DNA from: Dehalobacter sp. | GTDB taxonomy: Bacteria > Bacillota > Desulfitobacteriia > Desulfitobacteriales > Syntrophobotulaceae | Length of the DNA stretch: 64,000 bases | Assembly (NCBI GenBank): GCA_023667845.1 | Contig: JAMPIU010000050.1 | Coordinates: forward strand, 124,001 to 188,000 | Reading direction: 5' to 3' | Shown here: positions 1 to 64,000 of the stretch, in pieces | Layout: every line of letters starts with the position of its first letter | How positions within the stretch are numbered: position 1 is the stretch's first letter | Notes under the pieces: generated by a model | Databases searched by the model: none | Seen by the model: the letters and a program-made list of their open reading frames with translations, nothing else | Told to the model about the DNA's origin: nothing | Program-made: the position numbers and the translations under genes

Positions 1-74
1 AAGTCATTGAAGAAACCAGCATTGACTTTCAAGAAGGCTGGTTGAACGGTGAAAAAGTGGTAATCGAAAAATAG
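1..74 (+). CDS. 3' end of an early phage gene (partial)
   Basis: The last 23 codons of a rightward gene run from base 3 and stop at TAG 72-74. The visible tail is acidic and ends in VVIEK. Too little is present to identify the family. It lies 21 bases before the next early phage gene, whose AGGAG sits in the gap, so the two are probably co-transcribed. Confidence 0.6.
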   Translation, partial: VIEETSIDFQEGWLNGEKVVIEK

Positions 75-95
75 TAAACGGAGGAGAAAAACATT

Positions 96-827
96 ATGAC
101 AGAACAAAACGCTTTGATAATTCCAGGAGTAGACACCACCGGTCTGACTGAGGCTGAAAAACAAGAACTTGCGGTCGTGTTAGGCCAGAACTTTGAGGAA
201 AGCAGGGACGGAATCGACTTTCGTCCCCAGAGATACAAAATAAATAAAGATGCTCAGGTCTTTGTCGATCCTTTCGGAAATTCCATTGATGAACTCGTAG
301 CCGCTGTGCTTTATAAGCAAAAGGTTCGTGGCTGCTGGGAGGAAGGAAATAAGACTCCTTTATGCTCTTCTTTCGATGCCATAGAAGGCATTGATGGAGA
401 CGGGAACAGAAGAAAATGCGCCAGTTGCCCCCAGAATGCTTGGGGTTCAGGGAAAAAGGGCAAAGGGAAAGCATGCAAAGAAATGAGACGTCTTTTCTTA
501 ATGACTCAAAATAACGCTCTTCCTATTCAGATTTCTTTCCCGCCGACTTCTATTTCTCCAATTGATAATTTCTTCTCGGCCAGGCTGACAAACCGGATCC
601 CTGACATTGCCAAAGAAGTTAAGTTCTCTCTTACAAAGCAGACCAATGACGGATTTGACTTTGCAGTGGCGATAATGAAGAACGGTAAGGACTTTTCTGC
701 CACTGAAATGCTTGATTTAAATAGGCTTCGCAGTAAGTTCGTTGAAGGCTGGAAGCATATTGCGATTGATGATGACGAGTATATGCAGGGCGCAGAAAGC
801 GGTGTTGATGATGGACAGCCTTATTAA
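96..827 (+). CDS. Cys-rich early phage protein, unknown function
   Basis: 243 residues, ATG start preceded by GGAGGAG. I do not recognise a named family with certainty. The middle (about residues 80-130) has Cys residues spaced like a zinc-binding knuckle, including a CASCP motif and a following Lys/Gly-rich stretch, and the C-terminal 20 residues are strongly acidic (DDDEYMQGAESGVDDG). An acidic tail behind a zinc-containing core is a pattern of phage single-strand-binding or recombination-mediator proteins, and the gene sits directly before a Rad50-like set, so a DNA-binding role is a reasonable but unproven inference. Confidence 0.75.
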   Translation: MTEQNALIIPGVDTTGLTEAEKQELAVVLGQNFEESRDGIDFRPQRYKINKDAQVFVDPFGNSIDELVAAVLYKQKVRGCWEEGNKTPLCSSFDAIEGIDGDGNRRKCASCPQNAWGSGKKGKGKACKEMRRLFLMTQNNALPIQISFPPTSISPIDNFFSARLTNRIPDIAKEVKFSLTKQTNDGFDFAVAIMKNGKDFSATEMLDLNRLRSKFVEGWKHIAIDDDEYMQGAESGVDDGQPY

Positions 828-2247
828 AAGGATAGGGTCTATCAAAATAGCCAACTTCCAATCACATAAGAGCACTTTAATTGATTTTGCCAATCATGGT
901 CTGACGGTCATTACCGGGCCGTCAGACTCCGGCAAGTCTGCAGTGATCCGTGCGCTGCGCTGGGTGTTTTACAATGTCCCGCAGGGCAGCGACTTCATAA
1001 CCGTTGGGGAAGATAAATGCGTTGTGTCAGTGATCTTTGAAGGCGGTACCGTAGTAGAGAGGATCAGAACCCGTGGTGGGATTAACCGCTATACCGTTGA
1101 TGGCCAAGTTTTTGAGGGGTTCGGTACCGGAGTTCCTATAGAAGTCCAAGAGGCTACAGGGATCCGGAAGCTGCAAATCGGAGACATTCATTTTATGCTC
1201 AATCTTTCTGAGCAGCTAGACGGACCGTTTTTAGGCAAGTCCGTACCTGGATCAGCTCGGGCAAAGGTACTGGGTAAACTTGCCGGTACAGAAGAAATCG
1301 ATTTTGCCGGCAAGGAAGTTGGAACTGATCTGTATAGGGCTAATAGGCAAAAAGAAGGTATCACCAAAGATATTGAATCAAACCTTAAGGCTTTGGATGA
1401 GTATTCATGGATCCCAGACAGGGAAAGGCAGCTTGCCACTTTACAAATCATAATCGAGAACACTAAACGCAATCAGAGGTCTGTTGAAACCCTTCAGGAT
1501 CTATCTCGGCAATATCGGGACCTTTCACAGCAAGCGGTCAATCTGCAAACCACACTTAAGAGATTGTTACCAATTGATCAGGGACTAAACGCAGTGGATA
1601 TTGCTCAAATTGAGATCCACAAAAGGAATAACCTCACTTCTCTATACCAAGATTACGAGAAAGTTATGGATCTGACATCAGAGTCTATCTGCATGCTTGA
1701 AGATCTCAAAGAAATTGAGTCAGCAAATAATTGTCTAGTTGCTGCTCAGGAAAAATTAACGAAAGGGAAAACGCTACTTAATTGCTGGAACCGGTATTTA
1801 CTGATTGATCTCCAAAAAGATGCTAACCAAGTAAAAATCAGAGGACTGGCAAATCAATATGAAGCTGTTTTCCCTTTGTTGCAAGCTGCGGCTGAATCTG
1901 CCGAGACAGCCACTAAGGTGAGTAATATATACGAATTGTATAGTCAGGCTAATCATGGAGTTGTATCTATGAGGAAAACAGTTGAATGCCTATTAAGTCT
2001 AGATAATGTAATGGGCACTATGGAATTAGCCACAGGGAAGAATTTTGATCTGGGAGTCATCGAAGAGCTGCAAAAAAAGTATTCTGACTGGGTTAATACA
2101 GAGTCGTTCGGGAGAAGTAAGATCACAACTCTGGAAGCAGAAGTCGAGGCGCTGGACGCGGAGTATATCACTTTTATGAGTGATCTGGGCACTTGCCCAA
2201 CCTGCGGGGGAGAAATCAATATTGAAAAATTACGGGAGGTAATCTGA
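808..2247 (+). CDS. Rad50/SbcC-like ATPase, N-terminal half ending at a zinc-hook motif
   Basis: About 479 residues. The start is ATG 808 (or 811), overlapping the end of the previous gene; an upstream TTG at 742 is in frame but lies deep inside that gene. The N-terminus is a standard SMC/Rad50 nucleotide-binding lobe: IANFQSHK, then the Walker A loop GPSDSGKS near residue 35. A long helical region follows, and the protein ends about 15 residues after CPTCGG, the CxxC of a Rad50 zinc hook. The Walker B and signature motifs are absent and occur instead in the gene at 2509-3174. It is therefore only half of an ABC-type DNA-repair ATPase. Function (DNA-end tethering or processing with the Mre11-like partner) follows from family knowledge. 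Confidence 0.85.
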   Translation: MMDSLIKRIGSIKIANFQSHKSTLIDFANHGLTVITGPSDSGKSAVIRALRWVFYNVPQGSDFITVGEDKCVVSVIFEGGTVVERIRTRGGINRYTVDGQVFEGFGTGVPIEVQEATGIRKLQIGDIHFMLNLSEQLDGPFLGKSVPGSARAKVLGKLAGTEEIDFAGKEVGTDLYRANRQKEGITKDIESNLKALDEYSWIPDRERQLATLQIIIENTKRNQRSVETLQDLSRQYRDLSQQAVNLQTTLKRLLPIDQGLNAVDIAQIEIHKRNNLTSLYQDYEKVMDLTSESICMLEDLKEIESANNCLVAAQEKLTKGKTLLNCWNRYLLIDLQKDANQVKIRGLANQYEAVFPLLQAAAESAETATKVSNIYELYSQANHGVVSMRKTVECLLSLDNVMGTMELATGKNFDLGVIEELQKKYSDWVNTESFGRSKITTLEAEVEALDAEYITFMSDLGTCPTCGGEINIEKLREVI

Positions 2248-2248
2248 G

Positions 2249-2512
2249 ATGGATAACTTTGAAAATAGAATCAGCAGCCTGAAAAGCAGGCTCGAAGCAA
2301 AGAAGAACGAGAAGACCAGGGCAGAGGCAAACCTGGAAATGGCCGAAAAGCAGCTGCAGGAAGTGGTTGGGAAGATCAGAGATCTCGGCTACGAACCCAA
2401 TGATCTGCCTGATGTGATTGCTCAGCTCGAACAGAGTGTTACCGATAATCTGGCCGAGGCTGAGAGGATCTTGGCTGAAACAGAAATGATGAAAGAAGCT
2501 GTCGCATTATGA
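2249..2512 (+). CDS. short coiled-coil protein within the split Rad50 set
   Basis: 87 residues, ATG start with GGGAGG upstream, one base after the stop of the Rad50 N-half and overlapping the next gene by ATGA. Almost the whole chain is charged heptad-like helix (LKSRLEAKKNEKTRAEANLE and a second helix near the C-terminus) with a break around residues 45-55 (GYEPNDLPD). It has no catalytic motif. The location and composition suggest that it is a detached coiled-coil segment of the Rad50-like complex. It could instead be a regulatory subunit. Confidence 0.75.
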   Translation: MDNFENRISSLKSRLEAKKNEKTRAEANLEMAEKQLQEVVGKIRDLGYEPNDLPDVIAQLEQSVTDNLAEAERILAETEMMKEAVAL

Positions 2513-3174
2513 GCATGACAGTCTTTGATATTGAGAATCAAACGGCCAAACTCAAAAGCAATTTGGATATGGCCAAAGGAAAAAGGGATCAGCTTTCCGA
2601 GCAGCTTCGTAGTAAGCAGTCAGAATTGACATCTGTTAATAGCAATGTTTCAACCTGGGAGCAGGTGCAACTCCTGCTCTCCCGGTCCAGTGAATACGCC
2701 AGAGAGCAGCTGAAACAGAAAATTGAAGAGACAGTAACTGCAGCTCTCCGGAGTGTTTTTGAAGATCCAGGAATAAGTTTTTCAATCGAACTTGGACAGT
2801 CAGGCGGTAATCCGACGGCAAACTGGCAAGTAATCTCTTCCTATAAAGATTATGAGGTTGCGGCCAACCCAGAGGATGCCAGAGGCGGGGGGGTAACGGA
2901 TGTCGTGTCCTTAGCTTTGCGGCTTTCCCTTCTGGAACTGGCTAGGCCAAAGCATGACGGTCCGGTGATCCTGGACGAGCCAGGTAAGATGATCTCTCGG
3001 GAATATCTCCCGAATGTCGCGGCTTTTCTATCAAAGTACGGAGAGAAAACCGGGAGACAGATCATCATGATTACCCACCATGGTATCCTGGCTGATGCGG
3101 CGGATGTTGCCTGGTATGTTACGCAGGAGAAGGGCATCAGCAGAGCCCAGCAGATTCTTGGGGGTGAGATGTGA
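2509..3174 (+). CDS. Rad50/SbcC-like ATPase, C-terminal half
   Basis: 221 residues, translationally coupled to the upstream coiled-coil gene. About 90 residues of coiled coil are followed by the second ABC lobe: a signature-like GGGVTDVVSLALR near residue 130, Walker B with D-loop GPVILDEPGKM near 150, and H-loop IIMITHHG near 190. There is no Walker A. Together with the 808-2247 product this would make one complete Rad50-type ATP-binding head assembled from two chains. It overlaps the Mre11-like gene downstream, the usual partner. Confidence 0.85.
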   Translation: MSMTVFDIENQTAKLKSNLDMAKGKRDQLSEQLRSKQSELTSVNSNVSTWEQVQLLLSRSSEYAREQLKQKIEETVTAALRSVFEDPGISFSIELGQSGGNPTANWQVISSYKDYEVAANPEDARGGGVTDVVSLALRLSLLELARPKHDGPVILDEPGKMISREYLPNVAAFLSKYGEKTGRQIIMITHHGILADAADVAWYVTQEKGISRAQQILGGEM

Positions 3175-4217
3175 TGAGTAACATGTATCACGATGGCCTG
3201 AAGATTGTAGTTACCGGTGATCTTCACTTCCGGAGTGAGAATCCAAGAAGTAGGAAAGATGCCTTTGAGGATGCTATGTTATCTAAGCTCCTGGAAGTGT
3301 TTCAATTAGCTCAAGAACATGGTGCCGAAGCAATTATCATTCCTGGAGATATTTTTGATACTGCCAATGTCGGATTAAAAGCGATCGCCAAATTAGGGTA
3401 TTGCTTAAATACATGGATTGATGAATTCAACGTACAGGTTCTAACTATTTCGGGAAATCATGACTTACCAGCAGGAAATAAGGCAGCATTAGAACGGACG
3501 CCTTATGGATTGCTTAGTAAGTTAGGATTTATACATGACCTTGAGGAAGAGAACTTCGAGACGCATTTCAATATTAACTTTGGAGATATGAAGGATGTTT
3601 ACTTGACCGTTTCGGGATGTGGATTCGATTTTCAGACAGATACTTCCGAAGGGGTAAAACAATATTCGACAGATCGCTATGATGAAGATACCGTTGGAAT
3701 CCACGTCGTCCACTCCATGCTCATGGCCACGCCGCCGATTACTGGTATGCGACACGCCATCATCGATGAGGTCGAAACAGATGCAGACATCATTATCTCA
3801 GGCCATTACCACGACGGCTTCGGCGTTATCCGACGGAAAAACGGAAAACTGTTCATCAATCCAGGTGCCCTATGCCGGCTATCTGCCAGCGAAGCCGAAA
3901 TGAAACGAACCATCCAGGTCGCGTTGCTCACCGTCCGGAGTAAAACGGATTTTGAAGCTGAGCTTATCCCGCTGCAGTCCGCGCGGCCGGCAGATGAAGT
4001 CCTTGATCGGGAGGCCATTGTCGAGAAGAAAGAACATGAGAACTGGCTGGAAACGTTTTTTGAAAGCCTGCAACAGGACGGCGAGGCAAAATTTCTGGAA
4101 GTTCAGGAGATTGTCGAAAATATGGCCAACCTTGAAACGCTTTCTCCAGGCGTAAAGGATGAGGCGCTGCGTCGAATCAGCGAAGCCCGGGAAAAGCTGG
4201 GGAGGGTTGCGGTGTGA
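3174..4217 (+). CDS. Mre11/SbcD-like calcineurin-fold nuclease
   Basis: 347 residues from ATG 3174, with GGGGGTGA five bases upstream. The five metallophosphoesterase motifs appear in order: GDLHF (about residue 15), GDIFD (about 60), GNHDL (about 99), VHSM (about 180) and GHYHDGFG (about 210). After the catalytic domain comes a long helical tail rich in Glu and Lys, where SbcD/Mre11 proteins dock on their ATPase. The reaction is expected to be Mn-dependent exo/endonuclease cleavage of DNA ends. The stop overlaps the next start (GTG 4214), consistent with one operon. Confidence 0.88.
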   Translation: MSNMYHDGLKIVVTGDLHFRSENPRSRKDAFEDAMLSKLLEVFQLAQEHGAEAIIIPGDIFDTANVGLKAIAKLGYCLNTWIDEFNVQVLTISGNHDLPAGNKAALERTPYGLLSKLGFIHDLEEENFETHFNINFGDMKDVYLTVSGCGFDFQTDTSEGVKQYSTDRYDEDTVGIHVVHSMLMATPPITGMRHAIIDEVETDADIIISGHYHDGFGVIRRKNGKLFINPGALCRLSASEAEMKRTIQVALLTVRSKTDFEAELIPLQSARPADEVLDREAIVEKKEHENWLETFFESLQQDGEAKFLEVQEIVENMANLETLSPGVKDEALRRISEAREKLGRVAV

Positions 4218-4765
4218 AAAAAGATATCAGATACCTCATAGTCTCGTTAATAATCCTAATTGTCGTTGGTTTTTTTCCTCTCCTGGGCTTCATTTCGATG
4301 AGTCAGCAGATATCAATCCTTAGAACGGAAAACCAATTATTGAAAGAAGATCTGCAAAAACTTAAAGAAGAACATGCAAAGCTTAAAAACAGCCAGACTG
4401 AGCTCGATCAATCGGTTGACAGTTTTCTGGATACATGGAAGATAGGGATCTTCGAAGCGTCAGCATATTCACCTTTAGATGATCGCAACGGATTAAACTC
4501 TTGGGGGGATGGTACGGCAATGACTTCAGGAGTAAGTACGGCGGAAAACATTGATTCAGGAGTATCTGTGGATCCGAGCATAATCCCGCTGGGAAGTAAG
4601 GTTTACATCAAAGGAATCGGTTGGCGCGTTGCTACAGATACCGGTGGGGATATTCAGGGATACAAGTTGGACATTCCTGTGGATACATTTGAAGAAGGCA
4701 TAATATTTGGCAGAAAGGATGTGATTGTCGTATGGCAACAGAAACAGCCCAATCAACAACTCTAA
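4214..4765 (+). CDS. membrane-anchored 3D-domain protein
   Basis: 183 residues, GTG start with GGAGGG upstream. Residues 5-30 form one hydrophobic segment (signal anchor), residues 35-75 a coiled coil, and the C-terminal 100 residues are a 3D domain: the conserved stretch begins at VSVDPSIIPLGSKVYI and contains ATDTGGDIQGYKLDI, with the three Asp residues that name the family. 3D domains are beta-barrels related to lytic transglycosylases and normally act on peptidoglycan outside the membrane. Finding it between a nuclease and a helicase gene is unexpected. Its end overlaps the RecD2 start by 34 bases. Confidence 0.85.
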   Translation: MKKDIRYLIVSLIILIVVGFFPLLGFISMSQQISILRTENQLLKEDLQKLKEEHAKLKNSQTELDQSVDSFLDTWKIGIFEASAYSPLDDRNGLNSWGDGTAMTSGVSTAENIDSGVSVDPSIIPLGSKVYIKGIGWRVATDTGGDIQGYKLDIPVDTFEEGIIFGRKDVIVVWQQKQPNQQL

Positions 4766-6948
4766 CCGGTACAGTGACCGGTGTCAGATTTCATAACCCG
4801 CAAAATGGCTGGTCCGTATTGACAGTCAATCCAAAAAACAAACAAGAAGATTTTGAAGAGTTCAACCCGATTTCTGTTGTTGGAAGCTTGGCTGCAGTCC
4901 GAGCTGGGGATGAGTATTCTTTCTCCGGTTCATGGAAGCAGCACCCACAGTATGGAAAACAGTTTCAGTTTGAAAAGGCTGAGGTAGTTCTGCCAAAAGA
5001 AAAACAGGGAGCCATTGCATATCTAGCAACGCTTGCCAGTGGTGTAGGCTTGGCCAAGGCCAAAAAAATTGTTGATATTCTTGGGGATGATTCTCTTCAA
5101 AAGATCATTGCTGATCCAGGAGCATTGCTGCAATTTGATTTTCTCACAATTGCCCAAAGAGCTGATCTGACAGAAGGACTCATGAAGAATACGAATCTGG
5201 CTGAGCTTTCCTCGCTTATCTGCAGAGAAGGTGTGGGTATGGGGACAGCAAATCGAATTTATACCAAATACGGTGCAGAAAGCGCCAAGATCGTAAAAGA
5301 GAATCCTTATATTCTGGCCGATGAAGTCTATGGAATCGGGTTCAAGGTTGCTGACCGAATTGGTCTTTCGGTAAATATTGCCCCTGATTCTCCGTACCGG
5401 GTTGAGGCTGCCTATCAATATGCATTGAAGGAAGCCGGCAATGATGGCCATGTTTTCCTCAGGCCCAGAGACACTATGATTGAGATCGAGAAGTTGCTTG
5501 GCAAGCAGTCAATGATCTGTGTCGACCATATCCGGGATGCCTACATTGAGCTGGAGAAGCGCGGGGTAGTGCACAGGGAAGGGGATGCAATTTACCTTAC
5601 CTCAATGCATGAGGATGAAGTGCAGCTAGCTCATGATGTTATGAATTTAGCCGGGACTCTGGGACGATATTTTGACCAACCTCCCGGAAAGATGGAAAGC
5701 ATTATAGAAAATATCCAGGAGAAACTGGGCGTCGTATACGCGAAAGAACAAAAAGAAGCTATCATCAACGCATTTAAGAAGTCACTTTCAGTTGTTACTG
5801 GTGGCCCTGGTACCGGGAAGACGACGGTTATCAAGGGGATCATTGAGGCATATTTGAACCTTGCCAACGAGCAAGTAAAGAAGCCAAGCGAAACTATTAT
5901 GTTGGCAGCTCCAACCGGCCGGGCAGCCAAGAGAATGGCGGAGGCAACGGGAATAGAAGCAAAAACAATACACCGGCTGCTCCGATATAATCCCTTTGAA
6001 AAAGGATTTGAGTATAATGCCGCTAACCCGCTGCCTTCAGGACTTCTGATTGTCGATGAATTTTCTATGTGCGATTTAGAATTATCCAAGTGCCTTTTTG
6101 AGTCGGTATCGAATGATATGGTCATGATCATCGTCGGTGACGTTGATCAGTTGCCATCCGTCGGCCCGGGGAAGGTCCTGGAAGATATCATTGAGTCAAG
6201 GAAGGTTATTACTACCAGACTTAAGTTTAATTACCGGCAGGCATCAGGGAGCCGGATCGCTCTGGAAGCATCCAGAATTGCAGAACAGGACGATTGCCGA
6301 TTATACCAGGATGAGCAGGATTGGAAAAGTATTATGAACGATGATCCGGAGCAAGCGCTGGAACGCATCAAGGATGAGGTAAGACAGGCCAAGAAGGATG
6401 GCCTGGGCATAATGGAGTTTCAAGTTCTAGCACCAATGAAGAAAGGGATCATCGGAGTTGACAACTTAAATGAGGTTATCCGGGAAATTGTGAATCCGTC
6501 CGGATTTGGAAAAGCAGAATACAAGTACGGCAAAGATCGGTTATTTCGCTTGAACGATAAAATTATGGTTATGAAAAACAACTATAATCTTGGCGTGTTT
6601 AACGGGGATATTGGAATCATTCAGGCTATTAACGGCAGCGAGATTCGCGTCAATTTCGATGGGGAAGAAGTAACATTCAATGATGAAAACGTTAATATCC
6701 TTACTCTCGCCTATGCCTCGACGGTTCATAAATCTCAGGGTTCTGAGTTTCCGCTGGTGATTATGGTCGTGATGCGGAGTCATTACATCATGCTGCAGAA
6801 GAATCTATTTTATACCGGCATCACCAGGGCGAAAGATAAGCTGATTCTTGTTTGTCAGGAAAGTGCTGTCAAGCGTTGCCTAAGTAATAAGGACAAGAAA
6901 GAGCGATACACGATGCTTAGGAATCGGCTCATTAATCTTAATAAATAG
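4732..6948 (+). CDS. RecD2-type ATP-dependent DNA helicase
   Basis: 738 residues, ATG with AAAGGATG upstream. The N-terminal 90 residues form the OB-like region seen in RecD2 (TVTGVRFHNPQNGWSVL), followed by helix-hairpin-helix segments, then SF1B helicase motifs: Walker A GGPGTGKTT near residue 360, Walker B LLIVDEFSM near 440, GDVDQLPSVGPG near 467, and motif V/VI ASTVHKSQGSEFP and YTGITRAK near the C-terminus. Length fits the stand-alone RecD2 class. It should unwind DNA 5' to 3' in phage replication or repair. Confidence 0.92.
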   Translation: MATETAQSTTLTGTVTGVRFHNPQNGWSVLTVNPKNKQEDFEEFNPISVVGSLAAVRAGDEYSFSGSWKQHPQYGKQFQFEKAEVVLPKEKQGAIAYLATLASGVGLAKAKKIVDILGDDSLQKIIADPGALLQFDFLTIAQRADLTEGLMKNTNLAELSSLICREGVGMGTANRIYTKYGAESAKIVKENPYILADEVYGIGFKVADRIGLSVNIAPDSPYRVEAAYQYALKEAGNDGHVFLRPRDTMIEIEKLLGKQSMICVDHIRDAYIELEKRGVVHREGDAIYLTSMHEDEVQLAHDVMNLAGTLGRYFDQPPGKMESIIENIQEKLGVVYAKEQKEAIINAFKKSLSVVTGGPGTGKTTVIKGIIEAYLNLANEQVKKPSETIMLAAPTGRAAKRMAEATGIEAKTIHRLLRYNPFEKGFEYNAANPLPSGLLIVDEFSMCDLELSKCLFESVSNDMVMIIVGDVDQLPSVGPGKVLEDIIESRKVITTRLKFNYRQASGSRIALEASRIAEQDDCRLYQDEQDWKSIMNDDPEQALERIKDEVRQAKKDGLGIMEFQVLAPMKKGIIGVDNLNEVIREIVNPSGFGKAEYKYGKDRLFRLNDKIMVMKNNYNLGVFNGDIGIIQAINGSEIRVNFDGEEVTFNDENVNILTLAYASTVHKSQGSEFPLVIMVVMRSHYIMLQKNLFYTGITRAKDKLILVCQESAVKRCLSNKDKKERYTMLRNRLINLNK

Positions 6949-6965
6949 TACAGCATAGATAAATG

Positions 6966-6990
6966 GAGCTGGAATTTTCCTCCCCAGCTC
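6966..6990 (+). other. hairpin in front of the primase gene
   Basis: GAGCTGG (6966-6972) pairs with CCAGCTC (6984-6990) over an 11-base loop. There is no T run, so it is more likely an RNA-processing or attenuation hairpin than a terminator. It separates recD2 from the primase gene. Confidence 0.4.
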
Positions 6991-7017
6991 TATCCCCTCA
7001 TAAAAGGCGGTGATAGA

Positions 7018-10000
7018 TTGTCTCGCAGTCTCGAAGAAATAATTAACGCTATCAATAACATAGATTTTTTCAAAAGATACGGTTTTATACCCACCAAAGA
7101 AAAGGGAGGAAAAGCCGAGGGTGAATGCCCATTTTGCCATAAGAAGAAGTTCAGCTTAAACACTGAAAAAGGACTTTGGCAATGCTTTTCTTGCAAAAGG
7201 CATGGAAATCAGATTCTATTCCTTGCTCAGCTGCAAGGAATAGGCAACAGCCAAGCGGTCAAGGAAATTAAGCAGTATTTAGGAATCAGTGAAGAGCCGC
7301 CGGCTGCCGGACGGAGAAAACCTAAAGGCAGTCAGGTGGAGAAGAATACCGCCCGGGGCAGTGAAGGTGGTCCTCCAGGGGAGGCATCAGAACAAGAACT
7401 AGACGCAGCGGATTCAGAATATCCGAAGTCGGACGTGGCGCCGTCAGAAAACAGGTCGGACATAATACCGGAGCCGACAGAAGATAGCCAAGAGGATGGC
7501 GAAGAAAAGCATCCTTACGAACGGCTCATAGAACTTGCAAAGCTTAATCCGGAGGACCGGGAAAGCTTAAAGAAAAAGCGCGGATTTACGGATCAGATCA
7601 TTGATGAGTTTCGGTTCCGCAGCGGCGGAGATTATATCCGGGAAGTCATATCGCGGCTTCAGAGGGAGTACGCAAATGAGAGACTTCTTGAAGTAGGAAT
7701 CCTCAGGGAAGTCAATGGAACACTTCTTCCGGAAAAACAGTTGCTTGATAACAGAATCATCATCCCGTATTTGGATGAGTACGGAAAAGTGTATCATCTT
7801 AGGCCTCACAAATTAGGACTTGGGGACATTCCGACGGAACCATATTCCCGATATTTTCTAAAAGATCATCCCAGAAAGGTTGTACTGACAGAAGGGGAAT
7901 TTAAAACAAACGCACTCTATGCCTGGGGGATCCCGGGGATCGGCGGACCAGGCACTGGATCCTTTGGTGACAAGAATTTTGACCGGTTGGTTTATCTTCT
8001 CCAAGAGTTTGATGTCAAAGAAGTCTGTATCATCTTTGACTCTGAGGAAAAAGGAAACCCGGCGTATTCAAACTTTAAAGAACAAGTCCAAAAGCGCTAC
8101 GACACGCAATACTGGTCGTACATCATGGGCTACAAGCTTCTGCAGGCTGGGTTCAAGACAACAATAGGCTGGCTTCCTGCAGAGTGGCGGATTGATGGGA
8201 AGATTGATTTTGACGGAGCTCTCGCGCAGGGTCGGACAGCTGCAGAAATCAAGAAGGTTATATCGCAGGCAAAAAATCATAAAGAGTTTCTGGCTTCCAT
8301 GGATGAAGACTGCCAGAAGGTTATCAAAAAGAAAATCGCCAAGCATTTTTCAAAGAAGAATGTCCGGAGAGAATTCAATAAGTACATTACGACATTCCAC
8401 GGACCTAGTGGCCAAGAGATTGATAAAGAAATCAGTAACTTTGTGATTGATATCAAATCTAACTTCTTTACCCAGGGCAATGTCATCCGAAATGTTCAGC
8501 TTGTAAATACTTACGGTGAGGCTTCGGAGATATTCCCAATGGAGTCCACGGCAATGGCCGCGGCGGATGCTTTTAAGAAGTTCGTTATGGGTAAAGGAAA
8601 TTATGTTTTCAAAGGTAACGGGACAGATCTTACAAACATTTGGGAATATGAGTTTCTGAATAACGATGGAGATCTGATCTACATGCCGGAGCAGATAGGT
8701 TGGATTGAACAGCATAAAGTTTGGCTCTTTGGAAATATGGCCATAAAGAACGGGAAGGTTTACCGACCGGACAATGATGGGATCATCTGGGTGGAAGGTA
8801 AGGGGTATAAGCCACAGAGTTTCAGTGTAGGCACGTCTGAAGGACGTGGAATAACTGAAGATTCGATTCCCTGTCTTGGTGAGAAAGATATCAGCATTCA
8901 GGATATCGCTGATAGGATGCGCCATTCAGTTGGTGGATATGAGGCTTACGTGGGAATTGGTTGGGTAATTGCAACGATCTTTAGTAAGGATATTTTTGCA
9001 AAGTACAAGTGCATGCCGATTTTGTTCCCCCATGGAAAAAGAGAATCAGGAAAATCAACCTTTATGCGCTGGATCATGATGTTCTTTGGAGTTGAGACGG
9101 AAGGGATCAGTGTCGGAAAGACTACGACGGCAAACTTTATTGCTCGGGCTTTATCATACTGGAGCTGCATGGGGATCTGGCTGGACGAGTATCGGAACGA
9201 GCCTGGTGTTATTGAAAAAGACGGGCTCTTCAGGTCTGCCTACAACCGGCAGCTTTCTGGAAAAGGTACGGCAACAGCCTTCCAGACAAAAGGATTCTCA
9301 GTTCATTCGGCGATCGCAATATCTGGGGAGGAGCTGCCAAAGGATAATGGGTTGTTTACCCGATGCATCCCGCTGCAGATCAGCGCCTACAAGCGAAATC
9401 GTGATTACTATGAATGGCTTAACAAGTCTTGTGAATATTTTAGTTGGTTAACTTTTTATCTGATTAAGAATTACGAGATGTACAGGAAACGGATCCTTGA
9501 CAACATTGCAGAGCTGAAATTGGTTCTACTGGAACGTGGAATTACAGACCGGACAGCAGAGAACTGGGCAATTTGTGCAGCATGTTTTGATACGGTTGTG
9601 ATGCAGGACGCGGAGTTTATCAAGTGGGTTGAGAAGTCCTGCCAAGAGATCAAACGAACCGGCGAAGAAGACCATATGCTCAATCAGTTCTGGACAGACG
9701 TAAACTCGATGATTAGCTCAAATCTGTTGGGTGAAAAACATCTAAAGATTGAAGGAAATAAGCTTTATGTGTGGCTACAGGGGGCATACAACGAGTGGAG
9801 CAGCTACTTCAGAAAACGTACCGGTCGCGAACCGTTTGACTTGCAATCTATCACAAAGTATTTGAAAGAAGAGCCTTATTGTAAAGACGTTTCACTAAAG
9901 GTTCGGATTGGGAAGGTTCCAAGGAGGGCTGTAGTGGTTAATCTTTCAGAAGCTAATGAAATTATTATGGAAATAGCGGATTCATTAGACGAAATGGGGC

Positions 10001-10035
10001 ATAACCACTCAACCACCGATGAAGATGGATATTAA
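7018..10035 (+). CDS. phage primase-helicase (CHC2 zinc finger, Toprim, P-loop ATPase)
   Basis: 1005 residues, TTG start 7018 after AGGCGGTG. The N-terminal zinc finger (CPFCHKKK ... CFSCKRHG, residues about 40-62) is the DnaG-type template-binding domain. An acidic, low-complexity linker (about 90-165) follows, then a Toprim core with VVLTEGEFKTNALYA and IIFDSEEKGN near residues 290-345. The C-terminal part has a P-loop HGKRESGKST near 675 and a Walker B-like GIWLDEYRN near 720, as in DUF927-type phage and plasmid helicases. One chain thus combines priming and helicase activity. It lies directly before the repeat cluster proposed as origin. Confidence 0.9.
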   Translation: MSRSLEEIINAINNIDFFKRYGFIPTKEKGGKAEGECPFCHKKKFSLNTEKGLWQCFSCKRHGNQILFLAQLQGIGNSQAVKEIKQYLGISEEPPAAGRRKPKGSQVEKNTARGSEGGPPGEASEQELDAADSEYPKSDVAPSENRSDIIPEPTEDSQEDGEEKHPYERLIELAKLNPEDRESLKKKRGFTDQIIDEFRFRSGGDYIREVISRLQREYANERLLEVGILREVNGTLLPEKQLLDNRIIIPYLDEYGKVYHLRPHKLGLGDIPTEPYSRYFLKDHPRKVVLTEGEFKTNALYAWGIPGIGGPGTGSFGDKNFDRLVYLLQEFDVKEVCIIFDSEEKGNPAYSNFKEQVQKRYDTQYWSYIMGYKLLQAGFKTTIGWLPAEWRIDGKIDFDGALAQGRTAAEIKKVISQAKNHKEFLASMDEDCQKVIKKKIAKHFSKKNVRREFNKYITTFHGPSGQEIDKEISNFVIDIKSNFFTQGNVIRNVQLVNTYGEASEIFPMESTAMAAADAFKKFVMGKGNYVFKGNGTDLTNIWEYEFLNNDGDLIYMPEQIGWIEQHKVWLFGNMAIKNGKVYRPDNDGIIWVEGKGYKPQSFSVGTSEGRGITEDSIPCLGEKDISIQDIADRMRHSVGGYEAYVGIGWVIATIFSKDIFAKYKCMPILFPHGKRESGKSTFMRWIMMFFGVETEGISVGKTTTANFIARALSYWSCMGIWLDEYRNEPGVIEKDGLFRSAYNRQLSGKGTATAFQTKGFSVHSAIAISGEELPKDNGLFTRCIPLQISAYKRNRDYYEWLNKSCEYFSWLTFYLIKNYEMYRKRILDNIAELKLVLLERGITDRTAENWAICAACFDTVVMQDAEFIKWVEKSCQEIKRTGEEDHMLNQFWTDVNSMISSNLLGEKHLKIEGNKLYVWLQGAYNEWSSYFRKRTGREPFDLQSITKYLKEEPYCKDVSLKVRIGKVPRRAVVVNLSEANEIIMEIADSLDEMGHNHSTTDEDGY

Positions 10036-10060
10036 ATATATTTCAGAATTCGAAATAAGC

Positions 10061-10380
10061 GTTCCACCTGTTCCACCACCGTTCCACCACTTTTCAATTT
10101 GGTGGAACGCCTTTAAAGCCAGTAATACCAACGGATTGAGGGTTTGCCGTTCCAGCGTTCCATCAAAAATGCAACATTTTACAAAATAGAGTTTTCTTTG
10201 GGGAAATAATCACAATTACCAAAATATTTCCAGACAATTATTCATCAATATTTACAAATACCAAAAAACCCGAAAATTGTGGAACGGTGGAACGGCGATA
10301 AGCTAAAGCCTTGACACGTCTGGCTTGAGAGGCGTTCCAGTAAAAATATGGTAGGTGGAACAAGGTGGAACGCCTGGAAC
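10061..10380. repeat. iteron-like cluster of GTTCCA/TGGAAC repeats, candidate phage replication origin
   Basis: Between the primase stop and the next start lie at least ten copies of GTTCCA or its complement: forward at 10061, 10070, 10081, 10149, 10157 and 10334, and inverted copies within 10101-10108, 10279-10285, 10286-10293, 10354-10361, 10364-10371 and 10375-10380. Many extend to GGTGGAACG. The middle (10163-10278) is AT-rich. Clustered direct and inverted repeats flanking an AT-rich stretch beside a primase-helicase is the layout of an iteron origin. Role is inferred. Confidence 0.6.
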
Positions 10381-10403
10381 GGTCAGAGAAGGGAGTTGAC
10401 GTC

Positions 10404-10889
10404 GTGAGTAGATACTCAGAAATGATAAATTCCGATTCGAAAAATAGTCCAAAGCTTGATTCTATCCAGTTTTCTGCACCACAAACATCCGATCTCCAAG
10501 ATGATCAAAGGAAATATGGATACATTGACCCCCGGGTCGACAAAGCTGTGGACCATAAATACTGGGAAGATCTCCTTTGGAATTGCTGGCACATAGAGAA
10601 AGAATTGTATTATGTGCTGCATGGAGTGAGATGCGGAGGCGGAGAGATCACGTTAAATAGAAACAGTTTCCGGTTGCTCCCTGGTGAATTCAGCGCAGCG
10701 GAGTGGGATCAGTTGAAAAGTGTTCATCTTGATCCGTATAGGGATAAGCTGATCGGAATCTTAAAGCTATCCAGGGCGATGAGGGTTACCGAAGGCGTGG
10801 ATCTGCCGGCGGAATGGATGAGTGAAAAAGTTAATAATTTACCGGTAACGGAGACACAGTCTGAGCAGGGGGTGATGTTTGATGGCTAA
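10404..10889 (+). CDS. hypothetical early phage protein
   Basis: About 161 residues from GTG 10404, chosen because AAGGGAG lies eight bases upstream and because the longer open frame (from 10365) would run into the repeat cluster. The middle is aromatic and charged (YWEDLLWNCWHIEKELYYVL), and the C-terminus is acidic. I do not recognise a family. It overlaps the next gene and precedes a Myb-like DNA-binding protein. Confidence 0.7.
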   Translation: MSRYSEMINSDSKNSPKLDSIQFSAPQTSDLQDDQRKYGYIDPRVDKAVDHKYWEDLLWNCWHIEKELYYVLHGVRCGGGEITLNRNSFRLLPGEFSAAEWDQLKSVHLDPYRDKLIGILKLSRAMRVTEGVDLPAEWMSEKVNNLPVTETQSEQGVMFDG

Positions 10890-11640
10890 GCCATGGACAT
10901 CTGAACAAATAACCTATTTTGAAAGTAGTTGGGGAAATAAAAGCCTTAAAACTATCTCTAAAAACTTAGGTAAAAATGAAAAAGCCGTTGATGCCTGGAG
11001 AAAAAGACATGGATATGAAACAAATACAAAAAGTCATCACGGTATTCCTGTTCATGAATTTGCGGAGGCCATGGGCGTTTGCCCTGAGACAATTTATGAT
11101 TATTGGATCAAAAAGGGGCTTCCTGTCATCAAGTTCTTGCCTGGAACCAGATTAAGCAAAATAATGATCAATTTAGATCTATTCTGGCCGTGGGCAAAGT
11201 TGAATCGTAAATTCATTGACTTCAGTAAGGTTGAAAAGAATGCTCTCGGTAAAGAACCAGAATGGGTTGAAGAATGCAGAAAATATGATTTTTATGACAG
11301 GGGCAAAAAAGGATGGGAACGTCCGTGGACTAAGGAGGAAGAAGATAGACTAGTAGCTTATCTTATGACGATGAGGTACACGTTCCGGCAGCTGGCAACG
11401 TTATTGAACAGGACAGAGCTTGGTATACAAAACCGGCTCTATATCATCGGAGTAAAATATAGGCCATTGCCTGAGACACGCAGAGAATGGACGCTGGAAG
11501 AAACAGAAAAGCTTATTGCCATGGTTAAAAGTAATATATCGACGACAACAATTGCGAACCTGTTAGACAGGAATCAGATATCAATCAAAACAAAAGTTCA
11601 GAGATTAAAAGCAAGGGGGATATTGGTTCATGAAAAATAA
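10882..11640 (+). CDS. Myb/SANT-like multi-repeat DNA-binding protein
   Basis: 252 residues from ATG 10882 (GGGGGTG upstream). Three helix-turn-helix-like repeats are visible, each beginning with a W and acidic residues: KPWTSEQITYFES at the N-terminus, RPWTKEEEDRLVAYL near residue 150, and REWTLEETEKLIAMV near 205. Between the first and second is a segment (GIPVHEFAEAMGVCPETIYDYW) resembling a MerR/excisionase-type winged helix. These features support sequence-specific DNA binding, possibly as an early regulator or at the adjacent repeat cluster. The regulatory target is unknown. Confidence 0.75.
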   Translation: MAKPWTSEQITYFESSWGNKSLKTISKNLGKNEKAVDAWRKRHGYETNTKSHHGIPVHEFAEAMGVCPETIYDYWIKKGLPVIKFLPGTRLSKIMINLDLFWPWAKLNRKFIDFSKVEKNALGKEPEWVEECRKYDFYDRGKKGWERPWTKEEEDRLVAYLMTMRYTFRQLATLLNRTELGIQNRLYIIGVKYRPLPETRREWTLEETEKLIAMVKSNISTTTIANLLDRNQISIKTKVQRLKARGILVHEK

Positions 11641-11944
11641 GCTCACAGACCTGAACAACCACTTATTTGCTCAGCTGGAACGGCTTGGAGAAGAGTCTCT
11701 TACCGGAGATAAGCTGCTCGAAGAAATTGGAAGGGCCAAAGCAGTTACCAATGTAGCTCAGCAAATTGTCAATAATGGAAATCTGGCACTTAATGCCATA
11801 AAAGTCAAAGAAGAATTTTTCCCAGATAGTAAAGCCCTTCCTGAAATCTTTGAAGGCGCTATACCCATCCCGCAGGATTCACGTGGCAGCGCCAATTCAA
11901 GAAAGATCCCTGAGAAATTAAAAATCGATTATGAACGGGACTAG
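11630..11944 (+). CDS. hypothetical small phage protein
   Basis: 104 residues, ATG overlapping the end of the Myb-like gene. It is mainly helical with the pattern LTDLNNHLFAQLERLGEE in the N-terminal third and a basic C-terminus (KIPEKLKIDYERD). Proteins of this size and type commonly follow Myb/HTH genes in Firmicutes phages. I cannot assign a function. Confidence 0.65.
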   Translation: MKNKLTDLNNHLFAQLERLGEESLTGDKLLEEIGRAKAVTNVAQQIVNNGNLALNAIKVKEEFFPDSKALPEIFEGAIPIPQDSRGSANSRKIPEKLKIDYERD

Positions 11945-11947
11945 GCT

Positions 11948-12727
11948 ATGAAAAAATACTCTGAAGAAGTTAAGGCTTTTATTGAGCGGAATGTTGATGG
12001 AATAACAACAAAAGCTCTTGTCGACTTAGTTAATAATGAATTCGGCACCGACTTCACTGAAGCAAAAATGAAATCATATAAGCATAACCATGGCCTAAAA
12101 AGCGGAACCATGTGCGGAATTCCTGCCGGTATGCCAACAAAGCAATACCCAGACAACGTTCGGAAATTTATTAAAGCGCATTATGTTGGTGTTGGGCATC
12201 AGGCTATGGCGGATCTGTTGAATGAAACGTTTGGGACGAGCTACACCAAAGAGCAGATGAAAAACTTTTATTCCAGGTTCAATCTTGATAGCGGATTGAC
12301 CGGACGCTTTCAGAAAGGCCTCATCCCTCATAACAAGGGGAAAAAAGGTATTTCCTATCCAGGGATGAAAGCGACGCAGTTCAAAGAGGGAAATATGCCG
12401 GTAAACTACAGACCGGTTGGATCCGAAAGAATCAGTGTTGATGGATATGCTGAAGTCAAAGTTGCGGATCCAAGGAAGTGGAGATTAAAACATCAGGTTA
12501 TTTGGGAAAATGCGAACGGTCCAATTCCTAAAAAACATGTCGTTATTTTCGGTGACGGGAACCGGGGTAACTTCGATCCGGACAATCTGATTTTATTATT
12601 ACAAGCACAGCTTGTTCGAATGAACCAAAAGCATTTGATTCAGAATGACGCTGAGATGACCCGGACGGGGATAATCATCGCCGATATTTGTAACAAAATT
12701 GGAGAACGGAAAAGAAAGAGGAAGTGA
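11948..12727 (+). CDS. HNH endonuclease with two N-terminal DNA-binding repeats
   Basis: 259 residues, ATG start three bases after the previous stop. Residues 1-52 and 58-115 are two related repeats (KKYSEEVKAFIERNVDG and KQYPDNVRKFIKAHYVG, each followed by an LVNNEFGTDF- or LLNETFGTSY-like turn), probably DNA-binding helix-turn-helix units. The C-terminal part holds an HNH-type fold: HQVIWENANGPIPKKHVV, then GDGNRGNFDPDNLILL, with the catalytic His and the Asn/Asp residues. Family knowledge gives nicking or cutting of DNA. It is not next to the terminase, so it may be a free-standing homing endonuclease rather than a packaging HNH. Confidence 0.85.
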   Translation: MKKYSEEVKAFIERNVDGITTKALVDLVNNEFGTDFTEAKMKSYKHNHGLKSGTMCGIPAGMPTKQYPDNVRKFIKAHYVGVGHQAMADLLNETFGTSYTKEQMKNFYSRFNLDSGLTGRFQKGLIPHNKGKKGISYPGMKATQFKEGNMPVNYRPVGSERISVDGYAEVKVADPRKWRLKHQVIWENANGPIPKKHVVIFGDGNRGNFDPDNLILLLQAQLVRMNQKHLIQNDAEMTRTGIIIADICNKIGERKRKRK

Positions 12728-13254
12728 TTGAATTGATTTTTTATCTTGGAATAGATCCATCGTTAACTTCACCAGGCTTCTGTGTTGCCGGAGACAAACT
12801 TCCATGTATCGAGTCTACACATTTTAAGAGTAAAAATACCGGCTTTCAAAGAATAATCGATATCCACAACGAGGCTGATGCTTATTTTATGTCTTGGATC
12901 CCGGAAAAGATCATTATGGAGGAGCTGCCGGCAGGTTCGAAAAGCCCCTATACAATTGAACGGGCGGAGCTGGTTGGGGTAATTAAAAACAGAATTTACC
13001 GGCTTAATTTATGGAATAAGTTTGTACTGGTCAATCCTTCAACGCTTAAAAAATTCGCAACCGGCAAAGGAAACTGTGATAAGCCGGCCATGATCCTGCA
13101 GGCCTACAAAGAATTTGGAATTGAGTTTGTAAACAATGATGAGTGCGACGCCTTCTGGCTTGCCCAGGTCGGCCGGGGCATGGACGGGCATTGGGATGGG
13201 TTAAGCCGGACGAAGATCCGGGAAGGAATCATTGAGAAGCTGAATGGTATTTAG
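12724..13254 (+). CDS. RuvC-like Holliday junction resolvase
   Basis: 176 residues, overlapping the HNH gene by four bases. RNase-H-fold signatures are visible: first-strand GIDPSLTSPGF near residue 9, IIMEELP near 60, and a C-terminal DECDAFWLA near 140, giving the acidic metal-binding residues D, E and D expected of RuvC/YqgF-type nucleases. It is predicted to cut branched DNA made during replication or recombination before packaging. It belongs with the recombination genes upstream. Confidence 0.85.
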   Translation: MIELIFYLGIDPSLTSPGFCVAGDKLPCIESTHFKSKNTGFQRIIDIHNEADAYFMSWIPEKIIMEELPAGSKSPYTIERAELVGVIKNRIYRLNLWNKFVLVNPSTLKKFATGKGNCDKPAMILQAYKEFGIEFVNNDECDAFWLAQVGRGMDGHWDGLSRTKIREGIIEKLNGI

Positions 13255-13272
13255 CTTGAAAGGGTGAGATAG

Positions 13273-13719
13273 ATGGGACTCCTAAATTATACAACCAAAA
13301 TCGATGTCCATACGACACTTGGTGAGATCCAGAAAACACTGGTCGAGCATGGCGCCAGGAAGATCATGCAGGACTTTGACGAGAAAGGCAGGATCAAAAG
13401 CCTGAACTTCTCAATGATGACTCCGCAGGGTGAAGCCGGGTTCCGGCTGCCGGCAAATGTTCCGCAGGCTTTCGAAGTGCTGAAGCAGCAGAAGAAACAA
13501 GGGAAGATCAAAATTGTTCCGGATTATGATCAGGCCGAGCGAGTTGCCTGGCGGATACTGAAGGATTGGATCGAGGCTCAGATGGCAATTCTGGAGACAG
13601 AAATGGTCCAGATGGAGGAAATATTTTTTCCGTACATGTTGGATCGGAGTGGAAAAACGTTCTATCAGGCTTATCAGATGAGGCAGCTGAACTTGGGAGG
13701 TAATGAATATGATATGTGA
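13273..13719 (+). CDS. conserved phage hypothetical protein
   Basis: 148 residues, ATG with GGTGAG upstream. The N-terminal half is mixed alpha/beta (KIMQDFDEKGRIKSLNFSM), and the C-terminal half is a helix rich in Met, Gln and aromatic residues ending YQMRQLNLGG. Similar short proteins sit between resolvase and terminase in many Gram-positive phages, but I know of no proven function. It overlaps the next small zinc-finger gene. Confidence 0.7.
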   Translation: MGLLNYTTKIDVHTTLGEIQKTLVEHGARKIMQDFDEKGRIKSLNFSMMTPQGEAGFRLPANVPQAFEVLKQQKKQGKIKIVPDYDQAERVAWRILKDWIEAQMAILETEMVQMEEIFFPYMLDRSGKTFYQAYQMRQLNLGGNEYDM

Positions 13720-13936
13720 TACCTGTAAAGCCAAGGGGAAAGGCCGCATTTATACATGTGCTGTTTGCATGGAGGACGGTTGGTTTGAGGGGAAAGATGA
13801 AAAGGGCAATTTGATTCAAGAAGACCAAAAAGAGTATTGCATTTCTTGCCAAATAAAAAGCCCAATGGACTATACTTTTTGTAAAGACGGAAGCCTGCAC
13901 ACTGGGGGAGTCATAAGGGAAATCAAAGAGAAATAA
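13703..13936 (+). CDS. small double zinc-knuckle protein
   Basis: 77 residues, ATG 13703 with GGGAGG directly upstream. Two Cys pairs occur near the N-terminus (CDTC and CAVC), another pair CISC near residue 48 and a single Cys near 60, so the chain can bind one or two zinc ions. The rest is charged. It may be a DNA-binding or protein-interaction module of the early region; function unknown. Confidence 0.65.
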   Translation: MNMICDTCKAKGKGRIYTCAVCMEDGWFEGKDEKGNLIQEDQKEYCISCQIKSPMDYTFCKDGSLHTGGVIREIKEK

Positions 13937-13947
13937 GGAGCACATTT

Positions 13948-14355
13948 ATGACAAATGACGCAATTACCATAACACGGGATTTCCTTGAGCTCCTGAATCT
14001 GATCGAGAAAGAATGGCCGGATTGGTGGGATGATGTCAAGAAATCCGAAGGGGAGATCCAGGATCTACTCCACGAAATAGAATTTACTAAATTTGATGCT
14101 TGCCACGGATATCAGCTTTCCAAACAGATCAAGGCTGTCAGGCAGCACCGGCGAAAAATGAAAGAACAAATTGAAGCGCTGCGACCGCTTAAGGAATATG
14201 TGGACAATAATAAGCAATTGAAGATCACATTGTATAAGGTTTTGAGTGCCATGGAGAAGACAGTCCAGAATCAAGGAAGTCGGATATACACTCCGAGAGT
14301 ACGGACAGATATGGAACAAATCAGGGCCGAAAGGGTAGGGGCAGGAGGGGAATAG
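13948..14355 (+). CDS. hypothetical helical phage protein
   Basis: 135 residues, ATG with AAGGAG upstream. Almost fully helical and charged, with a Trp-rich segment (EKEWPDWWDD) near residue 20 and a coiled-coil stretch AVRQHRRKMKEQIEALRPL near 70. Family not recognised. It is one of the last early genes before the late control region, a position often held by late-transcription regulators, but no HTH motif is visible. Confidence 0.65.
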   Translation: MTNDAITITRDFLELLNLIEKEWPDWWDDVKKSEGEIQDLLHEIEFTKFDACHGYQLSKQIKAVRQHRRKMKEQIEALRPLKEYVDNNKQLKITLYKVLSAMEKTVQNQGSRIYTPRVRTDMEQIRAERVGAGGE

Positions 14356-14356
14356 A

Positions 14357-14695
14357 TTGGACGAAAATAAAAAACCTCCCATTACATCAAGGGAAGAGAT
14401 CCAAGGGTTCTTCGAAGAAGATCAGAAGATCGAGGATGAACTGAAGCTTAAGAACGTGGTTCAGGCTGGATTGGATGCAAGAAAAGGTTTTAACTCTGCT
14501 GACATCTCTCACCTAATATATTCAAGTAATCGGGAATTCTGGGATTGGTGGTGTCATACAACTTCCCCCAATATTCACGAAAAAGAAGTTATCCCGGGTG
14601 GTGGCGGCGTGGTAAAAGGCAGCGGCAGTAAAAGTAAAGGGAAGAAGGATAAGAAGGGAAACAAGGTGTATGTGGATCCTTGGTCGGGGATATAA
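14357..14695 (+). CDS. hypothetical phage protein
   Basis: 112 residues, TTG start two bases after the preceding stop with GGAGGGG upstream. The N-terminal half is acidic; a Trp cluster (REFWDWWCH) is near residue 63; the tail is Gly/Lys/Ser-rich and probably disordered (GSGSKSKGKKDKKGNK). Last gene of the early operon. A basic disordered tail suggests nucleic-acid contact, but no function can be named. Confidence 0.6.
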   Translation: MDENKKPPITSREEIQGFFEEDQKIEDELKLKNVVQAGLDARKGFNSADISHLIYSSNREFWDWWCHTTSPNIHEKEVIPGGGGVVKGSGSKSKGKKDKKGNKVYVDPWSGI

Positions 14696-14719
14696 TTTTT
14701 GAACAGGTTTTAGAAAGTA

Positions 14720-14748
14720 TTGACAATCATACTTATTGACTTTAGAAT
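14720..14748 (+). promoter_or_regulatory. near-consensus promoter, candidate late promoter
   Basis: TTGACA (14720-14725), a 17-base spacer and TAGAAT (14743-14748) give a strong sigma-70 type promoter, with a start expected near 14755. It precedes all late genes, but the transcript would meet two terminators within about 100 bases. Confidence 0.65.
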
Positions 14749-14762
14749 AATAGTTGAGTGGT

Positions 14763-14790
14763 GCGCCCTGAAACAGGGCGCTATTTTTAT
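14763..14790 (+). terminator. intrinsic terminator just after the late promoter
   Basis: GCGCCCTG (14763-14770) pairs with CAGGGCGC (14774-14781) across AAA, followed by TATTTTTATT. This is a compact strong terminator only about 10 bases beyond the predicted start of the promoter at 14720. Confidence 0.75.
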
Positions 14791-14810
14791 TGGCTTTTGT
14801 AATGATTAAA

Positions 14811-14858
14811 AATAAAAATAATAATGAGCCTTTTTTGAGGCTCATTATTATTTTTATT
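14811..14858. terminator. 20-bp perfect inverted repeat, bidirectional terminator
   Basis: The arms 14811-14830 and 14839-14858 are exact complements over 20 bases with an 8-base T-rich loop. Because the outer arms are A-rich on the left and T-rich on the right, it can terminate transcripts from both sides: the early operon from the left and the small leftward gene from the right. Confidence 0.75.
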
Positions 14859-14874
14859 CTTTCTTTGTGGTTCT

Positions 14875-14900
14875 GGGAAACGCAATTTCTTACGTTTCCC
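14875..14900 (-). other. hairpin downstream of the small leftward peptide gene
   Basis: GGGAAACG (14875-14882) pairs with CGTTTCCC (14893-14900) over 10 bases. It lies ten bases past the stop of the leftward peptide gene, so its RNA would end in a protective hairpin and then the bidirectional terminator. Confidence 0.5.
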
Positions 14901-14909
14901 CACCCTTCA

Positions 14910-14975
14910 TTATCGAAGGATGATGGCCAGTGCTACAACTAGAGCTACGGTCATAAAAACCACAAAGTATTTCAT
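14910..14975 (-). CDS. 21-residue single-pass hydrophobic peptide
   Basis: A leftward ATG at 14975 has AAAGGGG seven to eight bases upstream and encodes MKYFVVFMTVALVVALA followed by IILR and a stop. The peptide is one membrane helix with a charged residue at each end, the shape of type I toxins, small holin-like peptides and other phage membrane peptides. It is antisense to nothing coding and sits between terminators in the late control region. Too short for normal gene calling; reality rests on the ribosome site and composition. Confidence 0.5.
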   Translation of the reverse strand: MKYFVVFMTVALVVALAIILR

Positions 14976-15075
14976 GGTCAACAACCCCTTTATTAAATTA
15001 TGCTTTAATATATTCAAATCATCATGGGTTTATTACAATAGAGACAAATGAGACGAAAACGGCAGGTGGGGTGAT

Positions 15076-16017
15076 GTGGCAAGAGCGAGAGACCCAAATC
15101 GCAGTAAGGCAAAAAAACTTTACATTGCCGCCAAGGGTGAAATTAAACTTAAAGAGATAGCAGATCAACTGGGGCTCCCTGAAGGGACGATCAGGGGATG
15201 GAAGAATAAAGATCGATGGGATGCGGAGCTTAACGGAACCGAAGTGCAAAACGGAACGAATAGCGGAACGTTCCCCAAAAATACGGAACGGAACGAAAAT
15301 AAAACGGAACGCTCCGAACGAAAAAAATCTTTTAGAGAAAAATTAAGAGAGCAAGACATTGAAGACGATGGTTTAACCGAAAAGCAGCGTCTTTTTTGTT
15401 TGTACTATATTAAGTCGTTCAATGGAACCATGTCAGCGATTAAGGCGGGGTATGAACCAAGCCGGGCACATGTGACAGCCTCAGAACTGGTAAGAAATAG
15501 TAAGATTGCAGCTGAAATCCGTCGCCTTAAAGGAATGGTTATGGAAGAACTATTCATTGATGCTATGGATGTTCTGGAACGCTACGTAAAAATAGCTTTC
15601 GCAGACATGAACGACTTTGTTTCTTTTGGCCAAGAAGAAGTTCCTGTCATGGGAATGTTCGGGCCTGTTGAAGTTGACGATCCTGAAACCGGCAAAAAAG
15701 TACCACTTACCCAGATGGTTAATGTCATCAGGTTCAAAGATTCCACTATGGTCGACGGCGGACTTATCTGCCAGGTCAAAAAAGGCCGGGACGGGGTAAG
15801 TATCAAGCTTGAAGATCGACAAAAGGCTTTAGATAAACTGGAGAAATATTTTGATCTCTTCCCGGATAAATTCCAGCGTAGGATTGAAGAAGAAAAGCTT
15901 AAACTTGCCCAGCGCAAGGTTGGCGATCTGGATCCGGATGAACCTGCCGATGATGGATTTATTGAGGCATTAAACGCCGAAGCCGGGAAGGTGTGGGACG
16001 ATGCTGAAGAAGATTAA
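15076..16017 (+). CDS. terminase small subunit (YqaS/PBSX type)
   Basis: 313 residues, GTG start 15076 with GGTGGGG upstream. The N-terminal domain has a helix-turn-helix (LKEIADQLGLPEGTIRGWK, residues 25-43) as in PBSX XtmA and YqaS. A basic linker follows, then the terminase_2 region LTEKQRLFCLYYIKSFNGT (near residue 100) and AIKAGYEP. It recognises the packaging site and brings DNA to TerL. The linker is coded by a run of CGGAACG repeats (see separate entry). It overlaps terL by 17 bases. Confidence 0.9.
   Translation: MARARDPNRSKAKKLYIAAKGEIKLKEIADQLGLPEGTIRGWKNKDRWDAELNGTEVQNGTNSGTFPKNTERNENKTERSERKKSFREKLREQDIEDDGLTEKQRLFCLYYIKSFNGTMSAIKAGYEPSRAHVTASELVRNSKIAAEIRRLKGMVMEELFIDAMDVLERYVKIAFADMNDFVSFGQEEVPVMGMFGPVEVDDPETGKKVPLTQMVNVIRFKDSTMVDGGLICQVKKGRDGVSIKLEDRQKALDKLEKYFDLFPDKFQRRIEEEKLKLAQRKVGDLDPDEPADDGFIEALNAEAGKVWDDAEED
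15233..15311. repeat. CGGAACG repeat cluster inside terS, candidate pac site
   Basis: CGGAAC or CGGAACG occurs at 15234, 15252, 15264, 15284, 15289 and 15305, and GGAACGTTCC at 15265-15274 is a perfect palindrome. Headful phages usually carry pac within or beside terS as a set of short repeats bound by TerS. The repeats encode a low-complexity N/T/E-rich linker, so protein constraint there is weak. Confidence 0.5.
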
Positions 16018-17275
16018 AAGAGCAGTATTCAAGTTCCATCCTTTTAGCTTGAAACAGAAGAAAGTCCTTACCTGGTGGTGTGATGATTCTCCGGTTAAAG
16101 ATAAAGATGGGATAATAGCCGATGGAGCCATCCGTTCAGGAAAAACCATAAGCATGGCGCTGTCATTCGTTATGTGGGCTATGTACCAGTTTAATGATCA
16201 AAACTTTGGAATGTGTGGCAAAACAATTGGATCTTTCCGAAGAAACGTTGTCTTCTGGCTGAAAATAATATTACGGTGTCGGGGTTATCGGGTTGAAGAT
16301 AAAAGAGCCGATAACCTGTTGATTGTTTACAGGGGAGATAAGGTCAACTTTTTCTATATTTTTGGTGGTAAAGATGAGCGCAGCCAAGATCTGATCCAAG
16401 GGATAACCCTAGCAGGCATATTGTTTGATGAAGTGGCTCTGATGCCTGAATCATTCGTGAAACAGGGTACTGGCCGCTGCTCCGTGGAAGGTTCAAAGTT
16501 TTGGTTTAACTGCAATCCTCAAGGGCCCTATCACTGGTTTAAGCTTGAATGGATTGATAAGAGAAAAGAAAAGAACCTGCTTTATCTGCATTTTACAATG
16601 GATGATAATCTCAGTCTGTCTGAAAAAATGAAAGACAGATACCGCCGGATGTATGCCGGCGTCTTCTTCAAGCGCTATATCCTAGGTCTTTGGGTTATGG
16701 CTGAGGGTATCATCTATGACATGTTCAATGAGGATGCCCACAAGGTACCAACAACGGATCGAGCCTATACCGAGTTTTATGTATGCGGTGACTATGGTAC
16801 CCAGAACCCAACAACCTTTGGTCTGTGGGGAAAGAGTTCCGGGAAGTGGTACAAAGTCAAAGAGTATTACTATTCTGGAAGAGACCAAGGCAAACAAAAG
16901 ACTGATGAAGAGTTCTATCAGGATCTTGATAAGTTTATAGGAAATATCAAGGTTAGAGCAGTAATCGTGGATCCGAGTGCTGCTTCTTTTATTGCCACAA
17001 TCAAGAAACACGATAAATTCAGGGTTAAGCCGGCAAAAAATGATGTACTGGAAGGAATCAGAAACGTTGCAACTGCTCTGAATAATATGATGATCTTCTA
17101 TAACGATTGCTGCATCAATACTTTCCGCGAATTTTACTCGTATATTTGGGATGATAAAGCAGCAGAGCGTGGTGAGGATAAGCCGAGCAAGCAAAATGAT
17201 CACTGCATGGATGGTGACCGCTATTTTGTGAATACGATTTTGTTCAGAGGACCAGGACTCCAGGTCATGAAGTAA
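16001..17275 (+). CDS. terminase large subunit (PBSX/YqaT type)
   Basis: 424 residues, ATG inside the end of terS. The ATPase domain has a Walker A-like GAIRSGKT near residue 45 and Walker B with catalytic Glu GILFDEVALM near 145. The C-terminal RNase-H-fold nuclease has its acidic residues in GDYGTQNP (about 262), VIVDPSAAS (about 325) and NDHCMDGDRYF (about 400). It powers DNA translocation into the procapsid and cuts the concatemer. Length and motif order are those of the PBSX family. Confidence 0.93.
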   Translation: MLKKIKRAVFKFHPFSLKQKKVLTWWCDDSPVKDKDGIIADGAIRSGKTISMALSFVMWAMYQFNDQNFGMCGKTIGSFRRNVVFWLKIILRCRGYRVEDKRADNLLIVYRGDKVNFFYIFGGKDERSQDLIQGITLAGILFDEVALMPESFVKQGTGRCSVEGSKFWFNCNPQGPYHWFKLEWIDKRKEKNLLYLHFTMDDNLSLSEKMKDRYRRMYAGVFFKRYILGLWVMAEGIIYDMFNEDAHKVPTTDRAYTEFYVCGDYGTQNPTTFGLWGKSSGKWYKVKEYYYSGRDQGKQKTDEEFYQDLDKFIGNIKVRAVIVDPSAASFIATIKKHDKFRVKPAKNDVLEGIRNVATALNNMMIFYNDCCINTFREFYSYIWDDKAAERGEDKPSKQNDHCMDGDRYFVNTILFRGPGLQVMK

Positions 17276-17287
17276 GGGGGAAAAGCG

Positions 17288-18748
17288 GTGTATAGCGTAA
17301 TTAGCGATATAATCAAATCCAATAGTTCAAATCCTTGGAGTCTTGAAGAGATTATCCTGCAAGAGATAGTAGACTTTGAAGGTTCGCGGGAAAGGCAATG
17401 GATGCTGGTGGGAGATAGATATTACAAAGTTGAAAATGATGTCCTTGATCGTCAAATGATTCGGCATACCGAGCATGGCGATATCGAAGATCCAACCAAA
17501 GCAAACAATAAGCTTGCTCATGCCTCAGTCAAGAACTTGATTGATGAGAAAATCGGTTACTTGCTTACAAAGGAATATTCTTTAGAGACAGACAACCAGG
17601 CATATCTGGAGAAAATCAAAAATGTACTGGGGAAGTACTTTCAATACACCCTCTCAGGATTGGGATATGAAGCAAGTAACAAGGGCAAAGGATGGCTACA
17701 GGTTTATATTAATGAACAAGGTAAGTTTAAAGCAATGATCATCCCTGCTGAGCAATGCGTTCCGATCTGGACAGACAATAGCCATACTGAGCTTCAGGCC
17801 ATGATTAGATTCTATGTTCAGGAAGTCTTTGAGGGAAAAGTCCGGAGATATATTACAAAAATCGAATATTATACCTCAGCGGATATTAGTTTTTATGTTA
17901 TAGATGGAGATGCTGTTATTCCGGATGTAGAAGTCAATGAAGGAGGCCCAATCCCTCACTACAAAAAGGGTGAAGAAGGTAAGTCCTGGGGTAAAGTTCC
18001 TTTTATTGCCTTCAAAAACAACCGAATTGAGTATCCGGACATTCGTTATATTAAGAGTCTGGCAGATAATTACGATTTTTCCCGGAGTGATGTTGCAAAC
18101 TTCATCGAAGAAGTCAAAAACCTGATCTATGTATTAAGGGGTTATGGTGGACAAGATCTTAAGGAGTTCATGGATGATCTGAATTATTATAAGGCAATCA
18201 AAATTGATGACCCGCAGGACGGCGGGGTCGACACCTTAAACCCGACGATTGATATCAACGCGGCGAAAGAACATTTTGAGCAGTTAAAACGGGATATCAA
18301 TGAGTTTGGCCAGGGCGTTACGAAAGATTTAGATAAATTCGGCTCAGCTCCGTCCGGGGTTGCACTGAAATTTCTTTATGCTGGATTGGATCTTAAATGC
18401 AATCACTTGGAAGTAGAGTTTAAACAAGCTTTTGAGCAGTTACTTTATTTTGTGAATAGTTACCTTTCAGAAGCCGGTCAGGGGATTTTTCAAGATGTTG
18501 ACGTTCAGTTAATTTTTAACCGAGATATTCAGATCAATGAAACTGAGGCTATTACAAACTGTATGAATTCCGAGAGTATTATTTCCGATGAGACAATTAT
18601 TGCAAATCATCCTTGGACAACAGATGCACAAGATGAGCTGAAGAAAGTCAAAGCAGAGAAAGCCCAGAAACTAAAAGAGCAGCAGGCTTCTTTTGGTATG
18701 CCGGTAAACAGCGAGGGAGCTGGAGACGATGAAGGCTCGAACGAATAG
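17288..18748 (+). CDS. portal protein (SPP1 gp6 type)
   Basis: 486 residues, GTG start 17288 with AAGGGGGAAAAG upstream. The sequence has the SPP1-portal pattern: an N-terminal helical stretch with YYKVENDVLDRQ, then NNKLAHASVKNLIDEKIGYLL near residue 80, and FGSAPSGVALKFLYAGLDLK near 355. Portal rings form the DNA entry vertex and dock TerL. It overlaps the minor head gene by 20 bases, the normal order terS-terL-portal-minor head. Confidence 0.9.
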   Translation: MYSVISDIIKSNSSNPWSLEEIILQEIVDFEGSRERQWMLVGDRYYKVENDVLDRQMIRHTEHGDIEDPTKANNKLAHASVKNLIDEKIGYLLTKEYSLETDNQAYLEKIKNVLGKYFQYTLSGLGYEASNKGKGWLQVYINEQGKFKAMIIPAEQCVPIWTDNSHTELQAMIRFYVQEVFEGKVRRYITKIEYYTSADISFYVIDGDAVIPDVEVNEGGPIPHYKKGEEGKSWGKVPFIAFKNNRIEYPDIRYIKSLADNYDFSRSDVANFIEEVKNLIYVLRGYGGQDLKEFMDDLNYYKAIKIDDPQDGGVDTLNPTIDINAAKEHFEQLKRDINEFGQGVTKDLDKFGSAPSGVALKFLYAGLDLKCNHLEVEFKQAFEQLLYFVNSYLSEAGQGIFQDVDVQLIFNRDIQINETEAITNCMNSESIISDETIIANHPWTTDAQDELKKVKAEKAQKLKEQQASFGMPVNSEGAGDDEGSNE

Positions 18749-20321
18749 TTATTGGGAGAAACGGGCTACAGAAAGGATGGCAGGATATGAAAAAGGTTCA
18801 GAACAGACCATCTCCATAGTCTCTAAGGCTTATGATAAAGCAGTTAAAGATATTGAGAATGAGATTGATAAAATCTTCAGTAAGTTTGCCAAGGACGGTA
18901 AACTTACTCCCGATGACGCAAAAGCATTGTTAAACAGAAGAGAAAGTGCTAAGGTGCTTGATGCAATCAGAGGGAATATTAAGGGAATCAAAGATCCGGA
19001 TATAAAAAGGAAACTCTTAAACCGTCTGAATGCACCTGCCTATAAGGCCAGACTGACAAGACTTCAGGTTTTAAAAGAGCAAGTTTATATTCAGTCAAAA
19101 ATTATTGCGGACGCTGAGATCCAGGCCAGCTCCCTTGGGTATATTGATACAATAAATGAAGCTTATTACAGAAATCTTTTTGATATCCAAAAAGGGCTTG
19201 GACTTGGATTTAATGTTGCCGCAATGCCGGCAAGAACCATTGAGACGATACTTAAAAATCCATGGTCCGGTGAGCATTTCAGTAGTAGAGTATGGAAAAA
19301 CACTGACGTATTGGCAGAGAAGATCACCGAAGTCGTAACAGCAGGATTTCAGTCAGGTGCTGGGATCCGAAAGATGACCCTGGAACTTGAGAACATGAGT
19401 AATCTTGGCAAAATGGCTGCTGCAAGGCTGGTACGGACGGAAACAACGTACATGGCCAATGCTGCAGAGATGGAGAGCTACAAGGAAGCAGAGATTGAGG
19501 AGTATATCTATATTGCGACATTGGATAACAGGACTTCAGAGGTTTGTCAGGAACATGATAAGCAGCGCTATAAGGTAAAGGATGCTGTTCCCGGGAAGAA
19601 TATGCCGCCGCTTCACCCGTGGTGCCGGTCAACGACCAGGGCTTATTTTTCGGATATAGATCTGCAGAGTATTGGACGCCGGGCTAGGAATCCGGAGACT
19701 GGTAAAACTTATCTCGTACCTGGCGACATGGATTATGGTCAGTGGTATGAGAAGCATGTTGTCAACCAATACGGAAAAGATCAAGCCGACGTGATGAAAA
19801 ATAAAATTCTCAATAAGGTCAGCGATCAGAAACTTTATGTAAAATATAAAGCAATTTATGGGCAAGAAATCCCACAATCCTTTGAAAAGTTCCTGGAATT
19901 GAAGTACAATAAAGTAAAAGAGTGGAATGATCTAAAAGACCGCAAGCAAGAGAGATTGAATTCTCTGGATTACAATCCATCATTAAAAGGGTTATTTGGT
20001 GATTTGGAGACCAGGCTCTGGTACATCTCTCACGATAAGAATATAGTAAACCTTCTTGACTCGGATAAGGATATCAAAGATAGAGCTATGGAAGCTCATT
20101 CCCTTAGAAATAAATATCGCTCTGAAGCAAGATTGATGATGCAAAATAGAAAAAAGGCTGAAGAATTGGACATTATCAAGCCAAATCTGACTTTCGAAGA
20201 ATTAGTCCAGGACAAAATAGATAAAAAAGGACTAACAAAAGATCAGGCATATTATGATATAATTAATACAGCTGGAAAAACCAACAAAGAAGTCAATTCT
20301 AAATTTAACATCGAGGGGTGA
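18729..20321 (+). CDS. MuF/SPP1 gp7-type minor head protein with a toxin-like C-terminal domain
   Basis: 530 residues. Residues about 1-300 are the phage head morphogenesis (MuF) domain, with RLVRTETTYMANAAEME near 235 and the Cys/His end motif PPLHPWCRSTT near 295. An extension typical of the family reaches about 395. The last about 130 residues form an extra helical module with AHSLRNKYRSEARLMMQNRK, PNLTFEELV and a final TNKEVNSKFNIEG. MuF proteins with variable C-terminal domains are a known class of phage-encoded polymorphic toxins, and a small gene follows directly. The toxin reading is inference; the structural role is family knowledge. Confidence 0.85.
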   Translation: MKARTNSYWEKRATERMAGYEKGSEQTISIVSKAYDKAVKDIENEIDKIFSKFAKDGKLTPDDAKALLNRRESAKVLDAIRGNIKGIKDPDIKRKLLNRLNAPAYKARLTRLQVLKEQVYIQSKIIADAEIQASSLGYIDTINEAYYRNLFDIQKGLGLGFNVAAMPARTIETILKNPWSGEHFSSRVWKNTDVLAEKITEVVTAGFQSGAGIRKMTLELENMSNLGKMAAARLVRTETTYMANAAEMESYKEAEIEEYIYIATLDNRTSEVCQEHDKQRYKVKDAVPGKNMPPLHPWCRSTTRAYFSDIDLQSIGRRARNPETGKTYLVPGDMDYGQWYEKHVVNQYGKDQADVMKNKILNKVSDQKLYVKYKAIYGQEIPQSFEKFLELKYNKVKEWNDLKDRKQERLNSLDYNPSLKGLFGDLETRLWYISHDKNIVNLLDSDKDIKDRAMEAHSLRNKYRSEARLMMQNRKKAEELDIIKPNLTFEELVQDKIDKKGLTKDQAYYDIINTAGKTNKEVNSKFNIEG

Positions 20322-20326
20322 AATAG

Positions 20327-20563
20327 ATGTTTTCCTACAATGTTTGTAACCAGACAGATAAAGAACTTTTTGATAAATGTCTTGATAAACTGAAGAATAT
20401 TGAGGGAATGGAGATTGAAGAGGGCATCTTGGAGGACGTAGATGGAAGCCTGGTAGCAAAGTTCAGGTATAAAGATAAACAGGTGCTTCTGCAAAACGAT
20501 GAAGATGTTGGTGCCCTGTATATCAAGTCTGAGACTGATTTGGAAAAAGTGTTATTTAATTAA
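20327..20563 (+). CDS. small acidic protein, possible immunity protein for the MuF C-terminal domain
   Basis: 78 residues, ATG five bases after the MuF gene stop, with GAGGGGTG at its end. The chain is acidic and alpha/beta (IEEGILEDVDGSLVAKFRYK), with no membrane segment. Small acidic proteins encoded immediately after polymorphic toxins are usually cognate immunity proteins that mask the active site. No such gene is needed for head assembly, which is why the position is informative. Family not recognised. Confidence 0.6.
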   Translation: MFSYNVCNQTDKELFDKCLDKLKNIEGMEIEEGILEDVDGSLVAKFRYKDKQVLLQNDEDVGALYIKSETDLEKVLFN

Positions 20564-20622
20564 GCGCTTACCCAGTAAAAGGTAGGTGCTTTCTTTATGC
20601 CCAAAGGGAGGGTAAAAAAGGT

Positions 20623-20922
20623 TTGAATATACCGGAGAAAGTGAGAATTGGTGGTACAAATTATGAAATCAGGGAAGAAGACCGGTTAAATGATGGATCC
20701 CGTTTGGCTTACGGCCATATTGACTTTGATCGGGCCCTGATTCGTCTTGATTCGAATCTTCAGGATCAGCAAGGTAAATGCAAAACATTGCTACATGAGA
20801 TTCTGCACGGGATTGCCAAGCATTTCGAACTCGCTGTCGGAGACGATGAAGACACGATCGACAAATTAGCGAAAGGGCTGTACATGGTTATCTCTGATAA
20901 CTCAAAAATGTTTGGTAATTAG
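20623..20922 (+). CDS. small HExxH metallopeptidase-like phage protein
   Basis: 99 residues, TTG start 20623 after AGGGAGGG. Contains LLHEILHGIAKHF near residue 60, an HExxH zinc-peptidase motif as in ImmA/IrrE-like proteins, but without the helix-turn-helix or full ImmA length. Such minimal HExxH proteins are known beside phage head genes. It could be a procapsid protease or an ImmA-like regulator; the sequence does not decide. Confidence 0.65.
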   Translation: MNIPEKVRIGGTNYEIREEDRLNDGSRLAYGHIDFDRALIRLDSNLQDQQGKCKTLLHEILHGIAKHFELAVGDDEDTIDKLAKGLYMVISDNSKMFGN

Positions 20923-21027
20923 GCTGTAAGGCCTTTTTCTTTTGCTCTTTTTGGTATTGCAGAGCATAAAGAACAAGAACCTGAAACTGGCACTGACCAG
21001 TATAAAAAAGTATGGAGGTAACAACAA

Positions 21028-21645
21028 ATGGAATGGTTAAAAGATTTACTAAAAGCTTCCGGAGTGGAAGAAAGCAAAATTGACGGGATTATCGAGAGTG
21101 TCAACAAAGAAACTCCAAAATATCTGATTCCCAAAGATAAGTTCAATGAGGTCAATGAGGCTAAGAAACAGGCTGAGGACTCCCTTAAAGAAAGGGATAA
21201 ACAGCTGAAGGATCTGGCCGAAAAGGCTAAAGGAAATGAAGTACTGGAGAAACAGATTCAGGAGTTGCAAGAGGCAAATAAGAAGACAAAACAGGAGTAT
21301 GATGACAAAGTCAAACAGCTGCAATTTGATCATACTCTTGATGCAGCTCTATCCGATGCCAAAGTCAAGAATATTAAGGCTATTAAGGCGCTGCTTACCA
21401 TTGACAACATTAAACTCGATGGAGAAAGCCTGATAGGCCTTACTGATCAACTTGAAGCCCTGAAAAAATCAGATGCCTATTTGTTTGACCAAGCTCTTGG
21501 CGGCCAAACACCGCCGAACTATGGTGGAGGGTCTCCGGGGGTAAAGAATCCATGGAAGAAAGAAACTTTTAACCTTACGGATCAAGGTAAAATTCTCCGT
21601 GAAAATCCGGAACTTGCAAAACAGCTGCAGGCAGCAGCACGATAA
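21028..21645 (+). CDS. capsid scaffold protein (phage GP20 family)
   Basis: 205 residues, ATG with GGAGGT upstream. Residues 1-35 have the GP20 start (MEWLKDLLKASGVEES), residues 35-100 are a strongly charged coiled coil, and the C-terminus carries PPNYGGGSPGVKNPWKKETFNLT, typical of scaffold proteins that bind the capsid protein. It is expected inside the procapsid and lost on maturation. It directly precedes the capsid gene. Confidence 0.88.
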   Translation: MEWLKDLLKASGVEESKIDGIIESVNKETPKYLIPKDKFNEVNEAKKQAEDSLKERDKQLKDLAEKAKGNEVLEKQIQELQEANKKTKQEYDDKVKQLQFDHTLDAALSDAKVKNIKAIKALLTIDNIKLDGESLIGLTDQLEALKKSDAYLFDQALGGQTPPNYGGGSPGVKNPWKKETFNLTDQGKILRENPELAKQLQAAAR

Positions 21646-21666
21646 AAAATAAGGAGCGTGTAAAAT

Positions 21667-22626
21667 ATGCCAGTAACACAAATTGCGGACGTAATCGTCC
21701 CTGAAGTATTTAACCCATATGTTATTCAAAGATCTATGGAACTTTCGGCGTTAGCTCAAAGTGGTATTATTTCCAACAGCCCTGAACTGGATGCGCTGGC
21801 CCGCGGTGGCGGGAAACTGATCAATATGCCTTACTGGAATGATCTTTCCGGGGATGACGAGGTTTTGTCTGACAGCGGAGCACTGACACCGGCTAAAATT
21901 ACAGCAGGGCAAGACCAAGCTGCTCTTTTTCTCCGTGGTAAAGCATGGTCTGTGAATGACCTTGCTCATATTCTTGCAGGGTCCGATCCTATGGCGGCAA
22001 TAGGGGATTTGGTAGCAACCTATTGGGCAAGAAAACGGCAGACATTGCTGTTTGCAATGCTTAAAGGGGTCTTTGCCGCTGCCAGCATGTCCGGAAACGT
22101 ACATGATATTTCTGCAGGAGCTGGAAGCACTGCGGTAATTTCCGGTGAAGCATTCCTGGATGCCAAGCAGAAGCTTGGAGACGCTTCTGATGACCTGACA
22201 GCAGTGTCGATGCATTCTGCTACCTTCACTACTCTGCAAAAACAAAACCTGATCGAGTTTATTCCGGATAGTGAAGCAAAGGTTCAGATTCCAATCTATA
22301 TGGGTCGTCGTGTCATTGTTGATGATGGTCATCCCGTAGCTGATGGGGTCTATACATCCTATCTGTTTGGCCCAGGGGCGATTGGCCTGGGTAATGGAAT
22401 GGCAAAAGTACCGACAGAGACAGACCGTGATAGCCTGGCAGGGGAAGATATCCTGATTAACCGGCAGTCGTTTGTTTTGCATCCTCGCGGTGTGAAGTTT
22501 AACGCTGCCAGCGTTGCCGGATCATCTCCGTCTAATGCAGAGTGCGAAATGGCTGCAAATTGGACGAGGGTGTATGAGAACAAAGCTGTCAGAATCGTAA
22601 AATTCATATACAAATTGTCCGTGTAA
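21667..22626 (+). CDS. major capsid protein
   Basis: 319 residues, ATG with AAGGAG upstream. It follows the scaffold gene and carries the N-terminal pattern of phage coat proteins of this class (IADVIVPEVFNPYVIQRSMELSAL) and a hydrophobic, Ala/Gly-rich centre. No N-terminal propeptide is apparent. A strong terminator follows directly, which would set the level of head protein above that of downstream connectors. Confidence 0.88.
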   Translation: MPVTQIADVIVPEVFNPYVIQRSMELSALAQSGIISNSPELDALARGGGKLINMPYWNDLSGDDEVLSDSGALTPAKITAGQDQAALFLRGKAWSVNDLAHILAGSDPMAAIGDLVATYWARKRQTLLFAMLKGVFAAASMSGNVHDISAGAGSTAVISGEAFLDAKQKLGDASDDLTAVSMHSATFTTLQKQNLIEFIPDSEAKVQIPIYMGRRVIVDDGHPVADGVYTSYLFGPGAIGLGNGMAKVPTETDRDSLAGEDILINRQSFVLHPRGVKFNAASVAGSSPSNAECEMAANWTRVYENKAVRIVKFIYKLSV

Positions 22627-22655
22627 GAAGGGCCTAGTGCCCTTCTTACTTTTCC
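22623..22655 (+). terminator. terminator after the capsid gene
   Basis: GTAAGAAGGGC (22623-22633) pairs perfectly with GCCCTTCTTAC (22639-22649) over a 5-base loop, followed by TTTTCCTT. It overlaps the capsid stop codon. Late transcription must read through it to reach the tail genes. Confidence 0.7.
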
Positions 22656-22685
22656 TTAAAATCGTTACAGTAAGGAGATGATATT

Positions 22686-23012
22686 GTGAGCGCAACGTCA
22701 TTCCAAAGAATGAGAAGAGAGAAGCTGGAAGCTAAAGAGAAAGAAAGGATCGAAGCCGAGGAGCGGGAAAGATTAGAAGCAGAAGAAAAGGCTCGGTTGG
22801 AAGCAGAAGCTGAAGCTAAAGAGAAAGAAAGGATCGAAGCCGAGGAGCGGGAAAGATTAGAAGCAGAAGAAAAGGCTCGGTTGGAAGCAGAAGCTGAAGC
22901 TAAAGCAGAGGCTGAAGCGGCTGAAGAGAATAAATCAAAGAAGCAGAAAAGCGGTGAGGTAAATGACGCAACTGGAGAAGCTCAAAATCAAGCTGGGGAT
23001 AGCGCTAGCTGA
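22686..23012 (+). CDS. highly charged Ala/Glu repeat protein
   Basis: 108 residues, GTG start with AAGGAG upstream. Nearly the whole chain is one charged helix built from two exact 28-residue repeats (KEKERIEAEERERLEAEE and onward) coded by a perfect 84-bp tandem duplication. The length and Glu/Arg/Ala pattern predict a single rigid alpha helix. Proteins of this kind occur at the head-tail gene junction and may be head fibres or rulers; no defined role. Its 3' end overlaps the connector gene by 50 bases. Confidence 0.65.
   Translation: MSATSFQRMRREKLEAKEKERIEAEERERLEAEEKARLEAEAEAKEKERIEAEERERLEAEEKARLEAEAEAKAEAEAAEENKSKKQKSGEVNDATGEAQNQAGDSAS
22731..22898 (+). repeat. two perfect 84-bp tandem repeats
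   Basis: The unit starting at 22731 is repeated exactly from 22815, and the next partial copy begins at 22899. Both copies are in frame (28 codons each), so copy number can change without frameshift. The identity at synonymous positions shows that the duplication is recent. Confidence 0.9.
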
Positions 23013-23262
23013 CTCTGCAAAGGATGACCTGCTTAACCTATATCTCACTGACGCGGAAGAATTAATCATTGAACTGAGTCACATGGATGCCGTTCCGACC
23101 AGCTTATCGGCTGTTCAGGTTGATCTAGCTATTATCGCATTTAATAAGCAGGGAATTGAGGGGCAGACAGCTCACTCAGAGGGCGGAATTTCCCGAACCT
23201 TTGAAGATATCCCAGAAAGCATGTTGAAGAAGATCCGGAGCTGCCGGAGACTGCCGAGGTGA
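22963..23262 (+). CDS. head-tail connector (gp6/phage_connect type)
   Basis: 99 residues, ATG inside the end of the repeat-protein gene, with GGTGAGG upstream. The pattern LEKLKIKLGIALADSAKDDLL, LYLTDAEELIIE and a final SYK-free Arg-rich tail is that of HK97 gp6/SPP1 gp15-like adaptor proteins. It would form the ring beneath the portal. Neighbours on both sides are head-tail junction genes. Confidence 0.8.
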   Translation: MTQLEKLKIKLGIALADSAKDDLLNLYLTDAEELIIELSHMDAVPTSLSAVQVDLAIIAFNKQGIEGQTAHSEGGISRTFEDIPESMLKKIRSCRRLPR

Positions 23263-23266
23263 TGAC

Positions 23267-23593
23267 ATGAGACTCAGACAACGAGATCTGGGAACCTATT
23301 ATCTTAAAAGGCGTTTGCCTGTTCAGGATCCTGACGGTACCAGTTATGAGACTTATGAAGAAATACCAAACCAAATACAAGCCAGCATTCAGCCAGCAGG
23401 CGGAAAACTCATGGCAGAGATGTATGGAGAACGTTTGGCCTACATGAAAACTATGCGTTATGAAGGCAATGTTACCATCCATGAGGGGGATGGGATCTGT
23501 ATTGCTGTACTCGAGACAGAGGATCCAGATTATAAGGTTGTGGGACTGCAACCCTGGGACGTAAAAGTATATACTCTGGAGAAGGTGAGATAA
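23267..23593 (+). CDS. head closure/head-tail adaptor protein
   Basis: 108 residues, ATG with GGTGATG upstream. Beta-rich with YETYEEIPNQIQASIQPAGGK and a C-terminal VGLQPWDVKVYTLEKV, the usual profile of phage head-tail adaptors (SPP1 gp16-like stopper). It overlaps the following gene by one base. Assignment rests on order and overall pattern. Confidence 0.7.
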   Translation: MRLRQRDLGTYYLKRRLPVQDPDGTSYETYEEIPNQIQASIQPAGGKLMAEMYGERLAYMKTMRYEGNVTIHEGDGICIAVLETEDPDYKVVGLQPWDVKVYTLEKVR

Positions 23594-24132
23594 TGGCAAG
23601 TATCCAAGGGATGGATAAGCTCCTAAAGAAGCTTGATTCATTGGGTGGAAACAGTACTAAGGCACTTGAACGCGGGATACTTAAAGGCACAAAGCTTGTC
23701 CAGGGAGATGCAAAGGATTTATGCGCTATTGGCGATGGGGATCTTCGTAATAGTATTCATACTGGGATTGAAACTAAGTCGGAGTCGGTAGTCGGTAAGG
23801 TATCCACCAATAAAGAACATGCGCCATATGTTGAGTTTGGGACCGGTCCAGTTGGTATGGCTTCGCCTAAAGATCTTCCTCCAAGTATCGCAAGTAAAAT
23901 TCAGTATCGGAATGATGGCTGGTGGATTCATTCCAGCGACATTGATGTTGCTACTGCGGAGAAATATCACTTTTTTCGATGGGAGAGCCCGGATGGAGAT
24001 GTATTTTATTATACCGAAGGTCAGCCAGCACAGCCTTTCCTTTATCCGGCTTTAAAACAGAATGAAAGACGAGTAAAAAAATTAGTCAAGGATGAGATAA
24101 AGAAAGAAATTCGGAAATTGGGTGAGCATTGA
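23593..24132 (+). CDS. HK97 gp10-like tail component
   Basis: 179 residues. The N-terminal two-thirds follow the gp10 pattern: a helical start with LLKKLDSLGGN, then DLCAIGDGDLRNSIHT near 45, and EHAPYVEFGTGPVGM near 75. A C-terminal AQPFLYPALKQNERRVKKLVKDEI closes the family signature. The role is in tail completion or attachment. An insertion (YHFFRWESPDGDVFYYTEG) makes it somewhat longer than the usual gp10 protein. Confidence 0.85.
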   Translation: MASIQGMDKLLKKLDSLGGNSTKALERGILKGTKLVQGDAKDLCAIGDGDLRNSIHTGIETKSESVVGKVSTNKEHAPYVEFGTGPVGMASPKDLPPSIASKIQYRNDGWWIHSSDIDVATAEKYHFFRWESPDGDVFYYTEGQPAQPFLYPALKQNERRVKKLVKDEIKKEIRKLGEH

Positions 24133-24482
24133 TGTATGATGTTAAAACTCAAATCAAAGTATTGCTAGAATCGATCGAAGGAATAACGGTATCCGATGCT
24201 TATCCAACGGATTTCAAAAAACTTCCGCACATTTCGTTTTATGAGAGTACCAATTTGGATCCGCTAAAAATCAAGGCCAGCCCGTTATCGGATATTACGA
24301 TTCAAATTGATATTTGGCATAACCGGTCAACCGGGAGCCTGGCGCAGCAGGTTGATGATAAAATGGCATCAATTGGATTCCGGCGGGAGTTCGCAGCAGA
24401 TGTGCCGGATTCGGCAGTAAAACGAAAAACAATGCGGTTTCATGGTGTTGTTGATACTCGTAGCGAAATTGTATACCAATAA
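24129..24482 (+). CDS. tail terminator-like protein
   Basis: 117 residues, overlapping gp10 by ATGA. Begins YDVKTQIKVLLESIEGITV with DIWHNRSTGSLAQQVDDKMASIGF near the middle, a pattern of DUF3168/lambda gpU-like tail terminators that cap the tail tube. Position between gp10 and the tube protein fits exactly. Confidence 0.75.
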   Translation: MMYDVKTQIKVLLESIEGITVSDAYPTDFKKLPHISFYESTNLDPLKIKASPLSDITIQIDIWHNRSTGSLAQQVDDKMASIGFRREFAADVPDSAVKRKTMRFHGVVDTRSEIVYQ

Positions 24483-24498
24483 GAAGGAGTGAATATAA

Positions 24499-24918
24499 AT
24501 GTCCGGATTACTTACAAAAGACACGTCTCTCAGCTATAAAGTCGCCCCGGCGTCAGAATTTACAGAGATAGATCTGCTCATGGAAGTTCCTGATCTCGGT
24601 GGAGATCCTGAAAAAGTTGATGTGACAACCCTGAAAGACGGGGTAAAAAAATCCATCCCAGGAGTAAAGGATCTAGGAGACCTGGGTTTCAAGTTTCTTT
24701 ATGACAATTCCGGAGCGACGAGCAACTACCGGATCCTTAAAGGACTTGAGACCAATAATACTCTGGCTACTTACAAAGTTGAATATCCAGATGGAACGGG
24801 GCATCAATTTGATGCTTATGTGAACGTCAAGATGGATTCTGCTGCGGTTAATGCCGCTCTAACGTTTACTTCCAGCTTCAGTCTTCAGAGCGAAATCACC
24901 GTAACAAACCCAGTATAA
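24499..24918 (+). CDS. major tail tube protein
   Basis: 139 residues, ATG with AAGGAG upstream. Beta-rich chain with VPDLGGDPEKVDVTTLKDG and KSIPGVKDLGDLGFKFLYD, then a C-terminal AALTFTSSFSLQSEIT, characteristic of siphovirus tail tube proteins (TP901-1/phi13 class). It polymerises around the tape measure. It is followed not by chaperone genes directly but by an inserted cassette. Confidence 0.85.
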   Translation: MSGLLTKDTSLSYKVAPASEFTEIDLLMEVPDLGGDPEKVDVTTLKDGVKKSIPGVKDLGDLGFKFLYDNSGATSNYRILKGLETNNTLATYKVEYPDGTGHQFDAYVNVKMDSAAVNAALTFTSSFSLQSEITVTNPV

Positions 24919-24940
24919 GTTAAAAACTAATGCAATTTCT

Positions 24941-24983
24941 TCCTCGAAATGGTAATATGATAATGTATTACCATTTCGGAGGA
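24941..24983 (+). promoter_or_regulatory. hairpin that buries the ribosome binding site of the zinc-ribbon moron
   Basis: The 17 bases 24941-24957 pair with 24966-24983 with a single bulged C. The 3' arm contains the first GGAGG of the Shine-Dalgarno region GGAGGAGG for the gene starting at 24994. Folding would hide most of the ribosome site, so this can be a translation switch; on DNA it could also serve as an operator. Confidence 0.55.
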
Positions 24984-24993
24984 GGAAATATTG

Positions 24994-25203
24994 ATGTCTG
25001 TGAAATATTGTACTCTTTGCCAACGTCAAGTTGTACCTTCTAGAAGGTTCAGTGTTGTTTGGTTTTTAGTTTGGTTTATTCTTGGCGCTGGGGTAGGGGG
25101 AGTCGTCTATTTTATTTATTATCTATTGAAGAAAAAACAATGCCCTATCTGTCATTCGAAAACATTGATCAGTGTCGCTAAAGTTATTCCATCTAATAAC
25201 TAG
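24994..25203 (+). CDS. zinc-ribbon membrane protein, candidate moron
   Basis: 69 residues from ATG 24994 (TTG 24991 is also possible). A CTLC pair near residue 6 and CPIC near 49 flank one long hydrophobic stretch (VVWFLVWFILGAGVGGVVYFIYYLL), so a split zinc ribbon brackets a membrane hairpin or helix, resembling the layout of LITAF-like proteins. It lies alone between tail tube and tail chaperone genes with its own leader hairpin and terminator. Such insertions are usually lysogenic-conversion genes, for example superinfection exclusion. Function is unproven. Confidence 0.7.
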   Translation: MSVKYCTLCQRQVVPSRRFSVVWFLVWFILGAGVGGVVYFIYYLLKKKQCPICHSKTLISVAKVIPSNN

Positions 25204-25237
25204 TGACAAAAATAATTCACAAACACGAAAGCAATTT

Positions 25238-25262
25238 AGCACTCTTTACAGGGTGCTTTTTC
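25238..25262 (+). terminator. terminator after the zinc-ribbon moron
   Basis: AGCACTC (25238-25244) pairs with GGGTGCT (25251-25257) with one G-U, followed by TTTTTCTT. It closes the moron cassette and sits before the tail chaperone gene. Confidence 0.6.
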
Positions 25263-25295
25263 TTATGTCTTATATTAGAAATAGGAGGCAAATAT

Positions 25296-25655
25296 ATGAA
25301 ATTTAAAGAGTTTAAGGCTGGGCGCGAAGAATATAGACTTCGGTTGGGCGCTGCTGAAATCGTTAATCTTGAGAAGAAACTTAAAGACAACCCTTTGAAT
25401 GTCTTGTTAAATCTGGACGGTGAAGGCTTGCCCCGAACTGAAACGCTGTTGCTTATATTGCATGCTTCACTGCAACGATTCCAACATGGGATTTCTATCG
25501 AAGATGTCAACGATATCTATGACGAGTATGTGGAGAACGGTGGAACATTTACTGATCTACTTTCAGAAATGATTGAGGTATTCAGGGTGTCCGGTTTTTT
25601 CAAGGAGCCTCCGAAAAGGGGGAAGAAGAAAAATATGGAGGATGCCACAGAGTAA
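25296..25655 (+). CDS. tail assembly chaperone, first frame
   Basis: 119 residues from ATG 25296, chosen because AGGAGG lies six to seven bases upstream; the longer open frame from 25203 would include the terminator. Mostly helical (YRLRLGAAEIVNLEKKLKDN, then LLLILHASLQRFQHGISIEDV), ending in a Lys-rich tail. This is the gpG-like chaperone that coats the tape measure protein during tail assembly. The next open frame, shifted by -1, gives the extended gpG-T form. Confidence 0.8.
   Translation: MKFKEFKAGREEYRLRLGAAEIVNLEKKLKDNPLNVLLNLDGEGLPRTETLLLILHASLQRFQHGISIEDVNDIYDEYVENGGTFTDLLSEMIEVFRVSGFFKEPPKRGKKKNMEDATE
25610..25640 (+). other. candidate -1 ribosomal frameshift region
   Basis: The -1 frame is open continuously from about 25607 across the stop of the first chaperone frame (25655) into the 25670-26023 frame, and no ribosome site precedes TTG 25670. 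The purine runs AAAAGGGGGAAG and GAAAAAT lie in the overlap; GGGGAAG (25619-25625) is the most slippery stretch, but it is not a textbook heptamer. Confidence 0.45.
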
Positions 25656-25669
25656 ACAGCCTTACAGAA

Positions 25670-26023
25670 TTGTTCAATGAACTGTATCCGATCGCATGTG
25701 AGTGCGGTGTGGATACAGTTTTTTATTGGAATATGACGTATGAAGAAATTTCTGCAGCAATTAGGGGCCGACAAAATCAGAACCTGAATGATATAAAAAC
25801 TCAGGCTTTGGTTGCCTATCGTCAAGCTGATCTTATTGCCGCGCTAGTTGGAATCCGTTTCGGTAGTAAACAGCAGGCGCCGAATCTATTTGAAGCATTT
25901 CCGGGTATTTTTTCCGAAGAAGAAGTAAAACCAAAACAGCAAAACTGGCAGGTCATGAAAGCCAGAATAGAAACTTACGCAGCCGAAAGAAGAAAGCGTG
26001 GTGAGAGGAAACATGACACTTGA
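25670..26023 (+). CDS. tail assembly chaperone, second frame (gpT-like)
   Basis: 117 codons in the -1 frame, ending in a highly basic stretch (ETYAAERRKRGERKHDT) and overlapping the tape measure start. Contains MTYEEISAAIRGRQNQN near residue 23, a pattern of the second tail chaperone of Gram-positive siphophages. It is probably made only as the C-terminal part of a frameshift fusion with the upstream chaperone. The TTG coordinate given is only the first in-frame start-like codon. Confidence 0.7.
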   Translation: MFNELYPIACECGVDTVFYWNMTYEEISAAIRGRQNQNLNDIKTQALVAYRQADLIAALVGIRFGSKQQAPNLFEAFPGIFSEEEVKPKQQNWQVMKARIETYAAERRKRGERKHDT

Positions 26024-28118
26024 AGAATTGAAAGTTCTTATTACTGGGGAGACCAGTAATCTTAGGAAAGAAATTGCAAGCTTAAAAAAGCAACTAAACA
26101 GTGTAGATAAAGAAGCAAAATCTGCCACAAGCGGAATAAATGCTGCCTTTAAATCGATAAAAACGGGGGCTACTGTTACCGCGGTTATAGCTGCACTGGC
26201 TCTTATTGTTAAGGCATTTAGGGCAACTTTCAACATGATTAAAGGATGGCTTGATACAGCCGGAGAACTCCAAACGTCTTTACTGGGATTGCAAAGTATC
26301 CTGGAGGGGCAAGGGCGAAGCGTCAGCGGGGCGACAAAATTCATTCAAAGTTATATTGAAGATGGACTTGTTCCTCTTACTGACGCTGTTACAGCCTATA
26401 AGAACCTTGCGGCCCGCGGTTATACAGACGATCAGATTCAGGAAGTCCTTGGGCGTTTGAAGGATGCTGCCTCGTTTGGTCGACAATCCTCTTACACTCT
26501 TGGTGAAGCAGTCAAATCGGCTACTGAAGGCTTGAAAAATGAAAACTCCATTCTTGTGGACAATGCGGGCGTGACCAAAAATGTGGCAAAAATGTGGGAA
26601 GAATACGCCCAAAGTATCGGCAAATCTACTAACGATCTCACGCAACAAGAGAAAATTCAAGCAGAAGTCGCCGGGATCATGGAAGAGACTAAATTTCAAA
26701 TTGGTGATGCTGCCAGATATGCTGCGACTTACAATGGCCAGCTTTCAGCTCTGAGTAAAACTTTAAAAGATATCAAGGTCAACCTGGGACAGGCATTTAT
26801 GCCTATAGCCATGACAATTATTCCCCTTCTCCAATCTCTTGCGAAGAATATCGCCGCTGTTACTTCAAATATTGCTCAGTTTATGCAGGCGCTGTTTGGA
26901 TCTGATTCGGCTCAAGCACAGAATGCAAAATCAGCAGCTAAAGCTTCGAAGGCAGAAACAAGCCTTGCTCAATCGACCAAGTCAGCAGGGACAGCAGCGA
27001 AAAAAGGGCTTGCAGCGTTTGACGAGTTAAACATCCTGCAGAAGAAGACTACAGGAGGATCCGATGTTGGATCTTCATCGAGCACAACAACGGAATCGTC
27101 TCAAAGCGATGAGGGAGCAACAGAGAACGGTATTCCTCAAGGGATACTCGATTTTGCCAATAAAGTAAGAACGGACCTGGCTCCAGTTAAAGCATACCTT
27201 GTAGAAATTGGTGGTTATTTTCAGCAGTTTTGGGGCAACATTCAGCCGGCGCTTAAACCGATTATTAGTTTTTTAAAAGAAATGTTCATCCCTATTTGGG
27301 CCACTATTAAATTTGTGGTTGTTACAGCGTTTGAATTCATAAAGGATGCGATAAGGGGAGCTTTGACGATTATACAAGGAGTCATCAAAGTGTTCGGTGG
27401 GATTATTAGCGGTGACTGGTCGATGCTTTGGGATGGTGTCAAAGACATCTTTAAAGGGTCTTGGGATATCATTTATGGCGTCATGAAGGTAGTCGCTGCG
27501 TTTATGCAAAGAATCATAAAAGAGATTGCAAATGCGATAAAAGTCACATGGGGTGCTTTATGGACTGATGTCAAAAACTCTACGTCAAACACTTGGAACT
27601 GGCTAAGTACGAAAGCATCTGCCATATTTAACGGCATAAAAAATACTGTTGTGACAGCCTTTACTTCAGCAAAAAACGTAATTGCAACAGCCTTTGAGGG
27701 GATTAAGCTAACAGTAAAAAATGCAATCAATTGGGCAATTACAAAGGTCAATTACCTTATTACGAAGATTAATAATATGGCCATAGTTGAAGGTGTTCGT
27801 GAATTAGCTAGCAAAGCAGGCTTTACGATCCCAAAAATTCCAACCATAACACCTCTTGCCCAGGGTGCCCTTGCATACGGGCCAACGTTTGCGATGGTTG
27901 GCGATAACGTCAACGCCGCTCACGATCCGGAGGTAATTTCTCCTTTATCGAAGCTCCAAGATATGCTTATCCAGGCCATTAATAAAACCAATCAGAATAA
28001 CTATTCTGGTCCTTCAGAAATCGTCTTAAAAATTGGCGAAACTGAATTCGGTCGAGTGGCGATTAAATCTATAAATAACGTCCAGCGTCAAGCCGGCATA
28101 ACACTACTGCAAGTCTAG
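26013..28118 (+). CDS. tape measure protein
   Basis: 701 residues from ATG 26013 (GAGAGG upstream; the frame opens at 25998). N-terminal coiled coil (LRKEIASLKKQLNSVDKEAK), hydrophobic segments near residues 55-75 and 265-285, a phage tail tape measure domain (LQTSLLGLQSILEGQGRSVSGA) and long helical stretches in the C-terminal half, including VITAFEGIKLTVK-type repeats. Its length sets tail length, and it is the longest structural gene, as usual. A short tape measure (about 700 residues) predicts a tail of roughly 100 nm. Confidence 0.9.
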   Translation: MTLEELKVLITGETSNLRKEIASLKKQLNSVDKEAKSATSGINAAFKSIKTGATVTAVIAALALIVKAFRATFNMIKGWLDTAGELQTSLLGLQSILEGQGRSVSGATKFIQSYIEDGLVPLTDAVTAYKNLAARGYTDDQIQEVLGRLKDAASFGRQSSYTLGEAVKSATEGLKNENSILVDNAGVTKNVAKMWEEYAQSIGKSTNDLTQQEKIQAEVAGIMEETKFQIGDAARYAATYNGQLSALSKTLKDIKVNLGQAFMPIAMTIIPLLQSLAKNIAAVTSNIAQFMQALFGSDSAQAQNAKSAAKASKAETSLAQSTKSAGTAAKKGLAAFDELNILQKKTTGGSDVGSSSSTTTESSQSDEGATENGIPQGILDFANKVRTDLAPVKAYLVEIGGYFQQFWGNIQPALKPIISFLKEMFIPIWATIKFVVVTAFEFIKDAIRGALTIIQGVIKVFGGIISGDWSMLWDGVKDIFKGSWDIIYGVMKVVAAFMQRIIKEIANAIKVTWGALWTDVKNSTSNTWNWLSTKASAIFNGIKNTVVTAFTSAKNVIATAFEGIKLTVKNAINWAITKVNYLITKINNMAIVEGVRELASKAGFTIPKIPTITPLAQGALAYGPTFAMVGDNVNAAHDPEVISPLSKLQDMLIQAINKTNQNNYSGPSEIVLKIGETEFGRVAIKSINNVQRQAGITLLQV

Positions 28119-28128
28119 GAGGGATACC

Positions 28129-28488
28129 ATGCTACTTAAAATTAACGGCGCCGAAATCGCTGCATATCCAAAAGAATTTCAGGTAACTCCCATGGACTTA
28201 GACGACGACGATTCAACCAATAGGACGGCTGACGGAACACTTTCCAGAGACCGAATAACAGTAAAGCGGCAAATTGAGATGTCTTGGAGCGCGATCACAT
28301 GGACGCAAATATCTGCGCTTCTCACTGCGATGAGCGATGTATTTTTTGATTTCTATTATCCAGATCCAATGACTGGGGCCTATGAGACCAAAACTTTTTA
28401 TGTAGGCAACCGGCCATCTCCGGTTGCGGTTGAGAAAAATGGTGTCCTTTATTGGTCCGGTCTCAAAGTAACGCTTACTGAAAAATAA
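28129..28488 (+). CDS. distal tail-associated protein (DUF6711-like)
   Basis: 119 residues, ATG with AGGAGG upstream. Pattern MLLKINGAEIAAYPKEFQVT and MSWSAITWTQISALLTAM with a final SGLKVTLTEK; I match this to the DUF6711 family that follows tape measure genes in Clostridia phages. Probably a tail-tip or baseplate component; position supports this. Confidence 0.7.
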   Translation: MLLKINGAEIAAYPKEFQVTPMDLDDDDSTNRTADGTLSRDRITVKRQIEMSWSAITWTQISALLTAMSDVFFDFYYPDPMTGAYETKTFYVGNRPSPVAVEKNGVLYWSGLKVTLTEK

Positions 28489-28502
28489 AGGAGGGCTGAG
28501 AA

Positions 28503-30203
28503 TTGTACGATGTATCAGAATTATTCAAAACTTATGTTGCTCAGCCCAATAGGGAAATGGAAGTAAAGGTTGTCATCGGAGCAGTCACTTATGATAATAC
28601 TAAAGTGATTGAATTCACTCCCGAAGACAGCCTAATTGCTTCCGATGAATTTACGATCGGGACGGTAATACCATCAAAACTGACTCTTTCCGTCAAGACA
28701 ACTGATACCATATTCACAAATGCAAAAATTACGCCTTCAGTACGACTGAATGGAGCAAACGGTTGGACAGAGTGGGTAGAGTTAGGGTCATACTACATTG
28801 ATAATCGGGACTACAAAAATGGGGTCTGGACGTTCGTCTGCTATGACAAATTGATCACTACCCAGCAGCCCTACGTCTCATCCCTCACATATCCGGAAGC
28901 CATGCAGAACGTTTTTAATGAAATGGTTACGCAACTTGGTTTCACGGTTGATGCCAGTGTGGCAATCAATCCCGCATATATGATCTCTTACAAAGATGAA
29001 GATATCTCTATGAGGGATATGTTTAGTTATATTGCTTCGGCTCATGGATGCAGTATAAAAATGACCAAGAATGAAAAGCTGGCTTTTGTATCATTTCTGC
29101 CCGGTGCCACAAAAACTGCGCTGGGCACTTCTCATTATTTTGACTGTCTTCAGACAAACCCGGTGAAAACTTATACAAGGATCCTGCTGATATATAATAC
29201 TGACGGTGAAACTCTGGAATCCGGTACCGGCGATGATGATCATACTCTTGAATTTTATAATCCGTTTATGACTCAGGCCATGTTGGATAGCGTATTGGCA
29301 GCACTAACAGGCTTCAGCTATACACCTATTCAAATGGATTGGAAAGGATTTGTATTTTTAGAAGTGGGTGATGCAGTTGAGATCACATTGCGGGATTCTT
29401 CTGTGATTTCATCCGTTTTACTCACAAATAAAGCGACGTTTAAGGGCGGGCTGAAGTATAAGTCAACAGCTCCATCGGTGTCTGCTCAGAAGAGTGAATT
29501 TAATTTTACCGGCACATTGACGCAACAGATCCAGAAAGCCGTTAAAGCAGATACTCCATATTATGGCGTGACGATCGGCCGGGCCAATGGGATTAAGGTT
29601 ACGAAATCAAATGGTATTACTGAGGCTATTCTAAACAGCGATCTGCTACAGTTTACGAAGAACGGGTCGCCAATATTTTATTTCGATGAATCTGGGGATC
29701 TGCAGATAGTCGGTTTTTTAACAGCAGCAGGATTAAAAAATACAAATGGGGATACGCTCTTATCCGCTGACGGGAAACTATTGATCAATATGATTACTTC
29801 TCTGGGACAAAACCCATATATACTTCTATTTGATGATGATCCGACAGGCCCAGCAATTGATGCCACAGCGGCTAATATGGAGGGGCAAGGAACAGCCATA
29901 CGCTGGAAGTGGGATTTAGAAAACTATTTGCTAATATCTACAGACTTGTTTGAATTTTACATGACATCTGTGGCTGCAGAGAATAGAATAAGCATTCAAC
30001 CGGATGGCATTCACGTAGGAAGTAGGCATATGTTTTCTCTGTTGACAGACCTTGATTTTTATTCAAACGGTTTCAGAGCAACTTACGGCTCTGACGTTGT
30101 TGCGTATACCTGGACTAAGGATGGGAGCGGAAGAATAACCCAACTTGATGACGTGTATTCAACAAATGTAATACCAATAACCTGGAATGCGGGTGAGCTG
30201 TGA
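28503..30203 (+). CDS. tail tip protein (siphovirus tail-associated, Gp37-like region)
   Basis: 566 residues, TTG start after AAGGAGGG. The N-terminal 300 residues follow the common tail-hub pattern: a start VSELFKTYVAQPNREMEV, DNTKVIEFTPEDSL, and FVFLEVGDAVEITLRDSS near residue 285. The C-terminal part is beta-rich and varied (residues 340-566), as in receptor-contact domains. It should form the tail hub or baseplate and link to fibres. It overlaps the next gene by four bases. Confidence 0.75.
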   Translation: MYDVSELFKTYVAQPNREMEVKVVIGAVTYDNTKVIEFTPEDSLIASDEFTIGTVIPSKLTLSVKTTDTIFTNAKITPSVRLNGANGWTEWVELGSYYIDNRDYKNGVWTFVCYDKLITTQQPYVSSLTYPEAMQNVFNEMVTQLGFTVDASVAINPAYMISYKDEDISMRDMFSYIASAHGCSIKMTKNEKLAFVSFLPGATKTALGTSHYFDCLQTNPVKTYTRILLIYNTDGETLESGTGDDDHTLEFYNPFMTQAMLDSVLAALTGFSYTPIQMDWKGFVFLEVGDAVEITLRDSSVISSVLLTNKATFKGGLKYKSTAPSVSAQKSEFNFTGTLTQQIQKAVKADTPYYGVTIGRANGIKVTKSNGITEAILNSDLLQFTKNGSPIFYFDESGDLQIVGFLTAAGLKNTNGDTLLSADGKLLINMITSLGQNPYILLFDDDPTGPAIDATAANMEGQGTAIRWKWDLENYLLISTDLFEFYMTSVAAENRISIQPDGIHVGSRHMFSLLTDLDFYSNGFRATYGSDVVAYTWTKDGSGRITQLDDVYSTNVIPITWNAGEL

Positions 30204-30784
30204 TGAGCGATATTGATTTCCAAAACGGATTCCTGTGTGGTTTAGCAACCAGAGGACATATCAGCAGCGGAGATGCTTATTCTCCGAGGGTATGGAATAC
30301 CGCAGGTGTTTATTCCTACTTCTTTATTGATTTCCATCAATCGGTAAATGATTTTTCAACCGGTATGTTTAAAGAAAGTTGTACTGTTTCGAGTGTTTCT
30401 GATATAACCATCACCGAAATAGAGCGTGTTTCTGCTGGAGTTTTTAAATTATACGGGGATATATCACAAGCCTATTTTGGAGTAACTGTTACTAATGAGA
30501 TACAATCTTTGCTCACTTATAGCAGTGATGGTAACAACGTTAAGCCCTTTTCTGTGAAATTTGAAGTGACTGGTATTACACAAAACATCCGCACTAAGTA
30601 CTTGTATGACACAACGGATTTCTTAGACGCTGTTGATTATCTTGGAGACCTGGTTGATACTTTTTCTGAAATTACTATGTTTTCGGCTATTACTGGAAGT
30701 TCGGCTTACGACAGCGAAAGCTTCGAGGATTATATAGGAGATTTAATTGTTAGCGAAGTATCAGTCACTGTAATTCTAACTTGA
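30200..30784 (+). CDS. hypothetical tail-associated protein
   Basis: 194 residues, start overlapping the tail-hub gene (ATGATG near 30203 is a likely true start). Rich in Ser, Thr, Asp and aromatic residues and predicted beta structure; no known motif. Located between tail hub and fibre genes, so probably an adhesin or baseplate accessory. AT-rich compared with the head genes. Confidence 0.65.
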   Translation: MMSDIDFQNGFLCGLATRGHISSGDAYSPRVWNTAGVYSYFFIDFHQSVNDFSTGMFKESCTVSSVSDITITEIERVSAGVFKLYGDISQAYFGVTVTNEIQSLLTYSSDGNNVKPFSVKFEVTGITQNIRTKYLYDTTDFLDAVDYLGDLVDTFSEITMFSAITGSSAYDSESFEDYIGDLIVSEVSVTVILT

Positions 30785-30796
30785 GGAGGTACTGTA

Positions 30797-32056
30797 ATGA
30801 TTAAGGAAAAAATACGCATGGAATTAGGAAAAAGAAACCCAATTCATGCTGAAGGCTTTGTTAGGATTGACTTAACAGATCCTATAAGTGGGAAAACAAA
30901 GAAAAGGGTAGAAGGCAAAAATATGGTGTTCCCAGAAAGTTTGTTCTCATCCTATGGGAGTACATGGCAGGAAAGAGTTTCTAATACTCTCATGTGCATG
31001 AATGATGATGCTACTGCACCTACTTTAGCTTTTCCATATTTAAGGGGGCAAACTATTGCTTACGGCAGACCGTCTCTGGGAACTCTAGGGACGTTCAGAG
31101 GCGCTTACAATGCAGCTAATCAGATATTGGCTGAACAATCTATGACTAAAACCAGATGGAAATTTCAATATGATTTCACTACGGCCCAAGGTAACAGTGG
31201 GACGATGAGAAATGTTGGTTTGACTACTCAATACTTAACAAGTTACCAATCAAGTCCGAATAAAAGGTTCAAGACATTGGGCGATTATACCCATGGATAC
31301 TACACTAGCGACGGTAGATATAACTATAGTTGTTCTGGATCTGGAATCATTTCAAAATATGATCCATTTTTTAACACAACTACAACTATTGATGTATCCG
31401 CTATAGTAGGTACTATACAAAATAATTATAAATCAGTTGCATACGCTCCTAACACCGGTAAGGGATATATCTATATATACAGCGCAACTCCTGCAAACAG
31501 GCGGATGTATGTATTTAGCGATATGACATTCAGCACCCTTGAGAATACCTACTCTCCAACAATCTTGATATCTAACACTAGCGGTTATTCTTCATATGTT
31601 TACGGAAATTATTTATATTACACTCCTGATGGATCTAACCTATACAAAGCTGATTTTGTCAATAATATAGCTGTGGTAATGATTAACACCTCAGCCTATA
31701 ACAATGCATCTTATACAGAAAGTAATTATGCTCAGAATAATGGTGCGATATATAATAGTTGTCCTATTCCAGGGACTAGTTATGTATTATTTGGTAATCA
31801 ATACAGCGGCTCTGCTTGCAAAAGTTTTGTATTTAACCTAGCTAACGATACTATTATAGCTTTTACTGTAGGCATTACATCTAGCTATTATTCTACAGCG
31901 TTGGATATTCTTAACACAGAAAAAATGTTTTTAAACATAGTAAGTCCAACTCCCTTACACAATGCCGCTATATCGACCTATATCCTACCAGAACCAGTCA
32001 CAAAGACAGAAGCCAACGGTATGACAGCAACCTATGAATTAGAGGTCTACTGGTAA
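30797..32056 (+). CDS. putative tail fibre or receptor-binding protein (beta-propeller-like)
   Basis: 419 residues, ATG with GGAGGT upstream. After about 110 residues that resemble a fibre-attachment region (RIDLTDPISGKTKKRVEGKN), the chain is a run of short repeated YxY/SxxY-rich segments with blades such as GKGYIYIYSATPANRRMYVF and NYLYYTPDGSNLYKADF, typical of propeller-shaped adhesins. Strong Asn/Ser/Thr/Tyr enrichment and AT-rich coding set it apart from its neighbours. Function as host-binding protein is inferred from this and from position. Confidence 0.65.
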   Translation: MIKEKIRMELGKRNPIHAEGFVRIDLTDPISGKTKKRVEGKNMVFPESLFSSYGSTWQERVSNTLMCMNDDATAPTLAFPYLRGQTIAYGRPSLGTLGTFRGAYNAANQILAEQSMTKTRWKFQYDFTTAQGNSGTMRNVGLTTQYLTSYQSSPNKRFKTLGDYTHGYYTSDGRYNYSCSGSGIISKYDPFFNTTTTIDVSAIVGTIQNNYKSVAYAPNTGKGYIYIYSATPANRRMYVFSDMTFSTLENTYSPTILISNTSGYSSYVYGNYLYYTPDGSNLYKADFVNNIAVVMINTSAYNNASYTESNYAQNNGAIYNSCPIPGTSYVLFGNQYSGSACKSFVFNLANDTIIAFTVGITSSYYSTALDILNTEKMFLNIVSPTPLHNAAISTYILPEPVTKTEANGMTATYELEVYW

Positions 32057-32073
32057 AAAATATTTATGAGATC

Positions 32074-32100
32074 AAACGCCAAGGGGCGTATTTTTATTTT
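32074..32100 (+). terminator. terminator after the fibre gene
   Basis: ACGCC (32076-32080) pairs with GGCGT (32085-32089), followed by ATTTTTATTTT. The stem is short, so termination may be partial. Confidence 0.45.
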
Positions 32101-32114
32101 AAGGAGGATTGGCA

Positions 32115-32636
32115 ATGGTTAAGACAAGAGAAGATTTTTTCCATACTAAAAAGGGTATGCCGATAGGTAAGGATCAACTGTACGGTTTGATTGTTGACCT
32201 TCTGGGGGCAGCGGTATTAGACGAAGGTGGAAATGAACAGGTAGGATCGCTTCAGTTATTAGATGGACAGTTAAGGGTAGTCGCTTCACAAAATGGGAGC
32301 TCTGCAAACTCAGTAGTGGCTACAATCGCCATAAACACAGCCTTATCAGCAGCTGTTGACTTAGGGAGTAGAACCCTGGTTGGTATCTCAATGCCTGCCG
32401 GCTGGGATGCAGCGTCAATAACCTTTGACGTATCAAACGATGGAATAAATTTTGGACCGATGTTTTTCGGTGGTTCAGAGTACACACTGTCTGAGGCTGC
32501 AGCGAGTAGGCGTATTACTGTAGACCCTCTATCCCTTCTAGCCTGGCGTTATGTCAAAGTCCGTTCGGGCATCAGCGGTACTACAGTCAACCAAACTGCC
32601 GCAAGGACGATTACACTCTGGACAAAACCGGTATAA
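32115..32636 (+). CDS. tail-associated structural protein
   Basis: 173 residues from ATG 32115, with AAGGAGG nine bases upstream; TTG 32109 is too close to the ribosome site. The C-terminal 110 residues are beta-rich (LVGISMPAGWDAASITFDVSNDG, then AWRYVKVRSGISG), a profile of carbohydrate-binding or jelly-roll modules in tail proteins. No catalytic motif visible. Confidence 0.65.
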   Translation: MVKTREDFFHTKKGMPIGKDQLYGLIVDLLGAAVLDEGGNEQVGSLQLLDGQLRVVASQNGSSANSVVATIAINTALSAAVDLGSRTLVGISMPAGWDAASITFDVSNDGINFGPMFFGGSEYTLSEAAASRRITVDPLSLLAWRYVKVRSGISGTTVNQTAARTITLWTKPV

Positions 32637-32648
32637 GGAGGGGTTATT

Positions 32649-34412
32649 TTGAAACTACCTCTGTTCGCCCCTAAAAGCACATTGGTGCAGAATGGCTTGG
32701 TGATGAATTACGACTTCAGACAGAAGAACCTGCTGAAGTATAGTGAGGATTTCACAAATTCTGTGTGGTCAAAATCAACAGGATTATCTTTTATCAATGG
32801 GTATGACGACCCTTTTGGCGGAAAAAATGCTTGGTTGTTAGACGACCAAAGCACCACAGCAAGTTTAGAAGTTACCCAATTGATAACTGTGCCAAACGAT
32901 GGATTAGCCAGAGTTTTTTCTGTTTATGTTAAACAAGGAACTGCGGAACAAACAGGTGTTTCGGTTAAATATACCGGAGGTACAAGCGTATCTGTAAACC
33001 CGGCCATAACATGGGCGACTAATACCATCTCAGGAACTGTGGCTAAGATGACACCAGTTGGAAATGGGTGGTATAGAGTACAAATACCAATTGTAAATAA
33101 TACTTCTGGCAACACAGTATTGCAGCCAGAAATCTATGTATCAAAATGGTTAGCAGACGGTTCAACGACTGGTTCTGTTTATGTTGCCTTCCCTCAAGTA
33201 GAACTCGGCCCAGTTGCTACTTCCTATGAAAAAACCATGATAAACCAGACTTTGTGGAACAGAAAATTGGATAGTTATTCTGTAGCAAATTTAATTACAA
33301 ATGGTAATTTTGCAAATGGTTTAACTGGGTGGACTGCTACAAATGCAACGGCAGCCGTTACTGATGGAGTGTGTACGGTTACTGGAAACGGTGTCGCCAG
33401 CAGTGTTTCTTTAGTGCGAACCAATGCTGGGGTCTTAGATGTGACACATAAATACTACACAAGACTAAAAGTAAAAGTTAAAAATGCCGTTGGGCCAACT
33501 ATTAGAATTGATTATGATGGTAGTATAAATGGAACAAATAAGACTGTAACTAGCGTTACTAGTTCTATTGAAAATAATTTATACACACTTTCCGCTTTGG
33601 ATACTCCTCCGGCAGATGCTACAGGAACATTTAAGGCTATTTTTACGCATGGATATGCTGATACAGCCACAGCTAATGGTAAACAAGCCGAAGTAACTGA
33701 GTTTTTCTGTGTAGATATGACCGCTTTATTTGGTGCAGGAAATGAACCTGCTACAGCGGCACAGTGCGACATGCTGTTCCCAATTTGGTTTGACGGCACA
33801 AGGGTTATGCAATTACCAAAATACAATGGGATTCTTGGGAGTACGACTGCTTCTGACACAAACGATGGGTATTGGAATGGTCAAGGCCTTGTAATGAGTA
33901 CTGATGATTATATTAACTGTTATGTCACTAGTTTACTCGCAAGCAATACAAACGGATTAACAGTTATGGCTGTTGCTTATAGGGGTGTAGATACGTCTAG
34001 TGGAGTTTTAGTCGGTCAGTACAACGGAGGGGCTAATAAAAGGGAATGGGCTTTGGGCTTTAAATCATTTCAAGTACAAGAAGACCCTGCTCTATACGAT
34101 GCTAATACTATGACCACTAATACAGGAAAATCTGGGACACATGTATCAACTGGTCTTTGGAAACCCGGAGGAAAAGCACAGCAAATTTATAATAATTTTG
34201 CTACTACCTCAGAATCGGTTAGTTCTGTTGCCGACATGGGAGATGCAGGTGCGGTTTTAGAGATTGGAAGATATAGCATAGGAACAACCTATATGAATGG
34301 TACTATGTACGGTGTTCTTATCTACAACAGAGCCTTATCCAAAGCAGAGATTTTACAGAATTACCGCTATCTCAAAAAGCAAATGGCTGAAAGGGGTGTC
34401 CAAGTTGCTTAA
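32649..34412 (+). CDS. tail fibre protein with carbohydrate-binding and concanavalin-like domains
   Basis: 587 residues, TTG start 32649 after AGGAGGGG. Residues about 20-200 form a jelly-roll; residues 215-340 contain ANLITNGNFANGLTGWTATN, the start of a CBM4/9-like module; the C-terminal 180 residues are LamG/concanavalin-like, ending in YNRALSKAEILQNYRYLKKQM, a frequent ending of such domains. It is expected to bind cell-surface sugars during adsorption. The 3' end overlaps the next small gene. Confidence 0.75.
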   Translation: MKLPLFAPKSTLVQNGLVMNYDFRQKNLLKYSEDFTNSVWSKSTGLSFINGYDDPFGGKNAWLLDDQSTTASLEVTQLITVPNDGLARVFSVYVKQGTAEQTGVSVKYTGGTSVSVNPAITWATNTISGTVAKMTPVGNGWYRVQIPIVNNTSGNTVLQPEIYVSKWLADGSTTGSVYVAFPQVELGPVATSYEKTMINQTLWNRKLDSYSVANLITNGNFANGLTGWTATNATAAVTDGVCTVTGNGVASSVSLVRTNAGVLDVTHKYYTRLKVKVKNAVGPTIRIDYDGSINGTNKTVTSVTSSIENNLYTLSALDTPPADATGTFKAIFTHGYADTATANGKQAEVTEFFCVDMTALFGAGNEPATAAQCDMLFPIWFDGTRVMQLPKYNGILGSTTASDTNDGYWNGQGLVMSTDDYINCYVTSLLASNTNGLTVMAVAYRGVDTSSGVLVGQYNGGANKREWALGFKSFQVQEDPALYDANTMTTNTGKSGTHVSTGLWKPGGKAQQIYNNFATTSESVSSVADMGDAGAVLEIGRYSIGTTYMNGTMYGVLIYNRALSKAEILQNYRYLKKQMAERGVQVA

Positions 34413-34575
34413 AGATGTGGACAAAACAGACAAGACTCCTGAGCAGATTAAATCAGAACGCAAGGCACTCTGGAAAAGGCCAAGTAAAAAAGAAGATAGA
34501 GACAAATTAAGAGACGAACGAATCATCGGGGCGAGGGGGGTCAGAAATGCCAACGGTAATAGTGTTTCCAAGTAA
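34405..34575 (+). CDS. small charged phage protein
   Basis: 56 residues from TTG 34405, chosen because AAAGGGG lies eight bases upstream; the frame opens at 34297 but that part is inside the fibre gene. Very basic and acidic residues alternate (ERKALWKRPSKKEDRDKLRD). Overlaps the fibre gene by 8 bases and the next gene by 29. No family recognised. Confidence 0.5.
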   Translation: MLKDVDKTDKTPEQIKSERKALWKRPSKKEDRDKLRDERIIGARGVRNANGNSVSK

Positions 34576-34813
34576 AACTGACGCCGACACTTATCTGCAG
34601 GAAGTGGCAGTTACCCCAGAAGGTGGAGTTTGGACATGGTATGACCCTGACAGTTCCAATAATGCTATCCAATACAATCAATCAACAGACGGAAGATGCG
34701 CAGTAGCACATAATTTCAGCGAGTCGGACAGGGCATGGTTAGAAATCTACCTCGAAGACAAGGCTCAATTTTATAATGAGCTGCCAAGTGATTGGCAGTA
34801 TCGGGAAGAATAA
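34547..34813 (+). CDS. small phage protein near the tail fibre genes
   Basis: 88 residues, ATG with AGGGGGG upstream. Pattern MPTVIVFPSKTDADTYLQEV and VWTWYDPDSSNNA, ending LPSDWQYREE. Looks like a small globular, acidic protein of the fibre/accessory cluster; family unknown. Confidence 0.6.
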   Translation: MPTVIVFPSKTDADTYLQEVAVTPEGGVWTWYDPDSSNNAIQYNQSTDGRCAVAHNFSESDRAWLEIYLEDKAQFYNELPSDWQYREE

Positions 34814-34833
34814 CTCACATTTTGTAAAAGTCC

Positions 34834-34859
34834 AACGCCAGCCGATGGCGTTATTTTTT
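34834..34859 (+). terminator. terminator before the lysis genes
   Basis: AACGCC (34834-34839) pairs with GGCGTT (34847-34852) over seven bases and is followed by ATTTTTT. It separates fibre genes from the lysis module. Confidence 0.6.
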
Positions 34860-34880
34860 ATGCACGGAGGAGGCGGATTT

Positions 34881-35222
34881 GTGGAAAACACAACCTTAGC
34901 TGCAGCAGCTGCGTTGATAGGAATTGCGGGGACAATTAGCGGCGGTATTTTAGGGGTCACCGGATTTTGCCGAATAGCAAAAAAGGACCAAAAAGAAGAA
35001 AAAAAAGAGTGTCAAGAAGAAGGGCAGAAGGAAGGAATCAAAGAGGGGCTATTAAAAGCCGACACTGAATATATCCGCCGCCGGATAGATGATGTTCTCC
35101 TGGAGCAGCGAGAGACAAATAAGACCCTTAATGTTCATGCAGAACGACTGACGAGGGTTGAAGAATCAGCCAAACAGGCCCACAAAAGAATTGATGAACA
35201 TATCGGGCAGGAAAGGAGTTGA
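34881..35222 (+). CDS. membrane-anchored coiled-coil protein of the lysis module (XhlA-like)
   Basis: 113 residues from GTG 34881, chosen for CGGAGGAGG upstream; the open frame from 34776 would include the terminator. Residues 4-30 are one membrane helix (AAAAALIGIAGTISGGILGVTG), and the rest is a Lys/Glu-rich coiled coil with ERLTRVEESAKQAHKRIDEH. This layout resembles PBSX XhlA-type holin partners. It overlaps nothing and sits six bases before the endolysin. Confidence 0.6.
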   Translation: MENTTLAAAAALIGIAGTISGGILGVTGFCRIAKKDQKEEKKECQEEGQKEGIKEGLLKADTEYIRRRIDDVLLEQRETNKTLNVHAERLTRVEESAKQAHKRIDEHIGQERS

Positions 35223-35228
35223 GAGATC

Positions 35229-35960
35229 ATGAGCATGCCTGTAAGGAATGCAAAGATAACTAACGCGTACCTGGATCCGAAAACCAAGGGAGATTACAAA
35301 AAAACCACCGTGAACCCGAACGGCGACCACCGAGGAATGGACATTATCGGTACGGACGGAACGTACGTCCCGACTTACGCTGCAGTAGCCGGGACCATCA
35401 TCGCATCCAGCTATGATAAAGCCGGGTGGGGCAACTTCGTCATCCTGCGGACAACCGACGGAAAATACGACCTTATTTATGGCCATCATTCTAAAGTTTT
35501 GGTAAGCCAGGGAACCAAAGTCAAGGCAGGGCAGCAACTTGGAGTCATGGGCACCAGCGGAAATTCGACCGGCATCCATCTGCACTTTGAGGTTCGGAAA
35601 GCACCGTGGAATAACCAGATCCACGTCAGTCCGGCCACGTTCCTGGGGATCAAAAACGAGCGCGGGAATGTGGTTAGCTTACCAACTGCAACGACAACGA
35701 CCGGCAAAACATATACGGACGTTGTCCTTTGCAACGCAGGAGCCGACGAAAGAGCAGCAGCATACCTGGCTGATTGGTTGGGGACGGAGATTGTACTTTT
35801 GAGCAAAGCCAGCACAATCAAGGTCACAGGCACCGCCTATATTATCGGCAGCAGCGCAAAACCGTTTGACAATACGGTAAATATTGTCGGCGCCGATCGG
35901 TTTGATACCGGCCTGGTTGTCTTGCGGGATTACTGCAAAAAAGCCATCAAAGTCGCCTAA
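35229..35960 (+). CDS. endolysin: M23 peptidase with a CWB2-like wall-binding segment
   Basis: 243 residues, ATG with AAGGAG upstream. Residues 25-140 are a LytM/M23 zinc endopeptidase: HRGMDIIG near 34 and the HLHFEV pair near 118, with YGHHSK between them. No signal peptide, as expected for holin-released endolysins. The C-terminal 75 residues (TYTDVVLCNAGADERAAAYLAD and VNIVGADRFDTGLVVLRDY) resemble the cell-wall binding repeat 2 of Clostridia. It should cut peptide cross-bridges at the end of the lytic cycle. Confidence 0.87.
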   Translation: MSMPVRNAKITNAYLDPKTKGDYKKTTVNPNGDHRGMDIIGTDGTYVPTYAAVAGTIIASSYDKAGWGNFVILRTTDGKYDLIYGHHSKVLVSQGTKVKAGQQLGVMGTSGNSTGIHLHFEVRKAPWNNQIHVSPATFLGIKNERGNVVSLPTATTTTGKTYTDVVLCNAGADERAAAYLADWLGTEIVLLSKASTIKVTGTAYIIGSSAKPFDNTVNIVGADRFDTGLVVLRDYCKKAIKVA

Positions 35961-35971
35961 GGAGGAAACCC

Positions 35972-36316
35972 ATGAAAGTAAGATTAAGACGGTGCAAAGA
36001 TGGAGACCAAGAATATGATTTGGCTTGGTTTATGTGTCCTGGTTGCAACGAGCATCATGCTCCAAAGGTTCACAGCCCTCATGGGTGGGGTTACAATGAT
36101 AACCCTGAAAAACCAACATTTACACCGTCAATTTTAGTTCGAGGCACTAAGCGAATAACTGACGATGAAGCAGAGATGATCATGAGAGGCGATCACATAG
36201 AGCCAGTACCTTTTATCTGTCATAGCTTTGTGACCGATGGCAAAATTCAATTTCTAAACGACTGCACTCATTCGCTTGCTGGGCAGACGGTTGAGCTACC
36301 AGAAATAGCTGATTAG
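35972..36316 (+). CDS. DUF6527 family protein
   Basis: 114 residues, ATG with AGGAGG upstream. CPGCNEHH near residue 24, then NPEKPTFTPSILVRG near 48 and CHSFVTDGKIQFLNDC near 80 are the conserved features of this phage-carried family, with metal-binding-looking Cys and His residues. It is common between endolysin and holin or beside them, function unknown. Confidence 0.8.
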   Translation: MKVRLRRCKDGDQEYDLAWFMCPGCNEHHAPKVHSPHGWGYNDNPEKPTFTPSILVRGTKRITDDEAEMIMRGDHIEPVPFICHSFVTDGKIQFLNDCTHSLAGQTVELPEIAD

Positions 36317-36352
36317 TTTTTCAAATGATATAAAAAACAGGAGGAAAAAAGT

Positions 36353-36937
36353 ATGTTTACAAACTTAGATTATTTCAGTCTCGGAGTCGGAGCGGTAGTG
36401 GGGGTCATCATCGCCTTGCTAATCGTTATCATTTACGCCAAAAAGGCAGCAAGCGGAGGGAAGATTGACGTCGGCGACGTTATCGATGGAGCGCAGGATC
36501 TCCTGGATGACGCCGAAAAGGTCAACAACATCAGTAAAGCATTCCTACCAACTTCCATCACCAGCATTACAAGCAAGATCATCGAGACCGCGGAACTTGC
36601 CGTAAATGCCAGCGACCAACTTTATAATTCTGGTCAGCTGCCGGTGGATGAGCGTTTCACCAAGGCCGTAAACTCAGTTAAAAATGCCCTTGGGATTGAG
36701 GGAGTAACCGTCACAGCAGAAATGCTTGAGTTTATCAACGACACCATCGAGGGCCAGATCGGCAAGAAGAAAGCTACGATCGGGACGGCAGTGACGCCAA
36801 CGGCGACTGACGAACTGACGGTAGAAGAAGCGACAACTCAAACGGTAGATATGGACATTATTATACAAGCACTGGCAGCCGCCGGCATAACAGTGACATC
36901 AAATACAGAGTCGGTCGGATCAGAGCCGGCAGCATAA
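36353..36937 (+). CDS. LLH-type holin
   Basis: 194 residues, ATG with GGAGGA upstream. One N-terminal membrane helix (LGVGAVVGVIIALLIVIIYA, residues 11-30) is followed by a long helical and amphipathic region, and an unusually long Thr/Glu/Ala-rich tail. This matches the phage LLH holin family; the tail beyond about residue 130 is longer than usual. It should permeabilise the membrane and release the endolysin. Confidence 0.82.
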   Translation: MFTNLDYFSLGVGAVVGVIIALLIVIIYAKKAASGGKIDVGDVIDGAQDLLDDAEKVNNISKAFLPTSITSITSKIIETAELAVNASDQLYNSGQLPVDERFTKAVNSVKNALGIEGVTVTAEMLEFINDTIEGQIGKKKATIGTAVTPTATDELTVEEATTQTVDMDIIIQALAAAGITVTSNTESVGSEPAA

Positions 36938-36943
36938 TGAGAG

Positions 36944-36978
36944 GCACCGAGGGAGTAAGATCCTTCGGTGCTTTTTTT
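36944..36978 (+). terminator. terminator ending the late operon
   Basis: GCACCGA (36944-36950) pairs with TCGGTGC (36965-36971), extended inward by GGA/TCC, and is followed by seven T. A strong end of the lysis module. Confidence 0.85.
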
Positions 36979-37164
36979 ATTATTTGCCGAAGTTCTTCCG
37001 TGTGGTTTACGATAAATAAGTATATAATATTAAAAAAGAATCTATGTTCGAAAGGGAATCCCCATATTTTGTCGAAGATTTAATGCAATATCAAAACTAA
37101 ATATGGAATAAAAATGAAACTATATGGACATCACAACATATACTAAAAATAAAGGAGGGATATC
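36979..37164 (+). promoter_or_regulatory. AT-rich promoter region for the SDH pair
   Basis: The stretch is AT-rich and without an open frame. TATAAT occurs at 37023-37028, but no good -35 lies at the right spacing. It marks an abrupt base-composition change from the lysis genes and probably drives the two following genes independently of the late operon. Confidence 0.4.
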
Positions 37165-37347
37165 ATGAATCGTCAGGACCAGATAAATAAAGCATATGAG
37201 AGATTTGGTATTCCTATGAATCAAATCCCTGATTATACTAATGCAGAGGAGTTTTCTCAAAACTTTGAGAAATGCTCAATATTAAGAGATGTTAATGTTT
37301 CGTACTCGACTAGTTCTACCTACAATAATTTGCAATATAAAAAATAA
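37165..37347 (+). CDS. small protein paired with the SDH protease
   Basis: 60 residues, ATG with GGAGGG upstream. Pattern MNRQDQINKAYERFGIPMNQ, helical in the N-terminal half and Ser/Tyr/Asn-rich at the end. No family recognised. It lies 22 bases before the protease gene and shares its AT-rich coding. It may be a partner or substrate. Confidence 0.55.
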   Translation: MNRQDQINKAYERFGIPMNQIPDYTNAEEFSQNFEKCSILRDVNVSYSTSSTYNNLQYKK

Positions 37348-37369
37348 AGAAATGAATTAGGGGGATTAA

Positions 37370-38344
37370 ATGCCAAGTTGGAATGAGGTATTGAACGAAC
37401 TTCAAGAGTGTAAAAGGGTTGATGCCTTAGATTTTATTCGTAGAAAATATTTAGAGCAATTATATTCCCTTACAGGGAGAAATGTAATTGCTTATTATTC
37501 TGGATGGCTACAAAAACCAGGAATTAAAAACACGGCCATAAATGATGAAGATAAAAATGGCCTAATGGCAGTAATTCATAAATTGGATAAAAGTAAAGGT
37601 CTGGACCTTATTTTGCATACTCCAGGTGGAGATATTGCTGCAACTGAATCTATTGTTGACTATTTACGTAAATTCTTTGGCAACGACATAAGGGCAATAA
37701 TCCCTCAATTGGCAATGTCAGCGGGAACAATGATTGCATGTTCGTGTAAAGAAATAATTCTTGGGAAACAATCAAGTTTGGGGCCTATAGATCCTCAGTT
37801 TAATGGAATTTCTACATATGGTGTAATAGAGGAATTCGAAAGAGCATTAAAAGAAACTTCAGAGGATACTAAGAAAATTCCTATGTGGCAGGTTATAGTA
37901 AGTAAGTACCATCCCACTTTTATTGGCGATTGTGAAAAAGCCATCGAATGGTCAACCGATTTAGTAAAAAGTTGGCTTCAAACAGGCATGTTTATAGGAG
38001 ACCCAGAGGCTGAAGAAAAAGCTTCAATTATCGTTAGTTCTTTGACGAATCATCAACAAACAAAGTCCCATGCGAGACATATTCCTTATGAAGAGTGTGA
38101 ACGTCTCGGATTGAAAGTAAGCAAGCTCGAAAACGATAATAACTTTCAGGATATCGTATTGACAATACACCATGCATATATCCACACATTTGCGAGTTCT
38201 CCAGCAATAAAAATCGTTGAAAATCATTTAGGGATAGCAATGGTACAGCAACAACAAGTACAACAGCTTATTCAGATTCCGCAAGGTGGACAAGCCTTGC
38301 CCTTAAACCTCCTGCCAATGAACGGAGATATAATTGAAGAGTGA
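37370..38344 (+). CDS. SDH family Clp-fold serine protease
   Basis: 324 residues, ATG with GGGGG upstream. The Clp/crotonase-like fold of serine dehydrogenase proteinases is visible: DLILHTPGGDIAATESI near residue 82, IIPQLAMSAGTMIACS near 113 with the nucleophile Ser, and LGKQSSLGPIDPQ near 130. A helical C-terminal domain ends in a Gln-rich stretch. Neither the early nor the late phage modules need it, and the coding is more AT-rich than its neighbours, so it looks like a recently gained moron. Related proteases occur in defence islands, but that role is inference here. Confidence 0.85.
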   Translation: MPSWNEVLNELQECKRVDALDFIRRKYLEQLYSLTGRNVIAYYSGWLQKPGIKNTAINDEDKNGLMAVIHKLDKSKGLDLILHTPGGDIAATESIVDYLRKFFGNDIRAIIPQLAMSAGTMIACSCKEIILGKQSSLGPIDPQFNGISTYGVIEEFERALKETSEDTKKIPMWQVIVSKYHPTFIGDCEKAIEWSTDLVKSWLQTGMFIGDPEAEEKASIIVSSLTNHQQTKSHARHIPYEECERLGLKVSKLENDNNFQDIVLTIHHAYIHTFASSPAIKIVENHLGIAMVQQQQVQQLIQIPQGGQALPLNLLPMNGDIIEE

Positions 38345-38362
38345 AACGTTTAAAGTCTTGGG

Positions 38363-38392
38363 AAGGGTCTGCAAAGACTCTTCTTTTGTTTA
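38363..38392 (+). terminator. terminator after the SDH protease gene
   Basis: AAGGGTCT (38363-38370) pairs with AGACTCTT (38375-38382) with one G-U, loop GCAA, followed by CTTTTG-type T-rich sequence. Confidence 0.6.
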
Positions 38393-38402
38393 TATCAAAT
38401 AA

Positions 38403-38498
38403 TCAAAGATCAAATTTATATAAAGGCCAGCCATGCACGGCCAGCTCGTGGCGGGTTCCCGCGACCTCCCCGGAGCTCATGGAGCGGATCCGGATCAT
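38403..38498 (-). CDS. possible 31-residue protein, last gene of a leftward cassette
   Basis: A leftward ATG at 38498 opens MIRIRSMSSGEVAGTRHEL and ends in WPLYKFDL. The GC-rich coding differs sharply from the AT-rich SDH gene next to it, matching the two leftward genes upstream. There is only a weak ribosome site (ACAGG). Reality is uncertain, but the sequence reads like protein rather than noise. Confidence 0.3.
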   Translation of the reverse strand: MIRIRSMSSGEVAGTRHELAVHGWPLYKFDL

Positions 38499-38538
38499 CG
38501 GTTTCGGCCTGTACCCAGCAGGCCATCGTCAGGCGGGT

Positions 38539-38832
38539 TTATTGTTTGAGCAATATCGAGAACATCAAATTGTTTAAGTCCAGAAACAACAGGTCGATGC
38601 AATCATAAGACCGAGCAACTTCACCATTAACAAGTAGATCACCAGCTACAGCATAACCCATTGGATAAAATTCTTGCCTAATGACAATATCAATATTACC
38701 TTTAACGTATGCTTTCAGATCAGATAGTATATTTGCCTTTTCGTGCTCGGCCTGTTTAAGTAGCTCGGGTAATGCGCTCTTGCTGCACAAAAAGTAACTG
38801 TTTATTTCGGGTTCGGTTATTACAACTGACAT
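38539..38832 (-). CDS. hypothetical small protein of the leftward cassette
   Basis: 97 residues from ATG 38832 (leftward), chosen because AAAGGATGG lies 8 bases upstream; the frame extends further to 39048 but that part overlaps the preceding gene. The sequence is globular, with a hydrophobic C-terminus (YDCIDLLFLDLNNLMFSILL) and EFYPMGYAVAGDLLVNGEV in the middle. No family recognised. It is preceded by a GC-rich hairpin. Confidence 0.6.
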   Translation of the reverse strand: MSVVITEPEINSYFLCSKSALPELLKQAEHEKANILSDLKAYVKGNIDIVIRQEFYPMGYAVAGDLLVNGEVARSYDCIDLLFLDLNNLMFSILLKQ

Positions 38833-38854
38833 TTTACATACCATCCTTTCTTTA

Positions 38855-38880
38855 GAAGCCGGGCTTAGCCGCCCGGCTTT
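38855..38880. other. GC-rich hairpin between the two leftward cassette genes
   Basis: AAGCCGGGC and GCCCGGCTT form a perfect 9-bp stem over TTAGCC. A T run follows only on the + side; on the transcribed (leftward) side it has none, so it may limit expression of the second gene or protect the first mRNA. Confidence 0.5.
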
Positions 38881-38893
38881 CGGCGTTATCGTT

Positions 38894-39301
38894 TTAGTGA
38901 TTGTATCGGTACTTGCCCCAGGCGGCGAGTTGCTCGCTATCCATCGGCTCCGGAGAGTCCGTCTCGATATAATCCTGCGGCCCAAAAACCGCCAGCTCGT
39001 CGGAGAGAAAGTCAGCCTGCGTGATAACCTTCGCAATGCATCCATCACTGGTGGGGATTTCGATGCGGTGCAAGTAGAGATTTCTGTCGTAAAACCAGTC
39101 TGACTTTATATATCGCTCCTCGGCGTCGGTTCCTCCAATTTCGCTGATGTATTTTGCCAGGCCACCGAAAGCCTGAATTCTGGTCGGAGCTTTATCCCAA
39201 TCGCTGATGTCGCCGAGTATGATGTCCGCACTTGCTTTGTATCCATTGTCTTTGAATTCGATGCTGGAAACGGTCCCATGGTATTTATAAAGCTGGCTCA
39301 T
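38894..39301 (-). CDS. acidic hypothetical protein, first gene of the leftward cassette
   Basis: 135 residues from ATG 39301 with AAAGGAGGAAAC upstream. The composition is acidic (DAEERYIKSDWFYDR, DYIETDSPEPMDSEQL), alpha/beta and without membrane segments. No family recognised. Its promoter region faces the ribbon-helix-helix gene and holds palindromes. Small, acidic, regulated by a neighbouring DNA-binding protein and located in the accessory strip: this is the arrangement of anti-CRISPR/anti-defence operons, which is a hypothesis only. Confidence 0.65.
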   Translation of the reverse strand: MSQLYKYHGTVSSIEFKDNGYKASADIILGDISDWDKAPTRIQAFGGLAKYISEIGGTDAEERYIKSDWFYDRNLYLHRIEIPTSDGCIAKVITQADFLSDELAVFGPQDYIETDSPEPMDSEQLAAWGKYRYNH

Positions 39302-39318
39302 TTTTTGTTTCCTCCTTT

Positions 39319-39418
39319 TATATGTACTATTGTTAGTACATATAAAATATACCATAGCGTTATTACATTGTCAATAAAAATTGTACTAATGTTATTGTAT
39401 TATTTATAACGTTATGGT
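39319..39418. promoter_or_regulatory. divergent promoter/operator region with two inverted repeats
   Basis: A perfect palindrome TATATGTACTA-TTGT-TAGTACATATA occupies 39319-39344. A second inverted repeat, 39351-39363 against 39406-39418, matches at 12 of 13 bases and encloses AT-rich sequence including another GTACTAATGTTA copy. The region lies between the leftward cassette and the ribbon-helix-helix gene, which is a likely binder. Confidence 0.65.
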
Positions 39419-39441
39419 ACTCTATTGCTGAGGTGATGAAG

Positions 39442-39630
39442 ATGCCGCCGACAGCAAGAACCAGGGCGAACCGTAAGTATAACGAAAAAGCATACGACCG
39501 GATAGGAATAACGGTCCCGAAAGGCGATAAAGAAAAGATTAAGTCCGCAGCCGATCAGGCCGGAGAAAGCGTAAATGCTTTCATCAATTCAGCAATACAG
39601 GAGCGCATAGCGAAAAGCACCGAAGAGTAA
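39442..39630 (+). CDS. ribbon-helix-helix (Arc/CopG-like) regulator
   Basis: 62 residues from ATG 39442 (AGGTG upstream; ATG 39436 is also in frame). The chain contains DRIGITVPKGDKEKIKSAADQ, the beta-strand and first helix of an RHH fold, then GESVNAFINSAIQERI as the second helix. RHH dimers bind short palindromes such as those just upstream. It is predicted to autoregulate and repress the divergent leftward cassette. Confidence 0.78.
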   Translation: MPPTARTRANRKYNEKAYDRIGITVPKGDKEKIKSAADQAGESVNAFINSAIQERIAKSTEE

Positions 39631-39648
39631 AAAATTCGGTGCTTTTTC
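39616..39648 (+). terminator. terminator of the RHH gene
   Basis: AGCACCGAA (39616-39624) pairs perfectly with TTCGGTGCT (39635-39643), followed by TTTTCT; the stem overlaps the stop codon. Confidence 0.8.
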
Positions 39649-39688
39649 TGTATTTCAGGGGGTACATATATACCTCGGACAACTTTTT

Positions 39689-39820
39689 AACGCCTTACAG
39701 AGCAAATGTGAAGGCGTTATTTTTGGCTTATTTAGGCGTTTTTTAGCTGTAAAAGTTTATTAAGACTTTAATCGCATATTCATATATTTTTAAAGCCTGG
39801 ATCTTAGTCTAGGCTTTTTT
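39689..39820 (+). terminator. two further terminator-like hairpins in a gene-free stretch
   Basis: AACGCCTT/AAGGCGTT (39689-39718) followed by ATTTTT, and AAAGCCT/AGGCTTT (39792-39817) followed by TTT. The region 39649-39890 has no convincing gene. GGTACATATATACC (39661-39674) is a further near-palindrome resembling the upstream operator. Confidence 0.55.
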
Positions 39821-39890
39821 ACATTAATTTGTCATTTACAAAATCTACTAAATAGTGACATAATTCTACTAATGTGTGGAATAACCAATT

Positions 39891-39923
39891 AAAAAAACTC
39901 CTTCATGGAGTTTGCTTTTTTTA
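39891..39923. terminator. bidirectional terminator at the end of the leftward XRE gene
   Basis: AAACTCC (39895-39901) pairs with GGAGTTT (39907-39913); A-rich on the left and T-rich on the right, so it functions in both directions and ends the XRE gene from the right. Confidence 0.65.
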
Positions 39924-40172
39924 AACGTTGTAGAAGATGTCTTCTACTATGTATTTTTTCTTCACGTACTTTGTGAGTCTTGCTGCAATATCTATGGCCC
40001 GGCCTAAAGAAGGTTGACCTTCCTGGTTCTCATACCTGCTTAAGATTTTTTTGTTAACCTTGATTATCTTTCCCATATCTTCCTGGGTGAGTTTAATTCC
40101 TTCCTTTGCAGAGATGTCTAACCTGATTTGCAGCAAGCGATTCCTTGTTTCCAAAGGATCACGTCCAGTCAA
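39921..40172 (-). CDS. small XRE-type helix-turn-helix protein
   Basis: Up to 83 residues, leftward, opening with TTG at 40172; no clear ribosome site precedes any start, so the true start is uncertain and could be internal. The HTH is KLTQEDMGKIIKVNKKILSRYENQEGQPS, the typical helix 2-turn-helix 3 of XRE repressors, though short for a full repressor. It faces the rightward XRE gene across a 130-base gap, suggesting a lysogeny switch or a remnant of one. Confidence 0.65.
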   Translation of the reverse strand: MTGRDPLETRNRLLQIRLDISAKEGIKLTQEDMGKIIKVNKKILSRYENQEGQPSLGRAIDIAARLTKYVKKKYIVEDIFYNV

Positions 40173-40226
40173 GTATTGTGTCTGTTAATTAGTATACATG
40201 ATATGACTTATGCATGGAACATTATT

Positions 40227-40268
40227 TTGTCGAAAAATATTACGCTTGAAGAAAAGAACGTTCGACAA
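40227..40268. promoter_or_regulatory. inverted repeat between two XRE genes
   Basis: TTGTCGAA (40227-40234) and TTCGACAA (40261-40268) are perfect complements separated by 26 bases, in the divergent gap of the two XRE genes, a plausible operator pair. Confidence 0.5.
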
Positions 40269-40306
40269 GAATTAATTACTTTTTTAAGACCATTGGAGTA
40301 TTATTG

Positions 40307-40513
40307 ATGTCGTTGGGGGAACGGATCCGGCTGCAAAGAGAGTCTTTAGATTTGACAAGGTCGTATTTAGCTGATAAAGCAGAAATAAGTAGGCAATATC
40401 TTAAGCAGATAGAAACGAGTAGGGTTATTCCAGGGGTAGCGTCTTTATCAAGAATTGCAGTAGTTTTGGGGGTGGCTTTAAGCGAATTACTTAATTTAAG
40501 TCAAGAAAATTGA
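40307..40513 (+). CDS. XRE-type helix-turn-helix regulator
   Basis: 68 residues from ATG 40307 with GGAG upstream. Classic Cro/CI-like domain: RIRLQRESLDLTRSYLADKAEISRQYLKQIE, then SLSRIAVVLGVALSELLNL. It has no C-terminal dimerisation or protease domain, so it is Cro-sized. It overlaps the next small gene. Confidence 0.8.
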   Translation: MSLGERIRLQRESLDLTRSYLADKAEISRQYLKQIETSRVIPGVASLSRIAVVLGVALSELLNLSQEN

Positions 40514-40524
40514 TGGAGGACATA

Positions 40525-40731
40525 ATGAATGCAGTAAGGATTATAGATAACGTGAATAACGCATATCATCGGTTAGATAATTGTATAATTTTGATGAGAG
40601 AAAGACTGAGACGGATGGAAGGGGTTACTGATCTAAAAAAACTTCTAGAAGAGCAGGATGGGATTGAAGATGCTCTGAATATAATGGAAGATTCCGTACA
40701 TGAATTATCAAAAATTAAAGAGGCTTGTTAA
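40525..40731 (+). CDS. small helical phage protein following XRE
   Basis: 68 residues from ATG 40525, with GGAGGAC seven bases upstream (ATG 40513 is too close). All-helical and charged (MRERLRRMEGVTDLKKLLEEQ). Function unknown; it is the last gene before attR. Confidence 0.6.
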   Translation: MNAVRIIDNVNNAYHRLDNCIILMRERLRRMEGVTDLKKLLEEQDGIEDALNIMEDSVHELSKIKEAC

Positions 40732-40736
40732 GTTTC

Positions 40737-40772
40737 AAAGGATGCCCTGGAATGAGCATCCTTTATATTATT
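40737..40772 (+). terminator. terminator at the prophage right end
   Basis: AAAGGATGC (40737-40745) pairs with GCATCCTTT (40756-40764), followed by ATATTATT; ends the last phage operon. Confidence 0.65.
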
Positions 40773-40776
40773 GATG

Positions 40777-40800
40777 ACTTCTGCAACCACTTCTGCAACC
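40777..40800. repeat. tandem 12-bp repeat next to attR, candidate integrase arm sites
   Basis: ACTTCTGCAACC occurs twice in direct tandem (40777-40788, 40789-40800), 113 bases inside the attachment core. Tandem short repeats at this position are typical of tyrosine-integrase arm-type sites. Confidence 0.5.
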
Positions 40801-40912
40801 CGGTCGAAAAAATGCGGTATGATGAGGTATGTAACATATTATTAAAAGCATAGAACCCGCTATTCATCAATGTTTTAATATTAGATAAAACAAATAGGGA
40901 TACCCGACAAAG

Positions 40913-40959
40913 CACTCGTAATGAGCAGGTCGTCGGTTCGATTCCGACCATCGGCTCCA
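40913..40959 (+). other. attR: 3' part of a tRNA-Thr(CGT) gene
   Basis: From the anticodon loop CTCGTAA through the variable loop, a perfect T arm (GTCGG-TTCGATT-CCGAC, 40932-40948) and acceptor 3' strand CATCGGC-T-CCA, the sequence is the 3' half of a tRNA-Thr. The bases upstream (AAGC...) do not form the anticodon stem, D arm or acceptor partner (GCCGATG expected), so the gene is not whole. Such a fragment marks the right junction of an element that integrated into tRNA-Thr; the intact copy should lie at the left junction outside the window. Confidence 0.85.
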
Positions 40960-40970
40960 CAAGTATTAAG

Positions 40971-41005
40971 ACCTCTAGGGTTTTTCCTTGGAGGTTATTT
41001 TTGTG
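40971..41005 (+). terminator. terminator of the original tRNA-Thr gene
   Basis: ACCTC (40971-40975) and GAGGT (40991-40995), with AGG/CCT inside, form an interrupted stem followed by TATTTTTG. It follows the tRNA fragment as chromosomal DNA. Confidence 0.5.
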
Positions 41006-41298
41006 TTTGTATGCGTATTGTGTGCCAGGAGAATTTACAATTTATTAATAGTTTTTTACTCAGTTTTACAAATCGACCTTTGAAGTTAACCTTTTTTACT
41101 TGTGCATGAAAACATGCACCAAAACGCAAGATTTTTTAATAAAAGCTTATGCATGTACTATTTTAGCGCAAAATACCATTGATTACCAAGGTTCATGCAG
41201 GTTTTGATAGTTTTGAGCAGCCCCTATTTACTAATTGCTAAAATAAGCAACAAGTGGAACGCATCTGGTTGCTTTTTTAATATTTGAATTTATTTTAA
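41006..41298. other. gene-free stretch with a palindrome and a terminator
   Basis: No credible gene. GTGCATGaaaaCATGCAC (41102-41119) is a perfect palindrome with four-base centre. AAGCAAC (41245-41251) and GTTGCTT (41268-41274) followed by TTTT form a terminator-like hairpin. Confidence 0.5.
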
Positions 41299-41640
41299 AT
41301 GTCATCCTTTTGGCTCCTGCTTCGGAATGCTCCTATGTCCCGATCAGTGAGCCGGTATTGTGACTTCTCAAAATTGAAGTTCAGATCGAAGGACTTTAGT
41401 TTCCCGCATCGATCTTCAATATTCTGTACAATTTTTGTAGTAGTTTCGCTCAACATAAGACATAGATCGTCTTTTGTAAATCCATTTTTTCTGATTATCA
41501 TTTTGCAGCCCTTTACTAATATATTTATAGACAGAGTTTCCTGTGAAAGTGCTAATCCTTCATCTGGATAGGCATAATATCAATGGTGACATTTTGGTTT
41601 GCTATAGCCAATGCAAAAAAGATGGAATAATGCATGATAA
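41295..41640 (-). pseudogene. decayed leftward gene remnant (frameshifted)
   Basis: Read leftward, one frame gives MHYSIFFALAIANQN followed by a short stretch to a stop; the -1 neighbouring frame continues with DEGLALSQETLSINILVKG and KMIIRKNGFTKDDLCLML through to FRSRSQKDDI and a stop at 41295. The two pieces join at about 41565-41575 and read like one protein broken by a frameshift. The 68-codon intact tail alone (from 41501) has good protein-like composition but no ribosome site. Family not recognised. It flanks attR on the chromosome side and may be debris of an earlier element. Confidence 0.5.
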
Positions 41641-41676
41641 TCCATGATAATGCATAGAACCATACCTAGAACTGTC

Positions 41677-41705
41677 TTGACAACATAAAGAATACATGAT
41701 AGATT
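41677..41705 (+). promoter_or_regulatory. promoter of the hydrogenase maturation operon
   Basis: TTGACA (41677-41682), a 17-base spacer and TAGATT (41700-41705) make a strong sigma-70 type promoter. Transcription would start near 41712 and produce a leader of about 190 bases before the first gene. Confidence 0.7.
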
Positions 41706-41711
41706 TTAGTT

Positions 41712-41902
41712 TAATTAAATTGCAATGTATCTGCTCACAACTCGTTTGTCTGGAGATACAAGGCTCGTTTTTTACCCGACCGCAAGGTATATCCGAGTGG
41801 AAAGGCGCTCATCCGGCATGTGTGTTTTCTTTTTTTGCCGTTTTGCTCCCTTTCCGTGGCTTGCGGAAAGGGAGTTTTTGATTTTTAAAGGAGGCCAAAC
41901 CT
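41712..41902 (+). promoter_or_regulatory. structured leader of the hyd operon with terminator and antiterminator pairing, candidate riboswitch or attenuator
   Basis: The leader holds a hairpin-rich segment (for example GAGTG pairing with CGCTC at 41795-41810) and ends in the terminator at 41846-41880. GGAAAGG at 41799-41805 can pair with the CCTTTCC of the terminator's 5' arm (41849-41855), which would prevent the terminator from forming. Mutually exclusive pairing before a coding region is the hallmark of a transcription attenuator. I do not match it to a known riboswitch class. Confidence 0.55.
41846..41880 (+). terminator. strong intrinsic terminator in the hyd leader
   Basis: CTCCCTTTCCG (41846-41856) pairs perfectly with CGGAAAGGGAG (41864-41874) over seven loop bases and is followed by TTTTTG. 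It is only 22 bases before the first ATG, so it must be regulated or leaky. Confidence 0.85.
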
Positions 41903-42154
41903 ATGAACAAAAGAATTGGTATTATCGGCATTGTGGTTGAAGATCTCTCTTGTGTGGAGCATATCAATGCGATTCTGCATGAATATGCCGGACTGGTCGT
42001 CGGACGGATGGGAATTCCCTACGGAGAACGGGGCGTATCAGTTATCTCGCTGATTGTCGACGGCAGTAATGATGAAATCAGCGCGCTGACCGGCAAACTG
42101 GGCAGAGTCTCCGGCGCGTCCGTTAAATCCATGATTACAAAAAGCAATAAGTAA
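41903..42154 (+). CDS. TM1266-family iron-only hydrogenase system regulator
   Basis: 83 residues, ATG with AGGAGG upstream. An ACT/NikR-C-like fold: RIGIIGIVVEDLSCVEHINAIL, then GRMGIPYGERGVSVISLIVDG and ALTGKLGRVSGASVKSM. This family is encoded beside [FeFe]-hydrogenase maturation genes and is annotated as a putative regulator, with no DNA-binding domain of its own. First gene of the hyd operon behind the leader terminator. Ligand and target are unknown. Confidence 0.88.
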   Translation: MNKRIGIIGIVVEDLSCVEHINAILHEYAGLVVGRMGIPYGERGVSVISLIVDGSNDEISALTGKLGRVSGASVKSMITKSNK

Positions 42155-42172
42155 TTTGAAGGGACGCAAAAT

Positions 42173-43624
42173 ATGAATTTTCTTGATAAATATCAAAAGG
42201 AATTCGAGGAGTACGACAAGCTTGACCATGATTTTATTAACGACGACAAGATATGGGAACAGCTGAACAAATGGCACAACCCGTCTAGAGAAGACATGCG
42301 TCGCGTGCTAAAAAAAGCGGAGCAGTGTGTACGGCTCGAGCCGGAGGAAACAGCGATTCTTATCCAAAACAAGGATGAGGATACGATACAGGAGATGTAT
42401 GAACTGGCCCATCAGCTGAAAGAAGAGGTTTACGGAGACCGTATCGTGTTTTTCGCGCCGCTTTATATCAGCGATGAATGCGCGAACAACTGCAAATACT
42501 GCGGTTTCCGCTCAAGCAACACGGCGATGCACCGCAAAACGCTCAGTATGGATGAAATCGAGCAGGAAGTGCGGATCATGATAGAAGAAGGCCAGAAACG
42601 TACTGTACTCGTTTATGGCGAATCTCCCGCAACCGAAGTGGATTTCATGTGCGATACGATCAAAAAAGTCTACAGCGTAAAAACACAGCACGGTGAAATC
42701 CGCCGCGCAAACATTAACTGCGCGCCGCTCACCGTCGAAGAGCTGAAAAAACTTCAGGAAGTCGGTATCGGCACGTTCCAGGTCTTTCAGGAAACCTACC
42801 ACCATGAAACTTATCATAAAATACATCCGGCTGGGACCATCAAGGGGCATTACCGCTGGAGACTTTACTGTATGGACAGGGCACAGAAGGCCGGCATCGA
42901 CGATATTGGACTCGGCGTTTTGTTTGGCCTGTACGACTGGCGTTTTGAGGTCATGGCCCTTTTATACCATACCATTCATCTGGAGGAAACTTTCAACGGT
43001 GTGGGACCGCACACAATCTCATTCCCCAGAATTACTTCGGCAACCGGTACGCCGTTTTCCGATCACCCTGAGTATGCGGTCAGCGACAGCGACTTCAAAA
43101 AACTTGTTGCCGTCTTGCGCCTGTCCGTCCCATATACTGGCATGATTTGTACTGCACGTGAACCGGAAAAAGTGCGCAGGGAGGTAATCTCGTTTGGGGT
43201 TTCACAGATCGATGCTGGAACGCGCATTGGCGTCGGCGCTTATGCACAGTCCAAGGATGCAAACCAGCTTCCCGACAAAGAGCAGTTCTCCATCGGCGAT
43301 TCGCGTGCACTGGATGATGTTATCGGCGAAATATGCGATATGCAGTTTATCCCCTCTTTTTGCACGGCATGCTACCGTGCAGGCCGTACGGGAGAACATT
43401 TTATGAAGGTCGCAAAATCCAGGTTCGTACATAACTACTGCATACCGAACGCCATTTTCACGCTGAAGGAATACCTGCTCGACTATGCGTCGGATGAAAC
43501 AAGGGCCAAAGGCGAAAAAGTTCTCAAACAGCATGTCGAGCGGTTTAAAGGTGATCCAGCCTACGACACGATACTTGAGAATTTAAAGCGGCTGGAAAAA
43601 GGCGAACGTGATTTACGCCTGTAG
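42173..43624 (+). CDS. hydG: [FeFe]-hydrogenase maturase HydG (radical SAM tyrosine lyase)
   Basis: 483 residues. The radical SAM cluster motif CX3CX2C is at C103, C107 and C110 (CANNCKYCGF), and the auxiliary cluster motif CX2CX22C (CTAC ... YC) lies in the C-terminal region, which distinguishes HydG from ThiH. It cleaves tyrosine to p-cresol and dehydroglycine and yields CO and cyanide, made into an Fe(CO)2(CN) synthon for the H-cluster. Length is typical. It is 18 bases after the regulator gene and 9 bases before hydE. Confidence 0.95.
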   Translation: MNFLDKYQKEFEEYDKLDHDFINDDKIWEQLNKWHNPSREDMRRVLKKAEQCVRLEPEETAILIQNKDEDTIQEMYELAHQLKEEVYGDRIVFFAPLYISDECANNCKYCGFRSSNTAMHRKTLSMDEIEQEVRIMIEEGQKRTVLVYGESPATEVDFMCDTIKKVYSVKTQHGEIRRANINCAPLTVEELKKLQEVGIGTFQVFQETYHHETYHKIHPAGTIKGHYRWRLYCMDRAQKAGIDDIGLGVLFGLYDWRFEVMALLYHTIHLEETFNGVGPHTISFPRITSATGTPFSDHPEYAVSDSDFKKLVAVLRLSVPYTGMICTAREPEKVRREVISFGVSQIDAGTRIGVGAYAQSKDANQLPDKEQFSIGDSRALDDVIGEICDMQFIPSFCTACYRAGRTGEHFMKVAKSRFVHNYCIPNAIFTLKEYLLDYASDETRAKGEKVLKQHVERFKGDPAYDTILENLKRLEKGERDLRL

Positions 43625-43633
43625 GAGAAGTCT

Positions 43634-44722
43634 ATGGATTTAAGTCTAAAAGACCCGGAAGGGTTCTCAAAATGGATGAATTCAGCAGTAAAAAAGGAAC
43701 TTTCCGATATTATCCGGTATTTTTTTGAGGAAGCAACGGCAGAAGAATGGTCGGTGATGTCCTCTTATGCAAATGAGCTGCGGGAAAAATATTATGGCAA
43801 AAAGGTTTACTTTAGGGGGCTGATTGAGTTTTCCAGCTTTTGCAGGAACGATTGTTTCTACTGCGGACTTTGCAGAAGCAACCGAAGTGCCAAAAGGTAC
43901 CGTTTGACGCCGGAGGAAATTCTTGATTGCTGCCGGACGGGCTATGATCTGGGTTTTCGCACCTTTGTGCTGCAAAGCGGCGAAGATAAGTATTTTACAG
44001 ACGCGCGGCTGTGTCACACCATATCAGGGATCAAGGAGTTTTTTCCGGATTGTGCGGTGACCCTTTCAATGGGAGAGCGAAGTTTCGCTTCCTATAAATA
44101 CCTATTCGATGCCGGGGCTGACCGGTACCTTCTGCGTCACGAAACGGCCGATGAGGCCCATTACGGCAAACTACATCCGTCGGAACTCAGCTTAAAAAAT
44201 CGCAAACAGTGCCTATATCATCTAAAGGAAATCGGCTATCAGGTCGGAGCCGGCTTTATGGTGGATTCTCCTTTCCAGACCTTCGATACACTGGCGGAGG
44301 ATTTTCTGTTTCTGAGAGAACTGAAACCCCAAATGATCGGCATCGGTCCGTTTATTCCGCAAAAGGATACAAGGTTCCGGGGTTATTGCACGCCGTCCTC
44401 CAGTCGGACATTGGCCCTGCTGTCCCTTATCCGGATCATGCTGCCGAAAACCCTTCTGCCTGCTACTACAGCGCTCGGCACCATCGACCCCCTGGGGCGT
44501 GAAAAAGGACTAAAGGCCGGTGCCAATGTCGTCATGCCCAATCTTTCCCCGGTTAAGTACCGCAGGGATTATGCTTTATATGATAATAAAATCTGTACCG
44601 ACGAAGAGGCGGACGAATGCCTTTCCTGTCTTGCACGGCGTATTACGTCGGTCGGTTATATACCTGATTTTTCACGCGGGGACTATATAGACTTTTTAGG
44701 AAAGGATTCATCATGCGGATAG
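43634..44722 (+). CDS. hydE: [FeFe]-hydrogenase maturase HydE (radical SAM)
   Basis: 362 residues, ATG with AGGAGAAG upstream. Radical SAM motif CRNDCFYCGL near residue 74, then GEDKYFTDARLCHTI and RHETADEAHYGKLHP, as in the BioB/HydE family. HydE processes the HydG-derived Fe complex toward the binuclear precursor. Its end overlaps the aspartase gene start by 10 bases. Confidence 0.93.
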   Translation: MDLSLKDPEGFSKWMNSAVKKELSDIIRYFFEEATAEEWSVMSSYANELREKYYGKKVYFRGLIEFSSFCRNDCFYCGLCRSNRSAKRYRLTPEEILDCCRTGYDLGFRTFVLQSGEDKYFTDARLCHTISGIKEFFPDCAVTLSMGERSFASYKYLFDAGADRYLLRHETADEAHYGKLHPSELSLKNRKQCLYHLKEIGYQVGAGFMVDSPFQTFDTLAEDFLFLRELKPQMIGIGPFIPQKDTRFRGYCTPSSSRTLALLSLIRIMLPKTLLPATTALGTIDPLGREKGLKAGANVVMPNLSPVKYRRDYALYDNKICTDEEADECLSCLARRITSVGYIPDFSRGDYIDFLGKDSSCG

Positions 44723-46128
44723 AACAAGACATGCTGGGTGAGATGCAAATCAGTGACGGCGCGTATTATGGAATTCACACGGCGCGCGCGATGCAGAACT
44801 TCAAAATTACGGGCGTGCCGATTCACGCCGCGCTGGTTGACGCACTGGTATGCGTCAAAAAGGCCGCGGCAATTACAAACCGCGACATCGGCGCTTTGGA
44901 CGGAAATATTGCGGGCGCGATCATAGCGGCATGTGACGAAATCCTTTCGGGTGCACTGATGGATCATTTTGTTGTTGACTGCATGCAGGGCGGAGCGGGC
45001 ACCTCCGCAAATATGAATGCAAACGAAGTGATCGCGAACCGTGCCATCGAACTGCTTGGTGGACGCAAGGGCGACTATACCCTTGTTCATCCACTGGATC
45101 ATGTAAACTTTCATCAATCGACAAACGACGTGTTTCCAACCGCAGTGCGCATCGCTGCTATTCGCCTGCTTATGCCTGTTACGGAGCAGTTTGCCGCGCT
45201 GCAAACCACGCTTCAGGATAAGGAAGAGGAATTCTCCGATATCTTAAAGGTAGGCCGAACGCAGCTTCAGGATGCAGTTCCCGTCACGCTCGGTCAGGAA
45301 TTCGGAGCGTGGGCACAGGCCGTTTCACGCGATCGCTGGCGGCTTTATAAGGCGGAGGAACGGCTCCGGCAGGTCAATATCGGAGGAACTGCCGTGGGAA
45401 CCGGAATAAACGCCCCCAAAGCTTACATTTTCGCAATGATCGAACGTCTGCGGGAGCTCACGGGAATTGGCTTGGCACGGGCTGAATACATGATGGACCC
45501 TACGCAAAACTGTGACGTATTTGTCGAGGTTTCCGGCCTTTTGAAAGCGGCGGCGGTCAGCCTTACAAAAATTGCGAATGACTTACGGCTTTTGTCCTCG
45601 GGTCCGTGCGCGGGAATCGGCGAAATTGTTTTACCCGCCATACAGGCCGGCTCCTCGATCATGCCGGGTAAAGTCAATCCCGTGATGTGTGAAGCCGTAA
45701 ATCAGGTAGCTTTTCAAATCATGGCGGACGATATGGCGGTAACTCTGGCGGCACAGGCGGGGCAGCTTGAATTGAACGCCTTTTTGCCCCTGATTGCAAA
45801 AAACCTATTTGACATGCTTGATCTGCTTGGGTCTGTTCTTCCCCTCTTCATCGGCCGTTGCATCAGAGGAATTCAGGCTAACAGGGAAAGCTGCCTGCAA
45901 AAACTGAACGATAGCTTTACCCTGGTAACGGCTTTGAGCGGATACATCGGGTATGACAAAGCGTCCGAAGTTGCTGCCCTGTGTCGAAAAACAGGCAAAT
46001 CGGTAGGGGAAATCGTGCTGGAACAACACCTGATGGACAAACAGATGCTGAATGAAATTTTAAAACCAGAACGGCTTACGTCACCCGGAGCCGCAATGGA
46101 AAAGGAGAAAGGGCAATGGAAAATATGA
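44713..46128 (+). CDS. aspA: aspartate ammonia-lyase
   Basis: 471 residues, ATG overlapping hydE. The fumarase/aspartase signature GSSIMPGKVNPVM is near residue 317, with HQSTNDVFPTA near 136 and other fold motifs in order, and length is normal. The reaction is L-aspartate to fumarate and ammonium. Being translationally coupled between hydE and hydF is notable; ammonium could feed the bridging dithiomethylamine ligand of the H-cluster. This link is an inference. It overlaps hydF by 13 bases. Confidence 0.92.
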   Translation: MRIEQDMLGEMQISDGAYYGIHTARAMQNFKITGVPIHAALVDALVCVKKAAAITNRDIGALDGNIAGAIIAACDEILSGALMDHFVVDCMQGGAGTSANMNANEVIANRAIELLGGRKGDYTLVHPLDHVNFHQSTNDVFPTAVRIAAIRLLMPVTEQFAALQTTLQDKEEEFSDILKVGRTQLQDAVPVTLGQEFGAWAQAVSRDRWRLYKAEERLRQVNIGGTAVGTGINAPKAYIFAMIERLRELTGIGLARAEYMMDPTQNCDVFVEVSGLLKAAAVSLTKIANDLRLLSSGPCAGIGEIVLPAIQAGSSIMPGKVNPVMCEAVNQVAFQIMADDMAVTLAAQAGQLELNAFLPLIAKNLFDMLDLLGSVLPLFIGRCIRGIQANRESCLQKLNDSFTLVTALSGYIGYDKASEVAALCRKTGKSVGEIVLEQHLMDKQMLNEILKPERLTSPGAAMEKEKGQWKI

Positions 46129-47363
46129 ACGCAACACCTATGGCAAGCCGGTTTGCTATAGGGCTTTTCGGAAAGAGGAATGCCGGGAAATCCTCTCTTA
46201 TCAACGCTATCACCGGGCAGGACATTGCGATTACTTCCGATGTGCCGGGGACGACGACGGATCCCGTTTATAAGGCTATGGAGCTTTTGCCGATCGGGCC
46301 GGTCGTATTGATTGATACCGCAGGACTCGATGACGTGGACGGACTTGGAGCGCTACGTGTTGAGAAAACCTATGAAGTTTTGCGGAAATGCAACCTCGCA
46401 ATTGTTGCCGTTGATGTGCAGTTAGGCATCTCGGAGTTTGAGGCGGAATTCATTGAACAACTCAAGCGAAGGAAGGTTCCGTCCGTTTGCGTACTGAATA
46501 AATGCGACAAAGGAGTGCTGGACGCAGGCGAGCTTGAGAAGCTGAAAGAGCTTGCCGGGATCCCGCTGATATGCGCAAGCACAATAAACGGATTTGGAAT
46601 TGATGAAATAAAAAAGCAAATCGTTGCAAATTCTGGACTTGAGGATGCGGAACCGGCGTTGGTCAGTGATTTGATCCACGCGGGCGACATTGCCGTACTA
46701 GTGACACCCATCGACAAGTCGGCTCCCAAAGGTAGGCTGATACTTCCTCAGCAGCAGACGATCCGCGATATCATCGAAAGCGATGCGATGGTGATCGTAA
46801 CAAAAGAGCACGAGCTCAAGCTGACGCTCGAACGTTTAAAGACGCCCCCCGCCATCGTGATTACGGATTCACAGGCCTTTCTTAAAGTGTCCGCGGACAC
46901 CCCTCCCGGGATTCCCGTGACATCGTTTTCAATTCTGTTCGCACGGCAAAAGGCGGACCTCGCGGAAATGGTGCGGGGTGTCAGGCGCATTGAAAAGCTG
47001 GCCCCTGGGGACAAGGTTCTCATTGTCGAGGGTTGTACCCATCACCGTCAGTCGGACGACATCGGTAAAGTAAAAATCCCGCGCTGGATACGCCAGATCG
47101 CGGGCGGGGGAATTGAATTTGAATGGGCAAGCGGCGCCTGTTTTCCAAAGGATATCTCCGGATATGCCGTGATCATCCACTGCGGCGGCTGTATGTTGAA
47201 CCGCAGGGAAATGCAGTACCGCGTGCAAAAAGCGCGGGAACGTAGCACATCGGTTACCAATTACGGAATATTGATCGCATACGTAATGGGCATTCTCCCA
47301 AGGGCATTAAGGCCCTTTCCCGCCGCAAGTCTGGCTTTGGAAGAAGTTGAGCCGATTAAATAA
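46116..47363 (+). CDS. hydF: [FeFe]-hydrogenase maturation GTPase/scaffold HydF
   Basis: 415 residues. The N-terminal GTPase domain has GKRNAGKSSLI near residue 19, DVPGTTTDP near 42 and NKCDKG near 128. The C-terminal cluster-binding residues are EGCTHHRQSDD near 308 (CxH) and IHCGGCM near 355 (HCxxC). HydF is the scaffold on which the 2Fe subcluster is finished and passed to the hydrogenase. Last gene of the operon; the hydrogenase itself is not in the window. Confidence 0.94.
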   Translation: MENMNATPMASRFAIGLFGKRNAGKSSLINAITGQDIAITSDVPGTTTDPVYKAMELLPIGPVVLIDTAGLDDVDGLGALRVEKTYEVLRKCNLAIVAVDVQLGISEFEAEFIEQLKRRKVPSVCVLNKCDKGVLDAGELEKLKELAGIPLICASTINGFGIDEIKKQIVANSGLEDAEPALVSDLIHAGDIAVLVTPIDKSAPKGRLILPQQQTIRDIIESDAMVIVTKEHELKLTLERLKTPPAIVITDSQAFLKVSADTPPGIPVTSFSILFARQKADLAEMVRGVRRIEKLAPGDKVLIVEGCTHHRQSDDIGKVKIPRWIRQIAGGGIEFEWASGACFPKDISGYAVIIHCGGCMLNRREMQYRVQKARERSTSVTNYGILIAYVMGILPRALRPFPAASLALEEVEPIK

Positions 47364-47433
47364 GCAAACATTTAACATGGATTGGAATGCGGACAACTTA
47401 TATCCAACCCCGGGGCTACCGGCAACAACCTTG

Positions 47434-48102
47434 TTAAATATGCATGCGTTTGGCTAGTTCTGCCTTGATATTTTCCCCTTGAAAGATCAGGATCGCAGAC
47501 AGGAATATGATGCTGACGGCAACAGAGATTACAGAAGGGTATAGCACATGAATCCAGTCAAACAAGAGGAATATTACCGGAATGATGCCGAGAAGACCAT
47601 CTAACAGAAAATAAGTAATGTAATCCCTGGCCCTGAGCTTCATAATTTTCGCTGTTACATACAGCACAAACATGGCGGAAACAAACAAAATAGGAACAAC
47701 AAAGTCTAGGGACCAGCCCCGCCAGCCGGTTCCCCAGTCCCAGACAACACTAAGAAAAGATAAAATGGTTACCTGCCACATGATATTCTTGGTAATATGA
47801 TGTCTTTTCTTAATGACGATAATCAAACTCAGCCACATGCTGATGAGACCGAATAAAGCAAAAACAGGCCAGTTTATACTCGAGGGAAATAACGCATAGA
47901 CCACAAAACTGACGACCAGAGCAACGACAGAGGCAAAAATCATAATCCGCAGGGCTAGGTGCCGTTCATAGAACGGAGGAACCACCGGATAGATTTCCTG
48001 CTGACCGCAGGCACCATCGTCTCCCGGCAGAATATTTCCGCATAGGGGACAATCCTTTTTATTACCGCGTACGCGGACCTGGCAGTGGCTGCAATATTGC
48101 AT
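47434..48102 (-). CDS. DUF6320 zinc-ribbon membrane protein
   Basis: 222 residues, leftward. An N-terminal zinc ribbon (CSHCQVRV ... CPLCGN, residues 3-22) is followed by about six membrane helices (residues 50-210). The family is commonly encoded with the acyltransferase and hydrolase found upstream here. Role unknown; a membrane-bound partner for surface or lipid acylation is a possibility. It starts 26 bases after the acyltransferase stop. Confidence 0.8.
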   Translation of the reverse strand: MQYCSHCQVRVRGNKKDCPLCGNILPGDDGACGQQEIYPVVPPFYERHLALRIMIFASVVALVVSFVVYALFPSSINWPVFALFGLISMWLSLIIVIKKRHHITKNIMWQVTILSFLSVVWDWGTGWRGWSLDFVVPILFVSAMFVLYVTAKIMKLRARDYITYFLLDGLLGIIPVIFLLFDWIHVLYPSVISVAVSIIFLSAILIFQGENIKAELAKRMHI

Positions 48103-48128
48103 AAAGATGATCCTCTCTGTTTACTCAA

Positions 48129-49412
48129 TTAAAGATTGCTTGTAATTTCAATGTCGATGCCTTTTTCCGAAAGGAACTCAAAAAAAGTTCGTTGGATTTC
48201 AGTTTCCCGGAAGGGTGAACTAAAACTCACAGACAGCCTGTCATTGTAGGAGCATATGCTGATATGAGGCATTCTAGCGCTGCTGCAGAGGCTAAACTGC
48301 CGAATATAGCGTTTGAATTCCTCTGGAAGCAAGATTTGACCAATATTCGTTATTGCCGCAGTGATCCCCCTGTCAGCAATTTTACTGGCCAGGCGCAGCG
48401 AATAATCCTTGAAAGGTAAAGGAATAATCCGGGTAAGAAGATTCTTTTCAATTGACATTAATTGATTTAAGTGTTGATTTAAGCTTTCTGCAGTAAGCTC
48501 TTTTCGAAAGTCCTCGCTTACGCCTCGAATCACGTCTTGAAAATCGAAGCTTTCTTGACCAAAGGCATAACCAATATTCATCGTGCTGAAAAAATTTCGG
48601 GTTGTTTCAGATTGGAAAAAATTCCGCAAATTAATCGGGACGGACAAAACGACGGGATCATTCTTCGTGCGTACAGGTCTTTCTTTATGTAGGGCATAAA
48701 TAAACAAGGCGGCAATAAAAACAGTCAAAGTAGCATTATATTCATGTGCTAATCCCAAAGCTGCCTTGGCAGACATCGAACCTTCGATTACTTTCACTTT
48801 GTTTTCATCCAGCCTGGTTCCACGGATGCGATAAGTTCGGGCCGTTTTTGCTTTGTTCGGGTTATCCATCAGCTTCAGAATATCTAGATCCCGGCCTTCA
48901 AAATACCTGCCGAAACTGTCATCCATTTTTTCGCTGATCGAGGCGTTTGGCTTGAATTCAGGGATTTGGTCCGCAGAGGCTTCCTTATGCCGCAGCCGGA
49001 TATACTGATAGATCAGGGTTCTCATGAACCAGAGCGCCCCAGTACCGTCAGATAAAGCATGAAAAATTTCCAGATTGATTCTGTTGTGGTAATAGGACAC
49101 CCGGAAAAGCAAATTCTTTCTGTCATCAAGATAGATCGGAGCACAGACCGGATCAGACTCCCTTTCAACTACCGGATGCAGGTCGCTGGTCTGAAAATAA
49201 TACCAGAATACGCCTTTCCTTAAGACGGATTTGTAAAACGGAAAATAATCCATCGTAATATTCAGGGCTTCCTGCAACATTTCAGGATCTACAGCGTTAT
49301 AGAGTTCACAGGCCAGCCGGAATACTTTCGTGTCTTTATTGCTGCATGTTGCCGGAAAGATCTTAGAGGCATTATCCAGTCTAGTCCACTCAACGCTCTT
49401 TCGCTGTCTCAT
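48129..49412 (-). CDS. condensation/alcohol acetyltransferase-like protein
   Basis: 427 residues, leftward. The catalytic HxxxD-type motif appears as FHALSDGTGALWF near residue 116, and the second half has LRNFFQSETTRNFFSTMNIGYAF near 270, as in CoA-dependent acyltransferases and nonribosomal condensation domains. It should transfer an acyl group onto a hydroxyl or amine acceptor, not identified. Clustered with a hydrolase and a membrane protein. Confidence 0.78.
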   Translation of the reverse strand: MRQRKSVEWTRLDNASKIFPATCSNKDTKVFRLACELYNAVDPEMLQEALNITMDYFPFYKSVLRKGVFWYYFQTSDLHPVVERESDPVCAPIYLDDRKNLLFRVSYYHNRINLEIFHALSDGTGALWFMRTLIYQYIRLRHKEASADQIPEFKPNASISEKMDDSFGRYFEGRDLDILKLMDNPNKAKTARTYRIRGTRLDENKVKVIEGSMSAKAALGLAHEYNATLTVFIAALFIYALHKERPVRTKNDPVVLSVPINLRNFFQSETTRNFFSTMNIGYAFGQESFDFQDVIRGVSEDFRKELTAESLNQHLNQLMSIEKNLLTRIIPLPFKDYSLRLASKIADRGITAAITNIGQILLPEEFKRYIRQFSLCSSARMPHISICSYNDRLSVSFSSPFRETEIQRTFFEFLSEKGIDIEITSNL

Positions 49413-49492
49413 TCGATCACCTTTCTGATATCGTACTATGTTAATCCTAAAATTAGAATATTGAGAATCTGCTCGTCATCATATTATAATTT

Positions 49493-50419
49493 TTAGGTTG
49501 ACAATGTACTGTCATCTAAAAAAGAATTAATCACCTTATAGCATGTGATGAGGTGCTCCGTGTTCCATGCTAGCGAGAAGAAACCATGAACCGCGTCTTT
49601 CATTCGGTATATCCTGACATCGTTGCCGGATTCCCTCAGACGTATTCCATAAGCCTCCCCCTCATCGCGGAGTGGGTCAAATTCAGCCGTGATAATCAGT
49701 GTCTGGGGCTGATTCGATAAATCTTTGGCTAAGAGTGGTGCCGCGTAAGGGTTGTTGCGGTCTTCTTCTCTTTGAACATATAGATCCATATAATCCTGAA
49801 TGCGTTTGGCAGTTAATATATAATCTGTACCATTTTCCCGTATAGACGGAAATGGAGAGCTTGGGCTATGATCAATATAGGTTGCGGGATAGATGAGTAT
49901 TTGACGGGGGGGCAGAAATTCACCCCTGTCTCTGGCCATTAAAGACACGGCTGCTGCCAGATTGCCGCCCGCACTGTCCCCAATCAAGGTAATATCCTTG
50001 GGGCTGCATTGCAGTAGATCATGGCGTAAGGATAACTCCCTGGCAACATGATAACATTCCTCAATGCCGGCTGGGAAGGGGTTTTCCGGCGCTAAAAGAT
50101 AATCTACGGAAATAACCGTATGATGGGTCTGATCCGCCATTTTGGCACAGACATTGGTGTAGGAATCAATATCTCCAGTAACCCATCCTCCGCCGTGAAA
50201 GAAGATTAGAACTCTGGGGATTTCTTGGTTTTCAGGACGAAAAATCCGCACCGGGATTTGTCTTGAAGCAACAATGATCTTATGGTCCAATAAATTGTAC
50301 AGCGGCTTAAAATATGGATGTACAACCTTCTGGACTTTCCGGTAGATCTTATAGGTCTTTTTAATATTTACATCCGGATAGGACAGTGCTTTTAAAAGCC
50401 TTTTTCTGAAGCGTTTCAT
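49493..50419 (-). CDS. alpha/beta hydrolase (hormone-sensitive-lipase type esterase)
   Basis: 308 residues, leftward. Signatures of the hydrolase_3 family: HGGGWVTGDIDSY near residue 76 (oxyanion loop), GDSAGGNLAAAVS near 148 (nucleophile Ser), FDPLRDEGEAYG near 245 (Asp) and VHGFFSL near 280 (His), so the triad is complete. Cytosolic carboxylester hydrolase; substrate unknown. First gene of a leftward cluster of three. Confidence 0.9.
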   Translation of the reverse strand: MKRFRKRLLKALSYPDVNIKKTYKIYRKVQKVVHPYFKPLYNLLDHKIIVASRQIPVRIFRPENQEIPRVLIFFHGGGWVTGDIDSYTNVCAKMADQTHHTVISVDYLLAPENPFPAGIEECYHVARELSLRHDLLQCSPKDITLIGDSAGGNLAAAVSLMARDRGEFLPPRQILIYPATYIDHSPSSPFPSIRENGTDYILTAKRIQDYMDLYVQREEDRNNPYAAPLLAKDLSNQPQTLIITAEFDPLRDEGEAYGIRLRESGNDVRIYRMKDAVHGFFSLAWNTEHLITCYKVINSFLDDSTLST

Positions 50420-50460
50420 TGAACGACCTCTCCTTCTCTGTGCTATCCTATCCTGATTCC

Positions 50461-50496
50461 ATTATAATCGAAAAACGCAAGTTTATCGATTATAAT
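50461..50496. promoter_or_regulatory. perfect inverted repeat in a divergent promoter gap
   Basis: ATTATAATCGA (50461-50471) and TCGATTATAAT (50486-50496) are perfect complements, so a TATAAT-like box points each way between the esterase (leftward) and HD-GYP (rightward) genes. It is either a pair of face-to-face -10 boxes or an operator. Confidence 0.5.
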
Positions 50497-50567
50497 TCCA
50501 CATTCGCTGGCGGCAATTTGTTCCCTTATTTGATGCTTGTCCATATACTGATGAAGGGGGGATTGGA

Positions 50568-51086
50568 ATGAATGATCCCTGCGATTTGAACCATCAGATA
50601 AGGACACAGCGTCTGGCCCTCCAAATAGCGAGGAATTTAGGTATTGTCAAGGAGGAACAATTAAAGCCAATTAGTATTGCTTCACGACTTCACGATATTG
50701 GGAAAATAAGCATCCCCTCAGACATTCTCCTGAAACCCGGAAAATTAACTGATTCAGAATTTGCGGTGATCCGGATGCATCCCGAAATTGGTTGTGCGGC
50801 AATATCTAGGGTCAATTTCCCATGGCCGATCGCTGAAATCATTCTTGAGCACCATGAAAATATGGATGGCTCGGGGTATCCCCGCGGTTTAAAGGGGCAG
50901 GAAATACGATTTGAAGCCAAAATTATCAGAGTTGCGGATACAATCGATGCGATGGCAAGTGATAGAGCATACAGGGCAGCCCAGCCGAAGCAGGAAATCA
51001 TTTCGGAGTTAAACCGCGGAAAAGGACTCATTTATTGCAAGGAAATCTGCGAAGCTGCGATAGCCTATCTGACAGCCGAATCATAA
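50568..51086 (+). CDS. stand-alone HD-GYP domain protein
   Basis: 172 residues, ATG with GGGGGGA upstream. Motifs HDIGKISIP near residue 43 and HHENMDGSGYPRGLKG near 100 mark an HD-GYP phosphodiesterase, normally cleaving cyclic di-GMP. There is no receiver or sensor domain, so it is shorter than typical. The metal ligands look complete. A terminator follows. Confidence 0.88.
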   Translation: MNDPCDLNHQIRTQRLALQIARNLGIVKEEQLKPISIASRLHDIGKISIPSDILLKPGKLTDSEFAVIRMHPEIGCAAISRVNFPWPIAEIILEHHENMDGSGYPRGLKGQEIRFEAKIIRVADTIDAMASDRAYRAAQPKQEIISELNRGKGLIYCKEICEAAIAYLTAES

Positions 51087-51136
51087 TGAAATAATAAAAA
51101 AATTCAAAAATAATAATTAAAATGAAGAGAAAATAA

Positions 51137-51185
51137 GCCCAAAGAAATACCAGACAGCATGTATTATCTGGTTTTTTCTTTGGGC
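51137..51185 (+). terminator. terminator after the HD-GYP gene
   Basis: An inner stem CCAGA/TCTGG (51150-51171) is followed by six T, and outer arms GCCCAAAGAAA/TTTCTTTGGGC extend the hairpin. Confidence 0.75.
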
Positions 51186-51210
51186 GAATCTTTTGCCGGG
51201 CAGCTGGTTC

Positions 51211-51354
51211 TTACTTGCTTTTTTTAAAAGCCAATAAGACCAGTTCTTCATTGTTTGCTTTGTATTGAGAATTCAGGGTTGATTCAGTTTGTTTGACCTG
51301 ATTCAGCTGAGTCTGATCAAGTTGGGCAAAATCCATATGCATGACACTGTCCAC
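51211..51354 (-). CDS. small helical protein
   Basis: 47 residues, leftward from GTG 51354, with GGAGG nine bases upstream. Gln/Asn/Leu-rich (LDQTQLNQVKQTESTLNSQY) and ending FKKSK. It lies 19 bases after the membrane protein gene on the same strand, so the two probably form an operon. Below the length of usual gene calls; unknown function. Confidence 0.6.
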   Translation of the reverse strand: MDSVMHMDFAQLDQTQLNQVKQTESTLNSQYKANNEELVLLAFKKSK

Positions 51355-51373
51355 GGCTTAAGACCTCCTTAAA

Positions 51374-51568
51374 TTAAAAGCGGTGTTCATATAAGTCAAT
51401 CCCGCCCAATATCATATGGGCTAGACCAAACCCGATGATTCCGGCACTGATTAAAGGATATACTTCCCTTTTGTTCATACCGTTTTTTTTCATATCTTTG
51501 ACCCTTAAGGCAACACCGGCTGCTGTGACTGCAGTTCCTAATGCGCTGGGTATCAAGCCTTCCCGCAT
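51374..51568 (-). CDS. small two-helix membrane protein
   Basis: 64 residues from ATG 51568, with GGAGG eight bases upstream (ATG 51574 is too close). Two hydrophobic segments: residues 4-18 (LIPSALGTAVTAAGVAL) and 36-52 (PLISAGIIGFGLAHMILGG). Charged loop in between (KDMKKNGMNKREV). Function unknown. Confidence 0.65.
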   Translation of the reverse strand: MREGLIPSALGTAVTAAGVALRVKDMKKNGMNKREVYPLISAGIIGFGLAHMILGGIDLYEHRF

Positions 51569-51880
51569 CGTCATTCCCTCCTAAATTAAAATTCTATCTT
51601 TAGCTTTAACCAATTTAGCAAATTTTATTAGCTGTCTTTAAATGAAATTTTTTGACAATTGATAAAATCTCTAACTTAGATAGAAAAATACCCCTGCGTC
51701 CAGGGGCATTAGATAAGTTTGCGCCAAGTCTAATTAAATATGTATCTCAGCCTACTTTAGCATAATAAAATATTGATGGTCAATAGATTTTGCCAAGTAC
51801 TGGGTATGGTGAATAAAAAATATTTTACTAATTACAGAAAAAGGTATAAAATGGTACTTGTTGTAAATGCGCCCGGCTAG
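51569..51880. other. intergenic stretch with a GC hairpin
   Basis: Mostly AT-rich without a gene. CCCCTGcgtcCAGGGG (near 51692-51707) is a compact hairpin without a clear T run; nothing else stands out. Confidence 0.4.
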
Positions 51881-52204
51881 TCATTCCGGCTGTTTTCTGG
51901 TCCAGCGGTTGCTATCCCGGAGACGGTATTTTTCCATCATTCCTTCAAAGGATTTTTCAAGGTCTATCTGAAGCGAATTGGCCATACATATGATGATAAA
52001 CAGAATGTCGGCCATTTCCAACGCAAGATCACCCTCCTGCTCGGACGGTTTCTTGGGTTTTTCTCCGTAACGATGATTAACCTCTCTGGCCAGCTCGCCA
52101 ACTTCTTCGATCAGTCGGAGCATCATCGAAGAGGGCTGCCAGTAACCTTCTTCAAATTGGGAAATCCAATTATCGACTTCTTTTTGCCAATCTTTGATAT
52201 CCAT
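51881..52204 (-). CDS. MazG-type nucleotide pyrophosphohydrolase
   Basis: 107 residues from ATG 52204 (leftward), with GGGAG upstream; the open frame from 52270 lacks a ribosome site. The metal-binding motifs are LIEEVGELAREV near residue 30 and EMADILFIIICMAN near 64, i.e. EExxE and ExxD. Single-domain MazG proteins hydrolyse (d)NTPs for house-cleaning. Confidence 0.88.
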   Translation of the reverse strand: MDIKDWQKEVDNWISQFEEGYWQPSSMMLRLIEEVGELAREVNHRYGEKPKKPSEQEGDLALEMADILFIIICMANSLQIDLEKSFEGMMEKYRLRDSNRWTRKQPE

Positions 52205-52329
52205 CGCCAACAGTACTCCCTTGCAGTTTATTGTAAGTTCAATTTTAAGGGAATTTTTCCTGTCGGGCAAGGAATTTAGGGATTAATGTAGAATCATGAT
52301 CCATTGATCTATTTTTAAGGAGTGAGACA

Positions 52330-53157
52330 GTGACATATCTGCAGACGTTTGTACAAATGGTTCAATGGAAAGATTTCGTAGATATTGTCGTTGTCGCGAT
52401 CATTATCTATCAATTGCTTATGTTGATTAAAGGAACAAGAGCCGTCCAATTAATCAAGGGTCTTTTTGTGTTTATGGTCATTTCTCTGATTGCGAGGCAG
52501 CTTGGTCTGACGACGCTGAACTGGATGGTGGAAAAAGTCTGGACCATGCTGGTTGTTGCGCTGCCTGTCGTTTTTCAGCCTGAGTTAAGAAGGACCCTGG
52601 AACAGATTGGTAGAGGTAAGTTTATTACCATGCACCCGGCGACAACCGGACCTGAGGAGTATAAGAAGCTGATCGAGGAAATTGTCAGGTGCAGTCAGGT
52701 TTTATCGCAAAGCCGTATTGGCGCTTTGATCGTCCTTGAAAAAACAACCGGGATTCAGGAATATGTTGAGACCGGTGTTAAAATTGATGGGGTTGTCTCT
52801 TCAGAGTTCCTGGTCAACCTATTTATTCCAAAGTCGCCGCTCCATGACGGCGCGGTGATTATCCGTGGGGACAGAGTTGCGGCTGCAGGTTGTTTTTTAC
52901 CTTTGACCCAGGATAATGGACTGCAGAAGGATTTGGGGACCAGACACAGAGCTGCTTTAGGGCTTTCAGAAGTATCAGATGCGCTGGTTATCATCGTATC
53001 TGAAGAAACTGGTGTCGTTTCTACGGCAAAAAACAGCAGGCTCACCCGCTTCCTCGATGAAAAGAGCCTCCGCGATCTTTTAAAGAATGAGATCCTGGTC
53101 GAAAAAGCTTCCGGGCACAATCTGTTCCGAAGAGGTGACAACAATGCCAATACGTGA
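52330..53157 (+). CDS. cdaA: diadenylate cyclase CdaA
   Basis: 275 residues, GTG start 52330 with AAGGAGTGA upstream. Three N-terminal membrane helices (residues 10-85) precede the DAC domain with PLHDGAVII near residue 175 and GTRHRAALG near 207, the catalytic DGA and RHR motifs. It makes cyclic di-AMP from two ATP at the membrane. It overlaps the cdaR start and shares the operon with glmM, the conserved cda-glm arrangement of Firmicutes. Confidence 0.95.
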   Translation: MTYLQTFVQMVQWKDFVDIVVVAIIIYQLLMLIKGTRAVQLIKGLFVFMVISLIARQLGLTTLNWMVEKVWTMLVVALPVVFQPELRRTLEQIGRGKFITMHPATTGPEEYKKLIEEIVRCSQVLSQSRIGALIVLEKTTGIQEYVETGVKIDGVVSSEFLVNLFIPKSPLHDGAVIIRGDRVAAAGCFLPLTQDNGLQKDLGTRHRAALGLSEVSDALVIIVSEETGVVSTAKNSRLTRFLDEKSLRDLLKNEILVEKASGHNLFRRGDNNANT

Positions 53158-54391
53158 TATTTTACGGCGAAACCTTGGATATAAAGTGATCTCTCTGGTC
53201 CTGGCGATTGTTTTCTGGGTATGGCTGACCAGCCAGAATAATTCCTCGATTTTTTCAAAGAATATTGATACCCGGCAGCTGGTGTTTTACAACCAGCCCT
53301 CCAATATTGGGATCATATCGCCGGTTCCGACGATTACGATCCGGATTGACAGTTCCTCCCAAGAAAGCAGTGTCAAAGACCTGGTTGCTTATGTCGACCT
53401 CAAAGACGCTGTAGCCGGGGAATCCACCTATGATGTTCAAATTAATGCACCGGAAGGTATAAAAGTTGTAGAAATCAGTCCGAAAACAGTGACATTAAAG
53501 CTGGATCGGCTTGAAGACAAGATTGTCAAAGTTCAGGCCAACGTTAAGGGTGAACCGGCTTCCGGCTATGAGGCAGGCGAACTGTTATTCACTCCTTCCG
53601 TGGTGAATGTACGGGGACCTGCATCGGTCCTGGCCAACCTTACAAGCGTCACCGTCGATGTAGAATTTACAGATCTCACAGAGAGCAAAAGTGTGGTTAG
53701 GCCGGTCTACTTTACTGATAACCAAAATGCAGGGATTTTTGACGCGAATCCGTACCCTACACTGCAGGCTTTTCCCGATACTGTTGAGGTAATCATGCCG
53801 GTATATGCAAAAGGGACGGCGAGTAAAACTGTGCCGCTCCGGGTGGCAACTAAAGGGACACCTGCGGATGGAATGGAAGTACGGCTCGTGACTCCGCTTC
53901 CGTCACAGGTTCAGCTCGTTGGTAAAGAGGAAGAACTTAAAGCGGTCGAATATTTAAATCTTGGGACTGTTGATATCAGCGGAATTACCAGCACCAAAAC
54001 CATTAATGTTTCCCTGAATTCAATTGTTTTGCCTAAAGGAGTGTCTTTCAGTAAGGGAACCAAAATCAGCGTCATGGTTTATGTCGGTGCCAAAGCGGAG
54101 AATGAGATCCTGAAAGCGATACCGGTCGGGATTAAAAATATTCCCGACGGACTGACTGCTGATAACATTCAGCCGATCGATGTCACGGTCAGCGGATATC
54201 CGGATATTCTTAAAGCGCTGAAACAAGAGGATATTTCCTGTTGGATAGATGCTAAAGGCCTGAAAGAAGGGACATACTCCGACGTATTGGTACTGTGGGA
54301 AGTCCCATCTGGGGTGACAATGGTTAGCATACCCAAAGTGCAGCTTGTTCTGAAGGCAAGCACAGCAACTTCCGGAGATAATAAAGAATAG
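53144..54391 (+). CDS. cdaR: CdaR (YbbR-domain regulator of CdaA)
   Basis: 415 residues from ATG 53144 (GAGGTG upstream, overlapping cdaA by 14 bases). A single N-terminal membrane helix (VISLVLAIVFWVWLTS) is followed outside the membrane by four YbbR repeats of about 80 residues, seen in the recurring VxVxGP/SG and LxLD patterns (for example VNVRGPASVLANLTSVTVDV). It modulates CdaA. Normal length. Confidence 0.92.
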   Translation: MPIRDILRRNLGYKVISLVLAIVFWVWLTSQNNSSIFSKNIDTRQLVFYNQPSNIGIISPVPTITIRIDSSSQESSVKDLVAYVDLKDAVAGESTYDVQINAPEGIKVVEISPKTVTLKLDRLEDKIVKVQANVKGEPASGYEAGELLFTPSVVNVRGPASVLANLTSVTVDVEFTDLTESKSVVRPVYFTDNQNAGIFDANPYPTLQAFPDTVEVIMPVYAKGTASKTVPLRVATKGTPADGMEVRLVTPLPSQVQLVGKEEELKAVEYLNLGTVDISGITSTKTINVSLNSIVLPKGVSFSKGTKISVMVYVGAKAENEILKAIPVGIKNIPDGLTADNIQPIDVTVSGYPDILKALKQEDISCWIDAKGLKEGTYSDVLVLWEVPSGVTMVSIPKVQLVLKASTATSGDNKE

Positions 54392-54393
54392 AG

Positions 54394-56010
54394 TTGGATA
54401 GATTGAATCTGATTTGGTCGGATCTAAAGCTGCCTGTGGACCAGGACGAGGGGGAACTGCCGTATATTCTGGCCCGCAGATTAAGAGTGTCACGCGAAAA
54501 GATCAATAACCTGCGGATACTACGGCGTTCTGTTGACGCACGCCAAAAGCCGGAGCTTTTTTTTGTTTATACCGTTGAGTTTTCTGCGCAGATTTCCGGT
54601 CCGGAATTAAGAAAAGCAATGGTCCATTATCCGCGGCTGAAAGAAAAAGTGTTTGTCCCGGAGCACCCGCTAAATGGCTACCCGGCGTCCAAACTTGCTT
54701 TCCGGCCGATTGTGGTGGGGACAGGACCTGCCGGATATTTTGCTGCGTTGGCCCTGGCCCGGAAAGGCTACAGGCCGCTGGTGTTGGAACGTGGAGACAA
54801 AGTTGAAGACAGAAGCGGAACAGTTGAACGCTTTTGGAATACAGGAACCCTCGATCCGGAGAGTAATGTCCAATTTGGGGAAGGCGGTGCCGGGACATTT
54901 TCCGATGGCAAGCTGACCACCCGGATTGATGACCGAAGAGTACGGGAAGTATTGGAAAGTTTTGTGGAATTCGGAGCCAGCCCCGAAATTCTGTATGCGG
55001 CCAAACCACATATCGGAACCGATATACTGAAGAAGGTCGTCGCGGCAATGCGGGCTAAAATTGAAGCTTTGGGCGGTGAGGTGCTCTTCCGGACCAAAGT
55101 GACCGGTTTGAAAACCGTCAACAATCAACTGGAGGCTGTGGAGATCGATGGCGCGGAGACGATCCCGGCTGAAACGGTGATTCTAGCAGTCGGACACAGT
55201 GCGCGGGACGTTTATCAGTTCCTGAAGGTTCTTGGCGTGCAGCTAGAAGCGAAGCCTTTGGCGGTCGGCCTGCGAATCGAGCACCGGCAGGAATATGTCA
55301 ACCTGACTCAATATGGGGGCCCTTTCCACGCTTGGCTAGGTCCGGCAGACTATCAGCTGACCTATAAAGATATAAGCAGCGGCCGAGGCGCTTATACGTT
55401 TTGCATGTGCCCCGGCGGACAGGTGATTGCCTCTTCTTCCGAAGACGGAGGGATCGTCACCAATGGGATGAGTAACTTTTCCAGGGACACTGCCATTGCG
55501 AACAGTGCGGTTGTTGTGACAGTCAGTCCGAAGGACTTTGCTTCTAGCGACCCATTAGCAGGGATTGATTTTCAGAGAGAATGGGAGCAGAAGGCTTTTC
55601 TGGCCGGAGGAAGGAATTACTGGGTACCCGCTCAGTCGGTACAGGATTTTTTGCGGAATCGGCTGACTAAGGAATTTCCGCTTGTACCGACGTACCGGCC
55701 GGGATATACATCGGTGGATCTGCATACGATTTTGCCGGATGAAATCGGCAGCGTGCTCGAGAGAGCCTTGCTGGCCTTTGATCAGAAAATGAAAGGTTTT
55801 GCCGGTGCCGAAGCCACACTTTCTGGAATCGAATCCAGAACGAGTGCACCTGTCAGGATCCTGCGCAATGAATCAGGCCAGTCCGTAAACCTGAAAGGTC
55901 TGTTTCCGGCAGGAGAAGGAGCTGGGTACGCCGGCGGGATCACCAGTTCGGCGGTCGATGGACTCAGGGCTGCCGAAAAATTGATGGCGCAATATGCGCC
56001 CAAAGAGTAA
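54394..56010 (+). CDS. FAD-dependent dehydrogenase (COG2509 type)
   Basis: 538 residues; TTG 54394 or 54403 are the candidate starts, close behind cdaR. A Rossmann dinucleotide motif VGTGPAGYFAALALARKG (near residue 108), then LERGDKVEDRSG and GEGGAGTFSDGKLTTR near 150, and a C-terminal GEGAGYAGGITSSAVDGL near 510. The family is a widespread FAD oxidoreductase found in this locus of Firmicutes; substrate unknown. Confidence 0.9.
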   Translation: MDRLNLIWSDLKLPVDQDEGELPYILARRLRVSREKINNLRILRRSVDARQKPELFFVYTVEFSAQISGPELRKAMVHYPRLKEKVFVPEHPLNGYPASKLAFRPIVVGTGPAGYFAALALARKGYRPLVLERGDKVEDRSGTVERFWNTGTLDPESNVQFGEGGAGTFSDGKLTTRIDDRRVREVLESFVEFGASPEILYAAKPHIGTDILKKVVAAMRAKIEALGGEVLFRTKVTGLKTVNNQLEAVEIDGAETIPAETVILAVGHSARDVYQFLKVLGVQLEAKPLAVGLRIEHRQEYVNLTQYGGPFHAWLGPADYQLTYKDISSGRGAYTFCMCPGGQVIASSSEDGGIVTNGMSNFSRDTAIANSAVVVTVSPKDFASSDPLAGIDFQREWEQKAFLAGGRNYWVPAQSVQDFLRNRLTKEFPLVPTYRPGYTSVDLHTILPDEIGSVLERALLAFDQKMKGFAGAEATLSGIESRTSAPVRILRNESGQSVNLKGLFPAGEGAGYAGGITSSAVDGLRAAEKLMAQYAPKE

Positions 56011-56094
56011 GAAAAGTTGGAAAGTCCAAAAAAATAAACCAATTTACAGTATATATAACCTTAAGTTGACTGGAAATGAAAGGGGAGCTTGAAT

Positions 56095-57441
56095 TTGGCC
56101 AGACTTTTTGGAACGGATGGAGTCAGAGGAAAAGCAAATACGGAGCTTACGCCGGAGCTTGCTTTCAAACTTGGAAAAGCAGGAGCCTACGTTTTGGGAA
56201 AAAGGCAGGAAAAAGCCAAAATTGTCATTGGCAAGGATACTCGGATATCAGGAGATATGTTGGAGGCAGCGCTGGCAGCAGGTATTTGTTCTATGGGAGT
56301 CGATGTACTGAAGGCTGGAGTCCTTCCAACGCCGGGCATCGCATTTTTGACGCGGACGTTGGAAGCAAGTGCCGGTGTTGTCATTTCGGCGTCGCATAAC
56401 CCTTATGAGGACAACGGTATTAAATTTTTTGCCGGAAGCGGATTCAAACTTTCGGACGAGTTGGAAGATGAGATTGAAGATACACTGAAGAGGATTGATG
56501 AGCTGGAATTACCTTCAGGCGGCGACATTGGCAGCATTGTGGAAGTCGAGAATGCGTCGGAGAAATATGCCGCATTCCTGAAAAAAACCTCCGTATCCCT
56601 GAAAGGGCTTAAAATCATTCTGGATTGCGCCAATGGCGCGGCTTATGAAGTGGGCCCAAAAGTACTGGCCGATCTCGGTGCTGAGGTCATACCACTCTAT
56701 AACCAGCCTGACGGGATCAATATTAATGTTCACTGTGGTTCGACGCATCCGGAAGCGCTCGCTAAAGAAGTCCTGCAGCATGGTGCGGATCTCGGGCTGG
56801 CCTGTGACGGAGACGCGGATCGGATCATTGCGGTTGATGAGAACGGCAATATTCTTGATGGCGATGCGATCATGGTGATCTGTGCGCGAGCCCTGAAAGA
56901 CAAAGGGAAGCTGGCCCATGATTCGCTGGTTGTAACCGTGATGAGTAACATGGGGCTGCATAAAGCTCTCCGCAAAGCTGGCATCCGGATCCTTGAGACC
57001 AAGGTCGGGGACCGCTACGTCATGGAGAAACTGCTGGAATCTGGCGCAATCCTCGGTGGGGAACAGTCCGGCCACCTTATTTTTCTGGAACACAATACGA
57101 CGGGTGACGGGCTGCTCTCTGGTCTGCAGCTGTTGTCCGTAATAAAAGAGAAAAAAGCCAAGCTGTCCGAGCTGGCCAAACAAATGAAACGATTCCCGCA
57201 GGTCCTGGTAAATACCAGCGTCGGTAATAAAGACAAGATTATGCAGAATGAGCAAGTGAATCTGAAGGTCAGAGAGGTTCAGGAAAGCCTAGGCGAGGAC
57301 GGCAGGATCCTTGTTCGTCCGTCCGGTACGGAGTCTCTGATCCGGGTCATGCTGGAAGGACCGGACCAGCAGGAGCTAATCAGGCTGGCTGAAGAAGTCG
57401 TCAAGGTGGTCAGGATTGTCGATCAGAATGACCTTGGCTGA
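56095..57441 (+). CDS. glmM: phosphoglucosamine mutase GlmM
   Basis: About 448 residues; TTG 56095 gives the usual [12 protein letters not shown] start with GGGGAG ten bases upstream (TTG 56089 is in frame too). The phosphoserine loop is [15 protein letters not shown] near residue 100, the metal loop DGDADRII near 240 and the sugar loop [10 protein letters not shown] near 325. It converts glucosamine-6-phosphate to glucosamine-1-phosphate for peptidoglycan. It is known to associate with CdaA. A short hairpin (57442-57459) follows. Confidence 0.96.
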
Positions 57442-57459
57442 AAAGGGTTAGAACCCTTT
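57442..57459 (+). other. hairpin after glmM
   Basis: AAAGGGTT-AG-AACCCTTT is a perfect inverted repeat at the stop codon; no T run follows, so termination would be weak or Rho-independent signals are absent. Confidence 0.45.
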
Positions 57460-57537
57460 GACGGAAAATGTAATAGAATAAAAATGTAATAGACCGGCAC
57501 CAACCAAGTTTTCTTTCAGATAATCTTCAGATGATCT

Positions 57538-57567
57538 TGAGAAAATAAGTCTGTACCTATTTTCTCA
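57538..57567. promoter_or_regulatory. 10-bp inverted repeat upstream of glmS
   Basis: TGAGAAAATA (57538-57547) and TATTTTCTCA (57558-57567) are perfect complements. TATAAT lies at 57575-57580. An operator near a promoter is possible. Confidence 0.4.
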
Positions 57568-57688
57568 TATAGATTATAATAGGAAAGTCGGAAGCATTGC
57601 TGGTCTGTTACATTGATAGATAATTGACTGCTTATGAGGAGATGGTTGGGAAATAGGTCAGGGATTAAAAAATGAATAGTGGATGATT

Positions 57689-57717
57689 TTGACGGTTTAC
57701 AGTATACAGTTTACACT
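57689..57717 (+). promoter_or_regulatory. candidate glmS promoter
   Basis: TTGACG (57689-57694), 17-base spacer, TACACT (57712-57717); start near 57724, about 20 bases before the ribozyme, as is usual for glmS leaders. Confidence 0.5.
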
Positions 57718-57735
57718 GCGGATTTTTCCGCACAA

Positions 57736-57925
57736 AAAATGTAGCGCCAGAGCCCATTTGGGTTGACGAGGAAGAGGTTAATCGAAGTTTTCGGCGGGTG
57801 CCTCTCGGTGGCTTGTCATCGTTAGATTCGTTGCAAATCCGGAAAGCAATTTCCGGGACAAGAGCGGATCAAACAGGAAGAAGGTTTTTCTTTGCGGAAT
57901 CCCTTTAGTTGTCCGTACTTTCCTA
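57736..57925 (+). ncRNA. glmS leader: glmS ribozyme/riboswitch
   Basis: The core begins GTAGCGCCAGAGCCC at 57741, with self-cleavage expected between A57743 and G57744, then GGGTTGACGAGGAAGAGGTT, ATCGAAG, TTTTCGGCGGGTGCCTCTCGG at about 57797-57817, which match the conserved core (P1, P2, P2.1, P2.2) of the glmS ribozyme, followed by a P3-P4 region. Glucosamine-6-phosphate activates cleavage and lowers glmS mRNA. The outer 3' boundary is approximate. Confidence 0.92.
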
Positions 57926-58161
57926 CGCCCGATTGCGAAGCAGTTGGGAAAGAAGTCACGAACAGGATTAACAGGTCTTGACTTGTTTTGATTTGTCTTG
58001 CCTTGTTATATCTTCTCTCACTTTATGTTTGTATGTTAGAGATTTGTGGCCGTCCTTGACGGCTATTTTTTATGGCTGACGAAAATATAATGTTATAGAC
58101 ACGTCATGAATGAGACAACAACTAAAAAATTATTAAATTTGAAACGAGGAGAACAAAAAAC
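57926..58161 (+). promoter_or_regulatory. rest of the glmS leader with a terminator-like hairpin
   Basis: Between the ribozyme and the glmS start, GCCGTC (58049-58054) pairs with GACGGC (58058-58063) and is followed by TATTTTTT, an intrinsic-terminator shape. TTG-rich direct repeats (CTTGACTTGTTTTGATTTGTCTTGCC region, 57976-58003) precede it. Confidence 0.55.
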
Positions 58162-59991
58162 ATGTGTGGTATTGTAGGATATTTTGGAGAGAAATCGGCT
58201 GTTCCGATTTTGGTTGAAGGTCTAAGAAAGCTTGAATATAGGGGATATGATTCCTCGGGCATAGCGGTCATGGAAGAAGGCGGGATCCGGATCACCAAGA
58301 GTGTTGGGAAACTTGTCAATTTAGAGGAAAAGCTAAGCAACCGCACTTACAATGCAAAAATCGGAATCGGCCATACCCGGTGGGCGACGCACGGCAGACC
58401 GTCTGATGTGAATGCTCACCCTCATATGGACTGCCATGGAGACTTTGCCGTTGTACATAACGGAATTATTGAGAATTATCTTGAGCTTAGAGAATGGCTG
58501 ACTGCGGAGGGACATCTTTTCCGTTCCGAAACGGATACGGAAGTGCTGGCTCATCTGGTCGAACATTTTTATAAAGGGGATCTCCAGGACGCAGTCAAAA
58601 AAATGCTGGTCAAGGTAGAAGGGTCCTATGCAGTCGTCGTTTTGAGCTATAAGAATCCCGATATTATGGTTGCAGCCCGCAAAGACAGTCCGTTGATCGT
58701 CGGTATTGGAGACGGAGAATATTTTGTCGCGAGCGATATCCCGGCTGTACTTAAATATACGAGAAAGACGTACATCATGGAAGACGGGGAAATGGTGACC
58801 GTCTCGGCCAAAGGTTTGAAGTTCTGCGATTTTACGACAGGCGAATGTATTGAAAAGAGTGTCTTTGAAGTCACTTGGGATGCTGTGGCAGCCGAAAAAG
58901 GCGGTTACGAGCACTTTATGCTAAAAGAGATTTTTGAACAGCCGAAGGCCCTGCGGGACACGCTGGCCGGAAGACTGAACCACGACCATGTTGTGCTGCA
59001 GGAAGTGGATCTTACCCCGAAAGAGGTTGCTTTATTCAATAAAGTAGCAATTGTTGCCTGCGGAACTGCGTATCATGCCGGACTGATCGGCAAAGGGCTA
59101 ATTGAACACTGGGCCAAAATACCGGTCGAAGTCGATATCGCTTCGGAGTTCCGGTACAGAGCACCTTTGATTGATGATAAAACCCTGGTCGTTGTAATCA
59201 GCCAGTCGGGAGAAACGGCCGACACCCTGGCAGCTTTGCGCGAATCCAAAAAGAAGGGAGCCAGAGTTATCGCAATCACTAATGTCGTCGGCAGCTCCGT
59301 GGCTAGGGAAGCACACGATGTGATCCACACCTGGGCGGGACCGGAAATTGCCGTGGCCTCGACGAAAGCTTATACGACTCAGATCGAAGGAATGATCCTG
59401 CTTGCACTTTATCTTACGCAGGCCAAAGGAACCATGCCGAAGGAATGGATCACCGAAATTATTTCCGAACTTGGCAAAATTCCTGATAAAGCGGAGATTA
59501 TTCTCAAAGAAGGAGCTGAACGCATTAAGACCCTAGCCAGGTACTTTGAAGAAGTGAGCAGCGCATTCTTCATCGGGCGCGGTCTGGACTGGGCAGTTGC
59601 GCAGGAAGGTTCTCTGAAACTTAAAGAAATCTCGTATATTCACGCTGAAGCCTATGCTTCAGGTGAGTTAAAGCATGGCACGCTCGCGCTGATTACAGAG
59701 GATACACCGATCATCGCGCTCGCAACCCAGAGAGACCTGTACGAGAAAACGGTCTCGAATGTGATCGAGGTTAAGGCCAGGGACGCCAAGGTCATTGGGT
59801 TTACGTTTGAAGGAAATACCGATTTATATAAGTCGGTTAATGAAATATTCTATATCCCGGAGACCGTCAATGAGCTTGCTCCGATCTTAACGGTGATTCC
59901 ACTGCAGCTTCTGTCCTACTATGTTTCCGTCGCCAGAGGGAATGATGTCGATAAGCCCAGGAACCTGGCTAAATCAGTGACGGTTGAGTAA
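58162..59991 (+). CDS. glmS: glutamine-fructose-6-phosphate aminotransferase (isomerising) GlmS
   Basis: 609 residues, ATG with GAGGAG upstream. The mature chain starts with the catalytic Cys2 (MCGIVGYFG); the N-terminal glutaminase domain has GHTRWATHG near residue 72, and the C-terminal half has two SIS sugar-isomerase domains (SQSGETADTLAAL near 350 and SGELKHGTLALI near 505) and a final LAKSVTVE. It makes glucosamine-6-phosphate, first step of UDP-GlcNAc synthesis. Regulated by the ribozyme in its leader. Confidence 0.97.
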   Translation: MCGIVGYFGEKSAVPILVEGLRKLEYRGYDSSGIAVMEEGGIRITKSVGKLVNLEEKLSNRTYNAKIGIGHTRWATHGRPSDVNAHPHMDCHGDFAVVHNGIIENYLELREWLTAEGHLFRSETDTEVLAHLVEHFYKGDLQDAVKKMLVKVEGSYAVVVLSYKNPDIMVAARKDSPLIVGIGDGEYFVASDIPAVLKYTRKTYIMEDGEMVTVSAKGLKFCDFTTGECIEKSVFEVTWDAVAAEKGGYEHFMLKEIFEQPKALRDTLAGRLNHDHVVLQEVDLTPKEVALFNKVAIVACGTAYHAGLIGKGLIEHWAKIPVEVDIASEFRYRAPLIDDKTLVVVISQSGETADTLAALRESKKKGARVIAITNVVGSSVAREAHDVIHTWAGPEIAVASTKAYTTQIEGMILLALYLTQAKGTMPKEWITEIISELGKIPDKAEIILKEGAERIKTLARYFEEVSSAFFIGRGLDWAVAQEGSLKLKEISYIHAEAYASGELKHGTLALITEDTPIIALATQRDLYEKTVSNVIEVKARDAKVIGFTFEGNTDLYKSVNEIFYIPETVNELAPILTVIPLQLLSYYVSVARGNDVDKPRNLAKSVTVE

Positions 59992-60057
59992 TATGAAGGG
60001 TATTTGGCAATCCTACGGAAGATACTGAAAAAGCCAGCCAAATAAAGTTATTTAGCA

Positions 60058-60094
60058 AAAAAAAGTAGCCCCCTGAATGCGGGCTACTTTTTTG
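60058..60094. terminator. terminator between glmS and the leftward activator gene
   Basis: AAAAGTAGCCC (60061-60071) pairs with GGGCTACTTTT (60081-60091), followed by TT; also A-rich on the other side, so it can stop both strands. Confidence 0.8.
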
Positions 60095-60161
60095 CTCTCA
60101 ACCTATTGCCGTTTGCCAACGGAAGCTCTATAACTAGGGCGTTTGCGTGCCCTGGTATATT

Positions 60162-61151
60162 TTACTTAAGACCATACTCCTTGATTTTTCTGTACAATGT
60201 TGATTTTGATAAGCCCAGCTCCCTGGCCGCTTCATCTTTGTTTTTGTTTTTACACAAAGCATGCATAATGGCTTCTTTTTGTATATCCCTTAAAGGCAGC
60301 GGATCATTGCTTTGTGTTACACTCACGGTGGTTTGCCTGTGTTTGATTTCATTCGGAAGGTCTCCGATATTCAGTATGCCGTTTTTGGCTTTAAAGACCG
60401 CATACACCATCGCATTTTTTAACTGCCTGATGTTTCCGGGCCAGGTATATTCCACAAGCGCTTTATAGACCTCAAAACTTAATTTGGGTGGTTCACATTG
60501 TAGTTCTTTACTGATCTGATCCAAAAAATAATGCGCGAGCAGGAGAATATCCTTTCCTCTGTCCCGCAACGGGGGGATGTCAATCGCTAAAACGGATAAA
60601 CGGAAATATAGATCGCTTCGAAATGTTTTTTCCTGTACCATTTGAAACAGGTTCTGGTTAGTTGCGGCGATAAGTCTGAAGTTTACCGTGGTGTACTTGC
60701 TGCTGTTAATCCTGACGACTCTTTTGTCCTCGAGGACACGTAATAATACAGGCTGGACTTCCAAAGGCATATCCCCGATTTCATCCAAAAACAAAGTTCC
60801 ACCATTGGCAGCCTCTATTTTACCGGGCTGACCGTTTTTGTTGGCTCCGGTAAAAGCTCCTCCTTCATAGCCGAATAATTCACTTTCAATTAAATTTCTG
60901 GGTATAGAAGCACAATTAAGGGCGACAAAAGGTCCTTCAGGACAATAATCATGATGAATTGCCTGAGCAAATATCTCTTTTCCTGTCCCGCTTTCACCAT
61001 TCAGCAGAACATTATATGTAGACTTGCTGATATTCCTGGCAAAATCAATGGTCTGTACGATAGGCCGGCTTTTCCCGACAATGGCCTCAAAAGTATGAAT
61101 GGTGTCATGATTAAGTTGAGATTGTTTTTCAATTCTTTCTTGAGATAACAT
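60162..61151 (-). CDS. sigma-54-dependent transcriptional activator without sensor domain
   Basis: 329 residues, leftward. AAA+ domain with Walker A NGESGTGKEIFAQ near residue 52, GAFTGANKNGQPG near 95 (sigma-54 contact loop), Walker B LFLDEIGDM near 118, and arginine-finger region; a Fis-type HTH (AARELGLSKSTLYRKIKEYG) ends the chain. No PAS, GAF or receiver domain precedes the AAA+ module, so it lacks an obvious sensor and is shorter than usual. It may be constitutively active or controlled by a partner. Confidence 0.9.
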   Translation of the reverse strand: MLSQERIEKQSQLNHDTIHTFEAIVGKSRPIVQTIDFARNISKSTYNVLLNGESGTGKEIFAQAIHHDYCPEGPFVALNCASIPRNLIESELFGYEGGAFTGANKNGQPGKIEAANGGTLFLDEIGDMPLEVQPVLLRVLEDKRVVRINSSKYTTVNFRLIAATNQNLFQMVQEKTFRSDLYFRLSVLAIDIPPLRDRGKDILLLAHYFLDQISKELQCEPPKLSFEVYKALVEYTWPGNIRQLKNAMVYAVFKAKNGILNIGDLPNEIKHRQTTVSVTQSNDPLPLRDIQKEAIMHALCKNKNKDEAARELGLSKSTLYRKIKEYGLK

Positions 61152-61197
61152 GAAAATTCCGGCTCCTTTTATTTTGTCGATTAGATGCTTAGGGTCA

Positions 61198-61226
61198 ATA
61201 TTATCATTATCTGAAAATTATGTCAA
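61198..61226 (-). promoter_or_regulatory. promoter of the sigma-54 activator gene
   Basis: Leftward TTGACA (61226-61221), 17-base spacer, TAATAT (61203-61198), close to sigma-70 consensus, with about 45 bases to the gene start. Confidence 0.65.
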
Positions 61227-61268
61227 TTCAAATTTTACCCAGATGTTATAATCATCTATCAATAAAAT

Positions 61269-61298
61269 TTGCCTTGTAAGACACTTAAGTAATATAAT
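61269..61298 (+). promoter_or_regulatory. promoter of the 61339 gene
   Basis: TTGCCT (61269-61274), 18-base spacer, TATAAT (61293-61298), about 40 bases upstream of the start. Confidence 0.5.
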
Positions 61299-61338
61299 TA
61301 TCTGGAAAAAGCTGTTACTGGGTAAGGAGGTTATCCCA

Positions 61339-61692
61339 TTGTCAACCTATCATGCAGCGGCATGGATGGTGCCTGCAGAAAGCGGCCTAAAAAAGAAACA
61401 TGTCCAGAAGGTGCTCGCGCTTTTGCCGGAGGACTGCGAACTGGTCCCGTTTGAGATTCATGGTAATAACTCCTCGGCGTATGGTTTTGCGACCATTGAG
61501 GTTATTGACGAAGAGGAAAACGGTCTGGAGACGATCGTCGATCTGCTGGAACCGCTTGTCGAAGACTGGACGGAGGATTCTTCCGACTGCACATTAGACT
61601 TGCCGGGCGGAAAGCAGACCTATATCGGCTGTGACTACCGTACAGTAATGGTTAGCGGAGTAGATCCGCAACCGCACAGTCATCATAATTAA
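61339..61692 (+). CDS. hypothetical acidic protein
   Basis: 117 residues, TTG start after AAGGAGG. Acidic alpha/beta chain (EVIDEEENGLETIVDLLEPL, VEDWTEDSSDCTLDLPGG) with a His-rich end (HSHHN). Family not recognised. It has its own promoter and is divergent from the sigma-54 activator. Confidence 0.6.
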   Translation: MSTYHAAAWMVPAESGLKKKHVQKVLALLPEDCELVPFEIHGNNSSAYGFATIEVIDEEENGLETIVDLLEPLVEDWTEDSSDCTLDLPGGKQTYIGCDYRTVMVSGVDPQPHSHHN

Positions 61693-61787
61693 AATCGTTT
61701 AAGAGTAACAAGATACAGATATTTGATTGAACAAGGTCAAGATCGTTGGCTATGCTGCGAAACCAATTGCTGAGCGGCTAAAAAAAA

Positions 61788-61810
61788 AGGAGGAAATCTG
61801 AATTCCTCCT
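61788..61810 (-). terminator. terminator for the leftward YedF-like operon
   Basis: Read leftward, GGAGGAA and TTTCCTCC form a stem (61809-61789) followed by nine T (61788-61780). It ends the leftward cluster. Confidence 0.7.
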
Positions 61811-61951
61811 CCTGAAGGATATTTTGTTAAAAACTCTGAAGGACCACTGAAAAATGGTGAGTTGGAATGTGCTGCCAACTGGGTGAAGCAAGTAATATCG
61901 TAAGTCATTTTTGCTTAAAAAGTATATTCCTGCGGTATAACTGAACGGACG

Positions 61952-62290
61952 TTACCCAAGGGTAATTACTTTCTCAGCCTCGGCCATAATATCCATATTC
62001 AGATACATGTTGCCGATTTCACCTACCTTGACCTGATCCTTCAGGTTGTAGAAGTCCAGGCAGATGCCACAGGCATAAATGGTAACCCCTTTATCGACTA
62101 AAGTCTTTAAAATGTTCAGAACTGGGGCATCTGCTGTGACCAGCTTGACGCCCTCGTGCAGGAATAAAATATGAGAGGGCAAATGGTCTCCCTCGCTCAG
62201 ACTGTAGAGATAGGAATACATTAATTTCTCTCCTAGGATTTCTTCACCTTTACCGAAACCTTTACTTGTAACCAACAATACGTAACCCAT
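61952..62290 (-). CDS. yedF: DsrE-fold YedF-like protein (selenium/sulfur metabolism)
   Basis: 112 residues from ATG 62290, with GGAGC upstream; the open frame from 62338 lacks a ribosome site. Contains GYVLLVTSKGFGKGEEILGE and LVDKGVTIYACGICLDFYNL, the DsrE/YedF C-terminal domain with its conserved Cys. The N-terminal TusA-like domain of full YedF is missing. Expected to handle selenium or persulfide sulfur together with the downstream-encoded desulfurase. Confidence 0.82.
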   Translation of the reverse strand: MGYVLLVTSKGFGKGEEILGEKLMYSYLYSLSEGDHLPSHILFLHEGVKLVTADAPVLNILKTLVDKGVTIYACGICLDFYNLKDQVKVGEIGNMYLNMDIMAEAEKVITLG

Positions 62291-62394
62291 AAAAAATGCT
62301 CCTTTCAATCCCCAATATTTATTTATACACAAAGACAAGAACCATTCATCTTAAATCCAAAATTTAACATGATCCCTGAAGCAAAAAATAATCA

Positions 62395-62625
62395 TCAATC
62401 CATACGGACAGCTTTGAGTGGGAGAATGTCATACTGCTCCAAATACGCTTCAACGCCCTGCTGGTCGGAGCAGGTGATCTGGATCGCGAGCCCGCAGCCC
62501 TGGTTAATTGAGGGAGGGACCGGTATCAAGACAAAAGGCCAGCTGCCTGAATTCAAAAGATCTTCTGCTTCAAGCGTCTGATGAACGGAACTGAAAACAA
62601 GGGCGACATTTTCCGAACTTGTCAC
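62395..62625 (-). CDS. DUF3343 (putative Se/S carrier-like) protein
   Basis: 76 residues, leftward from GTG 62625 with GGGAGG upstream. Pattern VFSSVHQTLEAEDLLNSGSWP, then PVPPSINQGCGLAIQITC near residue 35, as in DUF3343. The family is encoded beside YedF and cysteine desulfurases in selenium-using Firmicutes and is thought to carry Se or S. Starts four bases before the desulfurase stop. Confidence 0.82.
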   Translation of the reverse strand: MTSSENVALVFSSVHQTLEAEDLLNSGSWPFVLIPVPPSINQGCGLAIQITCSDQQGVEAYLEQYDILPLKAVRMD

Positions 62626-63764
62626 ATTGAACCTCCCAATATGGTGTTTAAAGCAGCCAATAACGCCGCTATATCTGACTCTGCTTGAGAATAATTGATA
62701 CTGATGCGCAATGCTCCGCGATCAATGGTTCCGGCTGTTTGATGGGCTAAGGGGGCGCAATGCAGTCCCGAGCGGGTAACAATATCAAAGCGGCGGTCCA
62801 GCTCCAGAGCCACGCTATCAGGGGTATGATTCCGGAAAACACAGGACACCAGGCCGACTCTCGCATTGATGTCACGGGGCCCGAGAATTTGGATTTCCGG
62901 GATATGTTCCAATCCTTCAAGCAGGATAGACATCAGTTGAAGTTCATGGCTGCGGATATTAGGGAGGCCCTCATGCAATATGAATTCTACCGCAGCCCCG
63001 AGGGCCGCGATTCCCGGGATATTCCGTGTGCCACTTTCCATCCCTTCTGGCCAGATATCCGGTTGTTCAAGGGTCAGGGAATGAAGGCCTGTCCCTCCAT
63101 AAATCAGGGGATTTAAAACAAGATCTGGCCTGGCATAGTATCCGCCAACCCCTTGAGGTCCCGACAGGCTCTTATGGCCGGTAAAGGCTAAAAAATCGAT
63201 GTGCTGGTCTTCCACGTCAATTGGTATCACGCCGGCAGTCTGGGCCGCATCCACCATAAACAGGCAATGGTGCGCTTTAGCAATTTGCCCGAGCTGTTTG
63301 ATCGGCAGAATCGTACCCAGCACATTCGAAGCATGCGTAAAACAAAACAGGCGGGTATTGGGCTGAAAATTAGATTCCACGATAGCGGGATCCAAAAAAC
63401 CCTCCCGGCTGCACGGAACAATTGTATAGGAAATTCCGCTCTTTTTGAGATATTCCAGCGGACGGACAACGGCATTATGTTCAAGGGAGCTGATCAGAAC
63501 ATGATCCCCAGTCTGAAGAAGTCCATGAAGTCCCACATTGAGCGATTCGGTGATATTCTGCGTAAAAACAATTCTCTCAGTATTTGCGATGCCAAACAAG
63601 CGGCTTAAAGCCTTTCTGGTATGAAGAAGCTCCCGCCCGGCGCGCAGAGAAGATTGATTGACACCGCGTCCGGCACTCCCTCCCTGACGCAGGACCCGGT
63701 CATGGGTTTCGTAGACCACCTCGGGTTTCGGCCAGGAAGTTGCGGCATTATCAAAATAAAGCAA
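62622..63764 (-). CDS. class V aminotransferase, cysteine desulfurase-like
   Basis: 380 residues, leftward, TTG 63764 after AGGGGAG. PLP-binding Lys is in FTGHKSLSGPQG near residue 198, with THASNVLGTILPI near 145 and the N-terminal LYFDNAATSWPKPEVV. These are the features of CsdA/NifS-type desulfurases of the selenium-linked subfamily, which take S or Se from cysteine or selenocysteine. It is the first gene of the cluster with DUF3343 and YedF. Confidence 0.9.
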   Translation of the reverse strand: MLYFDNAATSWPKPEVVYETHDRVLRQGGSAGRGVNQSSLRAGRELLHTRKALSRLFGIANTERIVFTQNITESLNVGLHGLLQTGDHVLISSLEHNAVVRPLEYLKKSGISYTIVPCSREGFLDPAIVESNFQPNTRLFCFTHASNVLGTILPIKQLGQIAKAHHCLFMVDAAQTAGVIPIDVEDQHIDFLAFTGHKSLSGPQGVGGYYARPDLVLNPLIYGGTGLHSLTLEQPDIWPEGMESGTRNIPGIAALGAAVEFILHEGLPNIRSHELQLMSILLEGLEHIPEIQILGPRDINARVGLVSCVFRNHTPDSVALELDRRFDIVTRSGLHCAPLAHQTAGTIDRGALRISINYSQAESDIAALLAALNTILGGSM

Positions 63765-64000
63765 TTCCGTCTCCCCTTATCACATGGATTTAATATGACT
63801 TATTTTAGCATAGGGACATTGGATTTGCATCTTCTCCCGGCAGAATCTGCTATCTCTAATTCCGATCGGTCCTACTGTCAAGTATTCAAGACATCAATCG
63901 ATGCCCGAATTCAATTGATGCTCCGGAATTTAATCGATGTTCTGAATCTAATTGAATTATTATTAATCAAAAGATAAACTGATACCAGTATCATGGTACT
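63765..64000 (-). promoter_or_regulatory. promoter region of the desulfurase operon with direct repeats
   Basis: Leftward TTGACA (63881-63876), 17-base spacer and TAGAGA (63858-63853) could drive the operon. Further right, AATCGATG/AATTGATG units of about 18-19 bases occur in direct repeat between 63896 and 63954. No gene is visible in the last 235 bases. Confidence 0.4.

What the first reader, a model, noticed from the sequence alone, without database searches (positions are those of the whole stretch)
41677..41902. Candidate new riboswitch or attenuator controlling [FeFe]-hydrogenase maturation
A strong promoter makes a 190-base leader with several hairpins, a perfect 11-bp terminator right before the first gene, and an upstream GGAAAGG that can pair with the terminator's 5' arm. 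The leader precedes a TM1266-type regulator and hydG-hydE-aspA-hydF. I recognise no known riboswitch class in it. Signals such as S-adenosylmethionine, iron, tyrosine or redox state would make sense.
Basis: partly seen in the sequence, partly recalled or inferred. Interest (0 to 1): 0.65.

Follow-up and report, generated by a model that had tools for sequence, protein, structure and literature searches.

The report
New RNA switch before hydrogenase-maturation genes
The stretch of RNA in front of the genes that build the iron centre of [FeFe]-hydrogenase contains a small, strongly conserved hairpin that is found in front of the same genes in many anaerobic bacteria, is absent from the RNA-family library Rfam, and appears to decide whether transcription stops before the genes or runs through.

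Summary
The 190-base leader has the promoter, terminator and anti-terminator segment described. Relatives show more: at 41771-41810 lies a hairpin of fixed design, 5'-YCU-GA-[4 bp]-RA-[2-4 bp]-loop-GA-[4 bp]-RA-RGG-3', with two 2x2 purine internal loops and near two-fold symmetry. Its central helix covaries strongly (85 sequences, 94% paired; covariation 0.76 against 0.27 shuffled). No Rfam family matches. A covariance model scanned over 398 whole Bacillota genomes hit 54 at E<=1e-3, all with hydG or TM1266, none of 159 lacking both. Copies precede TM1266, hydG, hydE, hydF, a [FeFe]-hydrogenase gene, an ECF transporter component and SsuA-type importers. The hairpin's 3' strand pairs with its own terminator's 5' arm across divergent leaders (0 of 20,000 permutations as good), so it probably works as a transcription attenuator: stabilised hairpin gives termination, free 3' strand gives read-through. 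What stabilises it is unproven. I lean to the TM1266 protein (element in 72/182 hydG genomes with TM1266, 1/32 without); a directly sensed metabolite or metal is nearly as likely. New RNA class as far as Rfam and the open literature searched show.

The parts
41677..41705 (+). sigma-70-type promoter TTGACA-17-TAGATT with TG before the -10
   Evidence: consensus scan, 10 of 12; similar site in L010, L012, L021, L022
41726..41760 (+). first leader hairpin (HP1): outer stem UGUAUCU/AGAUACA, 4x4 internal loop, short inner stem; conserved in near relatives; not shown to be a copy of the element
   Evidence: not matched by R2
41771..41810 (+). conserved element: outer C41775-C41776 with G41804-G41805; GA/AA loop; h1 41780-41783 with 41797-41800; AA/GA loop; h2 41786-41787 with 41793-41794
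   Evidence: R1 38.2 bits, whole-genome E 2.8e-6, only match in the genome with E under 1; R2 33.5 bits; covariation
41799..41805 (+). anti-terminator strand GGAAAGG (overlaps the 3' strand of the element); pairs with 41849-41855
   Evidence: sequence complementarity and partial-transcript folding; conserved across leaders
41806..41824 (+). possible small hairpin CGCUCAU/AUGUGUG between element and terminator, seen only in the window type of leader (weak, by eye)
   Evidence: sequence comparison with L019-L024
41845..41879 (+). intrinsic terminator: stem 41845-41856 with 41864-41875, then T-run
41903..42154 (+). TM1266-family protein (TIGR03959, PF21699), first gene of the operon
42173..43624 (+). 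hydG
   Evidence: TIGR03955, 505.7 bits
43634..44722 (+). hydE
   Evidence: TIGR03956, 519 bits
44713..46128 (+). aspA-like aspartate ammonia-lyase
   Evidence: NF008909, 682 bits
46116..47363 (+). hydF
   Evidence: TIGR03918, 548 bits

Best explanation
The leader is a transcription attenuator built on a previously undescribed RNA element that marks the H-cluster (hyd) regulon of many Bacillota. The element hairpin (41771-41810) and the anti-terminator (41799-41805 with 41849-41855) exclude each other. If a factor stabilises the hairpin, its GGAAAGG strand is occupied, the terminator 41845-41879 forms and transcription stops before TM1266-hydG-hydE-aspA-hydF. Without the factor the anti-terminator forms first during transcription and polymerase reads through. 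The hairpin is nearly two-fold symmetric (both strands read CUGA-NNNN-RA-RGG with complementary NNNN) and often occurs in two or three copies, which suits a symmetric protein dimer or cooperative ligand binding. I favour TM1266, the small ACT-like protein encoded directly behind the element, perhaps loaded with a small ligand, as the factor (about 45%, against about 40% for a directly sensed metabolite or metal). Shown: the structure by covariation, the regulon, the coupling to the terminator. Inferred: the sign of control, the factor and the physiological signal.
For: Strict descriptor: 38 copies in 119 leaders against 0-4 in shuffles and none on the reverse strand. Covariation 0.80 vs 0.28, 0.737 vs 0.265 in 49 sequences not used for the model, 0.758 vs 0.266 in 85. 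Whole-genome scan of 398 genomes: 54 positive at E<=1e-3, none among 159 without hydG and TM1266. Context: TM1266, hydG, hydE, hydF, hydA, ECF-S, SsuA-type importers. 40 of 42 matches in named loci on the gene strand. Element 3' strand pairs best with its own terminator arm, -13.5 vs -10.3 kcal/mol, 0 of 20,000 permutations. Partial transcripts: anti-terminator P 0.98 up to 41868, terminator P 0.98 at 41876. TM1266 link: element in 72/182 hydG genomes with TM1266, 1/32 without.
Against: No experiment. L115 and L147 lack clear anti-terminator pairing, and some second copies sit between genes, so other outputs may exist. Over half of the TM1266 genomes have no detected copy (110/182). The TM1266 association is not corrected for relatedness. 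TM1266 also occurs as a domain of an ABC ATPase, which fits a sensor of a small molecule better than an RNA binder. Folding with no factor makes the bare element weaker than alternatives (P(h1) 0.20-0.63).
Confidence: 0.78

Rival explanations
1. A true riboswitch: the hairpin, or the tandem of hairpins, binds a metabolite or metal directly (an H-cluster precursor, an iron species, or the substrate of the co-regulated ECF, SsuA-type or FecCD-type importers), and TM1266 is just one of the controlled genes.
For: Compact covarying element with conserved purine loops, tandem copies, a terminator platform, and control of biosynthesis plus import genes are all typical of riboswitches.
Against: Nearly absent from hydG genomes that lack TM1266 (1/32 against 72/182). 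Few conserved bases and near two-fold symmetry. No ligand known.
Confidence: 0.4
2. An ordinary intrinsic terminator that trims expression constantly; the hairpins have no sensing role.
For: The terminator is favoured in the full transcript (-55.7 against -51.0 kcal/mol for the anti-terminator).
Against: A covarying hairpin whose 3' strand is matched to each leader's own terminator arm, repeated before many genes of one pathway, is not expected.
Confidence: 0.05
3. Leader-peptide attenuation (for example tyrosine codons): the ORF starting ATG TAT CTG at 41725 is translated and ribosome stalling decides termination.
For: The ATGTATCT start is kept in the window type of leader.
Against: The ORF is 65, 60, 48, 14, 50, 8 and 18 codons in relatives, with no Shine-Dalgarno sequence and no conserved protein; the ATG is absent in L054, L009 and L048.
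Confidence: 0.02
4. The repeat is a DNA operator (for example for Rex or another transcription factor), not an RNA element.
For: Rex controls hydG, a hydrogenase-system regulator and an ECF transporter in Clostridium thermocellum (PMC8457756).
Against: Covariation of h1 with conserved GA/RA mismatches and variable loops, fixed orientation (40 of 42), position inside the transcript and matching to the terminator arm are RNA properties.
Confidence: 0.03

Closest known systems
Transcription-terminating riboswitch leaders of Bacillota (as a kind)
   Same: 5' leader, conserved structured domain, overlapping anti-terminator and terminator, control of one pathway plus import genes, tandem copies
   Different: No direct ligand shown; matches no Rfam class; short hairpin with few conserved bases and near two-fold symmetry
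RAT hairpins bound by BglG/LicT/SacY-type antiterminator dimers
   Same: From memory: a hairpin with two similar internal loops, bound by a symmetric protein dimer and linked to a terminator
   Different: Other sequence pattern; no CAT-domain gene among the operon products tested; here hairpin formation would free the terminator, whereas RAT binding prevents termination
PyrR-binding leaders and PyrG leader (Rfam RF00515, RF02371)
   Same: Attenuators with a similar terminator stem; pyr leaders are controlled by PyrR, encoded in the same operon (from memory)
   Different: Scores far below the curated thresholds (19.3 of 54 and 25.8 of 65 bits); the PyrG similarity is only the terminator stem
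Rex regulon of hydrogenase genes in Clostridium thermocellum (PMC8457756)
   Same: Overlapping gene set: hydG, a putative hydrogenase-system regulator, iron-only hydrogenase, an ECF transport protein
   Different: DNA-level control by a redox repressor; no RNA element described there

Membership tests
Any Rfam 15 family | score at or above the curated gathering threshold | tested here: not met
   no match in the leader of the window or in the leaders of 20 + 20 related loci
Riboswitch | conserved structured domain supported by covariation | tested here: met
Riboswitch | expression platform coupled to the conserved domain | tested here: met
   anti-terminator/terminator coupling, computational only
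Riboswitch | direct binding of a small ligand without protein | not testable with these tools
   needs in-line probing or calorimetry
RAT antiterminator (BglG/LicT) | cognate CAT-domain antiterminator protein encoded with the target operon | tested here: not met
   operon genes are TM1266, hydG, hydE, aspA, hydF
RAT antiterminator (BglG/LicT) | RAT consensus sequence | not tested
   no RAT model was run; the conserved letters differ from the consensus as remembered
PyrG / PyrR leaders | Rfam gathering score | tested here: not met
   25.8 of 65 and 19.3 of 54 bits
Leader-peptide attenuator | conserved short ORF with ribosome-binding site | tested here: not met
Autoregulated RNA-binding-protein leader (TM1266 as binder) | element restricted to genomes that encode the protein | tested here: met
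   1/32 hydG genomes without TM1266 against 72/182 with it, and 5/25 with TM1266 but without hydG; relatedness not corrected; the one exception, G338, is a draft whose same-genus genomes G181 and G214 have TM1266
Autoregulated RNA-binding-protein leader (TM1266 as binder) | the protein binds the element | not testable with these tools
   needs a binding assay

The most novel reading that the evidence does not exclude
TM1266, so far a putative regulator named from gene context, is an RNA-binding protein that reads a two-fold symmetric hairpin element, often in tandem, in the leaders of the H-cluster maturation genes and associated importers across Bacillota, giving feedback control of [FeFe]-hydrogenase assembly at the RNA level.
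Probability: 0.42. Interest if true: 0.9.

Novelty: new variant of a known kind. Interest (0 to 1): 0.8.

Why it matters
I found no published account of how cells adjust H-cluster maturation after transcription starts, and TM1266 has a solved structure but no tested function in the sources searched. A defined RNA element with a genome-wide regulon gives a direct handle on both. It predicts which genes belong to H-cluster supply (including uncharacterised ECF, SsuA-type and FecCD-type importers, which may bring in a precursor), which protein or ligand to test, and which four-base helix to mutate. Such a switch could also serve as a sensor or control part in hydrogen-producing anaerobes.

Tried and rejected
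Known Rfam class: none; the PyrG-leader resemblance is only the terminator stem. Leader peptide: ORF not conserved, no Shine-Dalgarno sequence. Folding energy as sole evidence: the upstream part is not unusual. Automatic terminator-arm swap test: weak (-11.3 vs -9.7 kcal/mol), because arms were truncated and all 3' strands are purine-rich; replaced by hand-delimited arms and a permutation test. MAFFT plus RNAalifold over whole type-A leaders recovered only part of the stem. Matches inside long ORFs or at unrelated genes (in G026, G028, G070, G227, G239, G260, G289, G307) are treated as false. HP1 of the window as a second copy of the element: not shown, although the first hairpin of L048 is (20.7 bits). 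DNA-operator reading: disfavoured by strand bias and RNA-type covariation. Literature: no paper found on an RNA element at hyd genes, but only open-licence papers are held.

Full report
WHAT WAS CLAIMED. A promoter, a 190-base leader, a perfect terminator and a GGAAAGG segment able to pair with the terminator's 5' arm, in front of TM1266-hydG-hydE-aspA-hydF; read as a possible new riboswitch or attenuator.

OBSERVATION. All parts are present. Promoter TTGACA-17-TAGATT at 41677-41705 and the region's only terminator at 41845-41875. The genes are TM1266 (TIGR03959, 109 bits), HydG, HydE, aspartate ammonia-lyase and HydF. GGAAAGG 41799-41805 is a perfect complement of 41849-41855. The full leader folds more stably than shuffles (z -3.3), but the part before the terminator does not (z -0.6), so the structural claim had to be tested with relatives.

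RELATIVES. TM1266 loci were collected from the genus, family, order, class and phylum and their leaders read. More distant leaders share only a pattern: YCUGA-NNNN-AAGG twice, with the two NNNN complementary.

ARCHITECTURE. Written out, the pattern is one hairpin: outer YCU/RGG, internal loop GA/RA, a 3-4-bp helix h1, internal loop RA/GA, a 2-4-bp helix h2 and a variable loop. Both strands read CUGA-NNNN-RA-RGG, so the stem is close to two-fold symmetric. A strict descriptor finds 38 copies in 119 leaders (two of them look spurious), 0-4 in ten sets of dinucleotide shuffles and none on the reverse strand. In a 22-sequence alignment the four h1 pairs are standard in 88 of 88 cells, with several pair types each; covariation is 0.80 against 0.28 shuffled and at most 0.21 for slid partners. 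Most of these sequences were picked by a pairing rule, so that test is partly circular. The covariance model R1 was therefore applied to other loci: 49 further sequences gave 94.8% paired and 0.737 against 0.265 (the alignment is fitted to the model), and 85 sequences gave 94.4% and 0.758 against 0.266. In 80 named loci fetched by protein similarity, 40 of 42 R1 matches are on the TM1266 strand. Named carriers include Desulfotomaculum copahuensis, Fervidicella metallireducens, Lutispora saccharofermentans, Caloranaerobacter azorensis, Syntrophomonas, Dethiosulfatibacter aminovorans, Thomasclavelia saccharogumia and some MAGs labelled Alphaproteobacteria.

REGULON. Copies lie about 5-400 bases before TM1266, hydG, hydE and a small membrane protein of the ECF transporter S-component kind (PF12822 for one homologue). 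Many genomes have one copy before TM1266 and another before the next hyd gene (L025, L026, L027, L091, L092, L138, L148, L209, L215, L239, L260). L152 has a copy upstream of a [FeFe]-hydrogenase gene, but 777 bases away. A scan with the refined model R2 adds hydF (L266) and importers of the SsuA/NMT1 family: L264 and L268 with a copy of their own, and L269 and L273 in the order element-TM1266-binding protein, with an ATPase further on in L273. L156 has element-TM1266-FecCD permease-ATPase fused to a TM1266 domain. Among 398 genomes of the phylum, R2 at E<=1e-3 marks 54: 51 of 182 with HydG and TM1266, 1 of 32 with HydG only, 2 of 25 with TM1266 only, 0 of 159 with neither. At E<=0.05 the counts are 72/182, 1/32, 5/25 and 4/159; of the last four, two lie inside ORFs, G070 overlaps the start of an unrelated gene, and G368 was not examined for context. 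A published Rex regulon of Clostridium thermocellum contains the same set of functions (hydG, a putative hydrogenase-system regulator, iron-only hydrogenase, an ECF transport protein; PMC8457756), which supports the grouping but concerns DNA-level control.

MECHANISM. In 25 divergent leaders the element's 3' strand pairs better with its own terminator's 5' arm than with those of other leaders (-13.5 against -10.3 kcal/mol, sd 0.53, 0 of 20,000 permutations). Terminator arms were delimited by hand; an automatic version was weak. L115 and L147 do not fit. For the window, partial transcripts ending at 41857-41868 have the anti-terminator with P 0.98, and by 41876 the terminator has P 0.98; total energies are -55.7 (terminator), -53.9 (element plus terminator) and -51.0 (anti-terminator). 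Hence a stabilised element frees the terminator arm and favours termination, and read-through is the likely default while the terminator is incomplete. The sign of control is inferred.

WHICH FACTOR. For TM1266: adjacency and autoregulatory position; near-absence of the element from hydG genomes lacking TM1266; two-fold symmetric RNA with few conserved bases, suited to a dimer; a single small domain, with weak similarity to the nickel-responsive regulator family, one solved relative 2NZC, no DNA-binding domain found, and invariant Arg and Lys residues. For a direct ligand: co-regulated importers, tandem copies, and TM1266 as a domain of an ABC ATPase. I put these at about 45% and 40%; the rest is another protein or signal.

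COMPARISON. No Rfam family matches and no paper found describes it (open-licence papers only). It works like a terminating riboswitch leader, or like RAT or PyrR attenuators, but by the tests listed it is not a member of a known family.

CAVEATS. E-values from shortened calibration are rough; genome counts are not corrected for relatedness; R1 and R2 miss diverged copies; HP1 (41726-41760) is conserved among near relatives but not shown to be a copy of the element.

Noticed in passing
window 57732-57880 (+): glmS ribozyme-riboswitch, 104.7 bits, a known family.
   Followed up: no
L156 (G406:C7): Element-TM1266 followed by a FecCD/BtuC-type permease and an ATPase carrying a C-terminal TM1266 domain: a fusion suggesting that TM1266 domains sense a transported small molecule.
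   Followed up: partly
L264, L268, L269, L273: SsuA/NMT1-type ABC importers behind the element, in two cases with TM1266 as first gene; G361 (L269) has no HydG at the threshold used, so the element also exists outside hydrogenase operons.
   Followed up: partly
L160, L169, L170, L171, L173, L175; also L080 behind TM1266: Uncharacterised 163-186-aa ECF S-component-like proteins behind the element; one weakly resembles ThiW (E 0.0038). Substrate unknown.
   Followed up: partly
window 44713-46128: aspartate ammonia-lyase inside the hydG-hydE-hydF operon, also in L041; it could supply ammonia for the azadithiolate bridge (inference).
   Followed up: no
G002 (L009, L046): A genome of the same genus has a different hyd operon (TM1266-hydE-hydG-hydF) with another type of leader, which suggests that leader and operon were exchanged as a unit.
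   Followed up: no
L241, L227 (MAGs labelled Alphaproteobacteria): Element directly before hydG in contigs labelled Alphaproteobacteria; horizontal transfer or a mislabelled bin.
   Followed up: no
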